From assembly GCA_017621225.1 (NCBI GenBank), contig JAGATN010000009.1, positions 51,897-115,896 of the forward strand: 64,000 nt of DNA. The letters run 5' to 3'. Origin of the DNA: Muribaculaceae bacterium (lineage in GTDB: Bacteria; Bacteroidota; Bacteroidia; Bacteroidales; Muribaculaceae). The stretch's first letter is position 1; each line of letters begins with the position of its first letter. Below, one piece after another: positions 1 to 64,000 of the stretch. Both the position numbers and the translations under genes were made by a program. The notes beneath the pieces are model-generated. The model saw only the letters and a list, made by a program, of their open reading frames with translations, did not search any database and was not told where the DNA came from.

Positions 1-2764
1 AGTTTTCGGCATCGAGCGACGGCGCTGTCAACGTAATGGCGTTTCCGCCGCTTATCGATTCGTTTTTCTTCAGTTTGTCGAAGTCGATGGTTATGGCGTG
101 CGGCTTGTCGGACGTGTTGGCCACCTTAACTATGAATTCGTTCGTATCGTCGTCGATTACGGCCGAGGCAAACAGTCCGTTCTGGCCCTCATTGCCTGCG
201 GCAGGGCGGTTGTCGTCGAGCGTGATGGGCACTACGCGCGATCCTCGGTTGTTGCCGTATAGCTTCTGTACGTGGTAGCTCGAGGTCGGGAACGACGACA
301 GGTTGTCGAACCATATGAGGTCGGGGCGCCATTGCCACCCTTCGACGTGCGCGAACAATGGAGCATACGTGGCCATGTGCACTATGTCGGCATTGCGTTC
401 GAGTCCGGTCATGAATGCGGCCTCAAGAAGCGCGGGATAGAAATGGTTGTACTTTTTGCCGTTTATGTGGCAGGCATATTCGCCTGCAAATACGGCCGGA
501 CCTTTGCGGTCGTAGTTGTCGTAGCGGTTGCCTTGGCTCAAGAACCATTGTGCCGGGCGATAGAAATGTTCGTCGACCAGATCGGCTTTTACTTTGCGCA
601 TTTCAGGCCAGAGGAAGTCGAATTCGCGGCCTTCGGATTGCGGGCCTGACGAGCCGACAATCATTATTTCGGGATGCGATTTGCGCAGTGCGTCGACAAA
701 CGGTTTCAATCGTTCCACGTATTCGTTGCCCCACTGCTCGTTGCCTATGGCCAGATATTTTAGTCCGAAAGGTTCGGGATGGCCCATTTCGGCGCGGAGC
801 GCTCCCCATTTTGTCGAAGTGTCGCCGTTGGCAAACTCTATGAGGTCTATCGCGTCGTCGATGTACGGTTGCAGCGCGTCGACCGGCACGTGCGCATCCT
901 CCGAGTCATTTTGGTATTGGCAGGCAAGGCCTACGTTGAGCACGGGGAGTGGCGCGGCTCCCAATTCCTCGGCCAGCAAGAAGTATTCGTAGAATCCGAG
1001 TCCGTAGCTTTGGAAATAGTCGGGATAGAAGCGATGGGGGAATGTATAATGCCAGCGGTTGAAGTTTAACGGACGGTTCTCTACCGGGCCTACCGTGTTT
1101 TTCCATTGGTAGCGGTCGGTTATCTCGGTGCCTTCCACAATGCATCCGCCGGGGAATCTCAGCAATCCGGGCTTTATGTCGTATAATTTTTCCACGAGGT
1201 CGCGGCGCAGGCCGTTTTCATGTCCTTTCCAGGTGTCGACCGGGAATAGCGATATGTGTTCGAGGTCGACGGTGGTTTCGGGTTTCGACAGGAATATGCG
1301 CAATATCGCCTTGGGGTCGGTGACCGAAGGTTTAAGAATTACGGAGTATTTTTTCCACTCTTTTGAGTCGATTGAGAGGTTTTGCGATGTGATGTCCTGG
1401 TTTTCGCCTTGCGATGCGGGCTGCACGAGCGCTACTCGTATGTTTGCTTTTCCGCCTTCGGGCGTGCGCGCCCATACCGAGAAGCGATATTCCTTGTCGG
1501 CTTCAACGCCTATGCCGAAGAAACCTTCGTTTTCGAGTCCGGTGTGCTTATGTCCGTGGCTTGCGGCTCCCAACCTTACGTAGTGCGGGTTTCGTTCGAA
1601 CGGGCCGTCATCCTTCAGCTCGATGTTGCCGAACGTTTTCCATCCCATCAGGTTTTGCGGAAATTCGAACGATCTGTTTTTCACCTTTTCGGCGTAGAGG
1701 CCACCGTCGGCCGCATAGTTGATGTCCTCGAAGAACAGGCCGTACATCGTAGGATGTATCTTTGCTCCAATTTTGTTGGTGGCCACGTTCAGGTTGCTGT
1801 GGGTGATGGGCCACGCGTTCAGCAGTCGTTCATATTCTTCTTGCGTGATGGGCATTATGGTGCCGTGGCGCGGGTGGAAATTCATCTTCACTTCCTGCTC
1901 TACCGGCTTGAAGTTGACAAGGTCGGTTGATTCGGTGAATTGATATTTCCCGTCGATGTAAACGTCGTACATCAATATGTACTTGTCGCTGTTTATGAGC
2001 TTGAACGTGCCGGCTCCTTCGACAGCCGACCGAGTTTGCTGCTTGTACTCCGGATCTTCGACCCATTTTCCCGACGACAGCGATTTGGTGGTAGCCGTTT
2101 TTATGCCGTTGCCGTGTCCTTCGGTCTTATAGAACATATGATACACGCCATCCTTCACCATTATGTCGCCGTCAATGCATGACTTGCCGTCTTTGGGTAT
2201 GAAGAATGGTTTGGGCTCGCCTTCGAGGTCGGTGAAATCGTCGTTGGCATATGCATAATATATTATGTCGGGGCCGTCGCCATGCTTCATCGACCAATAT
2301 ACGAGCATCTTCCCTGCTTCGGGATCGTATATCGACTGGGGCGCCCATACTCGTTTCAGGTCTTCGTTGCCGGCGAAGCGATCCTGTATGTTAATTACGT
2401 TCGACGTCCAGTTGATGAGGTCGTTCGATTTCATCAATATCATTGCACGGTTCGAATCCCATCCCTTTGCCGACACCATGTCGGTAAGCACCATGTAGAA
2501 GGTTTTGCCGTCGGGGCCGCGCAATATGTGCGGGTCGCGAACGCCTCCCGTTGAGCTTATGACCTTTGAGTCGATCACGGGTTTGTTGTCGTTTAGTGCG
2601 GTAAAGTTGAATCCGTCGTTGCTGACGGCGTAATGCACCGATTCGTCGGCAATGCTATTGCCTGTGAAATAGGTAAACAGATAGGCTGTGGGTTCGATGT
2701 TCTTTTCGGCATTCAGCGAAAAGGCCATTGAAGCGGCCAGCAGTGAAGCTGCTATTAATTTCAT
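1..2764 (-). CDS. GH43-like/GH51 fusion alpha-L-arabinofuranosidase (C-terminus beyond window)
   Basis: Secreted arabinose-releasing enzyme, cut by the left edge; 921 codons are visible with no stop. The start at 2764 gives a signal peptide (MKLIAASLLAASMAFSLNA). Residues about 22-300 form a GH43-like five-bladed propeller (WAPQSIYD, DGDIMVKDGVYHMFYKTEGH). From about residue 350 the protein is a GH51 TIM barrel with the acid/base in AIGNEQWG (Glu676) and the nucleophile in FAGEYA (Glu762). GH51 members hydrolyse terminal alpha-L-arabinofuranosyl residues of arabinan, arabinoxylan or arabinogalactan. The gene lies 16 bp downstream of the BNR-4 gene on the same strand and close to an HTCS and araDAB, which supports an arabinan or pectin side-chain substrate. 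Exact linkage cannot be read from the sequence. The GH43 subfamily is uncertain. Confidence 0.86.
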   Translation of the reverse strand, partial: MKLIAASLLAASMAFSLNAEKNIEPTAYLFTYFTGNSIADESVHYAVSNDGFNFTALNDNKPVIDSKVISSTGGVRDPHILRGPDGKTFYMVLTDMVSAKGWDSNRAMILMKSNDLINWTSNVINIQDRFAGNEDLKRVWAPQSIYDPEAGKMLVYWSMKHGDGPDIIYYAYANDDFTDLEGEPKPFFIPKDGKSCIDGDIMVKDGVYHMFYKTEGHGNGIKTATTKSLSSGKWVEDPEYKQQTRSAVEGAGTFKLINSDKYILMYDVYIDGKYQFTESTDLVNFKPVEQEVKMNFHPRHGTIMPITQEEYERLLNAWPITHSNLNVATNKIGAKIHPTMYGLFFEDINYAADGGLYAEKVKNRSFEFPQNLMGWKTFGNIELKDDGPFERNPHYVRLGAASHGHKHTGLENEGFFGIGVEADKEYRFSVWARTPEGGKANIRVALVQPASQGENQDITSQNLSIDSKEWKKYSVILKPSVTDPKAILRIFLSKPETTVDLEHISLFPVDTWKGHENGLRRDLVEKLYDIKPGLLRFPGGCIVEGTEITDRYQWKNTVGPVENRPLNFNRWHYTFPHRFYPDYFQSYGLGFYEYFLLAEELGAAPLPVLNVGLACQYQNDSEDAHVPVDALQPYIDDAIDLIEFANGDTSTKWGALRAEMGHPEPFGLKYLAIGNEQWGNEYVERLKPFVDALRKSHPEIMIVGSSGPQSEGREFDFLWPEMRKVKADLVDEHFYRPAQWFLSQGNRYDNYDRKGPAVFAGEYACHINGKKYNHFYPALLEAAFMTGLERNADIVHMATYAPLFAHVEGWQWRPDLIWFDNLSSFPTSSYHVQKLYGNNRGSRVVPITLDDNRPAAGNEGQNGLFASAVIDDDTNEFIVKVANTSDKPHAITIDFDKLKKNESISGGNAITLTAPSLDAEN

Positions 2765-2780
2765 GTCTATTATGATTTTG

Positions 2781-4106
2781 TTAAAGATTAAATTCGAGTA
2801 TGTACACCGGTTGGGGCGCGGAATCGAGTCGCTTCTCTCCGTCGCCCTGTATGGTTGGCTGAACGAATATGTGGAGCTTGCGCGCCGTTCGCCACAAGTC
2901 GTTGTCGAACGTAGGTTCCCAGGCCGGAACTTCGAAGTCGGTGAGATGCATCGTCTTCCAGTGGTCCGACTCGGCCCCTTTCGATGTGTAGAGTAGCGTC
3001 ACCCGGCTGCCCGACTCGGCGTCGCGGGTAAGGTAATATACTTTTTTCCCGTCGATGACCATTCGGGGTCGAGCTATCGGAATCATTTTTGTGCCTCCCC
3101 CTTTCAACGAAAAAGGCGTGGTGCGGTTCGAGAGCTGTTTCTGATGCCAGGCGTTGTCCTTGTGCCATACTATGCGATATTGCGGGATGTCGCTGTCACT
3201 GTCGCGCCAATACGACGCTATGTATGGATTGCCGTCGCTGTCGGCGCTCATGCTCGTTTGGTTTATCAACTCGGAGTTTTGCGGTATCTTTACGGCGTAC
3301 TCGGCGTTTGCGGCCGTGATGGGCAGCTCGTAGGGTGTTCCGTCCGATTTTTCCCAAGTCTTGCCGTTGTCGGTCGATCGGGCATAGCAAATGTCGTGGT
3401 TGGTTTCGACGAGCCACGATTCACGCCACACCCATGAAATGTGTATCGTGCCCTTTGCGTCAACGAATATCTGCCAGTATGCGTTGCGTTGGTTTTCGCC
3501 GTCAATCAGATTGCTGTGTATGCTCTCCCACTTCTTGCCTTGTGTGTCGTAGCGTTTCAGCACCAGGTTGCCCCTTCCCGATGCTCCCGAACGGTATGCA
3601 AACATCAGGCTGCCGTCGGCCAGATTGTAAAACTCGGGATAAGTTACGTCGTCTTCGTTCTCGCCGGTCATGGGCTGAAGGTCGCCGAGGGCCAATGATT
3701 CGGGGCTGACGCTTCGGCAGTATTTCAGCTTGTGCCCGTGATGGTCGAAGGCCACGTGTAGGTAGCCGTCGCCGTCTACGGCTATGCTTATCACGTTGTG
3801 CGCATCGGCGGCATTGCCTTTGTATTGGCTGCGCGATATCTGCCATTTGTCGCTTCCGAGTGTGCGCGATGCCAGCGTGAGGTAGCTGTCGGAGTCGTAG
3901 AACGCCACGTATTGCTTGTTGCCGCGTGACGCCACGGAGTTGGCACGAAATATGGCGGTGTTGACCGACGTGCCTCCGAATCCGCTGTCAGACACTTTTA
4001 CGAGTCGGCTTTTGAAGGCTTGTGCCGGTAGAATCGATATTATTATTGTCAGGCACGCCATGACCCATCGCGATGGCGTATTGGTGAATGCTGTGTTTGA
4101 ATTCAT
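2781..4106 (-). CDS. BNR-4 family seven-bladed propeller enzyme (GH145/PL24/PL25-like)
   Basis: A 441-residue secreted protein that begins with a signal peptide (MACLTIIISILPAQA). The ATG at 4106 is preferred because the upstream codons (to 4172) precede the signal sequence and look non-coding. The body fits the BNR_4 family: VAFYDSDSYLTLASRTLG, AADAHNVISIAVDGDGYLHVAFDHHGHKLKY and DVTYPEFYNLADGSLMFAYRSG are typical blades. Known members include the GH145 rhamnosyl-glucuronate alpha-L-rhamnosidases and the PL24/PL25 ulvan lyases; which chemistry applies here cannot be decided by eye. It is the first gene of a leftward pair with the GH43-GH51 fusion and is divergent from the HTCS. A -7-like box TAACTTTG (4127-4134, minus strand) lies upstream, without a good -33 box. 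Confidence 0.72.
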   Translation of the reverse strand: MNSNTAFTNTPSRWVMACLTIIISILPAQAFKSRLVKVSDSGFGGTSVNTAIFRANSVASRGNKQYVAFYDSDSYLTLASRTLGSDKWQISRSQYKGNAADAHNVISIAVDGDGYLHVAFDHHGHKLKYCRSVSPESLALGDLQPMTGENEDDVTYPEFYNLADGSLMFAYRSGASGRGNLVLKRYDTQGKKWESIHSNLIDGENQRNAYWQIFVDAKGTIHISWVWRESWLVETNHDICYARSTDNGKTWEKSDGTPYELPITAANAEYAVKIPQNSELINQTSMSADSDGNPYIASYWRDSDSDIPQYRIVWHKDNAWHQKQLSNRTTPFSLKGGGTKMIPIARPRMVIDGKKVYYLTRDAESGSRVTLLYTSKGAESDHWKTMHLTDFEVPAWEPTFDNDLWRTARKLHIFVQPTIQGDGEKRLDSAPQPVYILEFNL

Positions 4107-4310
4107 GATATGACTGTAATATGTTGCAAAGTTAAAAAATGAGGCGTTATTTATGGTACGTTGATGTCTCAAAAAGGTGTTTTAATCGTTCAAAAATCCA
4201 TAAAAAGCATCTTATGGTAGTGACAATGTGAAAAAATTCGACCAATAAGAATGTGTTATTGACTGAAAATTATTAATTTTACGTGACAAAGAGATAATTC
4301 ATTCGATATC
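4107..4310. promoter_or_regulatory. Divergent control region between the BNR-4 and HTCS genes
   Basis: An AT-rich 204-bp intergenic region separating leftward glycan hydrolases from the rightward HTCS. A minus-strand TAACTTTG (4127-4134) matches the Bacteroidota -7 consensus TAnnTTTG. No convincing -33 element pairs with it, as is common at activator-dependent glycan-locus promoters. No confident plus-strand promoter is visible. Confidence 0.35.
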
Positions 4311-7300
4311 ATGAAAAAAATCAGACTGTTTTGTGTAATGTTGATCGTTGCTGTTGGTTGTTGTCTTGCTTATGGCGACGATGACATACCGGCTACCGTG
4401 GTGCAGTTTAAGCTGACCGACGAGATGCCCACCAATTCAGTCAGATGCATGTATCAGGACAGCGACGGCTATATATGGTTCGGCACCACCGGCGGCTTGT
4501 GCCGTTATGACGGATACAGGCTGGTTACCTATCGTTCAGGCTCGTCAAACAGGAATCTTTTGACCAATAACGACATAATATCGCTCTATGAAACCTCGTC
4601 GGGCGATTTGCTCATAGGTACGAGCCGAGGCATGAATGTGCTCGACAAAAAGCGCGTCAACATATCGGTGCCCGAAATTCCCGAACTTCACGATTACGAA
4701 ATACGTACGTTGGTCGAAGACGAGGCTCACAACATATGGGTGGGTACGCATCGACAGTTGGTCAGGCTATCGGCTGACTATTCCAAGATAAAGGTTTATG
4801 GCGAATTGCCGTTGTCGAGCGTAAACGAACTGTTTTTGGATAAGGATTCAAATTTGTGGGTTGCCTTTTGGGAAGGCGGATTGTATCGCTATGACTCGCG
4901 AAGCGACAAGTTCATGCCCATGCCTGCCATCGGTCAGCGCAATAGCCCGAGAAGTCTGTTTCAGATGTCCGACGGCTCATATCTGGTGTCGACGTGGGGC
5001 GACGGCGTGTGGCGCTTGTATCCCGACCGTCCGGCCGATAATATGATCGAGCCCGTAAAGGTGGTTGAGGGCGACTCTTCGAAAGTGACCATTACATATG
5101 GCATAGTGCAGGATCGTTACGGATATTTCTGGATAGTGGGCGATCTCGGCCTTTCGCTGGCATCGATTTCGGGCAATGAGATGCGCATACTGGACGTGCC
5201 CGAAATAACCGGAAATATGAACAATGTGTTCAGTAACATAATGATGGATCGGGAGGACGACATATGGATAGCCGCATTTACCGAAGGTGCTTATATGGTA
5301 AGGCCCGAACGCCCCATGGTGAAGTCGTATGCATTTAAGGAGACAAAATCCATTACCGGCGGCCTTGACCCTTACATTTCAAGCATTTATCGCGACGGAA
5401 ACGGCTTGATATGGGTCAATCAGAATCGTTGGGGCCTCGGCATCTATGACATAAAGAACGATAAGATACGGTTTTATGACAAGATACCCGAACTCGCATC
5501 GCTAAAGGGATTGAGCTCCACGCGTTCGATAAAGGGTTTCCGCTCCGACCCCGACGCGGTGTATGTGTGCTGCTCGTACGAACCTTATATATATAAGGTA
5601 AGCAGCGATACATCGTCGATAAAGGTCGATGAGACATGGACGCTTACCGACGGCGGAGGCGGCAATCCGATATCGCTTGACCGCGACCCGGCCGGAAACA
5701 TATGGATTGTAACACGCAACAACCTGATGGTGCGGACTCCGGCAGGCGCCTACGTGAATGTCATAAAAAATGAGGACGGAAATGATTTCAACGACATTAA
5801 ATGCGATTCGCACGGCAATGCATGGGTGGCCACTAACCTTAACGGACTGGTAAAGATAAGCGAATTTTCGCCCGGCGTGTCGGGGAAGCCGCATTTCACC
5901 ATTACGAAGATGTCGGATGTGCCGGGTGGCTCGGTGAACAAAATCGATGTTGACAACGTGAGCAAGCGCGTGTGGTGCGTAAGCAATTACGACGACTTTT
6001 TTATGGTCGACATGTCGACCGGCGAAGTGTCTGACAGATCCGAGAAGCTCAACAGCTTCATTAACGGCGGTATACAGAACTTTGTGGTCGATAATGACGG
6101 CAATGTATGGTTTACCACTAATAATAATGTGTGTGAATACAACACCGAAACCGACGGCTACATAATATATTCAAATACCGACGATGAGGCGATACGGTCG
6201 ATAATCGGCAATTCGGTGTACTACGATCCGCCCGGCGACATTTATCTCGGTGGCGATGAGGGCGTGATATGCTTTCACTCTCCGTCGCAGCTTTTCAAGG
6301 AGCTTAGCGAACATCCTCCCGTGATTACCGACGTGAAGATAAATGGCAAGTCGTGCTTCACTTCGCCCGATTTGGGAGTGTCGTTTGACGACGAGACTTT
6401 TGATATAAAGTTGCCGGCCGACGCGCGCAACATCGAAATAGATTTTTCGACGTTGAATTATTCGCATCCCGATTGCGTGTCATACAGTTATAGGCTCAGC
6501 GGCGTCGACGATGATTGGGCCGATATGCCCGACAATCGCTCGTATGCCTACTACAACAGCCTGCCCAAAGGGCGGCATACGCTTGAAATAAGGGCTACCG
6601 ACGCACACGGCAACTGGTCGAAAAGCATAGCCCGCTACACCATAACGCGGCGTAATGCCTGGTATGAGACATGGTGGGCCGAAACCATCTACGCGCTCGT
6701 ATTGGTGGGCGCATTGGCACTGGTGGTCATATGGCTCAAGCATCGCTTTATGCTGCGCGAAAAGCTGCGCCGTGCCGAGATGGACAAACGCAACACCGAG
6801 GAGATAACTCAGATGAAGTTGCGCTATTTCACCAATGTGACCCATGACTTCCTTACGCCTATAACCATCATAAATTGTTTGATCGACGATTTGGAAATAA
6901 CGTATGGCAAGGCGGCGCCGAGTTTGAACAAAATGCGTTCGAATCTTGGAAAGTTGCGTCGTCTCATACAGGAGGTACTCGATTTCAGGAAGTTTGAAAA
7001 CGGCAAGATGAAGCTCAAGATATCGAGGGGCGATCTCTATCAGTTCCTTGACGAAGTGTGTCGCAACCATTTCGACCCGCTTATGTCGGCCAAGCATATC
7101 AACTTTACGCTTAATTTCGATTCGATGGCTTTGCCGGCCTATTTTGATTCTGACAAGGTTGAAAAGATAATATTCAATCTCATATCGAATGCCTACAAAT
7201 ATACCGACGAAGGTGGTGCCGTCGAACTTTCGGTGAAGATGGTGGCTACCGATGGCGAAAATTACGCCATGATATCGGTGAAAGATAACGGCAAGGGCAT

Positions 7301-8366
7301 ATCGGCCGAAGATTTGCCCCATGTGTTTGACCGATTCTTCGCGCACGGATCGCGACATGTAAGCTCTAACGGCATCGGCTTGTCGCTTGTGAAAGACCTG
7401 GTGGGCCTGCATAAAGGCACCATCGACGTTAAGAGCGAGGTGGGCTCCGGCACTGAATTTACGGTAATGCTTCCCATCGACCGTCACCGTTACTCCGACG
7501 ACGAAATGCTTCTTGAGCAGCAGCCTTATGTCGACAGCCAGCATCAGCTTGCGCTCGATGCCGATGTGGAGGGTGCGGTGGCTGACGAGTCGATGCCGAA
7601 GTACACCCTGCTTCTCGTGGAGGACAATGAAGAACTGCTCACCGTGATGGGCAACATATTCATGCGCGACTATAACGTGCTTACGGCGCGCAACGGCGCA
7701 GTGGCGTTGGATTTGGCTCATTCAAACGATGTCGACATAGTGGTCAGCGACCTTATGATGCCTGAGATGGATGGGTTGGAATTTTGCCGTAAGATGAAGT
7801 CGGACATAAAGACGAGTCACGTGCCCTTCATTTTGCTTACTGCAAAGAACCGACCCGAAGATCGCGTGAATTGCTATAAGGCGGGCGCCGACGGATACAT
7901 CGCAAAGCCGTTTGAACTGAAGGTGCTTCAGGCGCGAATCGACAACTTTTTGTCAAACAAGCATATCGCGCAGGCCGAATTCCGCGATTCGGAGGACGTG
8001 AACACCGGAGTGCTCGAAATGTCGGTCATCGACAAAGAGTTCATGGAAAAAACCGTGGCGATGATAAAGAGTCACATAGAGGATTCGAACCTCGACATCG
8101 ACATGATGACTCGCGAATTATGCGTGTCGCGCGCGTCGCTTTATCGAAAGATAAAAGCGCTTACCGGAATGTCGCCGGTAGAACTCGTAAGAAACATCCG
8201 ACTGAAGTATAGCTACGACCTGCTCAAGGAGGGCAAGATGAGCATAGCCTCCGTGGCCTACGCTTCGGGCTTTTCTAATCCTAAATATTATTCCACCTGT
8301 TTCAAGGAACAATTCGGCATTTCACCGCGCGATGTGTTCAAAGAGGAGCCGTCGCGAACGGTTTGA
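4311..8366 (+). CDS. Hybrid two-component system regulator (HTCS)
   Basis: A one-protein sensor and transcription activator of 1351 residues. After a signal peptide (1-22), two seven-bladed Reg_prop beta-propellers form the periplasmic sensor (repeats such as DSDGYIWFGTTGGLCRYDG), followed by a Y_Y_Y domain (about 690-780). A single membrane helix lies at about 790-812. The HisKA motif VTHDFLTPI puts the phospho-acceptor at His845. A HATPase domain (NLISNAYKYT, GIGLSLVKDLV), a receiver with Asp1147 (VVSDLMMPEMDG) and a C-terminal AraC-type HTH (about 1245-1345; SRASLYRKIKALTG, GFSNPKYYSTCFKEQFG) follow. HTCS proteins bind a mono- or oligosaccharide in the periplasm and activate the neighbouring glycan locus. 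The genes on both sides (GH51, GH43, araDAB) point to an arabinose-containing ligand. His-Asp instead of the usual His-Glu in the H-box is a mild deviation. Confidence 0.95.
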   Translation: MKKIRLFCVMLIVAVGCCLAYGDDDIPATVVQFKLTDEMPTNSVRCMYQDSDGYIWFGTTGGLCRYDGYRLVTYRSGSSNRNLLTNNDIISLYETSSGDLLIGTSRGMNVLDKKRVNISVPEIPELHDYEIRTLVEDEAHNIWVGTHRQLVRLSADYSKIKVYGELPLSSVNELFLDKDSNLWVAFWEGGLYRYDSRSDKFMPMPAIGQRNSPRSLFQMSDGSYLVSTWGDGVWRLYPDRPADNMIEPVKVVEGDSSKVTITYGIVQDRYGYFWIVGDLGLSLASISGNEMRILDVPEITGNMNNVFSNIMMDREDDIWIAAFTEGAYMVRPERPMVKSYAFKETKSITGGLDPYISSIYRDGNGLIWVNQNRWGLGIYDIKNDKIRFYDKIPELASLKGLSSTRSIKGFRSDPDAVYVCCSYEPYIYKVSSDTSSIKVDETWTLTDGGGGNPISLDRDPAGNIWIVTRNNLMVRTPAGAYVNVIKNEDGNDFNDIKCDSHGNAWVATNLNGLVKISEFSPGVSGKPHFTITKMSDVPGGSVNKIDVDNVSKRVWCVSNYDDFFMVDMSTGEVSDRSEKLNSFINGGIQNFVVDNDGNVWFTTNNNVCEYNTETDGYIIYSNTDDEAIRSIIGNSVYYDPPGDIYLGGDEGVICFHSPSQLFKELSEHPPVITDVKINGKSCFTSPDLGVSFDDETFDIKLPADARNIEIDFSTLNYSHPDCVSYSYRLSGVDDDWADMPDNRSYAYYNSLPKGRHTLEIRATDAHGNWSKSIARYTITRRNAWYETWWAETIYALVLVGALALVVIWLKHRFMLREKLRRAEMDKRNTEEITQMKLRYFTNVTHDFLTPITIINCLIDDLEITYGKAAPSLNKMRSNLGKLRRLIQEVLDFRKFENGKMKLKISRGDLYQFLDEVCRNHFDPLMSAKHINFTLNFDSMALPAYFDSDKVEKIIFNLISNAYKYTDEGGAVELSVKMVATDGENYAMISVKDNGKGISAEDLPHVFDRFFAHGSRHVSSNGIGLSLVKDLVGLHKGTIDVKSEVGSGTEFTVMLPIDRHRYSDDEMLLEQQPYVDSQHQLALDADVEGAVADESMPKYTLLLVEDNEELLTVMGNIFMRDYNVLTARNGAVALDLAHSNDVDIVVSDLMMPEMDGLEFCRKMKSDIKTSHVPFILLTAKNRPEDRVNCYKAGADGYIAKPFELKVLQARIDNFLSNKHIAQAEFRDSEDVNTGVLEMSVIDKEFMEKTVAMIKSHIEDSNLDIDMMTRELCVSRASLYRKIKALTGMSPVELVRNIRLKYSYDLLKEGKMSIASVAYASGFSNPKYYSTCFKEQFGISPRDVFKEEPSRTV

Positions 8367-8390
8367 TACGCATTCAAACCAGTTTGAACC
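8361..8390. promoter_or_regulatory. Candidate HTCS operator: inverted TTCAAAC/GTTTGAA half-sites
   Basis: A perfect palindrome TTCAAAC-CA-GTTTGAA lies at 8373-8388, and an extra GGTTTGA half-site starts at about 8360 inside the last codons of the HTCS gene. The cluster is about 35-60 bp upstream of the -7-like TATCTTTG box (8422-8429) of the GH43 gene, a plausible position for an activator. Assignment to the HTCS is inference from position and symmetry only. Confidence 0.4.
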
Positions 8391-8421
8391 ATAATTGTAC
8401 CGCAGAAGTGACAAATAACAG

Positions 8422-8429
8422 TATCTTTG
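8422..8429 (+). promoter_or_regulatory. -7 promoter element TATCTTTG of the GH43-araDAB unit
   Basis: An exact match to the Bacteroidota TAnnTTTG box, 31 bp upstream of the GH43 start codon. No TTTG is found at the ideal spacing (nearest TTG at 8395-8397), which is consistent with dependence on an activator. Confidence 0.5.
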
Positions 8430-8460
8430 CGAATACTTCATTTAATCGCAAAACAAAATT

Positions 8461-9660
8461 ATGTTGTGTCTTAAACGTAAAATTAACTTTGCAGGCCGAT
8501 TGTCGGCTGCTACCTTCTGCCTGATGCTGGCTATGGGCATCGGAAGCGGTTGTGGATCGAAAAATGCCGATCGTGAGGTCGCTCCGTTGCATCAAGGCGA
8601 CGTATGGCTCGATACGGATAGCAATCAGATTAACGCCCATGGCGGCGGTATGCTGTATTACGACGGAACCTATTACTGGTATGGTGAACATCGTCCCGGC
8701 GTGGGGTCTGAATCGAAAACCCAGGATGGCGTTAACTGTTACTCGTCGACCGATCTGTCGAACTGGAAATACGAAGGCCTGGCGCTGTCGGTTGAGGATG
8801 TTGAAGGACATGACATAGAGCGCGGATGCACCATCGAGCGCCCGAAAGTGATATACAACGACTCTACGCATAAATTCGTGATGTGGTTTCATCTTGAGTT
8901 GAAGGGTCGCGGTTACGAGGCCGCGCGCGCTTGCGTTGCCGTGAGCGATACGCCTGTCGGGCCGTTCAAGTTCATCCGTTCGGGCCGCGTGAATGCCGGA
9001 GTGTATCCGATGAATATGTCGGACGAAGATCGCAACGCCGAGTGGAATATGGATGAATACGAATGGTGGACTCCCGAATGGCGCGAAGCCGTCGACAAGG
9101 GCATGATTGCCAAGCGCGATCTCGAGGGCGGCCAGATGTCGCGCGACATGACGCTGTTTGTCGATGATGATGGCAAGGCTTACCACATATATTCGTCAGA
9201 AGAAAATCTTACCTTGAACATAGCGGAGCTTTCCGACGATTATTTGTCGCACACCGGCCGCTACGTGCGAGTGGCACCGGGCGGACATAATGAAGCTCCG
9301 GCCATAATGAAGCACGACGGACGCTACTGGATGATTACGTCGGGTTGCACCGGATGGGCTCCCAATGAGGCGCGACTTATGACGGCAACCGATATATTCG
9401 GCCCTTGGCAGCAGTTGCCGAATCCGTGCGTGGGCCCCGATGCGAAGCTTACGTTCGGCGGTCAGAGCACATATATATTGAAGGTGGCAGGCAAGGACGA
9501 CGCATATATGGCTATGTTTGACCGTTGGCGTCCGGAAAATCTGCTCGATTCGCGCTACGTGTGGCTGCCCATTGATTTCGACGAATCAGGTACTCCCGTG
9601 ATAAATTGGGTGGAATCATGGACTCCGTTGACCTATTGGGATAATAACGAAGCCAAATGA
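8461..9660 (+). CDS. GH43-family lipoprotein glycosidase
   Basis: A 399-residue surface or periplasmic glycosidase. The signal peptide ends in a lipobox with Cys31 (GIGSGC), so the enzyme is probably lipid-anchored. The fold is a GH43 five-bladed propeller: INAHGGGMLYYDGTYYWYGEHR near the N-terminus resembles the clade that contains exo-beta-1,3-galactanases (subfamily 24) and subfamily 34 arabino/galactofuranosidases. Later motifs are RPKVIYNDSTHKFVMWFH and EAPAIMKHDGRYWMITSGCTGW. It is the first gene of a unit that continues with araD, araA and araB, so released arabinose or galactose from arabinogalactan-like side chains is the likely product. The exact linkage is not predictable by eye. 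Confidence 0.8.
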   Translation: MLCLKRKINFAGRLSAATFCLMLAMGIGSGCGSKNADREVAPLHQGDVWLDTDSNQINAHGGGMLYYDGTYYWYGEHRPGVGSESKTQDGVNCYSSTDLSNWKYEGLALSVEDVEGHDIERGCTIERPKVIYNDSTHKFVMWFHLELKGRGYEAARACVAVSDTPVGPFKFIRSGRVNAGVYPMNMSDEDRNAEWNMDEYEWWTPEWREAVDKGMIAKRDLEGGQMSRDMTLFVDDDGKAYHIYSSEENLTLNIAELSDDYLSHTGRYVRVAPGGHNEAPAIMKHDGRYWMITSGCTGWAPNEARLMTATDIFGPWQQLPNPCVGPDAKLTFGGQSTYILKVAGKDDAYMAMFDRWRPENLLDSRYVWLPIDFDESGTPVINWVESWTPLTYWDNNEAK

Positions 9661-9689
9661 TGCTCATAATCTAATTCCGTATATATAAA

Positions 9690-10385
9690 ATGTTATCAGA
9701 ACTCAAAGAAAAAGTTTATAAGGCCAATATCGAACTCGTGAAGCACGGTTTGGTAATTTTTACCTGGGGCAACGTATCGGGCATCGACCGCGCGCGCGGA
9801 CTCGTCGTGATAAAGCCCAGTGGCGTTAGCTACGATGAGATGAAACCCGACGACATGGTGGTGGTGGATCTCGCCGACGGACATGTGGTTGAGGGCAACT
9901 TGCGCCCGTCGTCCGACACGCCTACCCACTTGGCCATATATAGGGCTTTCCCCGAAGTGGGAGGAGTGGTGCATACTCATTCCACTTATGCCACCGCGTG
10001 GGCGCAGGCGGGGATGGACATACCCAACATCGGCACCACTCACGCCGATTATTTCCATGACGCCGTGCCGTGCACCGCCGATATGACGGCGCAAGAGGTG
10101 GAAGGCGACTACGAGCTTGAAACCGGCAATGTGATAGTGAAACGATTTGCCGGCTTGAACCCGGTGCATACGCCCGGAGTGCTCGTGAAAAATCACGGCC
10201 CGTTTACGTGGGGCAAAGATCCGCATGAGGCGGTTCACAATGCCGTGGTTCTCGAACAAGTTGCCAAGATGGCCTACATAGCATATGGCATAAATCCCTC
10301 TCTTACCATGAATCCGTTGCTCATTGAAAAGCATTTTAACAGAAAGCATGGTCCTAATGCCTACTATGGACAGACTAAGAAATAA
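9690..10385 (+). CDS. araD: L-ribulose-5-phosphate 4-epimerase
   Basis: A cytoplasmic zinc enzyme that converts L-ribulose 5-phosphate to D-xylulose 5-phosphate, the last step of bacterial L-arabinose catabolism. The 231-residue length matches AraD. Class II aldolase-fold motifs are present: TWGNVSGID near the N-terminus, [18 protein letters not shown] with the metal-binding His pair, and [12 protein letters not shown]. It is followed after 46 bp by araA and 15 bp later by the kinase, forming the whole ribulose pathway in one unit. The N-terminus [20 protein letters not shown] aligns with AraD proteins, supporting the start. Confidence 0.95.
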
Positions 10386-10431
10386 ATACCTTAAAAAGTA
10401 ACCAAATAACAACCCATTAAATCAAAAAAAC

Positions 10432-11973
10432 ATGAATGCATTTGAAAATTGCGAAGTGTGGTGGGTAACGGGCGCACAGCTGCTGTATGGTGGCGATGCC
10501 GTGATTGCCGTTGACGCACACTCAAAAGAAATGGTAGACGGACTCAATAACTCTGGTAATCTGCCGGTTAAGATTGTATATAAAGGCACAGCAAACTCTT
10601 CTAAAGAAGTTACCGACGTAATGAAGGCTGCCAACAACGATCCCCGTTGCGTTGGCGTCATAACCTGGATGCATACATTCTCGCCTGCCAAGATGTGGAT
10701 TCACGGATTGCAGCAATTGCACAAACCGTTGCTCCATTTCCACACTCAGTTTAATGCCGAGATACCTTGGGATACCATGGACATGGACTTCATGAACTTG
10801 AATCAGAGCGCACACGGCGACCGCGAATTCGGTCACATCTGCACTCGCATGCGCATCCGTCGCAAAGTCGTTGCCGGTCACTGGACCGATCCCAACACTC
10901 AGAGCCGCATTGCCGTATGGCAGCGCGTAGCTGCTGCGTGGGCCGACGCTCAGGATATGCTCATACTCCGATTCGGCGATCAGATGAACAATGTAGCCGT
11001 AACCGATGGCGACAAGGTTGAAGCCGAACAGCGTCTGGGATATCACGTTGACTACACTCCCGTAAGCGAATTGATGGAATATTACAAGAAGGTCGACGAC
11101 GTTGAAGTTGACGCTCTCGTTGCCGAATATTTCAAGCTCTATGCTCACGATGCAGCACTTGAGGACAAAACCACCGAAGCTTATGAAAAGGTGCGCAACT
11201 CTGCAAAGGCCGAACTTGCCATCCGCGCCATATTGAAAGCCAAGGGTGCAAAAGGTTTCACTACTAACTTCGACGACCTCGGCACCGACGACGTTAACGA
11301 TCCCAAGTTCGTTGGCTTCGATCAGATACCCGGTTTGGCTTCTCAGCGTCTTATGGCCGAAGGCTATGGCTTCGGCGCTGAAGGCGACTGGAAGAGCGCC
11401 GCTCTCTATCGCACCGTATGGTACATGTCGCAGGGTCTGCCCAAGGGATGCTCGTTCCTCGAAGACTATACCCTTAACTTCGACGGCAAGAACAGCGCCA
11501 TACTTCAGGCCCACATGCTCGAAGTTTGCCCGCTTATCGCCGAAGAACGTCCTCGCCTCGAAGTACACTTCCTCGGCATCGGCATCCGCAAGAGCCAGAC
11601 CGCACGTCTTGTGTTTACTTCGAAGCCCGGCGACGGCATAACCGCTACCATCGTGGATCTCGGCAACCGCTTCCGTCTGATAGTAAACGACGTTGAATGC
11701 ATCAAGTCGAAACCGCTTCCCAAACTCCCCGTTGCTTCGGCTCTGTGGATTCCGCAGCCCAATTTCGAAACGGGTGCCGAAGCGTGGATTCTTGCCGGTG
11801 GCACGCACCACTCTTGCTTCTCTTACGACCTCACTCCCGAATATTGGGAAGACTATGCAGAGATTGCAGGCGTAGAAATGCTCCACATCGACAAGTCGAC
11901 CACCATTTCAGCGTTCAAGAACGAACTTCACTGGAATGAGGTTTACTATATGCTCAATAAGTCGCTTTGCTAA
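10432..11973 (+). CDS. araA: L-arabinose isomerase
   Basis: Manganese-dependent cytoplasmic isomerase converting L-arabinose to L-ribulose. The 513 residues are close to the family's 500. The N-terminal motif EVWWVTGAQLLYGGDAV and the central segments GVITWMHTFSPAKMWI and HTQFNAEIPWDTMDMDFMNLNQSAHGDREFG are diagnostic. The C-terminal GGTHHSCFSYDL contains the conserved active-site His. It lies between araD and the kinase, so expression is likely coordinated by the upstream glycan-locus regulator. Confidence 0.97.
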   Translation: MNAFENCEVWWVTGAQLLYGGDAVIAVDAHSKEMVDGLNNSGNLPVKIVYKGTANSSKEVTDVMKAANNDPRCVGVITWMHTFSPAKMWIHGLQQLHKPLLHFHTQFNAEIPWDTMDMDFMNLNQSAHGDREFGHICTRMRIRRKVVAGHWTDPNTQSRIAVWQRVAAAWADAQDMLILRFGDQMNNVAVTDGDKVEAEQRLGYHVDYTPVSELMEYYKKVDDVEVDALVAEYFKLYAHDAALEDKTTEAYEKVRNSAKAELAIRAILKAKGAKGFTTNFDDLGTDDVNDPKFVGFDQIPGLASQRLMAEGYGFGAEGDWKSAALYRTVWYMSQGLPKGCSFLEDYTLNFDGKNSAILQAHMLEVCPLIAEERPRLEVHFLGIGIRKSQTARLVFTSKPGDGITATIVDLGNRFRLIVNDVECIKSKPLPKLPVASALWIPQPNFETGAEAWILAGGTHHSCFSYDLTPEYWEDYAEIAGVEMLHIDKSTTISAFKNELHWNEVYYMLNKSLC

Positions 11974-11988
11974 TAAATACGCATTGCT

Positions 11989-13587
11989 ATGACTGAAAAA
12001 GCAAAAGCTACCATTGAAGCGGGTAAGGCCGTACTTGGCATAGAGTTCGGCTCTACCCGCATCAAGGCGGTGCTTATCGACGAAGCCAACAGGTCGATAG
12101 CGCAAGGCAGTCACGAATGGGAAAACCAACTCGTCAACGGACTATGGACATATAGCCTCGAAGCGATATGGTTTGGCCTTCAGGATTGTTATCGCGATTT
12201 GCGTGCCAACGTTCAATCTCAGTACGGTTGCGACATAACTTCGCTTGCCGCCATAGGCATCAGTGCCATGATGCATGGCTACATGCCTTTCGACGCTAAG
12301 GGCGAAATGCTTGCTCCGTTCCGCACGTGGCGCAACACCAATACCGGCGAAGCCGCCGCTACGCTCTCAAAGCTGTTCAACTATAACATACCGCTTCGCT
12401 GGAGCATATCGCACCTATATCAGTGCATCCTCGACGGCGAACCGCACGTAAAGGATGTGGCATTCCTCACCACCCTTGCCGGATACATACATTGGCAGTT
12501 GACGGGCGAGAAGGTGATAGGCATCGGCGACGGATCGGGCATGATTCCCGTCGATCCGGTTACCAAGAACTATTGCGCCGACATGGTCGAGAAATTCGAC
12601 AAACTGATAGCCGACAAAAACTACGACTGGAAGCTTGGCGACATATTGCCTAAGGTGCTCGTGGCAGGCGAAAATGCCGGAGTGCTGTCGGAAGAAGGTG
12701 CCAAGAAACTCGACATATCCGGCTCTCTCAAACCGGGCATACCTTTGTGTCCGCCCGAAGGCGACGCCGGTACCGGAATGGTTGCCACCAATGCAGTGAA
12801 GCAGCGCACCGGAAATGTTTCGGCCGGAACTTCGTCGTTCTCGATGATCGTAATCGAGAAAGAGCTCAGCAAACCTTACGAAATGATCGATATGGTCACT
12901 ACCCCCGACGGAAGTCTGGTGGCTATGGTGCATTGCAACAACTGCACGTCCGATCTTAACGCCTGGGTGGGTCTGTTCCGCGAATACACCGAGCTCATGG
13001 GCGTGCCTGTCGACATGGGACGCATATTCAGCGTGCTGTACAACAACGCACTCACCGGCGATGCCGATTGTGGCGGTCTGATGGCTTATAACTACTTCTC
13101 GGGCGAACCTATCACCGGGTTGCAGGAAGGTCGTCCGTTGTTCGTGCGCAATATTGGCGATCGTTTCAATCTTGCCAACTTCATGCGTGCCAACATATCG
13201 GCCGCAGTAGCCGTGCTCAAGATAGGCAACGACATTCTGTTTAACGACGAGAAGATAAAGGTTGACCGCATTACCGGTCACGGAGGCTTGTTCAAGACTC
13301 CCGGCGTTGGCCAACGCATATTGGCTGCCGCTTTAAATTCGCCCATCTCCGTCATGGAGACCGCCGGCGAAGGTGGAGCATGGGGCATGGCCCTGCTTGC
13401 AGGCTATCTCGTCAACAACAAGAACGAGCGCAATCTTGCCGATTATCTTGAAGTCGACGTGTTCGACGGCAATACCGGCACGAGCATCGCTCCCACGAAA
13501 GAGGATGTTGAAGGTTTCAATGCCTATATCGAAAACTACAAGGCTTGTCTGCCAATCGAAAAAGCGGCAGTGCTTTACAAGAAGTAA
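11989..13587 (+). CDS. araB: FGGY-family carbohydrate kinase, probable L-ribulokinase
   Basis: ATP-dependent sugar kinase of 532 residues. The ASKHA-fold start [18 protein letters not shown] and later FGGY features ([53 protein letters not shown]) are clear. It sits 15 bp after araA and completes the araD-araA-kinase set, so phosphorylation of L-ribulose is the likely role. By sequence it resembles xylulokinase-like FGGY kinases used as ribulokinase in Bacteroides rather than enterobacterial AraB, so the substrate assignment rests on context. A strong terminator follows. Confidence 0.82.
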
Positions 13588-13604
13588 CATCAACGTTCAT
13601 AATA

Positions 13605-13641
13605 CAAAAAATCCGGGCGAATCATCTCGTCCGGATTTTTT
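13605..13641 (+). terminator. Rho-independent terminator after araB
   Basis: A 10-bp stem ATCCGGGCGA / TCGTCCGGAT with one G-U pair and a 6-nt loop, preceded by A-rich and followed by T-rich tracts. It lies 18 bp after the kinase stop codon and separates the arabinose unit from the uronate operon. Confidence 0.85.
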
Positions 13642-13965
13642 GTGATGCTTTGTCGAGCATCATTCATTACATCCATGTCCCTAAACAATCCATAAAAACC
13701 TATGCAACACTAAACCTATTATTAGAGAATCATAAAGTGAATTTCTATGCTGCAAAATTAATCGTAATTCACAACAACGTGGTCTGACGATGAATCAAAT
13801 AGTTCAAAAAATCATTCAAAATATTATTTTTGTAGGCTAAAACGGCCTCAAGCCGTCGTTTTGACCCATGTTGAAACATTATCGAACTTAAATGATACAA
13901 AACGAAACCACAACTTCAATGCCTGCAGGTAACTTTGTATTAGAATAAATAAACCATCATTATCC
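13642..13965. promoter_or_regulatory. Control region upstream of the uronate operon
   Basis: An AT-rich region without a gene. Two -7-like boxes are visible: TATTTTTG (13825-13832) and TAACTTTG (13930-13937), the latter 28 bp before the start codon. Neither has a well-placed TTTG -33 box. Two direct TTCAAAA repeats 12 bp apart (13803 and 13815) precede the first box. A short hairpin with arms ACGGC/GCCGT lies at about 13840-13860. The arrangement suggests an activator-dependent promoter; the regulator is not identifiable here. Confidence 0.4.
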
Positions 13966-16290
13966 ATGAACACAAAATTTAGAATTCGTGCCATGATGCT
14001 CGTTTCGTTGCTTTTAGTGGCAATGACGGGTTTCGCAGAATCTCAAAACGAAAAAGAAGCAAAAAAAGTAAGAGAAATCATCGACAAGGTAAACGTGGCC
14101 TGGCAGAGCAGCCATAGCCCGGAGGACACGCCGTTTTGGCATAATGCCGCATATCATACGGGCAATATGGAGGCCTATTTCCTTACCGGAAACGAAGCTT
14201 ACAGGGATTATTCGGAAGCGTGGGCCGAACACAATCAGTGGAAAGGCGCTAAGAGCAATGATCGCAAAAACTGGAAATACAATTACGGTGAAACGGACGA
14301 ACATGTGCTTTTCGGCGACTGGCAGATATGTTTCCAGACCTATGCCGATTTGTATAACCTCTTGCCCGACGATCGAAGGATACGTCGTGCAAAAGAGGTG
14401 ATGGAATATGAAATGTCGACTCCGGCCAACGACTATTGGTGGTGGGCCGACGGCTTGTATATGGTAATGCCGGTAATGACGAAGATGTATCGCATTACCG
14501 ATAATAAGAAGTATCTCGATAAGTTGTACGAGTATGTGTTGTACAGCGACAGCATAATGTTTGACAAGGACGAGAATCTGTATTATCGCGATGCGAAGTA
14601 TGTGTATCCCGCACATAAGACGGTGAACGGTAAGAAAGATTTTTGGGCACGTGGCGACGGTTGGGTATTGGCCGGCCTGGCAAAAGTGTTGAAAGATCTT
14701 CCTGCCGATTATGCTCATAGAGGATTTTTTGAGGATAAATTCAAGAAAATGGCCGATGCCGTAGTGGCATTGCAGCGCCCCGAGGGCTATTGGTCGCGTT
14801 CGATGATGGACGAGGAGTTTGCTCCCGGTTATGAAACGAGCGGCACGGCATTTTTCACGTATGGATTGCTGTGTGGTTTGAACAACGGCTACCTCGAAGG
14901 CGATGCATACCGCGATGCCGCATTGAAGGGTTGGAACTATCTTAGCAAGGTGGCCTTGCAGAAAAACGGCAAGGTTGGATACGTTCAGCCAATTGGCGAG
15001 AAAGCCATTCCGGGTCAGGTGGTGGATGCAAACTCAACCGCCGATTTCGGAGTTGGTGCCTTTTTGCTTGCGGCTTGCGAATATGTGAGATATCTCGAGC
15101 ACGCTGATAACCCCGATCGTGCTTATTGGTGCGATTTGGCTTACAAGATGGCATACCCCGTATTGAGCAATATGGCCGAGGGCAATTTGCAGAAAAATAT
15201 GCTCGTCGAAGTAAGCCCCAACTGGGATGGCCGTAGCAAGAAGGTGACTTATATGGAAACGTTCGGTCGTCTGATGGCCGGAATCGCTCCGTGGCTGTCG
15301 CTCCCAGACGACGACACTGCTGAAGGAAAGCAGCGCAAGGAATTGCGCGAAATGGCTCTTAAGAGCTATAAGAATGCCGTCGATCCGTCAAGCCCCGACT
15401 ATCTCGCGTGGCGTGGTCACGGACAGGCTTTGGTCGATGCCGCTTACGTGGCCGAAAGTTTCTTGCGCGCATACGATGCATTGTGGGTGCCGCTTGACGA
15501 TGTGACGAAACAACGTTATTTCGAAGAATTCACGCAGCTGCGTCGCGTAGATCCCCCTTATACCAACTGGCTTCTGTTTTCGTCGGTGATCGAAAGCTTT
15601 ATGGCAAAAGCCGGCGCTGAATACGACGAATATCGCATAAATTCGGCCATACGAAAGGTAGAGGAGTGGTACACCGGCGACGGTTGGTATGCCGACGGCC
15701 CTGAATTTGCTTTCGATTATTACAGCAGCTACGTGTTCCACCCCATGTATCTCGAAACGCTTGCTGCCATGAAAGATGCAAAAGCTTACACGCGCATACA
15801 TTATCCCCGTTACTACGACAGGGCGTTGCGTCGCACTCAGAAATACGGAATAGTTTTGGAACGACTCATTTCGCCCGAAGGTACATTCCCGGTATTCGGC
15901 CGATCGATACCGTATCGCATGGCCACCATGCAGCCGCTGGCTCTGTTGGCATGGTATGGAAAACTGCCTGCTGGACTCACCAACGGTCAAGTGCGCGCCG
16001 CGCTCACTGCCGTGATGCATAATATGTTTGACGGCAAGGACAATTTCAACGAAGCGGGCTTCTTGACCATAGGTTTTGCGGGCCGTCAGCCTAACATAGC
16101 CGATTGGTACACCAACAATGGCAGCCTCTATATGACGTCGCTTGCCTTTATGCCTCTCGGATTGCCGGCGTCGCATCCGTTCTGGACCGACGGCGCGCTC
16201 CCCTGGACCGGTAAGCGCGCGTGGAGCGGCAAGCCGTTCCCCAAGGATCATCATTGGGGCGATACCGAACGATATAAAGATCTCTTTTAA
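13966..16290 (+). CDS. GH105 unsaturated uronyl hydrolase fused to GH154 (DUF2264)
   Basis: A 774-residue secreted two-domain enzyme; residues 1-24 are a signal peptide. Residues about 30-380 are a GH105/GH88-type (alpha/alpha)6 barrel with WWWADGLYM (catalytic Asp162) and WARGDGW (227-233). Such enzymes remove the 4,5-unsaturated uronic acid left by polysaccharide lyases. Residues about 383-765 match DUF2264, now GH154, a family with a characterised beta-glucuronidase from arabinogalactan degradation (motifs AWRGHGQALVDAAYVAESFLRA, YGIVLERLISPEGTFPVFGRS). Joining both lets one protein release saturated and unsaturated uronates. It opens a seven-gene operon for unsaturated uronate breakdown. 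Each domain looks intact. Confidence 0.85.
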   Translation: MNTKFRIRAMMLVSLLLVAMTGFAESQNEKEAKKVREIIDKVNVAWQSSHSPEDTPFWHNAAYHTGNMEAYFLTGNEAYRDYSEAWAEHNQWKGAKSNDRKNWKYNYGETDEHVLFGDWQICFQTYADLYNLLPDDRRIRRAKEVMEYEMSTPANDYWWWADGLYMVMPVMTKMYRITDNKKYLDKLYEYVLYSDSIMFDKDENLYYRDAKYVYPAHKTVNGKKDFWARGDGWVLAGLAKVLKDLPADYAHRGFFEDKFKKMADAVVALQRPEGYWSRSMMDEEFAPGYETSGTAFFTYGLLCGLNNGYLEGDAYRDAALKGWNYLSKVALQKNGKVGYVQPIGEKAIPGQVVDANSTADFGVGAFLLAACEYVRYLEHADNPDRAYWCDLAYKMAYPVLSNMAEGNLQKNMLVEVSPNWDGRSKKVTYMETFGRLMAGIAPWLSLPDDDTAEGKQRKELREMALKSYKNAVDPSSPDYLAWRGHGQALVDAAYVAESFLRAYDALWVPLDDVTKQRYFEEFTQLRRVDPPYTNWLLFSSVIESFMAKAGAEYDEYRINSAIRKVEEWYTGDGWYADGPEFAFDYYSSYVFHPMYLETLAAMKDAKAYTRIHYPRYYDRALRRTQKYGIVLERLISPEGTFPVFGRSIPYRMATMQPLALLAWYGKLPAGLTNGQVRAALTAVMHNMFDGKDNFNEAGFLTIGFAGRQPNIADWYTNNGSLYMTSLAFMPLGLPASHPFWTDGALPWTGKRAWSGKPFPKDHHWGDTERYKDLF

Positions 16291-16316
16291 TAAAACATAA
16301 GTATATACATCATATT

Positions 16317-17129
16317 ATGACGAACGATAATTTGTTGAAATCGTTTTCTCTCGAAGGGAAAGTGGCATTGGTGACCGGAGCCGCGTATGGCATTGGCCTT
16401 GCCATTGCACAGGCATTGGCCGAAGCCGGTGCGAAGATAGTGTATAACTGCTCTCGTCAAGAAACCCTTGACCGTGGTGCCGAAGCTTACAGGCAATGCG
16501 GAATAGACGCCAAAGGCTATCTGTGCGACGTAACCGACGAAACAGCCGTAAAAGCAATGGTGGCCGACATCGAAAGCACCGTGGGAACCATCGATATCCT
16601 TGTCAACAATGCAGGCATAATAAAGCGCATACCAATGGAGGAAATGTCGAGCGACGATTTCCGCCGGGTAGTCGACGTTGACCTGATAGGCCCGTTCATC
16701 TGCTCGAAGGCCGTGATACCCGGAATGATCAAGAAGGGGCACGGAAAGATAATAAACATATGTTCGATGATGAGCGAACTCGGACGCGAAACCGTTTCGG
16801 CTTATGCGGCGGCAAAGGGCGGCCTGAAGATGCTTACGCGCAACATTGCCTCGGAGTATGGCGAATACAACATTCAGTGCAACGGAATAGGCCCGGGATA
16901 CATCGCTACCGAGCAGACCGCGCCGCTGCGCGAGCGTCAGCCCGACGGAAGCCGTCACCCGTTCGACGCTTTCATAATATCGAAGACTCCCGCTGCGCGC
17001 TGGGGCACTCCCGACGATTTGAAGGGCCCGGCTCTGTTTCTTGCATCGGATGCAAGCAATTTCGTGAACGGCCACATACTGTATGTGGATGGTGGCATAT
17101 TGGCTTACATTGGTAAGCAACCAAAATGA
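16317..17129 (+). CDS. Short-chain dehydrogenase, probable KduD-type (2-deoxy-D-gluconate 3-dehydrogenase / gluconate 5-dehydrogenase family)
   Basis: Cytoplasmic NAD(P)-dependent SDR of 270 residues. The TGAAYGIG cofactor motif starts at residue 20, NNAG is at about 97-100, and the catalytic Ser150, Tyr163 and Lys167 (SAYAAAKGG) are present. In the unsaturated-uronate pathway an SDR reduces 3-deoxy-2,5-diketo-hexonate (DKII) to 2-keto-3-deoxygluconate. KduI, KdgK and KDPG aldolase in the same operon make that reaction the likely one. Sequence alone would also allow a gluconate 5-dehydrogenase. No signal peptide is seen. It lies 26 bp after the GH105-GH154 gene. Confidence 0.85.
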   Translation: MTNDNLLKSFSLEGKVALVTGAAYGIGLAIAQALAEAGAKIVYNCSRQETLDRGAEAYRQCGIDAKGYLCDVTDETAVKAMVADIESTVGTIDILVNNAGIIKRIPMEEMSSDDFRRVVDVDLIGPFICSKAVIPGMIKKGHGKIINICSMMSELGRETVSAYAAAKGGLKMLTRNIASEYGEYNIQCNGIGPGYIATEQTAPLRERQPDGSRHPFDAFIISKTPAARWGTPDDLKGPALFLASDASNFVNGHILYVDGGILAYIGKQPK

Positions 17130-17148
17130 CAAAATGATTTTTAGATAA

Positions 17149-18258
17149 ATGAAATTATTTACGATTGCTGCAACGGCGCTGGCACTGGCATCATGTTCGT
17201 CGGGCGTCGACATACGCCTTACGAATGAATTGCCGGTGGCACGTTGTGGCGAAATGGTTGAAGTAGTCCTCCCGGAATCGGTCGACAAGCCGTTTGTGTT
17301 GGTCGACCCTTCGGGTAATGAAGTGGCTTATCAGATTACGCATGACGGCACGATGGTGTTTGAGGCTGACGTTCCGGCCGATACCTCGGTGGTGTATGTG
17401 ATAAAAAACGGCACGCCGTCCGAGGTTGACACCGTTGCTTACGGTCGACTGTTTGCCGAGCGTCTCGACGATTTGGCCTGGGAGAACGACAAGGCCGCAT
17501 ACAGGGCATACGGCCCCGCGTTGCAGGCTACGGGCGAAAGGGCTTATGGCTACGACGTGTGGACGAAGTCGACACCGAAGCCGGTTCTCGAAAAAAGGTA
17601 TTATGGCGAAAAGGTGCAGGGCGTTTCATATCATGAGGACCATGGCGAAGGCATGGATGCCTATGGTGTGGGCCCCACGCTCGGAGGCGGCACGGCTGCT
17701 CTGCTCCATGCCGACGGAAATTTGCGGTACCCCGAATGCTTCACTTCGTACGAAGTGCTCGATAACGGCCCGCTGAGATTTTCGGCAAAACTGGTGTATG
17801 ACAGCGATACGGTGGTGGAGACTCGCGTCATAACGCTTGACAAAGGGTCGTTTCTCAACCGTACTTCGGTGACATTCGATTCGGTTTGCGGCACCGACAT
17901 AGCTCCAGGCATAGTGGTGCACGCGGCAGCTCCCGACGATTACGTGCTGGCCGATGCGTATATGGCCTACGCCGATCCGACGCAAAATGCCAATAATGGA
18001 AACGGTCGGATATATGTGGGCGTAGTGGTGCCCGGCGATTCGACCCGTTACGAGTACAGGGCGCTTGAACAGCCCGTCGGCGACGCGGTGGGGCACCTGT
18101 TGGGCGTTACGCCTTACAAGGCCAACGATGAGTTCGTGTATTACTGGGGCTCGGGATGGAGTAAGGGCTATATGCCATCGATGGATGAATGGAAGGCGTA
18201 TCTTGCCGATTTCGCAGTGAAAATAGAATCGCCCATAAAGGTTGAAATAGAACGATGA
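17149..18258 (+). CDS. DUF4861 family lipoprotein
   Basis: A 369-residue protein with a lipoprotein signal (MKLFTIAATALALASC), so it is probably anchored in the outer membrane or periplasm. The body matches DUF4861, a family frequently encoded beside GH88/GH105 genes: EKRYYGEKVQGVSYHEDHGE, GMDAYGVGPTLGGGTAALL and FVYYWGSGWSKG are typical. The many conserved aromatic and acidic residues and the galactose-mutarotase-like beta-sandwich character suggest a carbohydrate-active role, but I do not know a proven function. It lies 19 bp after the SDR and only 3 bp before the EIIC gene, in the middle of a uronate operon. Confidence 0.75.
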   Translation: MKLFTIAATALALASCSSGVDIRLTNELPVARCGEMVEVVLPESVDKPFVLVDPSGNEVAYQITHDGTMVFEADVPADTSVVYVIKNGTPSEVDTVAYGRLFAERLDDLAWENDKAAYRAYGPALQATGERAYGYDVWTKSTPKPVLEKRYYGEKVQGVSYHEDHGEGMDAYGVGPTLGGGTAALLHADGNLRYPECFTSYEVLDNGPLRFSAKLVYDSDTVVETRVITLDKGSFLNRTSVTFDSVCGTDIAPGIVVHAAAPDDYVLADAYMAYADPTQNANNGNGRIYVGVVVPGDSTRYEYRALEQPVGDAVGHLLGVTPYKANDEFVYYWGSGWSKGYMPSMDEWKAYLADFAVKIESPIKVEIER

Positions 18259-18261
18259 GCC

Positions 18262-19683
18262 ATGGAAGAAGCATTTAAATACATAATAGGGCTTGGCGCA
18301 GCCGTAATGATGCCGATAATCTTCACCATATTGGGGTTGTGCATAGGCATAAAATTCGGCGATGCGTTGAAGTCGGGGCTCCGCGTGGGCGTAGGTTTCG
18401 TGGGGTTGTCGGTGATTACGGCGTTGCTTACGTCGAGTCTTGGCCCGGCTCTCGATACGGTGGTGAATCTGTATGATTTGCAGCTGCACGTGTTCGACAT
18501 GGGTTGGCCGGCCGCCGCTGCCGTGGCATACAATACGGCCGTTGGCGCTCTTATAATACCGGTGTGTCTGTGCGTCAATCTGGTGATGCTGTTTACGAAG
18601 GCTACGCGAACCGTCAACATCGACCTATGGAATTACTGGCATTTCGCATTCATAGGTGGCGTCATATATTTTGCGTCCGACTCGCTTGCGTGGGGATTTT
18701 TCGGCGCAATAATATGTTACGTGCTGACCTTGATACTTGCCGATATGACGGCTAAGAAATTTCAGGATTTTTACGATAATATGGACGGAATATCCATACC
18801 GCAACCGTTTTGTGCCGGATTTGCGCCCTTCGCATACATCATAAACCGTGGTTTGGACTGCATTCCCGGAATGAAGCGTCTGAACATCGATGCCGAGGGC
18901 ATGAAGAATCGTTTCGGCATACTTGGCGAACCGTTGTTTCTTGGCGTGATAGTGGGCGTGGGCATCGGATGCCTTACCTGCAGCACGTGGAGTGAAATGG
19001 TCGACAACATACCCTCCATTCTTGGCCTCGGCATAAAAATGGGAGCCGTTATGGAGCTGATACCGCGAGTTACGGTGCTGTTCATCGAAGGCTTGAAGCC
19101 CATCAGCGATGCCACCCGTTCGCTCATAGCCCGTAAGTTCAAGGGGGCCGAAGGTCTCAACATAGGTATGAGCCCGGCTCTCGTCATAGGGCATCCCACC
19201 ACGCTCGTGGTTTCGTTATTGCTCATTCCGGTGACGTTGCTGCTGGCAGTGTTGCTCCCGGGCAATCAGTTCCTGCCGCTTGCGTCGCTTGCCGGCATGT
19301 TCTACGTGTTTCCCCTTGTGCTTCCGTTTACCAATGGAAACGTGGTAAAGACATTCGTGGTAGGTTTGATAATGATGACCTTGGGCTTGTATCTCGTTAC
19401 CGACCTCGCTCCCTGGTTCACGCTTGCCGCCAAAGATGTTTATGCCGCCACGGGCGACAGCGCGGTAGCGATACCCGAAGGATTCGAGGGCGGAAGCCTT
19501 GACTTTGCGTCGAGTCCGCTTGCCTGGATCATATTCAAATGCACCCATGCCTTCAAATGGATAGGTGCGGGCGTGCTCGTGCTGCTCACCATGGGTCTCG
19601 TATGGTGGAACCGCGTTCTCATAATCCGTAATCAGAAGGATATGGCGCGCGACGGGTCGACTCGCCTCGAGGATATGGAATAA
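18262..19683 (+). CDS. Orphan galactitol-type PTS EIIC membrane protein
   Basis: A 473-residue integral membrane protein with about 10-11 hydrophobic helices. It resembles the GatC/galactitol-family EIIC permeases of the phosphotransferase system: MPIIFTILGLCIGIKFGDALKSGLRVGVGFVGL at the N-terminus (residues 16-48 in part), RFGILGEPLFLGVIVGVG in the middle, and NGNVVKTFVVG near the end. No EIIA, EIIB, HPr or EI gene lies anywhere in the window, and Bacteroidales generally lack sugar PTS. In this operon it most likely imports a uronate or its keto isomer without phosphorylation, since a dedicated kinase (KdgK) follows downstream. The transported sugar and energetics are inference. Confidence 0.8.
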   Translation: MEEAFKYIIGLGAAVMMPIIFTILGLCIGIKFGDALKSGLRVGVGFVGLSVITALLTSSLGPALDTVVNLYDLQLHVFDMGWPAAAAVAYNTAVGALIIPVCLCVNLVMLFTKATRTVNIDLWNYWHFAFIGGVIYFASDSLAWGFFGAIICYVLTLILADMTAKKFQDFYDNMDGISIPQPFCAGFAPFAYIINRGLDCIPGMKRLNIDAEGMKNRFGILGEPLFLGVIVGVGIGCLTCSTWSEMVDNIPSILGLGIKMGAVMELIPRVTVLFIEGLKPISDATRSLIARKFKGAEGLNIGMSPALVIGHPTTLVVSLLLIPVTLLLAVLLPGNQFLPLASLAGMFYVFPLVLPFTNGNVVKTFVVGLIMMTLGLYLVTDLAPWFTLAAKDVYAATGDSAVAIPEGFEGGSLDFASSPLAWIIFKCTHAFKWIGAGVLVLLTMGLVWWNRVLIIRNQKDMARDGSTRLEDME

Positions 19684-19698
19684 TGAAAAAAACATTGT

Positions 19699-19734
19699 GA
19701 TTTAAAGCATAATAAAGATTTAAAGCATAATAAA
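19699..19734 (+). repeat. Perfect 18-bp tandem duplication
   Basis: GATTTAAAGCATAATAAA occurs twice head to tail (19699-19716, 19717-19734) in the 59-bp gap between the EIIC and kdgK genes, ending 8 bp before the kdgK start. It lies where the ribosome-binding region would be, so copy number could alter kdgK translation. Confidence 0.95.
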
Positions 19735-19742
19735 CTTGTATA

Positions 19743-20765
19743 ATGAGTAAGATAGTTACATTCGGCGAAATAATGCTCAGGCTTTCGCCCGAAGGTTGCA
19801 GCCGATTCGTTCAGGTCGATTCGTTCGATGCCATATGGGGCGGCGGCGAGGCTAATGTGGCGGTAAGTTGTGCCAACTATGGCCATGACGCATGTTTCGT
19901 AACAAAGCTCCCGACGCATGAAATAGGACAGGCGGCGCTTAATGCGCTTCGTAGATATGGAGTTGACACTACCCACATAGCCCGAGGCGGAAACAGAGTT
20001 GGCATATATTATTGCGAGACGGGTGCTTCGATGCGGCCGTCGAAGGTCATTTATGACCGTGCCGGTTCGTCAATAGCCGAGGCCGATGCTTCCGATTTTG
20101 ACTTCGATGCCATAATGGAGGGCGCTACTTGGTTTCATTGGAGCGGGATAACTCCGGCTATCAGTGACAAGGCGGCCGAACTCACGCGTTTGGCCTGTGA
20201 AGCCGCCAAACGCCACGGCGTGACGGTGTCGGTCGATCTCAATTTCCGCAAAAAGTTGTGGACAAAAGAGAAAGCGCAGTCGGTGATGCGTCCGCTCATG
20301 CAATATGTCGATGTATGCATAGGCAATGAGGAAGATGCCGAATTGTGCCTCGGATTCAAGCCTGATGCCGACGTGGAAGGGGGCGTGACCGATGCCGAAG
20401 GCTACAAGTCGATATTCGCTCAAATGGCCGATACGTTTGGATTTAAATATGTAGTGTCGACGTTGCGCGAATCGTATTCGGCTACGCACAACGGCTGGAA
20501 AGCTATGATTTACGATGGTAAGAACTTCTACGAGTCAAAACGTTACGACATAAATCCGATAATCGACCGCGTAGGTGGCGGCGATGCTTTCTCGGGAGGC
20601 ATAATCCATGGATTGCTGACGAAGCCCAATCAGGCCGAAGCGCTTGAATTTGCCGTGGCAGCCTCGGCGTTAAAGCACACCATACCCGGCGATTTCAACA
20701 TGGTGAGCGCCGACGAGGTGGAAGCGTTGGCCAAAGGCAATGCCAACGGACGAGTTCAACGTTGA
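19743..20765 (+). CDS. kdgK: 2-keto-3-deoxygluconate kinase
   Basis: Cytoplasmic PfkB-family sugar kinase of 340 residues that phosphorylates 2-keto-3-deoxygluconate to KDPG. The N-terminal TFGEIMLRLSPEG and FDAIWGGGEANVAVS match KdgK-like kinases, and the second PfkB signature DRVGGGDAFSGG puts the catalytic base at Asp281. It is placed between the permease and the KDPG aldolase, as expected for sequential steps. An 18-bp tandem repeat precedes it. Confidence 0.93.
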   Translation: MSKIVTFGEIMLRLSPEGCSRFVQVDSFDAIWGGGEANVAVSCANYGHDACFVTKLPTHEIGQAALNALRRYGVDTTHIARGGNRVGIYYCETGASMRPSKVIYDRAGSSIAEADASDFDFDAIMEGATWFHWSGITPAISDKAAELTRLACEAAKRHGVTVSVDLNFRKKLWTKEKAQSVMRPLMQYVDVCIGNEEDAELCLGFKPDADVEGGVTDAEGYKSIFAQMADTFGFKYVVSTLRESYSATHNGWKAMIYDGKNFYESKRYDINPIIDRVGGGDAFSGGIIHGLLTKPNQAEALEFAVAASALKHTIPGDFNMVSADEVEALAKGNANGRVQR

Positions 20766-20792
20766 ATAAAAATTAAAACAACAGAAGAATCA

Positions 20793-21461
20793 ATGGCTCG
20801 ATTTGATAAATTGGCGGTAATGAATAAAGCCGCGAGTGCGCCGATGGTGCCGGTGTTTTACCATAGTGATGCCGATACGGCCTGGAATGTGGTGAAAGCT
20901 TGCTACGACGGCGGCGTAAGATTGTTTGAGTTCACTAATCGTGGCGATTTTGCCCATGAAGTGTTTGCCCAATTGGTTAAGTTTGCGGCCAAGGAGTGCC
21001 CCGACATGGCCATAGGCGTGGGGTCGGTGGTAGAGCCTGCTACGGCTGCTCTTTACATTCAGATGGGTGCTTGCTTCGTGGTGGGGCCGCTGTTTAATGC
21101 CGAGGTGGCCAAGCTGTGCAATCGTCGAGGCGTTCCGTACATACCGGGATGCGGATCGGTGTCGGAGGTAGGTATGGCTCAGGAAGCGGGATGCGACATC
21201 TGCAAAGTGTTTCCGGGCGACGTACTCGGACCGAAATTCGTCAAAGGATTGCTGGCTCCTATGCCGTGGTCGAAGATTATGGTAACGGGAGGCGTTGAGC
21301 CTACGGCCGAAAATCTGTCGGGATGGTTCGGTGCCGGAGCATTCTGCGTGGGCATGGGCTCGAAGCTGTTTCCGAAAGACCGCGTGGCCGACGGCGACTG
21401 GGCGTACGTGACCGGCAAATGCCGCGAATCGCTTGACTGCATATTGAAAATTAAAAAATAA
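20793..21461 (+). CDS. eda: KDPG / 4-hydroxy-2-oxoglutarate aldolase
   Basis: Class I aldolase of 222 residues that cleaves 2-keto-3-deoxy-6-phosphogluconate to pyruvate and glyceraldehyde 3-phosphate. The Schiff-base lysine is Lys138 in DICKVFPGD, with Glu46 in RLFEFTNRG. IAIGVGSV-like AIGVGSVVEP and YIPGCGSVSE motifs are present. It follows kdgK by 27 bp and is followed by kduI after 12 bp, finishing the route to central metabolism. Confidence 0.94.
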   Translation: MARFDKLAVMNKAASAPMVPVFYHSDADTAWNVVKACYDGGVRLFEFTNRGDFAHEVFAQLVKFAAKECPDMAIGVGSVVEPATAALYIQMGACFVVGPLFNAEVAKLCNRRGVPYIPGCGSVSEVGMAQEAGCDICKVFPGDVLGPKFVKGLLAPMPWSKIMVTGGVEPTAENLSGWFGAGAFCVGMGSKLFPKDRVADGDWAYVTGKCRESLDCILKIKK

Positions 21462-21473
21462 AAATAGAGATAT

Positions 21474-22397
21474 ATGAAAAAAACATTGTTATCATTGTGT
21501 ACGGTTGTGCTCGCAGGGCTTGGAGTTACGGCTCAGACCAACTATTCCATCCTTCGTGCCTGCCACCCCGACGACTTCAAGAAGTACGACACTTCACAGC
21601 TTCGTTCGCATTTCATGATGCCCGAAGTAATGAAAGCCGACGAATTCAACTTCACCTATTCGATGTACGATCGCTTGATATTCGGCGGCGTGGTTCCGGT
21701 AAATAAGGTCATGACCCTTGAAACCATCGACCCGTTGAAAGCCGAATATTTCTTGGAACGTCGTGAGCTGGGCGTCATCAACACCGGCGGCGACGGTATT
21801 GTGAGCGTTGACGGCAAGGATTATGAATTGCATTTCTCGGATGCAATATATGTAGGTCGTGGCAACAAGGTGGTTACGTTTCGTAGCAAGGATGCCTCGA
21901 ATCCGGCAAAATTTTACATCAACTCAGCTCCCGCCCACAAGGCTTATAAAACGCAGCTCGTATCGATAGACGGCCGCAAGGGTACGTTGAAGGCCAACTC
22001 GTTCCCCGCAGGCGCCATGACCGAGAGCAACGACCGCGTAGTCAATCAGCTCATTGTGGCTAATGTTCTGTCGGAGGGCCCCTGTCAGCTTCAGATGGGG
22101 CTTACGGAGTTGAAGCCGGGAAGCGTGTGGAACACCATGCCGGCTCATACGCACGACCGCCGCGTGGAGGCTTACTATTATTTCAACGTTCCCGAAGGTA
22201 ATGCCATATGCCACCTGATGGGGCAGCCGCAGGAAACGCGCCTGATATGGCTGCACAACGAGCAGGCCGTGATGTCGCCCGAATGGTCGATTCACGCGGC
22301 AGCAGGCACGAGCAACTACATGTTCATATGGGGTATGGCCGGCGAAAATCTCGACTATGGCGATATGGACAAGGTGACGTATCAGGAAATGCGTTAA
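21474..22397 (+). CDS. kduI: KduI isomerase with an N-terminal signal peptide
   Basis: 4-deoxy-L-threo-5-hexosulose-uronate ketol-isomerase, 307 residues. The zinc-binding cluster of the family is intact: [15 protein letters not shown] gives His225, His227 and Glu232. The family normally starts near [19 protein letters not shown]; here it is preceded by [20 protein letters not shown], a typical Sec signal peptide with a VTA cleavage motif at residues 18-20. No later in-frame ATG could give a complete cytoplasmic protein (the next Met is in the conserved core), so export looks genuine. It is the last gene of the uronate operon. The stop is 8 bp from the convergent PBP1A stop. Confidence 0.9.
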
Positions 22398-22405
22398 GGA
22401 ATCCG

Positions 22406-24781
22406 TTAATCAAACACTCCTTCGATCGAGGCCTCTTCCGAAACATTTTCGGAGGAGGCTTCGTCGTTATAGAACTCTTTTTCGCACAGATTTATGTTTT
22501 CCGGGAAACTGAATCTGGCGCTTTGCGAGTAGGGCAGTGATTTGTCGGCATACACCTTGCTCATGAAGCGTCCGTATATCGGGAGCGCCATCGACGCGCC
22601 CTGTCCGTAAGCCATGCCGTTGAAGTGGATGTATCGTTCTTCGCCGCCAACCCAAGTGCCGGCCACGAGCTGCGGAGTGAAGCCCATGAACCATCCGTCG
22701 GAGTTTGAGTTGGTGGTTCCGGTTTTGCCGCCCGTCTGTGCCGTTATGTTGAACGGTGCCCTGCGCAATCGGTTGCCGGTGCCGCCGTCCACCACGTTAA
22801 GCAGCATGGATAGTATCTTATAGTATGCCGTTTCGCTTATCACTTCGGTGTGGCGCGGGCTGAATTCTGAAATTATGTTGCCGTTTGCATCGGCAATGGC
22901 GGTGACGAACAGCGGGTCGACGCGCATACCGTTATTGGCAAATGCGCTATACGCCGTGACCATCTCCTTTACCGAAACGTCGGCCGGGCCGAGACATAGC
23001 GACATTACCGGGTCGAGGTGCGCCGTTATGCCGAAATTGTGCATCGTGCGCACTAACGACGAGGGGGAGAGCTGGCTGATGAGGCGTGCCGAAATCCAGT
23101 TGTTTGAATTCGTGAGTGCCCACCGCAGGTCGACCATTTCGCCTACTCTTGCGCTTCCTGAGTTGCGCGGAGCCCATTCGCGTCCGTTTTCGTCGTATAG
23201 CACCGGCTGGGCGTTGAGGAATTCGTCGCACGGAGTGTATCCTTCCTCCATGGCATATGTGTAGAGAAACGGTTTGACGGTCGATCCTATCTGTCGGCGG
23301 CCGGTAGACACCATGTCATATTGGAAATGGCTGAAGTCGGGGCCACCCACGTAAGCTTTCACATGTCCGTTTATCGGGTCCATGGCCATGAATCCGGCTC
23401 TCAGGAAATGCTTGTTGTATAGCACCGAATCGAGAGGGGTCATCACCGTATCTATTTCGCCTTTATATGAAAACACCTTCATTTCGCGGGGGGTGTTGAA
23501 CTCTTTCACTATCTCCGCATCCGATATGCCGGCCTTTTTCATCGTGCGGTAGCGGTCGGTTTGGGTCATGGCATTGTTTATGAGCTTCTTGACCTGCGAT
23601 TCGGATATTTCGGTGCGGTTGGTGGTGTAAGGTGCGTATTTCGTGCCTCGCTTTTCTCTGAAAAATTGAGGTTGCAGCGTCGATTTCATGTGCCCCGTAA
23701 CGGCTTCCTCGGCGTAGCGCTGCATTCGGGAGTCGATGGTGGTGTATATCTTAAGGCCGTCGGTGTATATGTCGTACTTCGAACCGTCGGGTTTGGGATT
23801 TTTCTCTACCCAGCCATACAGAGGGTTGTTTTCCCACGCAATCGAATCGTCGACGTATTTCTGTTTTTCCCACGCCTGATAGTCGCCCCTCGAAGGCTTT
23901 TTGGCTCTGAGCATGCGGCGTATTTCTTCGCGGAAATACGGAGCGAGGCCATCTTTATGGTCTATTCGGTGAAAGTTCAGCTTCAGGGGTATCTGCTTCA
24001 GCGAGTCGAGCTGCTGCTCGGTGATCATGTCTGATTTATACATTTGTTCAAGCACGATGTTGCGGCGCTGTTGGGTGCGTTCGGGTTGTCGCAACGGGTT
24101 GTAGACCGAAGGATTCTTCACCATGCCCACGAGCATGGCGGCTTCCTCGATGGTGAGTTCGTTGGGCTTTTTGCCGAAGTAAACGTATGCAGCCGACTTG
24201 ATGCCCACGGCATTGTATAGAAAGTCGAACTGGTTGAGATACATTTTTATTATCTCGTCTTTCGAATAAAATCGCTCGAGCTTAACGGCTATCATCCATT
24301 CGATGGGCTTCTGTGATATGCGGTCGAGCAATCCGTCTGATTCGGGCGAATAGAGCTGCTTGGCAAGCTGCTGGGTGATGGTGGAGCCACCGCCGGCATT
24401 CTTTTGCCGCAGTATGATGGTCTTTAGCGCCACTCTCATGAGCGCGCGCACGTCGATGCCCGAATGGCTTTCGAATCGAGAGTCCTCGGTGGCTATGAGC
24501 GCGTTTATCACGTTTTCGGATATTTCGTCGAAGTCGGCATACACGCGGTTGCCGGTTTTGCGGAAATAACGTCCGAGTTCCTCGCCGTCCGACGAGTATA
24601 TTACCGATGCAAATCGGTCATGCGGATTTTTCAGATCTTCTACCGGCGGCATGTAGCCGATGAGGCCGTTGTAGGCCATGACGAAGAAAATGAAACCTCC
24701 TATTACTATGGCGGCAAAAGCCACCCAAAGCAGTGTTATTATTGTGCGTAAACGTGATGACGATGCGTTTTTTTCAGTCAT
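22406..24781 (-). CDS. mrcA: Penicillin-binding protein 1A (bifunctional transglycosylase/transpeptidase)
   Basis: Inner-membrane peptidoglycan synthase, 791 residues from the ATG at 24781 (eight upstream in-frame codons to 24808 are unlikely). One membrane helix lies at about 12-37. The GT51 domain shows ATEDSRFESHSGID (catalytic Glu99) and GGGSTITQQLAKQLYSP. The transpeptidase has SxxK in GSTVKPFLY, SxN in TNSNNW and KTG in GGKTGTTNS. The C-terminal tail is acidic and Ser/Glu-rich. It is transcribed against the uronate operon. A minus-strand -7-like box TATCTTTG lies at 24856-24863, without a good -33 partner. Confidence 0.95.
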   Translation of the reverse strand: MTEKNASSSRLRTIITLLWVAFAAIVIGGFIFFVMAYNGLIGYMPPVEDLKNPHDRFASVIYSSDGEELGRYFRKTGNRVYADFDEISENVINALIATEDSRFESHSGIDVRALMRVALKTIILRQKNAGGGSTITQQLAKQLYSPESDGLLDRISQKPIEWMIAVKLERFYSKDEIIKMYLNQFDFLYNAVGIKSAAYVYFGKKPNELTIEEAAMLVGMVKNPSVYNPLRQPERTQQRRNIVLEQMYKSDMITEQQLDSLKQIPLKLNFHRIDHKDGLAPYFREEIRRMLRAKKPSRGDYQAWEKQKYVDDSIAWENNPLYGWVEKNPKPDGSKYDIYTDGLKIYTTIDSRMQRYAEEAVTGHMKSTLQPQFFREKRGTKYAPYTTNRTEISESQVKKLINNAMTQTDRYRTMKKAGISDAEIVKEFNTPREMKVFSYKGEIDTVMTPLDSVLYNKHFLRAGFMAMDPINGHVKAYVGGPDFSHFQYDMVSTGRRQIGSTVKPFLYTYAMEEGYTPCDEFLNAQPVLYDENGREWAPRNSGSARVGEMVDLRWALTNSNNWISARLISQLSPSSLVRTMHNFGITAHLDPVMSLCLGPADVSVKEMVTAYSAFANNGMRVDPLFVTAIADANGNIISEFSPRHTEVISETAYYKILSMLLNVVDGGTGNRLRRAPFNITAQTGGKTGTTNSNSDGWFMGFTPQLVAGTWVGGEERYIHFNGMAYGQGASMALPIYGRFMSKVYADKSLPYSQSARFSFPENINLCEKEFYNDEASSENVSEEASIEGVFD

Positions 24782-24927
24782 AATGAATGTTTTTGATGAT
24801 GTGCCCACTCTGTCCGTGCGGTAGATGTGAGCCGGTCAAATGAGTTCTTAACCCACAAAGATAACTATTATGCTTCAAATAACAGTCGGGCTTTTACACT
24901 TCTATGTTATAATTAACAATTAAGTGC

Positions 24928-25428
24928 TCAAAGCAGCGTCATGGCTATCTTGGCACAAGCTTCGGCATCGGCCAGCGCGTCGTGGTGGTTGTAGAACGGT
25001 ATGCCAAGAAAATCGGCCAAGTTGGGGAGCGAGAATGACCCGCACAGTTGGCGCGGGATGGTGCGTCGCGCTTTTTCGAGCGTGCAAAGGAACGTGTAGT
25101 CGGGATAGTCCATGCCGTAAACCTTGAATGCAGCTTTTATGCATGCCTCGTCGAAGCGTTTGTTGTGGGCCACGAGGGGCAGATTGCCGATGAACGGTGC
25201 CACGTCGGCCCATACCTCCGAAAACACGCGTGCCGATTGCGTCTGTTCCTTGCCGATGCCGTGTATGTTGAGCGTGAAGTGTCGGAAATAAAAGTCGGGC
25301 TCCGGGCGTACGAGCTCATAAAAGCGGTCGGTGATGTATCCGTCAATTACTTTTACGGCTCCAATGGCACATATGCTCGACGGATGGTTGTTTGCCGTCT
25401 CCACGTCGATAGCTACGAAGTTGTCCAT
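24928..25428 (-). CDS. DnaQ-like DEDDh 3'-5' exonuclease
   Basis: A 166-residue exonuclease of the DNA polymerase III epsilon / RNase T superfamily. VAIDVETAN supplies Asp8 and Glu10, LVAHNKRFDEACI the second motif, and HHDALADAEACAKI the third with the catalytic His and Asp. There is no BRCT or other extra domain, so it may be a free-standing exonuclease in DNA or RNA maintenance. The ATG at 25428 overlaps the ispH stop by one base (TGATG), indicating coupled translation in the porQ-cmk-ispH-exonuclease unit. Confidence 0.88.
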   Translation of the reverse strand: MDNFVAIDVETANNHPSSICAIGAVKVIDGYITDRFYELVRPEPDFYFRHFTLNIHGIGKEQTQSARVFSEVWADVAPFIGNLPLVAHNKRFDEACIKAAFKVYGMDYPDYTFLCTLEKARRTIPRQLCGSFSLPNLADFLGIPFYNHHDALADAEACAKIAMTLL

Positions 25429-26303
25429 CAGCTCTTTTGTGTCAGTCGCATTATTTCGTCTCTGATATCTTCCATGATCCATCGCGGGGTGGACGTGGCT
25501 CCGCAAACGCCTATCGACTCGGCGCCCTCAAACCATTGTGCATCGATTTGCGACTTGTTCGATATCAGGTACGTTGATTGATTCACCGCCTTGCATTCGC
25601 TGAAAAGCACGCGACCGTTGCTGCTTTTTGCTCCGCTGACGAATATCACCACGCTGTGCGACGCAGCAAACGATTTTAATTTGTCGACTCGCGATGACAC
25701 CTGACGGCAAATGGTGTCGAAATGCCTGAACGTGGTGTCGGGGGCTTTGCGACGATTTATTTCGGCTATCATCGCGCGCAGTCCTTCGGGCGATTTGGTG
25801 GTTTGCGAATAGAGGTCGATGTTGGCCGAGAAATCGACGTTGTTGAGGCCGTCGACATCCTCCACCACTATGGCTTTGCCTTCGGTTTGTCCTACGAGTC
25901 CGTTTACTTCGGCGTGTCCAGACTTGCCGTATATCACTATCTGCCGGTCGTTGCCGCTGTCGACGTATGCGCTTTTGATGCGTCGCTGCAACTGGAGCAC
26001 CACTGGGCAGGTGGCATCTATTATTTCAATGTTGTTTCGCCGGGCCATATCGTAAGTCGACGGCGGCTCTCCGTGAGCCCGTAGCAACACTTTCACGCCA
26101 TGGAGCTTTGCCATGTCGTCGTGCGTGATGGTTTTCAGCCCTTTAGAGCGAAGGCGTTCCACCTCGTCGCTGTTGTGCACTATGTCGCCGAGGCAATACA
26201 ACACTCCCGACGCGGCCAACTCCTCCTCGGCCTTGCGTATGGCCGTCACTACGCCGAAGCAAAAACCCGAATCGGCATCTATTTCTACTTTGGGCGCGTT
26301 CAT
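25428..26303 (-). CDS. ispH: 4-hydroxy-3-methylbut-2-enyl diphosphate reductase
   Basis: Iron-sulfur enzyme of the MEP isoprenoid pathway that makes IPP and DMAPP. 291 residues from ATG 26303; 14 upstream codons lie within cmk and are not counted. The three cluster cysteines sit in DSGFCFGV, DATCPVVLQL and GVCGATSTP. HxxxAxxxG-type conserved features such as YGKSGHAEVNGLVGQT are also present. It starts 2 bp after cmk; the cmk-ispH order after porQ is typical of Bacteroidales. Confidence 0.96.
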   Translation of the reverse strand: MNAPKVEIDADSGFCFGVVTAIRKAEEELAASGVLYCLGDIVHNSDEVERLRSKGLKTITHDDMAKLHGVKVLLRAHGEPPSTYDMARRNNIEIIDATCPVVLQLQRRIKSAYVDSGNDRQIVIYGKSGHAEVNGLVGQTEGKAIVVEDVDGLNNVDFSANIDLYSQTTKSPEGLRAMIAEINRRKAPDTTFRHFDTICRQVSSRVDKLKSFAASHSVVIFVSGAKSSNGRVLFSECKAVNQSTYLISNKSQIDAQWFEGAESIGVCGATSTPRWIMEDIRDEIMRLTQKS

Positions 26304-26305
26304 GT

Positions 26306-27007
26306 TCAAGCTCCTGTGATTTCGTGATATCTGTCTAGCAGCCACTTGTTTTGCTCGTCGATGGTCATTGTGGAATTGTCGAGCTCAATAGCGTCGTCGG
26401 CGCGTCGCAGCGGGCTTTCGGCGCGCGTTTCGTCGATGTGGTCGCGGCTCACCACGTTTGCCAATACTTCTTCGAAGGTTATGGCATGCCCTTTGTCGGT
26501 GAGTTCGAGAAAGCGGCGTTGCGCGCGGGTTTGCGGCGACGCGGTTACGAATATCTTCATCTCGGCCGAGGGAAACACGGTGGTGCCTATGTCGCGGCCG
26601 TCCATCACTATGCCTTTTTCGAACCCGAACGACTGCTGCATGGCCACCAGTGCGTGGCGCACCTGCGCAATTGCGGCTATCGGAGACACATTGTTCGATA
26701 CGGCCATGGAACGTATTTCGGCTTCCACGTTTTCGCCGTTGAGCATGGTGTATTGCGTGTCGTTTTCTACGGCAAAGTCTATGTGAATGTCGGGTAGGGC
26801 GGCCGTAAGCTTGTCGACATCCACGCTGCCGTCGTTGCTTATCATGCCGTGGCGCATGGCATATAGCGTTACGGCTCGATACATTGCTCCCGAGTCGATG
26901 TAACGGTAGCCTATTGTCTTGGCCAGGCGTTTGGCCATGCTGCTTTTGCCCGACGATGAATATCCGTCGATGGCTATGATTATTGGTGATGATGCTTTGT
27001 TTGTCAT
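26306..27007 (-). CDS. cmk: Cytidylate kinase
   Basis: Phosphorylates CMP and dCMP to the diphosphates. 233 residues with the P-loop GYSSSGKS (15-22), the CMP-binding region [17 protein letters not shown] and the [21 protein letters not shown] motif of the CMK lid. It lies between porQ and ispH on the minus strand. The ATG at 27007 is supported by the conserved start of the kinase fold shortly after. Confidence 0.96.
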
Positions 27008-27043
27008 ATTTTTTATATATTTATATATATGTGTTGTTTGTAC

Positions 27044-28072
27044 TTACGATTGGTTGGTCAGCTCATACAGGTTGGTCGACAGGTTGAGCATGAACGTAGT
27101 GGCTCCGGTGTGTGGTCTGGACAATGCAACCCCCACACCGAATGCCTTTACCTTAAGCGAGGCTCCGATGGAAAATCCCGAAAGTATGTCGCGGGCATAA
27201 TTGCTCATGTCGGTACGTGTCTTGTGATTGTAGCCTATGCCTATGTGAAATTTTTCCGACGGCACCAGATCGGCCGCCAGAATGAGATGGCGAAACAGGT
27301 TTGACGTAAACGACTCCTTTACCGGCGCCGTTGACTCTGATGAGTCGGATGTGTCGTAATATGGCAGCTTCCATTTGGTCAGGTTCCATGCCGTTATCGA
27401 AAATCGTATCGGAAGCCCTTCGAACGATTGGGTCCACCCCAGACGAATGTCGATGGGGAGGCGGTCGTACGACTCATTGAACCGCTTTATCTGTCCGCCG
27501 AGATTTGTCACCACGGCCGAGAGCGAAAGGTCGCGATCGGGGTCGAAATAATTTATGCCCAGATCGGTGGCGAGTGCAAATGCGGTATATTCGGCATATG
27601 AGCTGTATGCCCCTTTCAAGGTGATGCCCCCGCGCAGGCGATCGGTTATGTCATGCGAATATGACGAACTCAACGTCATGTCCTTTGGCGAGAACGAGCC
27701 GTTGATGGCCCCCGAAGCATCGGTTTCCTTCATTTCGCCATACCCGAAGTACTGCATCCCCACGCTCCAGGCGCTTCGGTCGTTGATGCGTGTGGCATAT
27801 CTGATGCCTGCAAAGTTCGACTCGCCTATGTATCTCATGTAGTTGATGCCTATCTGTCGGTCGAATTCGGGCCCGAGCAACGCGGGATTTTGGTCGATTA
27901 TGTTTATTTCGTCGGTCACGGTCGATATGTTAATGCCTCCGAGCCCATAAGCGGTGGTCGATGACGTCATGTCGAGAAAATGATATGACGCACGCCCTCC
28001 TTGTCCACTAATGGTCAACGCATTGGTGAAAAACAAAGCCGTAAACAGGTATATGCGTAATATTTTATACAT
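27044..28072 (-). CDS. porQ: Type IX secretion system protein PorQ
   Basis: Outer-membrane beta-barrel protein required with PorV/PorU-type components of the T9SS, a system found only in Bacteroidota. About 342 residues from ATG 28072; an upstream TTG in frame is less likely. A signal peptide (ends ALTISGQ) precedes SYHFLDMTSSTTAYGLGGINIS and DINIIDQNPALLG-type features (EINIIDQNPALLGPE), which mark PorQ. Alternating hydrophobic strands run to the C-terminus. The adjacency to cmk and ispH is shared with other Bacteroidales. Confidence 0.9.
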   Translation of the reverse strand: MYKILRIYLFTALFFTNALTISGQGGRASYHFLDMTSSTTAYGLGGINISTVTDEINIIDQNPALLGPEFDRQIGINYMRYIGESNFAGIRYATRINDRSAWSVGMQYFGYGEMKETDASGAINGSFSPKDMTLSSSYSHDITDRLRGGITLKGAYSSYAEYTAFALATDLGINYFDPDRDLSLSAVVTNLGGQIKRFNESYDRLPIDIRLGWTQSFEGLPIRFSITAWNLTKWKLPYYDTSDSSESTAPVKESFTSNLFRHLILAADLVPSEKFHIGIGYNHKTRTDMSNYARDILSGFSIGASLKVKAFGVGVALSRPHTGATTFMLNLSTNLYELTNQS

Positions 28073-28143
28073 GATAATCAATGCTATAACGCATAATTAT
28101 GCGTCATTAAAGATTATTCAACGATTAAACCTTAAATTGTCAA

Positions 28144-28174
28144 CAAAGATAAAACAATAATAATCATTCTCAAA
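28144..28174 (-). promoter_or_regulatory. Promoter of porQ-cmk-ispH
   Basis: On the minus strand TTTG (28171-28174) is followed after 19 nt by TATCTTTG (28144-28151), a full Bacteroidota promoter. It gives a leader of about 70 nt before porQ. Confidence 0.8.
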
Positions 28175-28188
28175 ATTAGGGTGTATCT

Positions 28189-28220
28189 TTTGATTATTTA
28201 ATGTTAAGGTCTTATTTTTG
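28189..28220 (+). promoter_or_regulatory. Promoter of the TonB-C-terminal gene
   Basis: TTTG (28189-28192), 20 nt spacer, TATTTTTG (28213-28220), a full match to the Bacteroidota consensus. It is divergent from the porQ promoter 15 bp away. Confidence 0.78.
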
Positions 28221-28267
28221 TCCTATGAAAACGGAAAAAAGTATGATAATTTAATTGAGTGACCATT

Positions 28268-28714
28268 ATGCTTGATAAATATTGTAAGGTTATACTCACA
28301 TTCACATTGATGCTCGTTGTCTTCACGTCGTATGCACAACAGCGCAGAACGGTCACATACCAATTGGACTCCGGTTCCTCGAAAGGAACTAACATTGAAG
28401 CTTATACACTGGATTTTGTCGATGAATGCCCTTCGTTTCCCGGAGGAGAATATGCAATGACTAAATTCATTAACAATGAGCGCAAATATCCCGAAAAGTC
28501 TTATAACGCCAAAATTTGCGGACGCGTGTTGTGTAGTTTCATTATTCTGCCCAACGGTGCCATATCGAACATCGAGGTGCTTCGCGGCGTTAACGACGAA
28601 CTCGACGAAGAAGCCGTACGCGTAATAAGCAAAATGCCGAAGTGGTCGCCCGGAAAGGTCGACGGCGAGGCCGTGGCAGTTTATTATACGTTGGCCATTT
28701 CGTTCAGATTATGA
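28268..28714 (+). CDS. Secreted TonB C-terminal domain protein
   Basis: A 148-residue protein with a signal peptide (MLDKYCKVILTFTLMLVVFTSYAQ) and a TonB-type C-terminal domain: CPSFPGGEYAMTKFINNERKYP, GRVLCSFIILPNGAISNIEVLRG and EAVRVISKMPKWSPGK. It lacks the membrane anchor and Pro-rich linker of a classical TonB, so it is a free periplasmic TonB-CTD protein, common in Bacteroidota with unknown partners. The ATG at 28268 is chosen over an in-frame GTG at 28259. It has its own promoter, and the ABM gene follows by 22 bp. Confidence 0.85.
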   Translation: MLDKYCKVILTFTLMLVVFTSYAQQRRTVTYQLDSGSSKGTNIEAYTLDFVDECPSFPGGEYAMTKFINNERKYPEKSYNAKICGRVLCSFIILPNGAISNIEVLRGVNDELDEEAVRVISKMPKWSPGKVDGEAVAVYYTLAISFRL

Positions 28715-28736
28715 TACTCTTAAAACACAGATTAAA

Positions 28737-29021
28737 ATGATACGCTTAAATGCATTTTTTGTATTGAAAGATGACGTGGCTCCTGAAACGGTAGTGACGT
28801 TGGCTCGTGAATTGGTCGAAAAATCACGTAACGACAAAGGTTGCGTTGCATACGATTTGTTTCAAAGCGCTACCAATCCGTCGGTTATGATGTTTTGCGA
28901 AACGTGGGCCGACGATCAGTCACTTAAAACACATACTGAGTCAGCTCACTTCACTGAATTGGTTCCCAAAATAGAGGCTATGACGAAGTCCGGCCTCAAG
29001 TTGGAACGTTTCGAATTCTGA
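28737..29021 (+). CDS. Antibiotic biosynthesis monooxygenase (ABM) family protein, YgiN-like
   Basis: A 94-residue cytoplasmic protein of the dimeric alpha-beta barrel ABM fold. KGCVAYDLFQSATNPSVMMFCETWADDQSLKTH is the characteristic core (shown here as the family signature around residues 35-68), and HFTELVPKIEAM closes the barrel. Related proteins are quinol monooxygenases or heme-degrading enzymes; the substrate is unknown. It is probably co-transcribed with the TonB-CTD gene. Confidence 0.85.
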   Translation: MIRLNAFFVLKDDVAPETVVTLARELVEKSRNDKGCVAYDLFQSATNPSVMMFCETWADDQSLKTHTESAHFTELVPKIEAMTKSGLKLERFEF

Positions 29022-29146
29022 TAACAATCGATTTTCATTCAGGTATTGTTCGGATGCCGTTTCAAGTATTGCCCCGATTGGACTAACGCGTAAATATAAT
29101 TTTTATTTTAAAAAAAAGCGCTAAGTATTTAAGTGCTAATGTATTA

Positions 29147-29157
29147 CCCCCCCCCCC
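29147..29157. repeat. C11 homopolymer tract
   Basis: Eleven consecutive C bases on the plus strand in an otherwise AT-rich 286-bp intergenic region (29022-29307), 31 bp upstream of the -33 box of the next gene. Such tracts slip during replication and can vary in length. The rest of this intergenic stretch holds only the promoter described next. Confidence 0.95.
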
Positions 29158-29188
29158 GTAAAAAGGAGTGCCCTATGAATTGAATTTG

Positions 29189-29220
29189 TTTGGAAATAGT
29201 AACGTAAAGTGCTATATTTG
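29189..29220 (+). promoter_or_regulatory. Promoter of the degenerate hydrolase gene
   Basis: TTTG (29189-29192), 20 nt spacer, TATATTTG (29213-29220): a full Bacteroidota promoter. It gives a leader of about 80 nt to the chosen ATG. Confidence 0.82.
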
Positions 29221-29307
29221 CGAACAAATGGGCGATAATTGAGGTTTAAAGAGGTTATGCCTCGAGTGTCGGCTAAGAAAATATTTAATAGAATCTCCCT
29301 GAATGAC

Positions 29308-30174
29308 ATGAAACGAAATTTAATTTATTTTTTGATGGTTGTGGGAATGATTATTCCTACGGCCATCAATGCTAAAGTGGCATCTAAAGCCAATTGTGTG
29401 ATACTTGCTCCTACGGTTAATCAACCCCATAAGGATCTTCCGGCGAAGATAGTTGATAAATTAGCCGATAACGGCATCAACGCAGTGCTGATCGATGCTC
29501 TGTCGCTCTCTGACATGGCGACTCGGCAGGAGGTGAGCGATTATATAACGGGCAAGGTCGACTCATTGAAAAAGGCGAACCATCTGCCTACGGGCATTTT
29601 GAGTTTCGGCCCCGCAAACTCGGTAGCAGCGATGGATGCCGCCGCCAACGGTGGGTTGGCGTTTTTAGGACTTCATTCCGCATTGGGCACGGATGGAAAA
29701 GATTTCATCGCCGACAAATTGTGTGAGCCCTCATATTATATGGTGGGCGGTAAGGAGGCAACCGATATGAGGAAAAAGATTAGGTCGGCAATTGAAGGTG
29801 TCGCTTCGCCAAATGATGTCGATAAGTCGCTTCCCATTGCCAACGTTCTGAACGACAAGAACGTTAAGCGTTTGATGACCTATGACGTCGAAAAGGCCGT
29901 CAGTTCGATTAAATGTCCGGTGGTTCTTTCATATGGCCTGTATGATGGCGTTATAAGCTGGAATCCGAATCTTTCAAACCTCGAAAAATGTCTTCAGAAA
30001 AACAATAAGGACTATTCCACTCTCAAGATGCCTGTGATTGACCATTACCTTCGAAAGGCCGAGAGTATGTTGCCCTCGTTTGTCAGCGTCTCATATAGCC
30101 CGGACTATGTGCCTCAGTATGACCTCGGCATAGTTGATTCGCTGTCTGAAGCCATTCTCGGTATGATTAATTGA
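29308..30174 (+). CDS. Degenerate alpha/beta-hydrolase-like secreted protein
   Basis: A 288-residue protein with a signal peptide (MKRNLIYFLMVVGMIIPTAINA). An in-frame ATG at 29257 could add 17 residues but would bury the signal. The layout follows the secreted alpha/beta hydrolases common in Bacteroidota: a start strand VILAPTVNQPHKDLP, a nucleophile-elbow position ILSFGPANSVAAMDAAA, an acid strand CPVVLSYGLYDG (Asp213) and a His turn PVIDHYLRKAE (His246). At the elbow the expected GxSxG is replaced by GPANS, putting Ala103 where the serine should be. It is therefore probably not a serine hydrolase. The fold assignment comes from pattern comparison, not a search. Confidence 0.6.
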   Translation: MKRNLIYFLMVVGMIIPTAINAKVASKANCVILAPTVNQPHKDLPAKIVDKLADNGINAVLIDALSLSDMATRQEVSDYITGKVDSLKKANHLPTGILSFGPANSVAAMDAAANGGLAFLGLHSALGTDGKDFIADKLCEPSYYMVGGKEATDMRKKIRSAIEGVASPNDVDKSLPIANVLNDKNVKRLMTYDVEKAVSSIKCPVVLSYGLYDGVISWNPNLSNLEKCLQKNNKDYSTLKMPVIDHYLRKAESMLPSFVSVSYSPDYVPQYDLGIVDSLSEAILGMIN

Positions 30175-30188
30175 ATTTGATAATATAA

Positions 30189-30225
30189 GCCTCTCATACA
30201 TGCATATGGGAGGCTGTTTGTTTTT
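30189..30225 (+). terminator. Terminator after the degenerate hydrolase gene
   Basis: Stem GCCTCTCATA / TATGGGAGGC with one G-U pair and a short loop, followed by TGTTTGTTTTT. Confidence 0.8.
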
Positions 30226-30269
30226 ACTGTTTTCGGGTACGTTGTATTTTGAAATTTAAACGAGCTTGT

Positions 30270-33194
30270 ATGAAAAAATGTCACGTTTCAAGCATTGGTA
30301 GGTCAATCGGCGTCATTGTGGCCGTTGTGATGGTTGTTTGCCTGAATGCCACGTCGGTTTTCGGTCGTGAACTACTCGACATGAATTCTGACTGGGCATT
30401 TTATCGGGGTGACGTGTCGGATGGCGGTTCGTCAGAGTTGGACGACCGAAACTGGATGGCGGTTTCGTTGCCGCACATAATGCAGCTCGAGCGCAAGCAT
30501 TGCGGTGGAAATTCGATATACGACGGCATAGGATGGTATCGTCGTTATTTTAAATTGCCGAAAAAGTATAAGGAGAAACGCATAGTGGTGTCGTTTGAGG
30601 GCGTGATGAAAAATTGTGACGTTTTTCTGAATGGCGAAAAAATCGCGCAACACCATGGCGGTTATGTGGGTTTTGTGGCCGATATTACCGACCGCGTTGA
30701 CTGGAACGGCAATAATGTGCTGGCGGTAAGGGTTTCGGCCGAAGACGATCCGTTGACGCCGCCCGGAAAGCCTCAGGATAAGATGGATTTCTATTATTAC
30801 AGCGGCATATATCGCGACGTGAAGATGGAAATAACCGATCGGATATACGTCACCGATCCGTTGCAGGAAGATGTGGTGGCCTGTGGCGGCCGGTTCGTGT
30901 CGTTTTCGGATGTAACCGCCGGCAGCGCTTTGGTGCATATGGCCACGCACGTGCGAAACGCGACAAATCGGAGTGAGTCGTTGCGAGTGGTTTCGCAGCT
31001 CCTCGACTCGGCCGGAACGGTGGTGGCCGAGGCCGATTCGAATGTCGGCTTGGACAAGGGAGCCGACTCTACGGTGAAGCAAACGCTCGAAGTAGTTGAT
31101 CCGCACTTGTGGCATCCGTATGATCCTTATTTGTACGTTTTGCGCACTAAGGTGATGTCGAAACGCAAGGTGCTTGATGAAGTGACCGACAATGTAGGAA
31201 TACGTACCATAAAGTATGTGGCCGGCGAGGGCTTCTTTATAAATGGTGAAAAACTTTATCTGCGCGGAGCCAACAGGCATCAGGCTTTTCCGTATGTGGG
31301 CGATGCCGCTTCAAATTCAATGCAGGAGCGCGATGTGATTGGCTTGAAACGCGGTGGCTACAATGCCGTAAGGGCGGCCCATTATCCCAACGATCCGGCT
31401 TTTCTTGATGCGTGCGACCGTTACGGGTTGCTGGTGGTGGAGTGCATACCGGGATGGCAGTTTTATAACTCCGATTCAACGTTCATGGAGCGGTTGTATG
31501 ACGTGTGTCGCAAAATGATACGTCGCGACCGCAACCATCCCTCCGTGGTGCTGTGGGAGACGGCGCTGAATGAGTCGCGATATCCGGTGACGCTTGCAAA
31601 AGAGTTGTTTGACATTGCGCATTCCGAATATCCGGGCGATCAGATGTACACGTCGGGCGACTATTTCGGCAACGAACAGATGGAGCCGTATTATGATGTG
31701 TTTTACAAGCAAGTTGCCAAATTCCCGAAAAATGGCGACGTGATGAGCAATTATCCCGAGGATTTCATCTCCATAAAGCCGTTGCTTACTCGCGAGTGGG
31801 GCGATGGCGTAGGCGAAAAGCCTCGCGTGAGCCTTACCGAAAACGAGGAGGAGCAGATGCGCCAGTGCCGTAGCCGCATAGAGCAGCTGAACGGAAAGGG
31901 TTATTTCGACTGGTGCATGCTCGACGCGAACGAAAGCATGGGCGGACATTTTGTGTGGAGCTATAACGACTACGCGCGCGGATGCGAAGACGAAACTTTG
32001 TATTGCGGGGTGGTGGATATAAACCGCTATCCCAAATTCTGCTATTACATGCTGCAAAGCATGCGCGACAAATCGATATCGCAGCCCGGATTGTATGATG
32101 GCCCGATGGTGCATATCGCGTCGTACAACGCATCGGCCGACTACGAGTCGTCGACCACCGACATAACGGTGTTTTCGAATTGCGACGCGGTGCGGTTGTA
32201 TCGTAACGGCAAACTCGTAGGCGAGCAGACGAGGGCGGAGCGCGCTCCGCTTTACGGCGCGGTGGTCGGGAAAGGAGGCAGCCCCGTTTTTGTGTTCGAT
32301 GCCGGGCAATATGAGGCGGGAACGCTATATGCCGAGGCTCTGATTGACGGAAAAGTGGTGGCTACGCATGGCGTTTCGACGCCGGGCAGGCCCGACGCTC
32401 TGGCGGTTGACATAAAGTATGACGGCGTAATGCCGGTGGCTGATGGCTCTGACATGATACCGGTATATATTAAGGTGTGCGATGAAAATGGATCGTTGGT
32501 ATATGATTCGAATCAAAAAATAAGCATTGAAGTGTCGGGCGAAGGTACGTTGGTATGCGACGAGGCAAATCGAACCATGATAAATCCCCAAACGGTGGAA
32601 GGTGGCGTAGGATTCGTGTTTGTGCGTACCACGAATAAGACGGGCAAAATAAAGGTGCGAGCCTTTGCCGACGGGCTTAAGTCGGGCGAAGATGTGATAA
32701 CGTCGCTCTCTTTTGCCGGGAAACGTGTGGCCGACGGAAAGCACGCGGCTTTTGGCGGCTCGGATAGCGATAACGTAATGGTAAAGGAGTCGACATGGCA
32801 GAAATCTGTACTTGAAAAGCCACGTTTGAAGGTGGCATCGGTAACGGTCGATGGCAGTCAGAGCGGATATCCGGAGTCAAACATAATAGACAATGACGAT
32901 GCTTCGTGGTGGATAGCCGGAAGCGACGACGTGCCGCAAGTGGTAACGCTGTCGCTTGACGCTCCGACGCACGTGACCGCTTGCCGCATCCGATTCCAGA
33001 AAGACAGCTCATCATACAAGCATAAGGTGGAAACGTCGGTCGACGGCGAACATTGGACGGAGTTGTACGATCGTGAATGCACCGGATGGGATTTCAAGCC
33101 GGTGAAGGTCGACCGCCTGATGAAGCATATACGCCTTACCGTAGAGGGCGTTTCGGAAGGGCGTGCCGGGCTGGCCGAAATGTCGTTGTATTGA
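30270..33194 (+). CDS. GH2 beta-galactosidase-family enzyme with C-terminal F5/8-type domain
   Basis: A secreted 974-residue glycosidase; the ATG at 30270 is preferred over an upstream in-frame TTG. After a signal peptide (ends SVFG) come the GH2 sugar-binding domain (about 35-190), the immunoglobulin-like domain (about 200-310) and the TIM barrel (about 315-620). The acid/base is in ALNES (Glu435) and the nucleophile in LTREWGDG (Glu509). An Ig-like region (about 640-820) and a discoidin/F5-8 type C carbohydrate-binding domain (about 830-974; GYPESNIIDNDDASWW, ETSVDGEHWTELY) follow. It probably cleaves a terminal beta-linked hexose or hexuronic acid, but the specificity is not evident. No other glycan gene is immediately beside it. 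Confidence 0.88.
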   Translation: MKKCHVSSIGRSIGVIVAVVMVVCLNATSVFGRELLDMNSDWAFYRGDVSDGGSSELDDRNWMAVSLPHIMQLERKHCGGNSIYDGIGWYRRYFKLPKKYKEKRIVVSFEGVMKNCDVFLNGEKIAQHHGGYVGFVADITDRVDWNGNNVLAVRVSAEDDPLTPPGKPQDKMDFYYYSGIYRDVKMEITDRIYVTDPLQEDVVACGGRFVSFSDVTAGSALVHMATHVRNATNRSESLRVVSQLLDSAGTVVAEADSNVGLDKGADSTVKQTLEVVDPHLWHPYDPYLYVLRTKVMSKRKVLDEVTDNVGIRTIKYVAGEGFFINGEKLYLRGANRHQAFPYVGDAASNSMQERDVIGLKRGGYNAVRAAHYPNDPAFLDACDRYGLLVVECIPGWQFYNSDSTFMERLYDVCRKMIRRDRNHPSVVLWETALNESRYPVTLAKELFDIAHSEYPGDQMYTSGDYFGNEQMEPYYDVFYKQVAKFPKNGDVMSNYPEDFISIKPLLTREWGDGVGEKPRVSLTENEEEQMRQCRSRIEQLNGKGYFDWCMLDANESMGGHFVWSYNDYARGCEDETLYCGVVDINRYPKFCYYMLQSMRDKSISQPGLYDGPMVHIASYNASADYESSTTDITVFSNCDAVRLYRNGKLVGEQTRAERAPLYGAVVGKGGSPVFVFDAGQYEAGTLYAEALIDGKVVATHGVSTPGRPDALAVDIKYDGVMPVADGSDMIPVYIKVCDENGSLVYDSNQKISIEVSGEGTLVCDEANRTMINPQTVEGGVGFVFVRTTNKTGKIKVRAFADGLKSGEDVITSLSFAGKRVADGKHAAFGGSDSDNVMVKESTWQKSVLEKPRLKVASVTVDGSQSGYPESNIIDNDDASWWIAGSDDVPQVVTLSLDAPTHVTACRIRFQKDSSSYKHKVETSVDGEHWTELYDRECTGWDFKPVKVDRLMKHIRLTVEGVSEGRAGLAEMSLY

Positions 33195-33200
33195 TGTGAA

Positions 33201-33229
33201 GGCGGTATGAGGCAACGGCCTGAGCCGCC
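33201..33229. other. Hairpin between convergent GH2 and TSCPD genes
   Basis: Nested arms GGCGG/CCGCC and AGGC/GCCT with small internal loops. No T-run follows on either strand, so terminator function is uncertain. Confidence 0.4.
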
Positions 33230-33232
33230 GTG

Positions 33233-33481
33233 CTATTGCCGTTTTATCTCCTCAAGGGCCAATGCGAGTTGGTCGGGGCACGATGTGGCTTTGTTGCCGC
33301 AACGTATGCCGCGCAATCGGTCGATTACCTCGTCGATGTTCATTCCCTTTGTCAATGCCGATATGCCTTGAAGGTTGCCGTGGCAGCCTCCTACGAAACG
33401 TATGTCGGATATCTTGTTGTCGTCGATGTCTATCTCTATCAGGCGTGAGCAAGTGCCGGAGGTTACGTATCTGTATGTCAT
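33233..33481 (-). CDS. TSCPD domain protein (TIGR03905-like)
   Basis: An 82-residue cytoplasmic protein of the small TSCPD family, named for the conserved TSCPD motif near its C-terminus, here ATSCPDQLA. Three further Cys (GTCSRL, VGGCHGN, GIRCGN) suggest metal binding. The domain also occurs at the end of vitamin B12-dependent ribonucleotide reductases, where it is thought to bind zinc; the free-standing version has no known role. It is the last gene of the GH95-lpxB-LMWPTP-TSCPD string. Confidence 0.85.
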   Translation of the reverse strand: MTYRYVTSGTCSRLIEIDIDDNKISDIRFVGGCHGNLQGISALTKGMNIDEVIDRLRGIRCGNKATSCPDQLALALEEIKRQ

Positions 33482-33500
33482 TTTGTATGAGTCGTTGGGG

Positions 33501-34028
33501 TTAGTGTCGTGATTTTATGTGGCTGACGGTGTCGTAAAGATTTTGCACGGCATCGTTCAGCAGGTCGAGCACGAGCTCGAAGCCTTCGGCCCCCTCATAA
33601 TAAGGGTCGGGCACATAGTCATAATGGGTGCCCGGTGCGAAAAACCGTGCCATGGGTATTATTTTTCGTTCCGAAGCATCGTCGGGAGCCATATATTTCA
33701 GATCGTCGGCGTTTGCCGCATCCATTGGTATTATCAAATCGAATTCGCGGAAATCAGACGCGTTTACCTGCCGGCAATGATGGGTAAGCTCGATTCCTCG
33801 GGCGCGCGCGTGGACGCGCATTCGCCGGTCGGGTAGTTGGCCTATGTGGTAGTTGCCGGTTCCGGCCGAGTCGATTATCCACTCATCGGTCGTGCCTTCG
33901 TGGTCGACGATGTTGAGCAACACCCCTTCGGCTGCCGGGCTTCGGCAGATGTTGCCGAGGCATACGAATAACACTTTTGTGGATTTGTCGGGCGAGATAG
34001 GGGGTATGGTTATGTTTTCAATTACCAT
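33501..34028 (-). CDS. Low-molecular-weight protein-tyrosine phosphatase
   Basis: A 175-residue phosphatase with the P-loop VCLGNICRS (catalytic Cys23, Arg29) and the acid loop VPDPYYEGAEGF. These enzymes dephosphorylate tyrosine kinases or other phosphoproteins, often in polysaccharide export. It begins 5 bp after lpxB ends and is 19 bp upstream of the TSCPD gene. No BY-kinase gene is in the window. Confidence 0.93.
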   Translation of the reverse strand: MVIENITIPPISPDKSTKVLFVCLGNICRSPAAEGVLLNIVDHEGTTDEWIIDSAGTGNYHIGQLPDRRMRVHARARGIELTHHCRQVNASDFREFDLIIPMDAANADDLKYMAPDDASERKIIPMARFFAPGTHYDYVPDPYYEGAEGFELVLDLLNDAVQNLYDTVSHIKSRH

Positions 34029-34033
34029 TTCAA

Positions 34034-35182
34034 TTAACGTGTTTTGGGTTGATGTGTTTGGTTTTGCAGGTCATCGACTATCGCACGAGCCGTGTTGACG
34101 GCAGCGTTGCCGTCGCCGAGCCGTTGGCGTATCAGCTTGTATCCGTCGAGCTGCATTTGGCGACCCGCCGCTCCCGGCAATATGTCGTCGAGCTTGCTGC
34201 TTATCGCTTCGGGGGTACATAGGTGCACGAGCATTTCGGGTATGACCTCGCGCGCGGCTATCAGGTTGGGCAGCGATACGAACGGTATTTTCAATATGCG
34301 CTTCATTATGTTGTATGACAGCTTCGACCCGTTGGCTCTGTAACAAACTATCTGTGGCGTCGATGCCAAAGCGCATTCGAGCGTGGCGGTGCCTGATGTC
34401 ACCAACGCCGCTTCGGCGTGAATCATTAGCGGAAGCGTGGCGCTGTCGACCGTCTTGGCCGATGAATATTGTTTGTAAAGCGACTTGTCGATGCCCGGAG
34501 CGGCTGCAATGACCGGTTGCATGTCGGGATATCTTGCCGCTACCTGTTCCATTATGGGAAGATTGCATTTTATTTCGCCCCGACGGCTGCCCGGCACGAG
34601 CGCCAATATCGGCTTGTCGGGGCTCAATGAGTGCTTTGCAAGAAAATCGGCGCGCGAAGGCGCATTTTCGATCTGTCGTTTCGTTTCCTCTACCGACGGA
34701 TTTCCCACATAGGCCACGTTCATGCCGTGACGAGAGTAGAAGTCGGGCTCGAACGGGAATATGGCGAATATCTTGCGTATCAGCTTGCGCATCGTCTTTA
34801 CGCGGTATTCTTTCCACGCCCATACTTTTGGGGGAATGAAATAGTATACCGGTATGCCGTATTCAACGGCTTTTTTTGCCAGTTTGAGGTTGAAGCTCGG
34901 ATAGTCGACCAATATCAAGGCATCGGCATTCGAAGCCTTCAGGGCGTCGGTCGATCGGCGCAGATTGCCTAATATTTTGAAAATGTTACGCAATACTTCG
35001 CTGAACCCCATAAATGCCATTTCGCGATAATGTATTATGGGGGCGCATTGTGCCGCTTCGGCCATCAGGTCGCCTCCGAGAAAAGAGAATCGGGCATCGT
35101 TGTCGGCTCGTTTCAACTCTCTGATCAGTTCGGCGGCGTGCAAGTCGCCCGATGCTTCGCCTGCTGAAATGAAGTAATGCAT
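34034..35182 (-). CDS. lpxB: Lipid-A-disaccharide synthase
   Basis: GT19 glycosyltransferase that joins UDP-2,3-diacylglucosamine and lipid X in lipid A synthesis, at the cytoplasmic side of the inner membrane. The 382 residues include SAGEASGDLHAAELIREL at the start, IDYPSFN-type LVDYPSFNLKLAKKA, VPVYYFIPPKVWAWKEYRVKT-region (34750-34850) and LALVPGSRRGEIKCNLP. All are hallmark LpxB motifs. Its ATG overlaps the GH95 stop (TAATG, one base), so translation is probably coupled to the fucosidase gene. Confidence 0.96.
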   Translation of the reverse strand: MHYFISAGEASGDLHAAELIRELKRADNDARFSFLGGDLMAEAAQCAPIIHYREMAFMGFSEVLRNIFKILGNLRRSTDALKASNADALILVDYPSFNLKLAKKAVEYGIPVYYFIPPKVWAWKEYRVKTMRKLIRKIFAIFPFEPDFYSRHGMNVAYVGNPSVEETKRQIENAPSRADFLAKHSLSPDKPILALVPGSRRGEIKCNLPIMEQVAARYPDMQPVIAAAPGIDKSLYKQYSSAKTVDSATLPLMIHAEAALVTSGTATLECALASTPQIVCYRANGSKLSYNIMKRILKIPFVSLPNLIAAREVIPEMLVHLCTPEAISSKLDDILPGAAGRQMQLDGYKLIRQRLGDGNAAVNTARAIVDDLQNQTHQPKTR

Positions 35183-37605
35183 TATATTGACACGCTGATG
35201 GTTTTTCCGGCCGGAATGGTCACTTTCTTACGCTTGCCGTTAACCTTTACGGTGGTCTTTGCGCCGGTGGGCGATGAAAGTTGCAGTTTGCTTACTTTTC
35301 CGTCGGTCCAATCCATGTCGACCACTATGTTGCCACGGGCCTTTAATCCCGATACCGATCCGTCGGCCCATTGCTTCGGTAGCGCGGGCAACAGAGTGAT
35401 GTCGTCGGGCGATGACTGTATCAACATTTCGGCTACTCCGGCGGTGCCGCCGAAGTTACCGTCGATCTGGAACGGCGAGTGCGCGTCGAGCATGTTGGGG
35501 TATGTTCCTCCGCCTCTGCGCGCATCGGGCCCTTGATAAGCGTCGGGGCTGATGTAGCGCAACAAACGTCGGTAAATGTGATATGCGTTGTCGGCATCGC
35601 CGAGACGTGCGTACAGATTCACTCTCCATCCGGTGCTCCATCCGGTGCTGTTGTCGCCCTTTATCTCCAGAGTCTTTTTAGCGGCATTCGCCAGATCGGG
35701 AGTGGCTTCGGTAGTGATGTGTCGTCCGGGATACAATCCGAACAGGTGCGACTGATGACGGTGCGTGGGCTCGGCATCTTCCCAGTCGTAATACCATTCC
35801 TGGAGATTGCCTTTTTTGCCTATGCTGTAAGGGTGTAGGCGCTTTAACGTTTCGTCGATGCGCTTGCGCAGCTGCTTGTCGGTTTTGAGCTCGGCGGCGG
35901 CGTCGCGCGCATCCATAAGGCATTGGCGCGCCATGGCGAGGTCGGCAGTGCCACCGTAAAATGTGGCTCCGCGATATCCGTCGGGGGCGATGTAGATGTT
36001 TTCGGGCGAAGTGGATGGCGAAGTTATGAGTTTGCCATCTTTTTCAATCAGCCAGTCGAGGCAGAACTCGGCTGCACCTTTCAGTGCGGGGTAATTCTTG
36101 CGAAGTTCTTCGATATCTTTGTTGAACAGGTAATTGTCCCAGATGTGCGTGGCCACCCATGCGCCACCCATTGTCCAGTTGGCCCAACTCGTGCCTCCAC
36201 TGTGCAGACCCACCGGGTTCGAGAGCGCCCAAATGTCGCTGTTGTGGCTCAGGCTCCAGCCGTTTTTAACTCCATAGTAAGCTTTGGCCGTTTCAGCTCC
36301 GGTTTTTGACAGATTGTTGATGAAAGCCATCAGCGGTTTGTGCATTTCGGGCAGATTGGTCACTTCGGCGGGCCAGTAGTTTTCCTGAAGGTTGATGTTT
36401 GTCGTGTAGTTGCTGCTCCACGGCGGCAACATCATTTCGTTCCATAAACCTTGAAGATTTGCCGGCACGCCCATTGTGCGCGACGACGAAATCAACAGAT
36501 AGCGTCCGAAGTTGAAGTACAATTCTTCGAGGTCGGGATTGGATTGCGATTCGTCGGTGTATTGTTTCAGCTGCACGTCGGTGGGCAGTGATGCTATTTC
36601 GGGCGCGGTAGTGCCGAGGTCGAGCTTCACTCTGTCGAAAAAGCTCTTGTAGTCGTCGGTATGGCGCGATTTGAGTTGATCGAAATTGAGCTTCGATGCG
36701 GCTGCTATTCTGTTTTTTGCAATGTCGCGATACGGGCGGCCTTCGGTGGCGGGATCGCGGTCGAAACCGTTGAAGCTCGTGGCGTTCGTGATTAAAAGAG
36801 TGGCCGACGGAGCCCCGGCAATCTTTAATTGTCCGGCCGATGCGGTCACTTTGCCGCCTCCATCGGTCGATGCGCTTATCAGCGTGCGGAATCGCATGCC
36901 TCTTTCGGGGTCGTATTCAAATTTATTTTCAAGTCCGCCCACATACACCGGATATGATCGGTAGGCAACGTATCCTTCGGCCGAAATTTCGTTATTTTCG
37001 GATATTACCGAATGCGGAAGCTGCGAGTCGAAGCTTACGAGCGCGTTTATGCCTGCGGGGTCGTCGGTCGACATACGTACTATTATTACCGAATCGGGTG
37101 CGGATGCGAAATATTCGGTGCGCATCGGGTAGCCGTTTATCGTGTACGAACTTGAAGCAATGGCATTGCTCAAATCGAGCTGTCGGGTATAGTTTGACGT
37201 TTTTTTGCCGAAATGGTCGACGTATTTAATGCTTACGGCGCCGAGCGGCTGATAATTTTCGGTGTATTCGCCCTGTACTTTTAGCTGAAGACGGTCGGCT
37301 GTCTTATAATCTTCCTTGTCAAGAGCTTCCCTGATTTCGGGTATGGCTTTGTATGCATCGGGTGCAAACGGCTTGCCCATTGGTTCCCCGGTCCAGAGGG
37401 TTATGTCGTTGATGGGTATTCGGTCGATTCGCGTGTCGCCGTATATTATGGCACCGAGGTTGCCGTTTCCGATTACGAGACTTTCTTCAAAGAATTTTGC
37501 AGGCCGGTCATATTTCAATAATGTAGAGTTGTCGGCTGCAATAGTGTATTGGTATGCGGAGGCGGTAATCAGCAAGCCAAACGCATATTTGCACAGATTT
37601 CCCAT
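35182..37605 (-). CDS. GH95 alpha-L-fucosidase/alpha-L-galactosidase
   Basis: Secreted inverting glycosidase of 807 residues from ATG 37605; 51 further in-frame codons upstream overlap the next gene and have no signal peptide at their start. The signal peptide (MGNLCKYAFGLLITASAYQYTIA) precedes a GH95 N-terminal domain (FFEESLVIGNGNLGAIIYGD, NDITLWTGEP) and the barrel with MGVPANLQGLWNE, LQENYWPAEV, TSPSTSPEN and SPFQIDGNFGGTAG, which carry the family's catalytic Asn/Glu/Asp. GH95 acts on alpha-1,2-fucose or alpha-L-galactose in host or plant glycans. A minus-strand TATATTTG (37640-37647) lies 35 bp upstream. Its stop overlaps lpxB. Confidence 0.92.
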   Translation of the reverse strand: MGNLCKYAFGLLITASAYQYTIAADNSTLLKYDRPAKFFEESLVIGNGNLGAIIYGDTRIDRIPINDITLWTGEPMGKPFAPDAYKAIPEIREALDKEDYKTADRLQLKVQGEYTENYQPLGAVSIKYVDHFGKKTSNYTRQLDLSNAIASSSYTINGYPMRTEYFASAPDSVIIVRMSTDDPAGINALVSFDSQLPHSVISENNEISAEGYVAYRSYPVYVGGLENKFEYDPERGMRFRTLISASTDGGGKVTASAGQLKIAGAPSATLLITNATSFNGFDRDPATEGRPYRDIAKNRIAAASKLNFDQLKSRHTDDYKSFFDRVKLDLGTTAPEIASLPTDVQLKQYTDESQSNPDLEELYFNFGRYLLISSSRTMGVPANLQGLWNEMMLPPWSSNYTTNINLQENYWPAEVTNLPEMHKPLMAFINNLSKTGAETAKAYYGVKNGWSLSHNSDIWALSNPVGLHSGGTSWANWTMGGAWVATHIWDNYLFNKDIEELRKNYPALKGAAEFCLDWLIEKDGKLITSPSTSPENIYIAPDGYRGATFYGGTADLAMARQCLMDARDAAAELKTDKQLRKRIDETLKRLHPYSIGKKGNLQEWYYDWEDAEPTHRHQSHLFGLYPGRHITTEATPDLANAAKKTLEIKGDNSTGWSTGWRVNLYARLGDADNAYHIYRRLLRYISPDAYQGPDARRGGGTYPNMLDAHSPFQIDGNFGGTAGVAEMLIQSSPDDITLLPALPKQWADGSVSGLKARGNIVVDMDWTDGKVSKLQLSSPTGAKTTVKVNGKRKKVTIPAGKTISVSI

Positions 37606-37697
37606 TATGATTATTTTTTTTTGATTGTCGTTGAGATTGCAAATATATATAAAATATCGGGGATTTTGAGTAAATTTGCCAATCGAAACCGTTTGAT

Positions 37698-39548
37698 ATG
37701 AATGATTTTTGGAAATTATTGAGGAGGTTTGTACCGCCGTATAAAAAATATTTGGCACTAAATGTAGTGTTCAATGTGCTTTCAGCGATCCTGACGCTGT
37801 TTTCGTTTGCTGTGATAATGCCCATCCTTGAGATGCTGTTTCAAATCAATGAAACGGGCTATTCCTATATGCCGTTTTCGTCAGCTTCGGTAAGTCAGTG
37901 GACCAAGGTGGCCATAAACAATTTCTATTATTACACGCAAGAAACCATAGTTTATTACGGACAGAGCACCACGTTGGCTCTGTTGGCTGCGATGCTCGTG
38001 TTCATGACCGGGCTGAAAACCGGAACGGCATATCTGAGCTCTTACTTCATAATACCGCTCAGATCGGGCATAGTAAGAGACATACGCAATCATCTTTACG
38101 ATAAGATAGTGTCGCTCCCGATCGGATTCTTTACCAACGAACGCAAGGGCGACGTGATGGCTCGAATAAGCGGTGATGTCACCGAGATAGAAACGTCGAT
38201 AATGGCATCGCTCGACATGCTGTTTAAAAATCCGGTGATGATAATAGTGTGCCTGGCTACTATGATAGCTCTGAGCTGGCAGCTTACGCTTTTCGTGCTC
38301 GTGCTTCTTCCCATTGCCGGAGTGGCAATGGGTAAGATAGGCAAACGTCTGAAGCGCGTTTCGCTCGAAAGTCAGCAGCAGTGGGGCGTTTTGATGAGCA
38401 ACATAGAGGAAACGCTTGGTGGATTGCGAATAATAAAGGCGTTTAATGCCGAAGATAAGGTGGAGAGACGTTTCCGTGCCGGCACTCAGAAATTTTTCGA
38501 CTTGTCGAATCGCGTGGCCCGACGTCAGTCGCTGGCGCACCCGATGAGCGAGTTTCTCGGCACGCTGACGATAGCGATAGTGCTGTGGTTCGGGGGCACG
38601 CTTATAATAAGCGGAACGTCAAACATCACGGCTTCGTCGTTCATATATTATATGGTTATATTTTACAGTATAATCAATCCGGCCAAGGATTTGTCGAAGG
38701 CCGTGTATGCCATACAGAAAGGTTTGGCCTCGATGGAGCGTGTCGACAAGATTCTTAACGCGCGCAATCCGATAGCCAACCCCGCGCACCCCGTTGAGAT
38801 AACTCATTTCAAAGGTGAGGTTAAATACGAGGGGGTCACTTTCGGTTACGATAAAACCGTGCCCGTGGTTAAAGATGTCAGCTTCACCATCAAGCCGGGC
38901 GAAACTGTGGCCCTTGTAGGGCAGAGCGGCAGCGGTAAGTCGACCGTCGCCGACTTGTTGCCACGTTTTTATGACGTGGACGGGGGCTGCATAAAAATTG
39001 ACGGCGTTGACATTCGCGACATGAAGGTGTACGAACTGCGCTCTTATATGGGCAATGTCAATCAGGAGGCCATATTGTTTAACGATACGTTCTACAATAA
39101 CATAACCTTTGGCGTTAAGCACGCCACCAAGGAGCAAGTGATCGAAGCGGCCCGAATAGCCAATGCCCATGAATTCATTATGTCGACCGAGCATGGCTAT
39201 GATACTAACATTGGCGATCGCGGATGTCGCCTGTCGGGCGGTCAGCGTCAGCGATTGTCGATTGCGAGGGCCATACTTAAAAATCCTCCGATTCTTATTC
39301 TCGACGAAGCAACTTCAGCTCTCGATAGCGAGAGCGAACTTCTGGTGCAGCAGGCTCTCGATCGTCTGATGAAAGATCGCACCACGCTTGTCATTGCGCA
39401 CCGTTTGTCGACGATAAAAAATGCCACGCAGATATGCGTGATGCACGACGGTGCCATAGTGGAACGCGGCACTCACGACGAACTCATATCTAAGTGCGGC
39501 TATTACACCCGGTTGGTTGAAATGCAATCGATCGGCGGTAAACAGTGA
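37698..39548 (+). CDS. ABC exporter, MsbA-like
   Basis: A 616-residue half-transporter with an N-terminal membrane domain of six helices (about 20-330) and a C-terminal ATPase (about 370-610). The Walker A is GQSGSGKST, the signature LSGGQRQRLS, Walker B ILILDEATSALD, and the switch His is in VIAHRLSTI. Homologues export lipids, including lipid A core, or lipoprotein/peptide substrates. Its position divergent from the lpxB unit favours a lipid role, but that is inference. TAAATTTG at 37671-37678 may be its -7 box. Confidence 0.9.
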   Translation: MNDFWKLLRRFVPPYKKYLALNVVFNVLSAILTLFSFAVIMPILEMLFQINETGYSYMPFSSASVSQWTKVAINNFYYYTQETIVYYGQSTTLALLAAMLVFMTGLKTGTAYLSSYFIIPLRSGIVRDIRNHLYDKIVSLPIGFFTNERKGDVMARISGDVTEIETSIMASLDMLFKNPVMIIVCLATMIALSWQLTLFVLVLLPIAGVAMGKIGKRLKRVSLESQQQWGVLMSNIEETLGGLRIIKAFNAEDKVERRFRAGTQKFFDLSNRVARRQSLAHPMSEFLGTLTIAIVLWFGGTLIISGTSNITASSFIYYMVIFYSIINPAKDLSKAVYAIQKGLASMERVDKILNARNPIANPAHPVEITHFKGEVKYEGVTFGYDKTVPVVKDVSFTIKPGETVALVGQSGSGKSTVADLLPRFYDVDGGCIKIDGVDIRDMKVYELRSYMGNVNQEAILFNDTFYNNITFGVKHATKEQVIEAARIANAHEFIMSTEHGYDTNIGDRGCRLSGGQRQRLSIARAILKNPPILILDEATSALDSESELLVQQALDRLMKDRTTLVIAHRLSTIKNATQICVMHDGAIVERGTHDELISKCGYYTRLVEMQSIGGKQ

Positions 39549-39769
39549 TATCCGCTACCTCTGTTTTAACTTTTAATTGCATTTGTTGGGTATATTTGGC
39601 TTTTGTTTTTCTTTAATACAATTGTCAGAGAAAATAAAAAATGATACCTTTGTGCGGATTAATCAACAAAACCGTTCTGATTAGTCGACGAAAAAATATA
39701 TCACATCCCTGTATACACTTTACAACATGTTAATTGTGAACTATGTCGTGAGACATGGTTCACATATTT

Positions 39770-39800
39770 TTTGTATTGTAGCCCAAAATAATTAAATTTG
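39770..39800 (+). promoter_or_regulatory. Promoter of the GH31 gene
   Basis: TTTG (39770-39773), 19 nt spacer, TAAATTTG (39793-39800): a full Bacteroidota promoter with a leader of about 30 nt. Confidence 0.82.
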
Positions 39801-39836
39801 TCACCAAACTATTTAATAACCTTAAAAATACAATCA

Positions 39837-42074
39837 ATGATTAAATGCTTCAGGAGGATATGCCTGTCGGCCGTGATGTCGGTTATGTGCATCTGTTCGT
39901 CGGCAGTCGAAAATCCGTATGTGATAGGCAATAGCCGCGTCACGTTCATTACCGACAATCTGGTCAGGGTGGAATATGCGTTTAACGGCAAGTTTCTCGA
40001 TGACTCCACTTTGTTTGCAGTTGACCGTACGCCACGGCCCGTGGATGTGAAAGTGGAGCGCGACGGGCGTAAGTATAAATTCACCACGTCGGCAATGTGT
40101 CTCGAGCTCGACAACGACGGATGTCCGTTCGGTCAGAAAAATTTGCGCGCCACATGGGTGCAGGACGGCAAGGAGAAAAAATGGGATCTGCCTGACGAAC
40201 AGCGCGGAAACCTTCAAGGCCCCGTAGTTACGTTAGATGCCGTCAGCGGCCCGATACGTCGCATGGAGGGCTTGCTGAGTCGTGACGGATGGTATGTGAT
40301 AAACGATACCGGAAAAGACGTTTACAAAAACGGATGTCTGCAATATCGCGATCGCGACCATGTTCAGGACATATATCTCTTTGTGTATGGTACCGATTAT
40401 AAGGCGGCCCTGCGTTCGTTGGCGGCCGTGAGCGGAAAGGTGCCCATGACCCGAAAATATGTACACGGATCGTGGTATTGCCGTTGGTGGCCATATACGG
40501 CCGACGATTATCGCGAAATAGTGGCGGGATACAAGGAGCATGATTTTCCGATGGATGTTTTGGTGTTTGACATGGACTGGCATAGAAAGGACGGTCTTAT
40601 AGGTACGGGACATGCCGGCACGAGAGGATGGACGGGATATAGCTGGAACCACAAGCTGATACCTGATCCGAAAGGCTTGCTCAAGGAGTTTGCCGACCAA
40701 AACATATACGTCACTATCAACGATCATCCGCACGACGGATTGCGCCCGCACGAAGATGCATTCGATGCGTTCATCAAGGATCTGGGCGTCGACACGGCTA
40801 AAAGCGGAGTGCCTTATTTCGATGCCGGCGATCCGGTGTATATGAAGGCGTTTTTCAAGCATGCGCATGGTCCGAGCGAGGAGATGGGCGTTGCTTTTTG
40901 GTGGCTTGACTGGCAACAGGACTATTCGTTCCCGATTGTGCGCGGCACCACTACGAAGCATCTGCCGTGGCTCAATGAGCTGTATTATCTCGATTCGAAG
41001 AAAAACAATCTTCGCGGAGCCGGATTTTCGCGCTGGGGCGGATGGGGCGATCACCGTCATCCCATACAGTTTTCGGGCGATGCCGTGGGCAACTGGAAGA
41101 TGCTTACGTTTGAGGTCGATCTGACGACGACGAGCGGCAATGCCGGATGTTTTTTCTGGGCGCACGACATAGGCGGATTCTATGCCGGCATGGACAAGGA
41201 GCTATATACGCGATGGACTCAGTTCGGGCTTCTTAACTCGTCGCTGCGCATTCACTCGGTGGTGGGCGAAAAGAATGACCGTCGCCCATGGCTTTGGGGT
41301 GAGCGCGAAGAAAAAGCTATGCGCCGAATATACCATATGCGTTCGCAACTGATGCCATACATATACTCGTCGGTACGTCAATGCCACACCGATATGCTGC
41401 CGTTGAACAGGGGATTGTACATAGAGTGGCCCGAAGTGGAGGAATCGTATAAGCATCCCGGTCAGTTCATGTATGGCGACATGATAATGGGCGCACCCGT
41501 TACCGAAGCGGGCGAAGGTGCCGATTTCGTGGTTAATAAAAGCGTTTATTTCCCCGAAGGATGCGACTGGTACAGCCTTTTTACGGGTGACGCTTACGCG
41601 GGCGGAACTACTGCAACGGTTCCCACTCCGCTCGAGGAGTCGCCGGTGTTTGTAAAAGGCGGTTGGCCGCTCCCCATGCAGCCGTATACCGAGCGAATGG
41701 CTTCCACGCCGTTGTCGCGCCTGATAGTTCGTTGCTACCCCGGCGCTGACGGCTGTGAAAACTCATACACGCTGTATGAGGATGACGGCGTGACGCTCGA
41801 CTATGAATCGGGGCGCTATGCAACTACCAAAATGACTTATGGCCGATCGGCCGACGTCACTACCGTGACCATCGGCGCCGTTGACGGTGAGTATGACGCT
41901 CAGCCGCAAAAGAGAGCTTACTCCGTAGAACTTCCCGGCGTGGAAGGCAAGCTGAAAGTTAAGGTAAACGGACGTAAGGCCAAATGGAGTTACGACGAAA
42001 CGATAAAAGGCATTGTGGTCGACGTGCCCGAAACCGATATACGTAAATCTGTAGTAGTAACAGTAAAGAAATAA
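39837..42074 (+). CDS. GH31 alpha-glycosidase
   Basis: Secreted retaining glycosidase, 745 residues from ATG 39837 (13 upstream in-frame codons span the promoter region and are excluded). A signal peptide precedes the N-terminal beta-sandwich. The TIM barrel contains VFDMDWHRKDG, the nucleophile Asp358 in FWWLDWQQD and the acid/base Asp444 in FFWAHDIGGF. C-terminal beta domains with LYEDDGVTLDYESG (DUF5110-like) follow. GH31 members act on alpha-glucose, alpha-xylose or alpha-galactose; the DMDWH and WLDWQ sequences mark a group whose specificity I cannot decide. It is a monocistronic unit with its own promoter and terminator. Confidence 0.9.
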   Translation: MIKCFRRICLSAVMSVMCICSSAVENPYVIGNSRVTFITDNLVRVEYAFNGKFLDDSTLFAVDRTPRPVDVKVERDGRKYKFTTSAMCLELDNDGCPFGQKNLRATWVQDGKEKKWDLPDEQRGNLQGPVVTLDAVSGPIRRMEGLLSRDGWYVINDTGKDVYKNGCLQYRDRDHVQDIYLFVYGTDYKAALRSLAAVSGKVPMTRKYVHGSWYCRWWPYTADDYREIVAGYKEHDFPMDVLVFDMDWHRKDGLIGTGHAGTRGWTGYSWNHKLIPDPKGLLKEFADQNIYVTINDHPHDGLRPHEDAFDAFIKDLGVDTAKSGVPYFDAGDPVYMKAFFKHAHGPSEEMGVAFWWLDWQQDYSFPIVRGTTTKHLPWLNELYYLDSKKNNLRGAGFSRWGGWGDHRHPIQFSGDAVGNWKMLTFEVDLTTTSGNAGCFFWAHDIGGFYAGMDKELYTRWTQFGLLNSSLRIHSVVGEKNDRRPWLWGEREEKAMRRIYHMRSQLMPYIYSSVRQCHTDMLPLNRGLYIEWPEVEESYKHPGQFMYGDMIMGAPVTEAGEGADFVVNKSVYFPEGCDWYSLFTGDAYAGGTTATVPTPLEESPVFVKGGWPLPMQPYTERMASTPLSRLIVRCYPGADGCENSYTLYEDDGVTLDYESGRYATTKMTYGRSADVTTVTIGAVDGEYDAQPQKRAYSVELPGVEGKLKVKVNGRKAKWSYDETIKGIVVDVPETDIRKSVVVTVKK

Positions 42075-42100
42075 TTATATCGTAATTATACAAAATAAGG

Positions 42101-42127
42101 GAGGCTGTGTCGTTACGACGCAGCCTC
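42101..42127. terminator. Hairpin terminator between GH31 and the Gate-domain gene
   Basis: Stem GAGGCTGTGTCG / CGACGCAGCCTC with one G-U pair and a 3-nt loop, placed between convergent genes. The T-rich tail is better on the minus strand (CCCTTATTTTG), so it may act in both directions. Confidence 0.7.
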
Positions 42128-42159
42128 TTGATATTGTGATTATGTCCCTATTCCGTTCG

Positions 42160-43368
42160 TCAGGCCATAATCATGGTTACCAGTACGTACATGGCGTGAG
42201 CCACTATTGCGGCAGCAATGCCGCCTATGGTATGAGCGAGTATGGCTTTCGGAGTAAGTTCGCGATATCCGAGCGAATCGAGCATGGCGGTATGCGTGCT
42301 CAAGTATCCGCTCCAGCACATTCCGATGGCGGTGAACACTGCAATGGCGTTGCCGTCAATCCATCCCTGCGTAATGAAGTTGGGCACGAGCGACAAGGCT
42401 GCTCCTACGGCTCCGAGCGCGGTTATGGGGAACGCTACGAGGTGCGGATCATGGAATCCGAAAAGCCAATCGAATACGAAGTTGACTTTTTGTGCCAGCC
42501 AAGGCAGTACCTCGATGCCTTCGTATGCTGCACCGGTATATTCGCCGGTCGACGAAGCGCCGAATGTCAGTATCATGACGAGCGTAGATATTATGAGTAC
42601 GCCGGGGATGATGGCTATGCCTACGTCGACGCCGGTGCGTCCGCCGTCGAGCAGAGAGTTGAGCGTTCTAATGAAAAGCGACTTCGACTCTACCTTTTCG
42701 TCCTTCATCTCTACTTTCGAATCGTTGTCGAGTACGCCCTCCTCGAGGAACTTCGGATAAGCTTTTATGACGAACGACTGCATGAGGCGCGTTGATACGA
42801 TGCATCCGCAGAATGCACCGAAAAATCCTATCAGCGGTGCAAGGAAGTAGCCCTGACCCACCATGAACACTATTACGAGAAGACCCATGCCAAATGCCGT
42901 GCCGAAGTTGGTGAGCGATATGAATTGGAACTTCTTGAAGTAAGAGCTGAATCGCTTATCCTGCGAGAGCGATATGATGGCGGGATTGTCGCTGAGGAAA
43001 GTCATCACGGCGCCCAAAGCGGCAACTCCGGGCAGATTGAACAGCGGGCGCATGAGCGGGCGCAGCAATCGTTCGAGCAACTTTACCACTCCAAATTCAA
43101 CGAAAAGACGGCCGATGGCACCGGTCACCACGCATATGCCCATAAGATAAAACACCGTGTTGAGCAGCAGGTCGTGCGCGGTGTGCATTATGGTGTTGAG
43201 CATATTGGGCACACCCATTATCGACCCTATGTAGTAAAATAAGGCAAACACGATAACCAGACAGGGGATGCCTGACGGTATGTAGCGTGATATGCTGAAT
43301 TTTTTAGCAGCCGTCGACTTCATTTCGATGGCTTCTGATTCATGTTCGTTTTCGATTTGTTGGTTCAT
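42160..43368 (-). CDS. Gate/nucleoside-recognition domain membrane protein (YjiH-like)
   Basis: An integral inner-membrane protein of 402 residues with about 8-10 helices. It belongs to the Gate (nucleoside recognition) family: LPGVAALGAVMTFLSDNPAIISLSQDKRF and FGTAFGMGLLVIVFM are characteristic. A cytosolic loop of about 35 residues (KVEMKDEKVESK) splits the two membrane halves. The transported substrate is not known in this family. It lies 43 bp upstream of, but is transcribed in the same direction as, a porin gene that precedes it. Confidence 0.8.
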   Translation of the reverse strand: MNQQIENEHESEAIEMKSTAAKKFSISRYIPSGIPCLVIVFALFYYIGSIMGVPNMLNTIMHTAHDLLLNTVFYLMGICVVTGAIGRLFVEFGVVKLLERLLRPLMRPLFNLPGVAALGAVMTFLSDNPAIISLSQDKRFSSYFKKFQFISLTNFGTAFGMGLLVIVFMVGQGYFLAPLIGFFGAFCGCIVSTRLMQSFVIKAYPKFLEEGVLDNDSKVEMKDEKVESKSLFIRTLNSLLDGGRTGVDVGIAIIPGVLIISTLVMILTFGASSTGEYTGAAYEGIEVLPWLAQKVNFVFDWLFGFHDPHLVAFPITALGAVGAALSLVPNFITQGWIDGNAIAVFTAIGMCWSGYLSTHTAMLDSLGYRELTPKAILAHTIGGIAAAIVAHAMYVLVTMIMA

Positions 43369-43411
43369 ACGTTTTTAGATAAGGATTGTTTATGGCATTA
43401 GTTTGTTTTTA

Positions 43412-44437
43412 TTATTTGCGAGAGAATGACAGAAGGTTCATTTCCCATTTCACGCCGAAGTCGAGAATCGACGATTTGTTTTGCATCAAGTCGGCCTTAT
43501 TTGCGTTCGTGCCCCAAGCGTAATAGAAATTGGCGTGGAAACGCAGCGTGGAGTGAAGGTTGGCAAACGGATAGAATTCGACACCGCCGCCTGCCATTTT
43601 CATTTCGGTAGAAGGGAGTACGGTGTAGTCGGCTGCCGAATTGGTGCGATTGACGTCGTAAGTCATCTTGGCATGCAGTTTCCAGCGGTCGGCGGGTGCG
43701 TATGATAGTTCGCCCATTACGGAGCAGTCCTTGAACAGGAAAGTCTGATGGTTGGCCGCGCGGTTCATGAAGTCGAGTTCGAGAGATGCTTTGCCGAAGT
43801 TGAATTTGTTGCCGAGGGCTATATAGTTAATGTAGTTTCCAGGACGATACTCGATGAGGTTTATCGAATAAATGGTGTTGAACCAACCGTGGTTGCCCTG
43901 CCACAGCAAGTTGTAGGCGTAAACGTCGCGGTTTTCGCGCGTGAAGAACGGGCTTTCGCAGAATTGGCCAAGTATCTTGTCGTTTTCGGTGACGTGGTAT
44001 GCAACCGATCCGCCTATCTGATAGCAAGGAATGTTGTTCCAGAACACCGAGCAGCTATAAAGGTCGATGGGCGGACGATCGTATTCCCAGCCGCCTATGG
44101 CCACTATCTGCTTGCCGCCTGCAAACGACCAATTGTTATAATTATAGTTTAGATATACCCAGTCGGTAGCGTCGAAAAACGTGCGATCGGAGTGCTCCTT
44201 GTTAAGGCGTTGCCTCCATGAATATGACAGATTGTCGGTTATGTTTCCGTCGACTCTGATGTTTAAAAATTTACCTTCAAAACCGGTATTGTCTTTAATT
44301 GTGGTTCCATCAAGCCAGTTACGTTGATAATCAAGGCGGGTTTCAAGTCGCAATGTCATCAATTTGTCGTCGTTGCTCTGAGCTGCGACACTTAGAGCTG
44401 CCGATGCCAGCAGCATAGCACACAATGCTTTTTTCAT
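43412..44437 (-). CDS. Outer-membrane porin
   Basis: A 341-residue protein with a signal peptide (MKKALCAMLLASAALSVAAQ) and an all-beta pattern of alternating aromatic strands, ending in a short C-terminal strand (WEMNLLSFSRK). Segments such as SYSWRQRLNKEHSDRTFFDA, WVYLNYNYNNWSFAGGKQIV and GGWEYDRPPIDLY fit the OprO/P-type porins of Bacteroidota. The solute is unknown. It lies just before the Gate-family transporter in the same direction, so the two may move one solute across both membranes. A -7-like TAATTTTG lies on the minus strand at 44472-44479. Confidence 0.75.
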   Translation of the reverse strand: MKKALCAMLLASAALSVAAQSNDDKLMTLRLETRLDYQRNWLDGTTIKDNTGFEGKFLNIRVDGNITDNLSYSWRQRLNKEHSDRTFFDATDWVYLNYNYNNWSFAGGKQIVAIGGWEYDRPPIDLYSCSVFWNNIPCYQIGGSVAYHVTENDKILGQFCESPFFTRENRDVYAYNLLWQGNHGWFNTIYSINLIEYRPGNYINYIALGNKFNFGKASLELDFMNRAANHQTFLFKDCSVMGELSYAPADRWKLHAKMTYDVNRTNSAADYTVLPSTEMKMAGGGVEFYPFANLHSTLRFHANFYYAWGTNANKADLMQNKSSILDFGVKWEMNLLSFSRK

Positions 44438-44535
44438 CTTTAAATAATGATCGGTTAACTATAAATTTTTGCAAAATTACATCATTTATTCAGAATAAAG
44501 ATAAAACGGCATCATAAAAAATTTCAGACTCGTAT

Positions 44536-44577
44536 ATAAAAAGATGGAGGCTAAACCAAATTGGCATAACCTCCATC
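44536..44577 (-). terminator. Terminator of the tRNA-Arg pair
   Basis: On the minus strand the 8-bp stem GATGGAGG / CCTCCATC, extended by an inner CCAA/TTGG pairing, is followed by CTTTTTAT. It lies 8 bp after the second tRNA. Confidence 0.82.
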
Positions 44578-44584
44578 ATTTATG

Positions 44585-44658
44585 TGACTCCTACAGGATT
44601 CAAACCTGTAACCTTCTGATCCGTAGTCAGATGCTCTATTCAGTTGAGCTAAGGAGCC
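44585..44658 (-). tRNA. tRNA-Arg (anticodon ACG), distal copy
   Basis: A 74-nt cloverleaf: acceptor GGCTCCT/AGGAGTC (one G-U), D-stem GCTC/GAGC, anticodon stem TCTGA/TCAGA with loop CTACGGA, and T-arm ACAGG-TTTGAAT-CCTGT. The anticodon ACG decodes CGN arginine codons after A34 deamination. The 3' CCA is not encoded. Confidence 0.95.
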
Positions 44659-44677
44659 CTGTCATAAAACAAATATG

Positions 44678-44751
44678 TGACTCCTACAGGATTCAAACCT
44701 GTAACCTTCTGATCCGTAGTCAGATGCTCTATTCAGTTGAGCTAAGGAGCC
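44678..44751 (-). tRNA. tRNA-Arg (anticodon ACG), proximal copy
   Basis: Identical in all 74 positions to the copy at 44585-44658, with a 93-bp period. The two form one transcript ending at the hairpin at 44536-44577. Identity extends a few bases past the 3' end, indicating a recent tandem duplication or gene conversion. Confidence 0.95.
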
Positions 44752-44981
44752 TTTTTAAGGCGTTCGCCTCTCTTGGCGATTGCGAGTGCAAAGGTAATTC
44801 GATTTTGTGAATTGACAAAATATATTGCAATTTATTTTTTAGCGTTTTATCTTCATTGAAATGTGGATATGCGTTAAATGCTTGTTACGTAGTGTGATAC
44901 TTCGATTTGCGACGAAAAAATGTCGTTAAGTTGATTTTGGCCTGATAAATTGTTATCTTCGTAGTCTGAAACACAGATTTA

Positions 44982-46496
44982 ATGGTAATGAAAATTAGAA
45001 CTAAGGTATTGTCGCTTATTCCGGCAGTGTGCCTGGTGGCTTCAGTTGCTGTCGATGCTGATAAACTCGTGATATTACACACAAACGATACGCATAGCCA
45101 AATAGATTCGACCGACGACGGCCGTGGTGGCATATTGCGCCGAAAAGTGTTGATAGATAGCGTGAGAGCCGTCGAGCCCAACGTGATTCTCATTGATGCC
45201 GGCGATGTGGTGCAAGGTACGCTTTATTTTACGCTGTATGCCGGCGAGGTGGAGCGAAAAATGATGAATGAGCTTGGATACGACATCCAGATTTTGGGTA
45301 ATCATGAGTTCGACAACGGCATTGAGGCACTGGCCGACATGTATTCAAAAATGAATGCATCGAAACTGTCGACTAATTACGATTTTTCGGGAACGGCGCT
45401 TGACGGTTTGTTCAAGCCTTACGAAATACGTGAAATCGGCGGAAAGCGCATAGCTTTCATGGGCATAAACATCGACCCCGAAGGTATGATAGCGTCGAAA
45501 AACTGCGTTGGCGTTAAGTATCTCGACGGATTTAAGGCTGCCAACGCCACGGCATGGCACCTGAAACATAACGAAAAGGTGGATATGGTGGTGGCCATAA
45601 CGCACATCGGTTATGAGCATGATCCCGGACCGGGCGATGTAAGCCTCGTGCGCTCAAGCGAGGATATCGACCTCGTAATCGGCGGTCATAGCCACACGCT
45701 GATCGATCCGACTTCCGACCGCTCGCCCGAATGCCGCGTCGCGAATGCCGACGGCGACACGGTGTTGATAGCCCAGGCAGGGCGCAAAGGGCAGTATGTA
45801 GGCGAAATAACCATCGACCTCGATGACATGTCGATGAATTCAAGGGTGATACCCGTCAACGGTCGGTTCGACGGCTCGATCGATGGCGATGCAGCCGGAA
45901 TGCTCGAACAATACCGTCGCGGAGTCGATTCGTTGCAATCGATAAAGGTAGGCCACGCCAAGGTCGATTTCACCACGTCGACCCCCGGACTGCTCAATAT
46001 GATGTCGGACTTCGTTAAGGATGAAGGGAGCCGGCTGTTGGGCGAAAAGGTCGACATGGGCATAATAAACAAGGGCGGCATAAGGTGCGGCATGCCAAAG
46101 GGCGACATTAGCCGTGGATTGATAATGCAGATGTTGCCTTTCGACAACCGACTGGTGGTGCTCGAAATTAGCGGCAGCGATCTGTTGGCGGCCCTCGACG
46201 TCATGGCTTCGCGTGGCGGCGACGGCGTGAGCGAGGGCGTAGAGGCCCTTATCGACGGGCAAAGCCATAGATGCGTCTCGGCTACCATCGACGGCAAGGC
46301 CATCGACCCCGAAGCTACTTATAAAGTGGCGACGATCGACTATCTTGCCAATGGCGGCGACTATATGAAACCGCTTAAAAACGGCACTTTGCTGGCCAAG
46401 AGCAATAATGTGCTCTACGATGATTTGATAAAATATCTTTCGGGCAAGAAAAAAAGTATGAAGCCTGACAACACACAGCGAATGAAATTAAAGTAA
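44982..46496 (+). CDS. Bifunctional metallophosphatase / 5'-nucleotidase
   Basis: A secreted UshA-type enzyme of 504 residues that removes phosphate from nucleotides in the periplasm. A signal peptide (ends SVAVDA) is followed by the metallophosphatase domain with ILHTNDTHSQID, DAGDVVQGT, ILGNHEFDNG and GGHSHTL, the metal ligands of the family. The C-terminal nucleotidase domain follows (NKGGIRCGMPKGDISRG, MLPFDNRLVVLEISG, ATIDYLANGGD). ATG 44982 and 44988 are both possible starts. The stop TAA is directly followed by the ATG of the GH3 gene, so the two are coupled. A weak promoter (TTG 44931-44933, TATCTTCG 44954-44961) precedes it. Confidence 0.9.
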   Translation: MVMKIRTKVLSLIPAVCLVASVAVDADKLVILHTNDTHSQIDSTDDGRGGILRRKVLIDSVRAVEPNVILIDAGDVVQGTLYFTLYAGEVERKMMNELGYDIQILGNHEFDNGIEALADMYSKMNASKLSTNYDFSGTALDGLFKPYEIREIGGKRIAFMGINIDPEGMIASKNCVGVKYLDGFKAANATAWHLKHNEKVDMVVAITHIGYEHDPGPGDVSLVRSSEDIDLVIGGHSHTLIDPTSDRSPECRVANADGDTVLIAQAGRKGQYVGEITIDLDDMSMNSRVIPVNGRFDGSIDGDAAGMLEQYRRGVDSLQSIKVGHAKVDFTTSTPGLLNMMSDFVKDEGSRLLGEKVDMGIINKGGIRCGMPKGDISRGLIMQMLPFDNRLVVLEISGSDLLAALDVMASRGGDGVSEGVEALIDGQSHRCVSATIDGKAIDPEATYKVATIDYLANGGDYMKPLKNGTLLAKSNNVLYDDLIKYLSGKKKSMKPDNTQRMKLK

Positions 46497-49469
46497 ATGA
46501 ATCGTATATTTAAAATTCTGGTGGCCGTGACCATGGCTGCCGCGTCGGGATTTACGCTTCCCGCCGTGCAAAAAACAAACTTCGTGTTTCCACCCTCCGA
46601 CGAGCAGTTGCGATGGGTCGATTCGATAATGTCGCAATTGTCGTTGCGGCAGCGAGTGGCCCAACTGTTCGTGCCGAGGCTCGACATATTCGACAATGCC
46701 GCAGGCCGTGCTCAGTTGCGCAAAATGGTGGCCGACGAGGGCGTTGGCGGATCCCTGTTGGGAAAAGGTTCGATAAACGGGTATGCATCGCTGATAAACT
46801 TTGCGCAGAAGGAGGCTAAAATACCCCTTATGGTCACGCTCGATGGCGAGTGGGGGCTGTCGATGAGAGTCGAGGATTCGCCGCGATTCCCTTATAATAT
46901 GGGATTGGGTGCCATTCAGGACGAGCGCCTGCTTTACGATTATGGTCGGGAGGTGGCGCGCGAGTGCCGCGAAATGGGCATACACGTCGATTTCGCTCCC
47001 GTGCTCGACGTAAACTCCAATCCGGCCAACCCCGTGATCGGATATCGGTCGTTTGGCGAAGATCCCGCGCGCGTGGCTGCGCTCGGCACTGCTTATTCCA
47101 AAGGTCTTGAGTCGGGTGGCGTAATGGCGGTAGGCAAGCATTTCCCGGGTCACGGCGACACGTCGTCCGACTCGCACAAGGTGTTGCCTGTGGTCAACCA
47201 CAGCATGGAGCATCTTGAGGAGGTGGATCTGTTTCCGTTCAAGAAATTTATTGATGCGAAGTTGTCGGGCGTAATGGTGGGGCATCTTAACGTACCGGCC
47301 ATCGATGCGTCGGGAAAGCCCGCGTCGCTTTCGCACAAAATAACTACCGGGTTGCTCCGCGAAAAAATGGGCTTCGGTGGGATGATTTTTACCGATGCGT
47401 TGGCAATGAAAGGTGCCACCGGAAAGGAGAACAATTGCGTGGCGGCCCTAATGGCCGGAGCTGACGTGTTGTTGGCGTCGGCTGCTCCCTCTACCGACAT
47501 CGATGCCGTGGTTAACGCCGTGAAAAGTGGCAAGATAGATGAAAAAACTATCAATGAGCGGTGTCGTAAAATGTTGTCGACCAAATATTCGCTTGGTTTG
47601 GCCAACTACGTGCCGGTAAATTTTGACGGCCTTGCCGATCGCATTAACTCGGCTGAAGCTGATGCCGTTAACGACAAACTTGCGGCTGCTTCGATAACCG
47701 TGGTGCGTAATGAGAAATATGTGTTGCCGATTGGCAATCTCGGTCGTAACGACATATGTGTGGTAAGCATTGGCGCGCCGGTCGAAAATCTGTTTTCGGA
47801 ATATTGCGGAAAATATGCCAAAGTCGATTGCTTTTCGGTAACGTCGGCGGGCATTTCGCAGGCCACGCTGGCTAAAGTGCGCAAGGCCGACGTGCTTATA
47901 ATAGGAGTGTTTTCTGATGCTCAATGGGCGCGCGACGCGTTTGCCAAGCTTGCAGGAGATTCGGCGCACGAGGTCGTGCCGGTGTTTTTCATGAATCCGT
48001 ATAAGATGGGCAAATTCAGTGCTTCACTAAGTGCGTTGCCCGCATTGGTTGCCGCCTACGACGATACCCCGGCATTGCGTCGTAATGCCGCGCAGGCACT
48101 GTTTGGCGGCATAAAGGTAGATGGCCGATTCCCGGTAAACGTAACCGGCGTTGCCGCTAAGGGCGCGGGCATAACCATCGAGAAAACGCGTCTCGGATTC
48201 GCGCGCCCGTCGAATATGGGATTTGACGATTCGTTATATGCCAGAGTCGACTCGGTGGTCAAGGAGGCGATCGCGGCCAAGGCGTTCCCCGGATGCCAGG
48301 TGCTTGTGGCCAAAGATGGCGAAGTGGTGATGAATGCCTCATTCGGCAAGGCCGATTATTCGGAAGCCTCGCCGGCCGTCACTGACGATATGATATATGA
48401 CGTGGCGTCGATGTCGAAGGCCACGGCTACGCTGTCGGGCCTTATGAAGGCTTACGACGAGGGTCTGTTTTCGATCGATGACAAGGTGTCGAAACATATC
48501 CCCGACTTGAATGGAACCGATAAGGAATCCATAACCGTTAAGCAACTGCTCGTCCATGAATCGGGAATGCCTGCCACGCTTCCGATGTACAAGATAATGA
48601 TTGATGAAAAATCGTATGAGCAACCGTTGACCAAGCGAACCCCGGGTGGCGCATATACGCTTAAAATAGATAAAAACATGTATGGCAACCGTAACGCGAA
48701 GTTGCGCGCCGACATTGCTTCGCCAAAGGCCGACGGGGCGTTTGACGTCGAAGCCGCCAAAGGCATCTATGTGGGAACGGTGACATACGACTCGATAATG
48801 CATCGCATATACGATGTGCCGCTTTCGTCCTCGAAGCGTTACAGATACAGCTGCCTGAATTTCTGCCTGCTGATGAACATGGTTGAAAATCTTACCGACG
48901 TTTCGTTCGACCAGTGGGTCGATACCGAAGTGTTCGGTCCGTTGGGCGCCAATCATACCGGTTATCGCCCTACCACGTTTTATACTCTCGACAAGATAGC
49001 TCCCACCGAAACCGACGAGTTTCTGCGTAAACAGTCGATAAAGGGATATGTACATGATGAGATTGCCGCTTTTTCGGGCGGCGTGCAGGGAAATGCCGGC
49101 CTGTTTTCAAATGCGCTCGACATAGCCAAGCTATGCCAGATGTGGCTCAACGGCGGCAAATATGGCGGAGTGGAGATAATGAAGCATGGTACGGTGGATA
49201 AGTTTCTGAACACTCATAGTTCGTCGGGCGACAGGGGCCTTGGTTTTGATATGGCGCGACGATACGACAATATGGTCGAGGCCGGGGCATCGGAGCGCAC
49301 ATTCGGGCATACCGGATTTACCGGAACATGCTTTTGGATTGATCCGACGTGCAATCTCATATACGTATTTCTCAGCAACAGGGTGTGTCCGTCGCGCAAC
49401 AACGCCGCGTTCACTCAGCTGAGTCCGCGCACTGCCGTATTGGCTGAAATATACAGGTCAATGAAGTGA
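46497..49469 (+). CDS. GH3 (NagZ-like) and serine beta-lactamase-family fusion
   Basis: A 990-residue secreted two-domain protein (signal peptide ends FTLPA). Residues about 35-390 are GH3: KHFPGHGDTSSDSH holds the NagZ-type Asp225-His227 dyad and IFTDALAMKGA the nucleophile Asp300. A GH3 C-terminal domain (about 400-570) follows. Residues about 600-985 are a class C beta-lactamase/esterase fold with SxxK in DVASMSKAT (Ser638, Lys641) and a GHTGFTG turn. The usual YxN motif appears as YSC, so this site is not canonical. The GH3 half suggests cleavage of N-acetylglucosaminyl-muramyl or another beta-N-acetylhexosaminide; the second half may act on peptides or esters. It has no gap from the nucleotidase gene. 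Confidence 0.85.
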   Translation: MNRIFKILVAVTMAAASGFTLPAVQKTNFVFPPSDEQLRWVDSIMSQLSLRQRVAQLFVPRLDIFDNAAGRAQLRKMVADEGVGGSLLGKGSINGYASLINFAQKEAKIPLMVTLDGEWGLSMRVEDSPRFPYNMGLGAIQDERLLYDYGREVARECREMGIHVDFAPVLDVNSNPANPVIGYRSFGEDPARVAALGTAYSKGLESGGVMAVGKHFPGHGDTSSDSHKVLPVVNHSMEHLEEVDLFPFKKFIDAKLSGVMVGHLNVPAIDASGKPASLSHKITTGLLREKMGFGGMIFTDALAMKGATGKENNCVAALMAGADVLLASAAPSTDIDAVVNAVKSGKIDEKTINERCRKMLSTKYSLGLANYVPVNFDGLADRINSAEADAVNDKLAAASITVVRNEKYVLPIGNLGRNDICVVSIGAPVENLFSEYCGKYAKVDCFSVTSAGISQATLAKVRKADVLIIGVFSDAQWARDAFAKLAGDSAHEVVPVFFMNPYKMGKFSASLSALPALVAAYDDTPALRRNAAQALFGGIKVDGRFPVNVTGVAAKGAGITIEKTRLGFARPSNMGFDDSLYARVDSVVKEAIAAKAFPGCQVLVAKDGEVVMNASFGKADYSEASPAVTDDMIYDVASMSKATATLSGLMKAYDEGLFSIDDKVSKHIPDLNGTDKESITVKQLLVHESGMPATLPMYKIMIDEKSYEQPLTKRTPGGAYTLKIDKNMYGNRNAKLRADIASPKADGAFDVEAAKGIYVGTVTYDSIMHRIYDVPLSSSKRYRYSCLNFCLLMNMVENLTDVSFDQWVDTEVFGPLGANHTGYRPTTFYTLDKIAPTETDEFLRKQSIKGYVHDEIAAFSGGVQGNAGLFSNALDIAKLCQMWLNGGKYGGVEIMKHGTVDKFLNTHSSSGDRGLGFDMARRYDNMVEAGASERTFGHTGFTGTCFWIDPTCNLIYVFLSNRVCPSRNNAAFTQLSPRTAVLAEIYRSMK

Positions 49470-49532
49470 AAGCTATGGCCATAATTAGAAAAAAACTGCC
49501 TGCACGGCTCATTCGTATTGCAAAAAAATCAC

Positions 49533-49540
49533 TACTTTTG
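49533..49540 (+). promoter_or_regulatory. -7 promoter element TACTTTTG of parC
   Basis: Matches TAnnTTTG, 21 bp before the start codon; no well-spaced TTTG was found upstream. Confidence 0.45.
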
Positions 49541-49561
49541 TAGAAACCCCAAAATATAAGC

Positions 49562-52240
49562 ATGAGCGACGATTATACTCCGGACGAAATAGAAGAAGAT
49601 GATGAAGCGGCCACCGAGGGCGGATTTTCATCAATGTTGGTCGACACTAACGACGACGTGATAAGGCACCAGTTGCGAGGCATGTTCCAGAGCTGGTATC
49701 TTGACTATGCGTCATATACCATATTGGATCGTGCCATACCGCACATTGATGACGGCCTGAAGCCAGTGCAGCGTAGAATATTGCATTCGATGAAAACGCT
49801 CGACGACGGCAGGTTTACGAAGGTGGCAAACATAGTGGGCAACACGATGCAGTATCATCCTCATGGCGATGCTTCGATATACGGAGCATTGGTGCAGCTC
49901 GGACAGAAAGATTTGCTCGTGGAGACGCAGGGTAACTGGGGCAACATACTCACGGGTGCCTCGGCGGCTGCCGGACGTTACATCGAAGCCCGATTGTCGC
50001 AGTTTGCGCTCGATACGATGTACAATCCCAAGGTCACCAACTGGACCATGAGCTACGACGGCAGGGCGAAAGAACCGGTAACGCTTCCGGCCAAATTCCC
50101 GTTGCTGCTGTCGCAGGGAGTAGGGGGCATTGCCGCCGGATTGTCATCGCTCATCCTGCCGCACAATTTCAACGAAATACTTGATGCCGCCATATCATAT
50201 CTTAAAGACGAATCGTTTACGCTTTATCCCGATTTCGTGACCGGCGGTTTCATTGACGTGTCGAGATATAACGACGGCGCTCGAGGCGGCAAGGTGCGCA
50301 TAAGGGCCAAGATTGAAAAGATAGACAATAAGACGCTTGCCATCACAGAGATTCCGTATGGCATGACCACCGGGTCGCTCATCGATTCGATATTGAAGGC
50401 GTTCGAAAAGGGGAAGATAAAGATCAAAAAAGTCGACGACAATACGGCTGAGACGGCTCTGATACTCGTGCACTTGCAGCCGGGTACGTCGAGCGACAAG
50501 ACCATCGATGCCCTGTATGCCTTTACCGATTGCGAGGTGTCGATATCGCCCAACTGCTGCGTGATATACGACGACAAGCCGCATTTCATAAGCGTGAGCG
50601 ACGTGTTGAGACGTAGCGTCGATTCGACGCGAGGCATACTGAAGGCCGAGCTGGAGATAAAGAAAAACGAAACGCTCGAACTGCTCCACTTCGCATCGCT
50701 TGAACGAATATTCATCGAAGAACGGATCTACAAGGATAAGGAGTACGAAACGAGCCATAGCCAAGAGGAAGCATTTGCCCACATCCGTAAGCGTCTTGAG
50801 CCGTGGTTGCCCAAGTTGGTGCGTGAAGTGACCGACAATGACCTCATGAGGCTTGAAGAAATTCCGATGAAGCGAATACATCGTTATAATGCGGAAAAGG
50901 CTGAGGAGAAAATAGCCGCTTACAACGATGAGATAAAGGAACTGCAAGACCATATCGACCACCTTACGGAATACACCATCGAATGGTATCGCCGGCTTAA
51001 GGAGAAGTATGGCGAAGCATATCCGCGACACACCTTGATACGCAGTTTCGACAACATAGAGGCTGCTACGGTGGCCGAGGCCAACGAAAAACTTTACATC
51101 AATCGCGAAGAAGGTTTCATTGGCACGGCTCTGAAAAAAGACAAGTATCTGTTTACCTGCTCGTCGCTCGACGATATAATATTGTTTTATAAGGATGGCA
51201 GATACAAGGTGGTCAAGGTGCAGGAAAAGATGTTTGTCGGAAAGAATCTGATACATGTAAATGTGTTCAAGCGAAACGACTTGCGTACCATATACAACGT
51301 CATATATCAGAATGGCAAGGATGGCATCTACTTTATGAAGCGATTTAGCGTAACCGGTGTTACTCGCGATCGTGAATATGACATAACGCAGGGCTTGAAG
51401 GGCTCTAAGATAGTGTGGTTCAGCGCCAATTCGAATGGCGAGGCCGAAGTGGTGAAAGTGACCCTTAAACCCAAGCCTCGTTTGAAAACGTTGCAGTTTG
51501 ACGTTGATTTCAGCGAACTTGCCATAAAGGGCAAGTCGGCCCAGGGAAACATAGTGACAAAGAACGAGGTGCACAGTTTCGCCTTGAAAAGCAAGGGTCG
51601 CTCTACGCTGGGTGGCCGTCAGGTATGGTTCGATGCCGACGTGCTGCGCTTGAATTACGATGGCCGTGGCGAATATTTAGGCGAATTCGGTCCCGACGAT
51701 TTGGTGCTCGTGATACAGAATGACGGTGAGTATTACACCACGTCGTTTGATGCGGCCAATCATTACGATGATAATATATATCGCATTGAGCGCTTGCGCA
51801 AGAAGCATGTGTGGACGGCGGTGCTCAACGATGCCGACCAGGGTTATCCCTACATAAAGCGATTTGTGTTTGAGCCTACTTCGAAGCGTCAGCGATTCAT
51901 AGGCGAGAACGAAAAGTCGTCGCTCATTGCATTGTCGGATGCTCCGGGAGCGCGATTTGAGATAACTTTTGGCGGAGGCGACTCGTTCAGAGGTTCGATG
52001 GTGGTTGACGCCGCATCCTACATCGGAGTCAAATCATACAAGGCCAAAGGCAAGCGCCTGACCACTTACACCGTTGAGCGTATTGAGGAGATAGAACCGG
52101 CAGCGGTGCCTTATGAGGAGGATTCGTCCTCGTCTGACGAGGTAATCATTGCCGACGAAGATTTGATGGCCGATGGCGTTGAGGAACGTTCGGACGATGA
52201 GGTTCGCGATGAGATAACCGGTCAGCAACGAATATTCTAA
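49562..52240 (+). CDS. parC: DNA topoisomerase IV subunit A
   Basis: Type IIA topoisomerase subunit of 892 residues that breaks and rejoins DNA with ParE to decatenate chromosomes. The catalytic tyrosine is Tyr140 in AGRYIEARL; the QRRILHSM and VGNTMQYHPHGDASIYGALV stretches form the DNA-gate helix. The C-terminal half carries a beta-pinwheel domain with repeats such as IYQNGKDGIYFMKRF. Both ends are acidic, with an Asp/Glu-Ser-rich tail (EEDSSSSDEVIIADED). An N-terminal acidic stretch (DDYTPDEIEEDDEA) is typical of Bacteroidota. The DUF3316 gene follows directly after the stop. Confidence 0.94.
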   Translation: MSDDYTPDEIEEDDEAATEGGFSSMLVDTNDDVIRHQLRGMFQSWYLDYASYTILDRAIPHIDDGLKPVQRRILHSMKTLDDGRFTKVANIVGNTMQYHPHGDASIYGALVQLGQKDLLVETQGNWGNILTGASAAAGRYIEARLSQFALDTMYNPKVTNWTMSYDGRAKEPVTLPAKFPLLLSQGVGGIAAGLSSLILPHNFNEILDAAISYLKDESFTLYPDFVTGGFIDVSRYNDGARGGKVRIRAKIEKIDNKTLAITEIPYGMTTGSLIDSILKAFEKGKIKIKKVDDNTAETALILVHLQPGTSSDKTIDALYAFTDCEVSISPNCCVIYDDKPHFISVSDVLRRSVDSTRGILKAELEIKKNETLELLHFASLERIFIEERIYKDKEYETSHSQEEAFAHIRKRLEPWLPKLVREVTDNDLMRLEEIPMKRIHRYNAEKAEEKIAAYNDEIKELQDHIDHLTEYTIEWYRRLKEKYGEAYPRHTLIRSFDNIEAATVAEANEKLYINREEGFIGTALKKDKYLFTCSSLDDIILFYKDGRYKVVKVQEKMFVGKNLIHVNVFKRNDLRTIYNVIYQNGKDGIYFMKRFSVTGVTRDREYDITQGLKGSKIVWFSANSNGEAEVVKVTLKPKPRLKTLQFDVDFSELAIKGKSAQGNIVTKNEVHSFALKSKGRSTLGGRQVWFDADVLRLNYDGRGEYLGEFGPDDLVLVIQNDGEYYTTSFDAANHYDDNIYRIERLRKKHVWTAVLNDADQGYPYIKRFVFEPTSKRQRFIGENEKSSLIALSDAPGARFEITFGGGDSFRGSMVVDAASYIGVKSYKAKGKRLTTYTVERIEEIEPAAVPYEEDSSSSDEVIIADEDLMADGVEERSDDEVRDEITGQQRIF

Positions 52241-53110
52241 ATGATTATGATGCGTCGTGCTTTGTCGATAATCATGGCAATGGCCATGTGTTTGGGCGCG
52301 GGAGCTGCCGATGGATCGGCCTCTGGTTCATCTGAAGTGGTGCGCCCCGTTATGTCGGCTTATATGCTGCGTATGGGTTCGTCGCATCTCACCGATACGT
52401 ACCTTACTCCGTTGAAATATTCGGGTTGGTCCATGGGCTTTGGCTATGAACGCATGCAGGCAATGAAGTTCGATCCCGTTCGATGGGTCATGCAGATGCG
52501 AGCAGGCATCGATGTCGACAGGACGCATAATCCTTCGGGCAATGCCGTGATGTGGTATTGGGGTGCCGACTTTTCATGGAGTATGATGAGGCGGTGGCGC
52601 ATGACCGAGGGTTTGACCGTGGGCGGCGGTGGCATGGCTTCGGCCGATCTGGGGTGCATATACGCTCCTCGCAACGGCAACAATCCGGCGTCGGCAAAAG
52701 CTTCGGTGACGGTGGGCGTTACGGGATATGCCGCGTGGACAGGCAAGGTGGGACTCGTTTCGATGACGTTGCGCTATCAGCCGTCGATTCCTGTGTTGGG
52801 CGCTTTCTTCGCGCCCGATTACGGTGAGCTCTATTATGAGATATATCTCGGCAATTATTCCGGACTGGCCCATTGCGCCTGGTGGAAAAATTATTTCAAT
52901 ATGAAAAATCTGCTTACGGCCGATATCCATTTCGGCGCTACGTCGTTGCGCCTCGGATATTTGGGCAACATATTGTCGACAAAGGTAAATGACGTTACGT
53001 CAAATTTGTTTACTCACAGCTTCATAATAGGTGTGTCGGGTGAATGGTTGTCGATAAACCGTCGGCACGGTTTGAGTAACGATGCCCGAATAATATCAGC
53101 CATTTATTGA
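52241..53110 (+). CDS. DUF3316-family outer-membrane or periplasmic protein
   Basis: A 289-residue protein with a signal peptide (ends MCLGAGAA) and a strongly aromatic, beta-rich body (SAYMLRMGSSHLTDTYLTPL, GWSMGFGYERMQAM, LRYQPSIPVLGAFFAP, GELYYEIYLGN). It fits DUF3316, a Bacteroidota family probably forming a small outer-membrane barrel; no function is known. It starts at the base after the parC stop and is 2 bp before the S41 peptidase gene, so the three form one unit. Confidence 0.75.
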   Translation: MIMMRRALSIIMAMAMCLGAGAADGSASGSSEVVRPVMSAYMLRMGSSHLTDTYLTPLKYSGWSMGFGYERMQAMKFDPVRWVMQMRAGIDVDRTHNPSGNAVMWYWGADFSWSMMRRWRMTEGLTVGGGGMASADLGCIYAPRNGNNPASAKASVTVGVTGYAAWTGKVGLVSMTLRYQPSIPVLGAFFAPDYGELYYEIYLGNYSGLAHCAWWKNYFNMKNLLTADIHFGATSLRLGYLGNILSTKVNDVTSNLFTHSFIIGVSGEWLSINRRHGLSNDARIISAIY

Positions 53111-53112
53111 TT

Positions 53113-54132
53113 ATGAGAAAGATACTTGCCATTTTTGTGCTACTGTCGGTGCTTTCGTCTTGTCATGGAGTAGATGAATATTCCAACGACGTGAAGGGTA
53201 ACTTCGAATGCCTGTGGGATATCCTCGACCGTCATTATTGCTTCTTTGCCGAAAAAAATGTCGATTGGGAAGCCGTGCGTCAGAAATATGCCGCAAAAAT
53301 CAATGACGGGATGACCCGCGAAGAACTCTTTAACGTATGCTCGGCCATGCTTGAGGAGTTGCGCGACGGCCATACCAACCTGTCGGCTCCGTTTGCCACG
53401 TCGTATTATCGAAAATGGTGGAGCGACTATCCGCAAAATTACGACGCAAGGCTCATAGAGCAGTATTATTTCAACTTCAATTATCGTTCGTTGGGAGCGT
53501 TTACATATGGCATATTGCCTGAAAACATAGGCTACATACATTATTCCACTTTTGCGGTGGGGCTCGGAGAGGGAAACATCGACTACATTCTCAATTATTT
53601 TAATCTCGCGCAGGCTCTGATTATCGACGTAAGAGATAACGGAGGCGGCGATCTGACCAATGTCGACGACCTTGTGTGCCGATTCGTGAAGGAGCGCACC
53701 CTTATGGGATACATAATACATAAGACCGGTCCGGGGCACGATGATTTTTCCGAACCGTTTGCTTATTATTGCGACCCCATAGGCGGCGGACATTTCGCCT
53801 GGCGAAAGCCGGTGGTGGTGATAACGAACCGAAGCACGTATAGCGCGGCAAATAATTTCGTGTCGATAATGAAGCTGTTACCCGGCGTTACCATAGTGGG
53901 CGCTACCACCGGGGGAGGCAGCGGAATGCCTTACAGCTCGGAGTTGCCGATAGGGTGGGGCGTAAGGTTTTCGGCATGCCCCATTCTCGATGCCAATGGC
54001 AACCCCACGGAGTTTGGCGTGGAGCCAACTCCCGGTTGTGAGGTCGACATGGATCCGATGGATGCTTTGAACGGTCACGATACCATTCTTGACTTTGCCA
54101 TAAACCTTATCGTTGGGATGAACGAGGTTTAA
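53113..54132 (+). CDS. S41-family peptidase lipoprotein
   Basis: A lipoprotein (MRKILAIFVLLSVLSSC) of 339 residues; the ATG at 53113 is preferred over an in-frame TTG at 53107 that overlaps the previous stop. The N-terminal helical part (YCFFAEKNVDWEAVRQKY, LEELRDGHTNLSAP) and the protease core (ALIIDVRDNGGGDLTNVDDLV, NRSTYSAANNFVS) match C-terminal-processing/tricorn-type S41 peptidases. The catalytic Ser lies in STYSAAN. No PDZ domain is obvious between them. The stop is 2 bp from the convergent trpA stop. Confidence 0.87.
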   Translation: MRKILAIFVLLSVLSSCHGVDEYSNDVKGNFECLWDILDRHYCFFAEKNVDWEAVRQKYAAKINDGMTREELFNVCSAMLEELRDGHTNLSAPFATSYYRKWWSDYPQNYDARLIEQYYFNFNYRSLGAFTYGILPENIGYIHYSTFAVGLGEGNIDYILNYFNLAQALIIDVRDNGGGDLTNVDDLVCRFVKERTLMGYIIHKTGPGHDDFSEPFAYYCDPIGGGHFAWRKPVVVITNRSTYSAANNFVSIMKLLPGVTIVGATTGGGSGMPYSSELPIGWGVRFSACPILDANGNPTEFGVEPTPGCEVDMDPMDALNGHDTILDFAINLIVGMNEV

Positions 54133-54134
54133 CG

Positions 54135-54905
54135 TTAACGTATGGCCGTAAGTCGTTTTACGGCATCGGCTATCGTTGGTTCGCTGTTGAGGCACTTTAT
54201 GAAATAAGAGCCTATGATTGCCCCCGATGAATGGCGGCAAGCATCGGTGAATGTGGCGTTGTTCGATATGCCGAAGCCTATCAGTCGACGATTTTTTAAG
54301 TTCAGTTTGTCGATTCGGTTGAAATAATCATACTGCTCGTCCGTGAAGCTGTCGCGTGTTCCGGTTGTGGCTGCCGCTGATACCATATAGATGAATCCGG
54401 AGCAATTTTCGTCGATCAGACGTATGCGCTCGTCGGACGTTTCGGGCGTTATGAGCATTATGACCGGTATCTGATACGTGTCGCACAAGGGTTTGACGGT
54501 TTCAATGTATTCTTTGAACGGCAGATCGGGTATGATGAGAGCGTCGATGCCGATGCGTTTGCACTCTTTGAACAGATTTTCAAGTCCATACTGCATGAAC
54601 GGGTTGAGGTAGCCCATGAGTATCAGCGGAATGTCGCTCGAAACATTGCGGGCCTCGGCTGTCTGGTCAAGCAGTCGTTGCAGGGTCATACCGTTGCGTA
54701 GGGCCACTGTGCTGCTTTCCTGTATTACCGGGCCGTCGGCCATCGGATCGGAAAAGGGCACACCTATTTCTATCATGTCGACGCCTCCGGCATCGAGGGC
54801 GTTTATTATCTCGGCTGTGGAGTCGAGGGTGGGATATCCGGCAGTGAAATATACCGATAACAGATTATTTTGTTTTTTCCCAAAAAGGCGTTGTAGACGG
54901 TTCAT
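54135..54905 (-). CDS. trpA: Tryptophan synthase alpha chain
   Basis: Cleaves indole-3-glycerol phosphate to indole, passed to TrpB. 256 residues; catalytic Glu46 and Asp57 lie in MIEIGVPFSDPMADGPVIQ. Phosphate-binding loops GFGISNNATF and SGAIIGSYFIK are present. It is the last gene of the operon, and its start overlaps the trpF end by 41 bp in another frame. Confidence 0.96.
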   Translation of the reverse strand: MNRLQRLFGKKQNNLLSVYFTAGYPTLDSTAEIINALDAGGVDMIEIGVPFSDPMADGPVIQESSTVALRNGMTLQRLLDQTAEARNVSSDIPLILMGYLNPFMQYGLENLFKECKRIGIDALIIPDLPFKEYIETVKPLCDTYQIPVIMLITPETSDERIRLIDENCSGFIYMVSAAATTGTRDSFTDEQYDYFNRIDKLNLKNRRLIGFGISNNATFTDACRHSSGAIIGSYFIKCLNSEPTIADAVKRLTAIR

Positions 54906-55569
54906 TTTCGTTATGATTACGTAGTGATAATATGAAGTGTGTTAGAGATGTTATGTTTTTTACGCCGGGCGATGTCTCGAAACGGCTGTTGATGTCGATT
55001 CCGGCCATACGGGGGCGCATTGCGGCGATTATGCTGTCGATGTCGTCAGGGCCGATGCCTCCGCTCAGAAGATAGGGTGTCGACAACTCGTAGCCGTCGA
55101 GCTTGTGCCAGTCGAATTTTTTTCCTGATCCTCCGCGCGCGTCCGAAGCAGTATCGAATACAAAAAGGTCGGCAGTGCCTTCGTATGGCTTGATTTGGTT
55201 GAGGTCGGTGTCGTCGTCAAGTCCGAATGCTTTGAAAACCGTGAGGCCGAGCTGCTTTAATTTCGTGCAGGTGTCGGGCGATTCCGATCCGTGGAGCTGT
55301 ACTATTTTGAATCCGTATCTCTCAACGATGTCGAGCATCTCGTCGATGGGCTTGTCGACGAATACCGCTACCGGACGAATGAAATTGGGCAAGTCGGCTA
55401 TGATATTCGGATCTAACGAGCAGGCATTGCGCGGTGAAGGCTCATAGAATATGAATCCCATTAGCATCGGGGTGAGCGAGGCCACGGCAGCTATGTTTTC
55501 GGGAATGCAGTTGCCGCATACTTTTATCATCATGTCGCAATGGCGCGGCGTACAATCAATGCGTGTCAT
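54865..55569 (-). CDS. trpF: Phosphoribosylanthranilate isomerase
   Basis: Amadori isomerisation step of tryptophan synthesis. The core MIKVCGNCIPENIAAVAS, AVFVDKPIDEMLDIVERYGFKIVQLHG and PYLLSGGIGPDDID are typical. Two starts are possible: 55569 (overlaps trpC by 14 bp, preceded by A-rich sequence) or 55533 (12 residues shorter). The upstream one is listed because it allows coupling to trpC. The C-terminus overlaps trpA. Confidence 0.93.
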   Translation of the reverse strand: MTRIDCTPRHCDMMIKVCGNCIPENIAAVASLTPMLMGFIFYEPSPRNACSLDPNIIADLPNFIRPVAVFVDKPIDEMLDIVERYGFKIVQLHGSESPDTCTKLKQLGLTVFKAFGLDDDTDLNQIKPYEGTADLFVFDTASDARGGSGKKFDWHKLDGYELSTPYLLSGGIGPDDIDSIIAAMRPRMAGIDINSRFETSPGVKNITSLTHFILSLRNHNENEPSTTPFWEKTK

Positions 55570-56347
55570 TTATCAAAGTTTTTAGCGCGAGTGCGGGTGA
55601 ATCTGATTTCATTAAAGTTTCGCCTATCAGGAATGCAGAGTAGCCTTCGTTCGATAATCGCCGTATGTCGACACCTGTTTTTATGCCGCTCTCGGCTACC
55701 TTGACGGCGTTGGCCGGCAGCGATGACGCTATGGACAGCGATGCGTCGATGTCGGTGGCAAAGGTGCTTAGATTTCGATTGTTGACGCCTACCATATCGG
55801 CTTCGGCCACATATTTGGCGAGCTCGTCAGGGGAGTGTAGCTCGAGCAATACTTCGAGTTGTCGGCGATGCGCATAGTCGACGAGGCGTGATATTTCGTC
55901 GCGTGTAAGGGCCGAAGCTATTAGAAGTATGGCATCGGCACCGCACAGACGAGCTTGGTCGATCTGATATTCGTCGATTATGAAATCTTTTCGCAACAGG
56001 GGCAATGAAACGGCGTTGCGGGCCACGCAAAGATCGGTCAGCGATCCACCGAAAAATTGTGTGTCAGTGAGTATGGAGCAGGCGGCCGCTCCCGCCGACT
56101 CGTATCCCGCCACTATGTCATCCGCCATTGTCATGGGATGTATTTCGCCTTTCGATGGCGAACGGCGCTTGAATTCGGCTATTATGGCCGGCGATTTGTC
56201 GGAGAGCGACCGGCTCATCGACACCGTTTGCCGAGCTACCGCATCGGCCATTTCGGCCAATCTCTCCGGGCTTACGACTCCTTTTGAGGCGGCTATCTCC
56301 TTGCGCTTCGTTTCGATTATTCGTCGTAGTATGTTGGTTGTAGACAT
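55556..56347 (-). CDS. trpC: Indole-3-glycerol-phosphate synthase
   Basis: Forms the indole ring from CdRP. 263 residues from ATG 56347 (20 upstream in-frame codons overlap trpD). Motifs IIAEFKRRSPSKGEI, LLRKDFIIDEYQI, GVNNRNLSTF and AVKVAESGIKTGVDI carry the catalytic Lys and Glu of the family. Separate from TrpF, unlike the fused enterobacterial enzyme. Confidence 0.96.
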   Translation of the reverse strand: MSTTNILRRIIETKRKEIAASKGVVSPERLAEMADAVARQTVSMSRSLSDKSPAIIAEFKRRSPSKGEIHPMTMADDIVAGYESAGAAACSILTDTQFFGGSLTDLCVARNAVSLPLLRKDFIIDEYQIDQARLCGADAILLIASALTRDEISRLVDYAHRRQLEVLLELHSPDELAKYVAEADMVGVNNRNLSTFATDIDASLSIASSLPANAVKVAESGIKTGVDIRRLSNEGYSAFLIGETLMKSDSPALALKTLINDTH

Positions 56348-56351
56348 ATGC

Positions 56352-57347
56352 TTAGCTGTTGAGTGATAAAAAGCGATTGAATCTGTCGAGCGCGCGTCCG
56401 CTTTCAATCGATTCCTTGGCCTGACGTATTGCCTCGTTGATGGTTATGTCGTTGTCGAGTGTGCGTATGGCGAAGGCGGCATTGGCTATCACGCAATTTT
56501 TCTGCGCTTTGGTGGCTTTGTCGTTAAGCACGTTGTCAAATATGGCTGCCGCGTCGGCAAGAGTCTCGCCACCCGACAGCTCGGCCTGTTCGTATGTGTC
56601 AAATCCCAGCTCCTCCGGAATGTACAGACGTTCGCCTTCGATTGACGACACTTTGAATGGCGAGGTAAGCGATATTTCGTCGTAGCCGTCGAGCGAGTGT
56701 ACGATCGTGCAGTTTATCGATTCGTTTTGGGCAATGTATTTGTATAGGCGCATCAGCTTCAGGTTGTAGACGCCGAGCAGCTGATGTCGCGGCAGCATCG
56801 GGTTGACCAACGGTCCAAGCATATTGAAGAAAGTTCTTACGCCCAAGTTGCGGCGCACCTGGGCCACGCTTTTCAGCGCCGGCGAGAAGAATGGTGCATG
56901 CAGATAGCACACGCCGCTGTCGTCGAGTGATTTGTGCAGTACGTCGGGGTCAGACGAGAATTTCACCCCGTGCTGCTCGAGTACGTTCGACGCGCCCGAT
57001 ATGGAGCTTGCACCGTAATTGCCGTGTTTTACGACTTTTCGGCCCGTTCCGGCCACTACGAAGCATGAGCAGGTGGAGATGTTGAATGTGTTTTTGCCAT
57101 CGCCGCCGGTGCCTACTATGTCGATGGTTTTTACGTTACCGAAATCAATGGGTAGACGGCGTTCGAGTATGGCGTCGCGGAATCCCGCCAATTCGTCGGT
57201 GGTGATGCTTCGCATCAGAAATATGGTCATGAACGCTGACAACTGGCAGTCGTTATATTGTCCGTCGGCAATGTTAAAGAGCACGTCGCGGGCTTCCTCG
57301 CGAGTGAGATTTTTGTGCTCAAACAGCTTGTATAATATATTTTTCAT
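56352..57347 (-). CDS. trpD: Anthranilate phosphoribosyltransferase
   Basis: Transfers phosphoribosyl from PRPP to anthranilate. 331 residues with VGTGGDGKNTFNIST (PRPP binding), KHGNYGASSISGASNVLE and RTFFNMLGPLVNP. It lies 20 bp after trpG and is not fused to the amidotransferase domain. Confidence 0.96.
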   Translation of the reverse strand: MKNILYKLFEHKNLTREEARDVLFNIADGQYNDCQLSAFMTIFLMRSITTDELAGFRDAILERRLPIDFGNVKTIDIVGTGGDGKNTFNISTCSCFVVAGTGRKVVKHGNYGASSISGASNVLEQHGVKFSSDPDVLHKSLDDSGVCYLHAPFFSPALKSVAQVRRNLGVRTFFNMLGPLVNPMLPRHQLLGVYNLKLMRLYKYIAQNESINCTIVHSLDGYDEISLTSPFKVSSIEGERLYIPEELGFDTYEQAELSGGETLADAAAIFDNVLNDKATKAQKNCVIANAAFAIRTLDNDITINEAIRQAKESIESGRALDRFNRFLSLNS

Positions 57348-57367
57348 TTCATTTATCGGTTTTGTCG

Positions 57368-57955
57368 TTAGAAGCGGTCATTATCGGTCGTGTGGTTGAT
57401 CCAGTTTCTCAGTATGGTCAATCCGTCGGGCGTCAATATCGATTCGGGATGAAACTGCACCCCTCTTACGTCGAACTCCTTGTGGCGTAGGGCCATTATG
57501 CATCCGTGGTCGTCGGCGGCCGTCACTTCGAGGCAATCGGGAAGGTCATGCGAATCTACCGCCCATGAGTGGTAGCGACCTACCGGAAATCGTGTCGGCA
57601 AGCCTTTGAACAGGCATTCGTCGCCTTTGGTGACGTTTATGTCGGTCTGAATGCCGTGATACACCTCCGGCAGATTGACGAGCTTTGCGCCGAAACGTTC
57701 GCCTATGGCCTGATGGCCGAGGCATATGCCGAGAATGCTCTTTTTGTCGGCATATTCGACAAGCATTTCAGGCAGTATGCCTGCTTCGGACGGTATGCCG
57801 GGGCCGGGGGAGATTATTATCTTGTCGTAGTCGGCTATGACAGCAATGTCGATGCGGTCGTTTCGTGCCACGTCGGGATTTACGCCGAGGCTTCTCACGG
57901 CGTGAACTATGTTGTAGGTAAATGAGTCGTAATTGTCTAATATCAGTAGTTTCAT
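57368..57955 (-). CDS. trpG: Anthranilate synthase glutamine amidotransferase component
   Basis: Supplies ammonia to TrpE. 195 residues from ATG 57955 (12 further in-frame codons overlap trpE). LLILDNYDSFTYNIV, the nucleophile Cys in LGICLGHQAIGE, and GVQFHPESILT are the class I amidotransferase motifs. Confidence 0.95.
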   Translation of the reverse strand: MKLLILDNYDSFTYNIVHAVRSLGVNPDVARNDRIDIAVIADYDKIIISPGPGIPSEAGILPEMLVEYADKKSILGICLGHQAIGERFGAKLVNLPEVYHGIQTDINVTKGDECLFKGLPTRFPVGRYHSWAVDSHDLPDCLEVTAADDHGCIMALRHKEFDVRGVQFHPESILTPDGLTILRNWINHTTDNDRF

Positions 57956-57968
57956 TGTAATAGGTGTT

Positions 57969-59375
57969 TTAGTGTCCGAATTGGTCGGCATATGTTATGG
58001 CTTTGTTCAAAGCTCCGAGTTTGTTGTTGGTTTCCATGAGTTCATTTTCGGGTATGGAGCGTGCCACGATTCCCGCACCGGCCTGTGAATACAGCTTGTT
58101 GCCGTGCGACAAGAAGCTGCGTATCGTTATGGCCTGGTTGAGGTCGCCGTTAAATCCCATGTAGCCTATGCAACCGCCATATGTCATGCGGCTGTGCGGC
58201 TCTATCTCGTCTATGAGCTGCATGGCTCTTACTTTCGGAGCGCCACTGAGCGTTCCAGCCGGGAACGTGTTTGCAAACAACCTGTATCTGTCGGCGTCGT
58301 CGGGGAGCGTGGCCTTTACTCTCGACACCATGTGTATGACGTGCGAATAATACTGTATTTGTCGTAAAAATTCGATGCTTACCTTGCCGCCGCTTCTGCT
58401 CAAATCGTTTCGGGCGAGATCGACCAGCATTATATGTTCGGCATTCTCTTTTTCATCTTCCAGAAGCGCCTTGGCCAGTTCGTGGTCGCGAAGGTCGTTG
58501 CCGGTTCGTTTGAAGGTGCCTGCTATGGGGTCGATGAATGCCGTGTTGCCCTGTATTCGCAGATGGGTTTCGGGTGACGAACCGAACACTCTGAACGATC
58601 CGAAATCGAAATAAAACAGGTATGGCGACGGGTTTATGCACCGCAAGGCACGATACACGTTGAATTCGTCGCCACTGAATTCCTGCTCGAAACGGCGCGA
58701 AAGTACTATCTGGAACACGTCGCCACGATGAGCGTGGGCTATGCCCTTGCGCACCATTTGGCAATACTCGTCGTCGGTTATCGGCGAGGTTATGCGCTCG
58801 GATGCTCGAAACGGATATTGAGCCACGTTATGGTTGTGGAGCAGCGATATTATTTCATCGATGTCAGAGCTTTGTTGGGGCAAGCGGTTCTCGATGATGG
58901 TCATTTCGTTCTTGTAGTGGTTTACTTTTATTATGAATCGGTATAGCACATACATCATGTCAGGTATGGCATCGAATTCGGGCTGCTTTTTGCTTATATG
59001 AACGTTCTCGAAATATTTCACGGCATCGTAGGCCGTGTATCCGAACAGTCCGTTCATCGTCTCCGTTTCGGCCGATTCTATTTCGAAGCTGTCCATGTAG
59101 CTGCGCAGATGCTCGATCACGTCGTTTTTCTCGTTTACGGGTATCGAAAACGATGTGGCGTCGGGATACGATTTCGTGATTACGTCGGCGGCCACTTTAT
59201 ACGAGCCTATCGGCTGCACTCCGATAAACGATATGCTGTTTTGCGACGTATGGTAGTCGCTACTTTCGAGCAGTGCCGATTGGGGGTACAGATCGCGTAT
59301 TTTCAGATATATGCCTACCGGTGTTTCGAGGTCGGCCGGTATGGTGCGGGTTTCCGATATTATTTTGTGAAGCAT
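57969..59375 (-). CDS. trpE: Anthranilate synthase component I
   Basis: Converts chorismate to anthranilate. 468 residues; the N-terminal SALLESSD (LLES at 35-38) is the tryptophan feedback-binding motif. The chorismate-binding domain has GSSPETHLRI, DPIAGTFKRTGND, LVDLARNDLSRS and FPAGTLSGAPKVRAM. A MITE-like element ends 16 bp upstream of its ATG, so the native ribosome-binding region abuts inserted DNA. Confidence 0.96.
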   Translation of the reverse strand: MLHKIISETRTIPADLETPVGIYLKIRDLYPQSALLESSDYHTSQNSISFIGVQPIGSYKVAADVITKSYPDATSFSIPVNEKNDVIEHLRSYMDSFEIESAETETMNGLFGYTAYDAVKYFENVHISKKQPEFDAIPDMMYVLYRFIIKVNHYKNEMTIIENRLPQQSSDIDEIISLLHNHNVAQYPFRASERITSPITDDEYCQMVRKGIAHAHRGDVFQIVLSRRFEQEFSGDEFNVYRALRCINPSPYLFYFDFGSFRVFGSSPETHLRIQGNTAFIDPIAGTFKRTGNDLRDHELAKALLEDEKENAEHIMLVDLARNDLSRSGGKVSIEFLRQIQYYSHVIHMVSRVKATLPDDADRYRLFANTFPAGTLSGAPKVRAMQLIDEIEPHSRMTYGGCIGYMGFNGDLNQAITIRSFLSHGNKLYSQAGAGIVARSIPENELMETNNKLGALNKAITYADQFGH

Positions 59376-59388
59376 GTTTCGTGAAATT

Positions 59389-59556
59389 TAAGAGTATGTT
59401 TACTTTTGGCTTATGTTAAGATTTAGATAGCATTTCAGAGTATGTTTTGTGATTGAGTGAAGGAGTTATGGGGTGCCATAACGACTGAATGAAATCGCCA
59501 AACAGAACTGAAAGGCCTCTAAAGATTTCATAAAATTAAATGTAAACATACTCTAA
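59389..59556. mobile_element. MITE-like element (162 bp) with TAA target duplication
   Basis: Perfect 12-bp terminal inverted repeats GAGTATGTTTAC (59392-59403) and GTAAACATACTC (59542-59553) bound 162 bp with no open frame. TAA flanks both ends (59389-59391, 59554-59556), as left by IS5-type transposases that target TNA sites. A partial inner copy GAGTATGTTTTGTG starts at 59438. It fills almost the whole 200-bp gap between trpB and trpE. Non-autonomous; the mobilising transposase is not in the window. Confidence 0.82.
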
Positions 59557-59575
59557 GTTATGTACGCTATGATTA

Positions 59576-60787
59576 TTATATGTTGATGTATTGCAGATAC
59601 GTGTTCATGTCCTTGTCGCCGCGCCCCGACAGGTTTATCACCACAACGTCGTCGGGTTTGAATTTTTTCTTCCCGAGCACTCCGAGTGCGTGCGCGCTCT
59701 CGAGCGCCGGAATTATGCCTTCGGCGCGAGTGAGCTGCATTGCGCCTTCGAGGGCTTCGGTGTCGGTTACGGCTATCACTTCCGATCGGTGCGACGTGGC
59801 CAGATATGCGTGCAGCGGGCCTATTCCGGGGTAGTCGAGGCCGGCCGATATCGAGTACGGTTCTATTATCTGTCCGTCGGGGGTCTGCATCACCAAGGTT
59901 CTTGCTCCGTGTATTATACCCTCTCGCCCGAGCTTTATGGTGGCTGCGCTCTCATTGGTATCAATGCCTTTTCCGGCGGCTTCTGCGGCAATCAACCTTA
60001 CTTTGTCGTTGTCGATGAAATGATAGAAGGCACCGGCGGCATTGCTGCCACCGCCAACGCATGCCACCACATAGTCGGGGTATGAGCGACCCGTTTGCTG
60101 CTTCAACTGCCACATCATCTCCTCGCTTATCACCGATTGAAAGCGTGCCACCATTTCGGGGTAGGGATGTGGCCCCACGGTGCTCCCGATCACGTAAAAC
60201 GTGTCGGCCGGGTGGCAGCACCAGTCACGTATGGCTTCGTTGGTGGCATCTTTCAGCGTTTTGTTGCCCGATGTCACCGGCACTACCTTTGCGCCGAGCA
60301 TTTTCATGCGCTGCACGTTGGGCTGTTGTCGGGCTATGTCGGTGGCACCCATGTACACTATGCACTCAAGGCCCTCGAGCGCGCACACCGTCGCGGTGGC
60401 CACTCCGTGTTGTCCGGCTCCCGTTTCGGCTATGATGCGCGTTTTGCCCATGCGTTTTGCCAGCAATACCGATCCGATGGCATTGTTTATTTTGTGTGCG
60501 CCCGTATGGTTGAGGTCTTCGCGTTTGAGATATATGTTGGTGTTGTAGATTCGGCTGAGTGCTTCGGCCTTGTAAAGGGGCGAAGGGCGTCCTACGTAGT
60601 CGCGCAGGAGTTTGTTGAATTCGTCATTGAACCGTTTGTCGTCGATGGCTGAATAGAATGCCTCTTTTAGCGTTTCGACGTTTTTGTGTAGTATTTCAGG
60701 TATGTACGCTCCGCCGAAGCGGCCATAATAACCGTTGTCGTCTACCGGCAGTTGGTGTTTGGGTTTGATGGTGGTGGTCTGTGACAT
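59576..60787 (-). CDS. trpB: Tryptophan synthase beta chain
   Basis: PLP enzyme that condenses indole with serine. 403 residues from the ATG at 60787; PLP-binding Lys99 is in [11 protein letters not shown], with [11 protein letters not shown] and GGGSNAA-type phosphate loop. An open frame extends to 60889 through the terminator hairpin and is rejected as the start because the family sequence begins at [12 protein letters not shown]. First structural gene of the operon, downstream of a leader and attenuator. Confidence 0.96.
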
Positions 60788-60805
60788 TGTTGTATGTATT
60801 GTAAT

Positions 60806-60847
60806 AAAAAAAGCAAGCCGCCGATGTGTTGCATCGGCGGCTTGCTC
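60806..60847 (-). terminator. trp attenuator (rho-independent terminator in the leader)
   Basis: A GC-rich 14-bp stem, GCAAGCCGCCGATG / CATCGGCGGCTTGC with a 5-nt loop, followed by seven T's, lies between the leader peptide and trpB on the minus strand. The 3' arm core CATCGGCGG (60818-60826) is repeated exactly inside the leader peptide gene at 60911-60919, so that segment can pair with the 5' arm and prevent the terminator. Confidence 0.9.
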
Positions 60848-60885
60848 GTGTATGTTGGTTTTGTTTACTTCACGCAATTGATCAT

Positions 60886-60969
60886 TCATTTAACCTCGCA
60901 AAAGGTTTGTCCGCCGATGTTGTACCGGAGGCGCCACCAATATTGAGTGTTAAAGTTATTGATCTTCAT
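60886..60969 (-). CDS. trpL: trp leader peptide with tandem Trp codons
   Basis: A 27-codon frame too short for usual gene calls. It reads [17 protein letters not shown] at the start, with adjacent Trp codons at positions 11-12 (60934-60939), and ends in CEVK before TGA. The promoter is 21 bp upstream and the attenuator hairpin downstream. A ribosome stalled at the Trp pair would leave the repeated CATCGGCGG segment (about 14 nt downstream) free to form the antiterminator. This is the classical attenuation logic; function is inferred from structure. Confidence 0.85.
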
Positions 60970-60989
60970 AAAATGACGTTTTGATGTCG

Positions 60990-61020
60990 CAAAAATATGC
61001 ATATTTATCGTATTAACAAA
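60990..61020 (-). promoter_or_regulatory. trp operon promoter
   Basis: On the minus strand TTTG (61017-61020), 19 nt spacer, TATTTTTG (60990-60997), a full Bacteroidota match. Transcription would start about 14 nt before the leader-peptide ATG. Confidence 0.82.
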
Positions 61021-61101
61021 ATAATTTGTCAAAAAGTTACGAAATAAAATTATTGTGCGACTTTTTTCTACAATTTATAAATGCGTTTTAGCGTTTGTAT
61101 G

Positions 61102-61656
61102 TCATTCGTTTGGCTCTGATTCGTAGCGATATATGTCGACGAGCTTTATGTTGAATTTCAATGCCGAGTACGGAGGTATGATGCCTTGTTGTACGTCTCC
61201 ATAACCTTGTCCGTAAGGTATTATGGTTTCGCAGCTGTCGCCTACGTGCATGTCGCACAATACGAGTTGCCATCCGGGAATCATATCCGACACCTTGAAA
61301 CGGTATATGCTGTCGCCGTCGGCGGTGTTGGCATATGACGAGTCGAATGCCACGTCGTTGTAAAGCACGCCTTTGTATTTTACGTCGACATAGCTCGTGA
61401 GCATTGGCGAAAGATTGTTTTCGGTCTGGCTACGGTCGTTGAAGTATTTTATCAGCACGCCCGACGTCGGATACCAAGCCGGTTGCACCAATCGATAGTA
61501 CGGTTCGCCATAATCACCTTTTTTCGAGGCTTGTTCGTTGTACCATTGGTTATTTGCGATTCGCCATTCTTCATAGTCGTTCCACAAATTATTGTGATGG
61601 CACGCGCACAATGCCACGAGTATCAATCCGCTTATAATAAAAGGAAGTTTCTTCAT
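61102..61656 (-). CDS. FKBP-type peptidyl-prolyl isomerase lipoprotein
   Basis: A 184-residue lipoprotein (ends LVALCAC of the signal; Cys about 19). The C-terminal FKBP domain has YVDVKYKGVLYNDVAFDSSYAN, IPGWQLVLCDMHVGDSCETIIPYGQGYG and GIIPPYSALKFNIKLVDI, the active-site loop of the family. It probably assists folding of exported proteins. It follows lemA by 17 bp in the glyS direction. Confidence 0.88.
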   Translation of the reverse strand: MKKLPFIISGLILVALCACHHNNLWNDYEEWRIANNQWYNEQASKKGDYGEPYYRLVQPAWYPTSGVLIKYFNDRSQTENNLSPMLTSYVDVKYKGVLYNDVAFDSSYANTADGDSIYRFKVSDMIPGWQLVLCDMHVGDSCETIIPYGQGYGDVQQGIIPPYSALKFNIKLVDIYRYESEPNE

Positions 61657-61673
61657 GATGCTTCAAACGCTGT

Positions 61674-62255
61674 TTAAAATTCTACTTTAGGTGCGGTTTG
61701 TGCTCCGGCTTCGGCCTTGAATTGCGGCTTTGCATCGAATCCGAACCATCCGGCATAAATTACGGTAGGAAACTTCTTTATGGCGGTGTTGTAGGTGGCT
61801 ACGGCTTCGGTGTATCGTCCGCGCGCGGTAGCTACGCGATTTTCCGTGCCTTCGAGTTGCACTTGCAGATCCTTGAAGTTTTCGTTGGCCTTAAGGTCGG
61901 GATAAGCTTCGGTTACTGCGAGCAGCGATTTGAGGGCGCCCGTGAGTTCGTTTTGTGCTTCCTGGAACTTTGCGAGGTTTTCTTCGTTGAGTTCCTCGGC
62001 CGATATGTTTATCGAGGTCGCTTTTGCACGAGCCTCGGTCACCTTTTCGAGCGTGGCGCTCTCATGGGTGGCATATCCCTTCACCGTGCTGACGAGATTG
62101 GGTATGAGGTCGGCGCGGCGCTGATATTGGTTTTCTACTTCGGCCCATGATTGCTCTACGGATTGCTGCTTCTCTACGAGACTGTTGTAATTGCATGAGC
62201 TTAACGACAGAGCAATTGCGATGGCAATCAATATGGATGTTAATTTCATTTTCAT
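61674..62255 (-). CDS. lemA: LemA-family lipoprotein
   Basis: A 193-residue protein with a lipobox (IALSLSSC) and the long-helix LemA fold: YNSLVEKQQSVEQSWAEVENQYQRRADLIPNLV and AYPDLKANENFKDLQVQLEGTENRV (split here for length, residues 22-54 and 118-142). LemA proteins are coiled-coil membrane-anchored proteins of unclear function. It lies between glyS (29 bp) and the FKBP gene, probably one transcript. Confidence 0.93.
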   Translation of the reverse strand: MKMKLTSILIAIAIALSLSSCNYNSLVEKQQSVEQSWAEVENQYQRRADLIPNLVSTVKGYATHESATLEKVTEARAKATSINISAEELNEENLAKFQEAQNELTGALKSLLAVTEAYPDLKANENFKDLQVQLEGTENRVATARGRYTEAVATYNTAIKKFPTVIYAGWFGFDAKPQFKAEAGAQTAPKVEF

Positions 62256-62283
62256 GTTTTAATTATGTTGATGTTGGTGTGTG

Positions 62284-63828
62284 TTATCCGAGTTTGCGGA
62301 GAAGCGAAGTTATGCTTACGCTGTCATGTATGAGTTTGTGCAGTTCGGCGATGTTTACGCGCGTTTGCTGCATCGAGTCGCGTTCGCGCAGGGTCACAGT
62401 GTTGTCCTCGAGAGTCTGATGGTCGACGGTGATGCAGTAGGGGGTACCTATGGCATCCTGACGGCGATAACGTTTTCCTATCGAATCTTTTTCGTCGTAA
62501 CGTGTGGCGAAGTCAAACTTGAGGTCGTTGACTATTTCGCGTGCCTTTTCGGGCAGGCCATCCTTGCGAACCAACGGCATTACGGCGCATTTCACCGGTG
62601 CCAGGGGCGCCGGGAGATGCAATACCACGCGCTTGTCGCCCCCTTCGAGCTGCTGCTCCTCGTAGCTTGAGCACAATACCGACAGGAACATGCGGTCAAC
62701 GCCTATCGAAGTTTCGATGACGTAGGGAGTGTAGCTTTCGTTGAGCTCCGGATCGAAGTACTTGATGTTCTTGCCGGAGTATTTTTCATGCTGCGAAAGG
62801 TCGAAGTTGGTGCGAGAGTGGATGCCTTCCACTTCCTTGAATCCGAAAGGCATTTCGAATTCGATGTCGGTGGCTGCATTGGCGTAGTGCGCCAGCTTGT
62901 CGTGGTCATGGTAGCGATATTTGGCGTCGCCGAGACCCAGGGCTTTGTGCCATTTTAGGCGCCACTCTTTCCACGTGGCAAACCATTTCAGTTCTTCGCC
63001 GGGGCGTACGAAAAATTGCATTTCCATCTGTTCGAATTCGCGCATGCGGAATATGAACTGACGTGCCACGATTTCGTTACGGAAGGCCTTTCCTATCTGA
63101 GCTATGCCGAAGGGGAGGCGCATGCGACCGGTCTTCTGCACGTTGAGGTAGTTGACAAATATGCCTTGTGCCGTTTCAGGACGCAGGTAAACGGTCATTG
63201 CGCCGTCGGCCGTGCTGCCCATTTCGGTGCGGAACATGAGGTTGAACTGACGTACTTCCGTCCAGTTTTTGGTGCCGGATATGGGGCATACTATTTCCTG
63301 GTCGATTATTATCTGACGCAATTCGTCGAGATTGTTGTCGTTCATCGCTTTTGCAAAACGTTCGTGGAGTGCGTCGCGTTTTGCTTTTGTTTCCAATACT
63401 CTGGGATTGGTTTCGCGGAACAGGGCTTCATCGAAGCTGTCGCCGAAGCGCTTCTTTGCTTTGGCTACCTCTTTTTCAATTTTATCGTCGATTTTTGCGA
63501 GTTCATCCTCAATCAGCACGTCGGCGCGATAACGTTTCTTCGAATCGCGATTGTCAATCAACGGATCGTTGAAAGCGTCAACGTGTCCCGATGCCTTCCA
63601 GATGGTCGGGTGCATGAATATGGCTGAATCGATGCCCACTATGTTCTCGTGCAGGAGAGTCATGGCATCCCACCAGTAGCGTTTGATATTGTTTTTCATC
63701 TCAACGCCGTTCTGACCGTAGTCGTAAACGGCAGCGAGTCCGTCGTATATTTCACTTGACTGGAATACAAACCCGTATTCCTTGGCATGAGATACTATCT
63801 TTTTGAAAACTTCGTCTTGTTGTGCCAT
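62284..63828 (-). CDS. glyS: Glycyl-tRNA synthetase (dimeric type)
   Basis: Class II aminoacyl-tRNA synthetase that charges tRNA-Gly, 514 residues, single-chain alpha2 type. EYGFVFQSSEIYDGLAAVYDYGQNGVEMK starts the catalytic core; RPETAQGIFVNYLNVQ, KAFRNEIVARQFIFRMREFEQME (motif 2) and FIETSIGVDRMFLSVL-type VIETSIGVDRMFLSVL (motif 3) follow. A C-terminal anticodon-binding domain ends the protein. The segments are given in part only. A full Bacteroidota promoter is directly upstream. Confidence 0.97.
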   Translation of the reverse strand: MAQQDEVFKKIVSHAKEYGFVFQSSEIYDGLAAVYDYGQNGVEMKNNIKRYWWDAMTLLHENIVGIDSAIFMHPTIWKASGHVDAFNDPLIDNRDSKKRYRADVLIEDELAKIDDKIEKEVAKAKKRFGDSFDEALFRETNPRVLETKAKRDALHERFAKAMNDNNLDELRQIIIDQEIVCPISGTKNWTEVRQFNLMFRTEMGSTADGAMTVYLRPETAQGIFVNYLNVQKTGRMRLPFGIAQIGKAFRNEIVARQFIFRMREFEQMEMQFFVRPGEELKWFATWKEWRLKWHKALGLGDAKYRYHDHDKLAHYANAATDIEFEMPFGFKEVEGIHSRTNFDLSQHEKYSGKNIKYFDPELNESYTPYVIETSIGVDRMFLSVLCSSYEEQQLEGGDKRVVLHLPAPLAPVKCAVMPLVRKDGLPEKAREIVNDLKFDFATRYDEKDSIGKRYRRQDAIGTPYCITVDHQTLEDNTVTLRERDSMQQTRVNIAELHKLIHDSVSITSLLRKLG

Positions 63829-63848
63829 AATTTTATTTTTTTACCTCG

Positions 63849-63880
63849 CAAATTTACACATTTTTTCTGATTTGGGCAAA
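63849..63880 (-). promoter_or_regulatory. glyS promoter
   Basis: Minus strand TTTG (63877-63880), 20 nt spacer, TAAATTTG (63849-63856), a perfect match; leader of about 14-20 nt before glyS. Nothing further is visible up to the window edge at 64000. Confidence 0.85.
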
Positions 63881-64000
63881 CTCGGTGATTTTCAGAGGAG
63901 TTTCGAGAGGCGTGGGTACTAATCGTGTACTTTTGTGGAAGTTGACGGAAAGCCGAGTAAATTGAATTTCAGATTTTTGGCTTGCTTTAAGAATTTTTAA

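Follow-up and report, generated by a model that had tools for sequence, protein, structure and literature searches.

The classical route for 4,5-unsaturated uronic acids runs through KduI, KduD, KdgK, and Eda, as in E. coli (kduI/kduD, L197) and Dickeya. The window, i.e., the whole 64,000-nucleotide stretch of Muribaculaceae DNA that was analysed, encodes the same enzyme families, which by family catalyse the same reactions. It differs in that its isomerase is predicted to be exported, whereas E. coli KduI and 66 of the 67 EIIC-less Bacteroidales KduIs start directly at the core. The KdgT permease of Dickeya, which imports deoxy-keto uronate intermediates, belongs to a family unrelated to EIIC. 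Bacteroidota also have hybrid kduI-dhuD clusters, in which a DhuD-like reductase accompanies KduI (PMC12838403, available text); the terms "signal peptide", "EIIC", and "galactitol" occur nowhere in the main text of that paper. The KdgR regulon of B. thetaiotaomicron is described as a uronate regulon with some periplasmic or extracellular gene products (PMC3878776, available text). Neither "kduI" nor "PTS" appears in the main text available there, and what was available of its reconstruction names no transporter for unsaturated uronate ends.

Regarding EIIC, the PTS galactitol EIIC (PDB 9u82) is of the same family as the window protein (433 residues, E 2e-83). An EIIC-GAT protein is reported to move xylose into ptsI-minus E. 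coli without phosphorylating it (PMC10989795, available text). This GalABC uptake resembles the route proposed below in that EIIC-GAT moves a sugar without phosphorylation, but it came from laboratory evolution and has EIIA and EIIB genes present. No description of a KduI-EIIC pair was found in a search that lay mostly outside subscription journals and included the available text of PMC12838403, PMC12269599, PMC3878776, PMC4769552, PMC11036162, PMC7953866, and PMC10989795.

The locus (13966..22397) is a string of seven genes, all on the forward strand and separated by 26, 19, 3, 59, 27, and 12 bp (Table 1), just as the sequence-only reading had it (one direction, gaps of 3-59 bp). A hairpin behind araB and a gap of 378 bp set it apart from the arabinose genes. 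The hairpin has 18 pairs and is the longest of 13 in the region, a number not above the 12.5 expected from shuffles. A search of the operon's upstream region for the Bacteroides promoter pattern gave no match. Isomerase, reductase, KDG kinase, and KDPG aldolase are all in the string, which is the gene set of an operon for unsaturated uronates (DKI/DKII).

Table 1. Features of the uronate string and its upstream border (positions in the window)
Feature	Position	Strand	Remarks
Terminator-like hairpin between araDAB genes and string	13603..13644	+	consensus match only
GH105-GH154 two-domain hydrolase, predicted exported	13966..16290	+	GH88/105 domain 35-376, DUF2264 384-747
SDR reductase of the PRK07097 family, no signal peptide	16317..17129	+	expected reaction DKII to KDG
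DUF4861 (BT3233-family) lipoprotein	17149..18258	+	lipobox LASC read by eye
Orphan EIIC-GAT permease, ~9 hydrophobic helices	18262..19683	+	proposed DKII importer
KDG kinase, PfkB family	19743..20765	+	family and context
KDPG/KHG aldolase	20793..21461	+	profile match
KduI with conserved metal-site residues; Sec-type signal peptide at residues 1-20	21474..22397	+	

According to Pfam, the first gene combines GH88/105 and DUF2264 domains, and a simple signal-peptide rule calls its product exported, in agreement with its earlier description as a secreted GH105-GH154 protein; DUF2264 is taken here to be GH154. The DUF4861 protein reaches 349.5 bits with the BT3233-family model NF058564 (cut-off 320). 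The reductase had been called a KduD-like SDR. It is an SDR, but both KduD models stay below their cut-offs (NF005390, 245.4 vs. 369 bits; TIGR01832, 234 vs. 338.85), and PRK07097, "gluconate 5-dehydrogenase", scores far higher (492.8 bits, above its cut-off of 369). Possibly it corresponds to the DhuD-type reductase reported from Bacteroidota in the available text of PMC12838403. The KDG kinase is assigned by family (PfkB, 105.5 bits, cut-off 25.8) and context; its best NCBIfam model, NF041633, gives 532 bits, below the cut-off of 700, and no KDG-kinase equivalog cut-off is reached. The aldolase matches NF005499 with 361.9 bits (cut-off 275). The same rule marks the DUF4861 lipoprotein and KduI as exported, and SDR, EIIC, KdgK, and Eda as not exported. 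Since reductase, kinase, and aldolase carry no signal peptide, the isomerised product of an exported KduI would have to cross the membrane. What looked like a 551-aa exported reductase in L110/L097 proved to be a chimeric reading frame, not a reductase of the periplasm, and was discarded.

KduI itself is full-length (NF002091, 390.4 bits, cut-off 250). Its HTHDRRVE and WSIH motifs, presumably the metal ligands, align with E. coli KduI, the motif HTHxRRxE ... WSIH being kept. The rule requires a positive start followed by a hydrophobic core and, at the end, small residues; complemented by eye rather than by SignalP, it agrees with the signal peptide reported earlier. The N-terminus extends 20 residues ahead of the start of the alignment with the closest solved relative. 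The peptide would place KduI in the periplasm. Both kinds of KduI occur in two sampled genomes, G182 and G078; there, the metal ligands are lost in the cytoplasmic paralogue and kept in the exported one. As for individual readings, L033, L053, L066, and L095 have a hydrophobic stretch upstream that the rule rejects and were counted as unexported; the calls for L106, L132, and L172 were made by eye, as the rule or its anchor pattern did not work on them; the kduI of L152, split over two frames, was counted by its first piece; and the N-terminus of L100 was unreadable.

The sequence-only reading had proposed checking in relatives whether signal-peptide KduI goes together with EIIC, and the outcome is in its favour. 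Among 295 Bacteroidales genomes drawn regardless of either trait, EIIC-GAT is present in 8, exactly the 8 with a signal-peptide KduI, and the two genes lie side by side. KduI loci with no adjoining EIIC lack the signal peptide in 66 of 67 cases, the remaining one being unreadable (8/8 vs. 0/66 readable). These counts cover 75 of the 76 KduI places above the cut-off, with G233 and three sub-cut-off fragments left out. On the 8/295 counts, chance co-occurrence of EIIC and exported KduI was set aside. In a separate EIIC-seeded scan of 80 EIIC loci, which shares at least 2 genomes with the sample and tests only the direction from EIIC to KduI, 79 of the 80 genomes had a signal-peptide KduI, 74 of them within the same stretch. 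The exception is G685 (L121), where EIIC is present and no KduI was found. In L177, no kduI lies within 10 kb of EIIC; four further loci lie at contig ends, leaving linkage unreadable. L148 has an extra unexported KduI of the exported clade beside the exported one, which is outside the 79/80 count. A further reading covered 20 new N-termini from 98 genomes over the cut-off. The pairing of EIIC with exported KduI is thus nearly exceptionless in the genomes examined. Exported and unexported KduIs both occur within families f41, f59, and f111 and genera g62 and g114, in different genomes.

The EIIC-KduI pair was located at L147:9782-12367 in Phocaeicola vulgatus ATCC 8482 and at L187:10001-12395 in B. 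xylanisolvens XB1A. In the latter, it is transcribed divergently from GH105, CE8, and CE12-CE8 genes, which the available text of PMC4769552 lists for the pectin-induced homogalacturonan PUL 49; matched by gene content, the pair borders this PUL. The exported KduI of this strain is PDB 9kd0 (287/287 residues), so someone has already worked on an exported KduI.

The window EIIC has an EIIC-GAT domain (PF03611, 258.9 bits, cut-off 24.2) and, in contrast to the galactitol PTS, stays below the galactitol subfamily model TIGR00827 (390.9 vs. 542.2 bits). In the 8 EIIC-carrying sample genomes (86-99% complete), HPr, EIIB, and EI were found in 0/8 each, and the named control genomes matched; in this respect, too, the locus differs from the galactitol PTS and from GalABC. 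Phosphotransfer by this EIIC is therefore unlikely, which supports the earlier description of an orphan EIIC with PTS-independent uptake.

The locus is best read, with a probability of roughly 0.7, as a module that takes up and degrades 4,5-unsaturated uronic acids, with a periplasmic KduI and an EIIC that imports DKII without phosphorylation. This reading builds on what was observed: the genes present, the signal peptide, the pairing of exported KduI exclusively with EIIC, and the lack of any HPr, EIIB, or EI match. In the route that we infer from them, the location of the enzymes, the order of the steps, the compound transported, and the energy coupling would be as follows. In the periplasm, GH105/GH88-type hydrolases would free unsaturated uronate; this would open to the 5-keto aldehyde DKI (DHU), which exported KduI would convert, still in the periplasm, to the 2,5-diketo acid DKII. 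As the probable cargo of the orphan EIIC-GAT, DKII would then cross the inner membrane by facilitated or ion-coupled transport, and the cytoplasmic SDR reductase, KdgK, and Eda would convert it to pyruvate and glyceraldehyde 3-phosphate. Periplasmic KduI and import of DKII by EIIC had already been suggested from the window alone; the pairing and the missing HPr, EIIB, and EI support the suggestion, while location and cargo keep the standing of predictions. It is also probable, with somewhat less assurance, that this is a widespread gut route, in which extracytoplasmic isomerisation is joined to a former PTS membrane domain, stripped of every phosphotransfer partner and serving as a dedicated permease for a 2,5-diketo sugar acid, the genes being co-selected as a unit. 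Many gut Bacteroidales carry the linked pair, which would convert a sugar acid derived from glycans such as pectin while it is still in the periplasm and bring the product inward. In our judgement, the inner-membrane entry of unsaturated pectin and glycosaminoglycan ends looks like a gap in the glycan pathways of Bacteroides-type gut bacteria, which are well mapped elsewhere. If the reading is true, this would be a natural EIIC working outside the PTS and would help to understand cargo movement without phosphorylation. The pair amounts to two knock-out-ready genes in culturable species, e.g., P. vulgatus and B. xylanisolvens.

As for other permeases, the earlier statement that none is visible holds for the operon and fails for the relatives taken together. 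An ExuT-like MFS gene (D-galactonate/hexuronate type) lies directly behind kduI in 25 of the 80 EIIC loci and could encode a DKII or galacturonate permease; MFS relatives also occur in the stretches of 17 of the 67 KduI loci without EIIC, and MFS proteins match TIGR00893 below its cut-off in 13/13 genomes checked, including that of the window. These counts favour a reading in which the pair acts on unsaturated uronates, the MFS protein imports DKII, and EIIC carries another compound that these enzymes release, e.g., saturated galacturonate or glucuronate. We regard it as unlikely, given that no ExuT-like relative was found in the fetched stretches (some of them short) of the other 54 of the 80 EIIC loci, that in the 295-genome sample EIIC adjoins exported KduI in 8/8 loci and ExuT-like MFS in 1 of 7 fetched, and that the window has just one ORF besides EIIC with at least 5 predicted hydrophobic helices, 20 kb away (42163-43374). 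KdgT was rejected as the permease, with partial matches only, in 6 of 13 genomes; one of them (G025, 28.5 vs. 25 bits) is just over the cut-off and spans positions 170-297 of 305. Very improbable is a periplasmic isomerisation of galacturonate or glucuronate to tagaturonate or fructuronate by exported KduI, followed by import of the ketouronate through EIIC. E. coli KduI does have a reported side activity on hexuronates, but reductase, KDG kinase, and KDPG aldolase fit the DKII route, a GH105 enzyme is also in the string, and no uxaB/uxuB-type gene is named when its seven genes and seven neighbours are scanned with Pfam.

Least probable of all is that the KduI extension exports little or nothing and that EIIC and KduI are linked merely by descent as one mobile cassette. 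A probable single origin of exported KduI would suit such a cassette. Against it, in 79 of the 80 genomes the extension keeps a positive start, a hydrophobic core, and small end residues although the sequences have diverged; the L177 KduI still has the extension; and the crystallised construct of PDB 9kd0 begins right after it, at the predicted cleavage point. In a 39-row KduI tree, 13 exported KduIs and the second copy of L148 fall on one side of a branch with support 92/84, so they may form a single clade. The pairing may accordingly go back to no more than one or two origins combined with linkage, and a Fisher test on it overstates independence. Two separate signal-peptide origins, suggested by a 90-row quick tree that placed L034/L035 apart on an unresolved backbone, were set aside in view of the 39-row tree; convergence is accordingly not claimed. 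The EIIC tree matches the KduI tree only partly: by KduI, L103 and L104 are sisters (support 100); by EIIC, they are not.

According to profile matches, seven plus-strand genes form a string in the window in the order GH105-GH154, SDR reductase, DUF4861 lipoprotein, EIIC-GAT, PfkB-type kinase, KDPG aldolase, and KduI (intergenic gaps of 26, 19, 3, 59, 27, and 12 bp). Genes for a hybrid two-component regulator and a GH43 protein, and araD, araA, and araB, are found upstream (araD and araB named by domain and position); 378 bp separate araB from the string, and a long terminator-like hairpin follows araB. A simple signal-peptide rule predicts export for KduI, GH105-GH154, and DUF4861, and none for SDR, EIIC, KdgK, and Eda. 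In KduI, 20 residues precede the portion that matches the closest solved relative. The genome has a single KduI and a single EIIC-GAT gene.

Coordinates of the gene string and of single features in the window and in fetched loci (L-numbers)
Stretch	Position	Strand	Feature
Window	13966-22397	+	Seven-gene string
Window	2784-4172	-	BNR_4 family protein close to the regulator and GH43 that precede the arabinose genes
Window	17149-18258	+	DUF4861 (BT3233 family)
L121	6348-9015		EIIC locus; ExuT-like MFS and mannonate-dehydratase-like gene (by eye) divergent beside EIIC
L110	8286-9938		Exported beta-helix hydrolase-like N-terminus (by eye) and SDR reductase C-terminal part in one frame
L097 (Heminiphilus faecis contig)	6520-8172		As in L110
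L148	16204-17151	-	Additional KduI lacking a signal peptide, placed in the exported clade; exported copy beside EIIC in the same genome
L102	8611-9468		KduI paralogue with lost metal ligands, beside SDR and DUF4861
L105	5597-6442		As in L102

The sequence-only reading had coupled a periplasmic KduI to import through the EIIC permease, and the pairing of signal-peptide KduI and EIIC in relatives favours it. Among 295 Bacteroidales genomes KduI has a match in 73, over the cut-off in 72, and 75 of the 76 over-cut-off places were examined (74 fetched and the window). EIIC lies in the stretch at 8 of the 75, and all 8 KduIs carry a signal peptide, versus none at the 66 readable places without EIIC (65 by rule, L106 by eye; the 67th, L100, is unreadable). 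Within the 65, a hydrophobic stretch precedes the core in L033, L053, L066, and L095, but no start and cleavage pattern there satisfies the rule. Fisher's test on 8 against 66 gives 7e-11, a value too small for literal use because the genomes are related. In the reverse direction, a search of the 295 genomes for EIIC-GAT turns up eight, identical to the eight above. In a sample of 395 genomes from the phylum, EIIC-GAT is over the cut-off in 3, all among the eight, with a fourth weak match below it, and KduI is over the cut-off in 98; 20 further N-termini from this sample, including every previously unread over-cut-off KduI with a frame of at least 294 aa, show no signal peptide.

A contig scan with the eight EIICs as queries, from which the best 80 of at least 535 relatives were kept, tests only the direction from EIIC to signal-peptide KduI; at least two of its loci belong to sampled genomes (L110 to G025, L169 to G258). 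KduI is present in 74 of these best 80 stretches, and the copy nearest EIIC bears a signal peptide in all 74 (72 by rule; L132 and L172 by eye). Five of the other six come from genomes with a signal-peptide KduI elsewhere: in L177 it is clearly apart from EIIC, and in four other loci the contig ends near EIIC, hiding linkage. Signal-peptide KduI is thereby found in 79 of the 80 EIIC genomes (best 80 of at least 535), and no KduI was found in the genome of L121 despite its EIIC locus. The loci include those of P. vulgatus ATCC 8482, B. xylanisolvens XB1A, B. faecis, B. finegoldii, B. heparinolyticus, and Heminiphilus faecis. Module versions close to that of the window occur in L115, L127, and L161, from MAGs named Paenibacillus, Clostridiales, and Lachnoclostridium, which are probably misnamed or mixed bins. 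The joined frame of L110 and L097 lacks the reductase's cofactor-binding start and reflects a deletion, a fusion, or an artefact of assembly.

In the alignment, exported KduIs retain the HTHxRRxE and WSxH residues. Both KduI kinds occur together in two sampled genomes, G182 and G078: their exported copies are intact, while the first His is missing from both cytoplasmic copies, L102 and L105, and L105 additionally lacks the Glu and the last His; the activity of these paralogues may differ. The six remaining EIIC genomes of the sample (completeness 86-99%) have the exported KduI as the only one found. Judging from these residues, the exported KduI looks like the working copy. PDB 9kd0 matches the mature B. 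xylanisolvens KduI, identical over 287 residues and beginning at the predicted cleavage point, which shows that an exported KduI has already been handled by others. A cluster of dhuD with dhuI, the gene of a non-homologous isomerase, is reported as absent from Bacteroidota in PMC12838403.

Since the window's reductase, kinase, and aldolase lack signal peptides and the intact isomerase is the one with an export signal, the product of isomerisation has to pass through the inner membrane, and in 8/8 sampled cases EIIC is the membrane protein in the operon or beside it. Import of DKII by EIIC is therefore the best explanation, with a probability of roughly 0.7. The unsaturated uronate would be isomerised by exported KduI, DKII would then be carried across by EIIC, and the cytoplasmic reductase, kinase, and aldolase would act on it. 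Speculatively, the reactive 5-keto aldehyde may be a poorer or riskier cargo than a 2-keto acid, which might explain isomerisation before import. Column identity among the eight sampled EIICs averages 73%, and the galactitol EIIC structure 9u82 is matched across most of their length. HPr, EIIB, and EI were each found in 0/8 EIIC genomes, in a search with positive controls in named genomes. An E. coli member of the EIIC-GAT family reportedly moves xylose unphosphorylated in a strain lacking EI (PMC10989795). As for other permeases, a KdgT search of 13 genomes gave partial matches, of which one barely passes the cut-off, and an ExuT-like MFS gene stands directly behind kduI in 25 of the 80 loci (best 80 of at least 535).

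The pair is accompanied by reductase, kinase, aldolase, and DUF4861 in many loci and by GH105-GH154 in some, a context indicative of unsaturated uronates. In B. faecis, P. vulgatus, and B. xylanisolvens, the genes lying divergently from the pair encode a GH88/105 hydrolase and pectin esterases. The XB1A neighbours (GH105, CE8, CE12-CE8) agree, by gene content rather than locus tags, with genes listed in PMC4769552 for the pectin-induced homogalacturonan PUL 49; the remaining PUL 49 genes (susCD, PL1, HTCS) were not identified in the XB1A stretch, in which an AAA_14 protein comes next, and the main text of that paper never mentions isomerase, galactitol, or PTS. Because homogalacturonan should yield both saturated and unsaturated galacturonate, a division of labour is likely, in which MFS would serve saturated galacturonate and EIIC would serve DKII. 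A literature search, with most subscription journals and supplements beyond its reach, turned up no account of the KduI-EIIC pair.

A careful 39-row tree of hand-chosen rows places the exported KduIs on one side of a branch (support 92/84); in a 90-row quick tree two of them stand apart, on a backbone without resolution. EIIC and KduI trees agree on several groups but not on every one: the KduI tree pairs L103 and L104 as sisters, and the EIIC tree does not. Exported and unexported species both occur within families f41, f59, and f111, for f59 and f111 even within one genus; therefore one form has given way to the other more than once, by transfer or loss. The second KduI of L148 has apparently lost its signal peptide after duplication. 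As for DUF4861, the literature search gave no paper and the sequence search no solved relative; it accompanies exported and unexported KduI alike in many loci and is a candidate for an extra pathway step.
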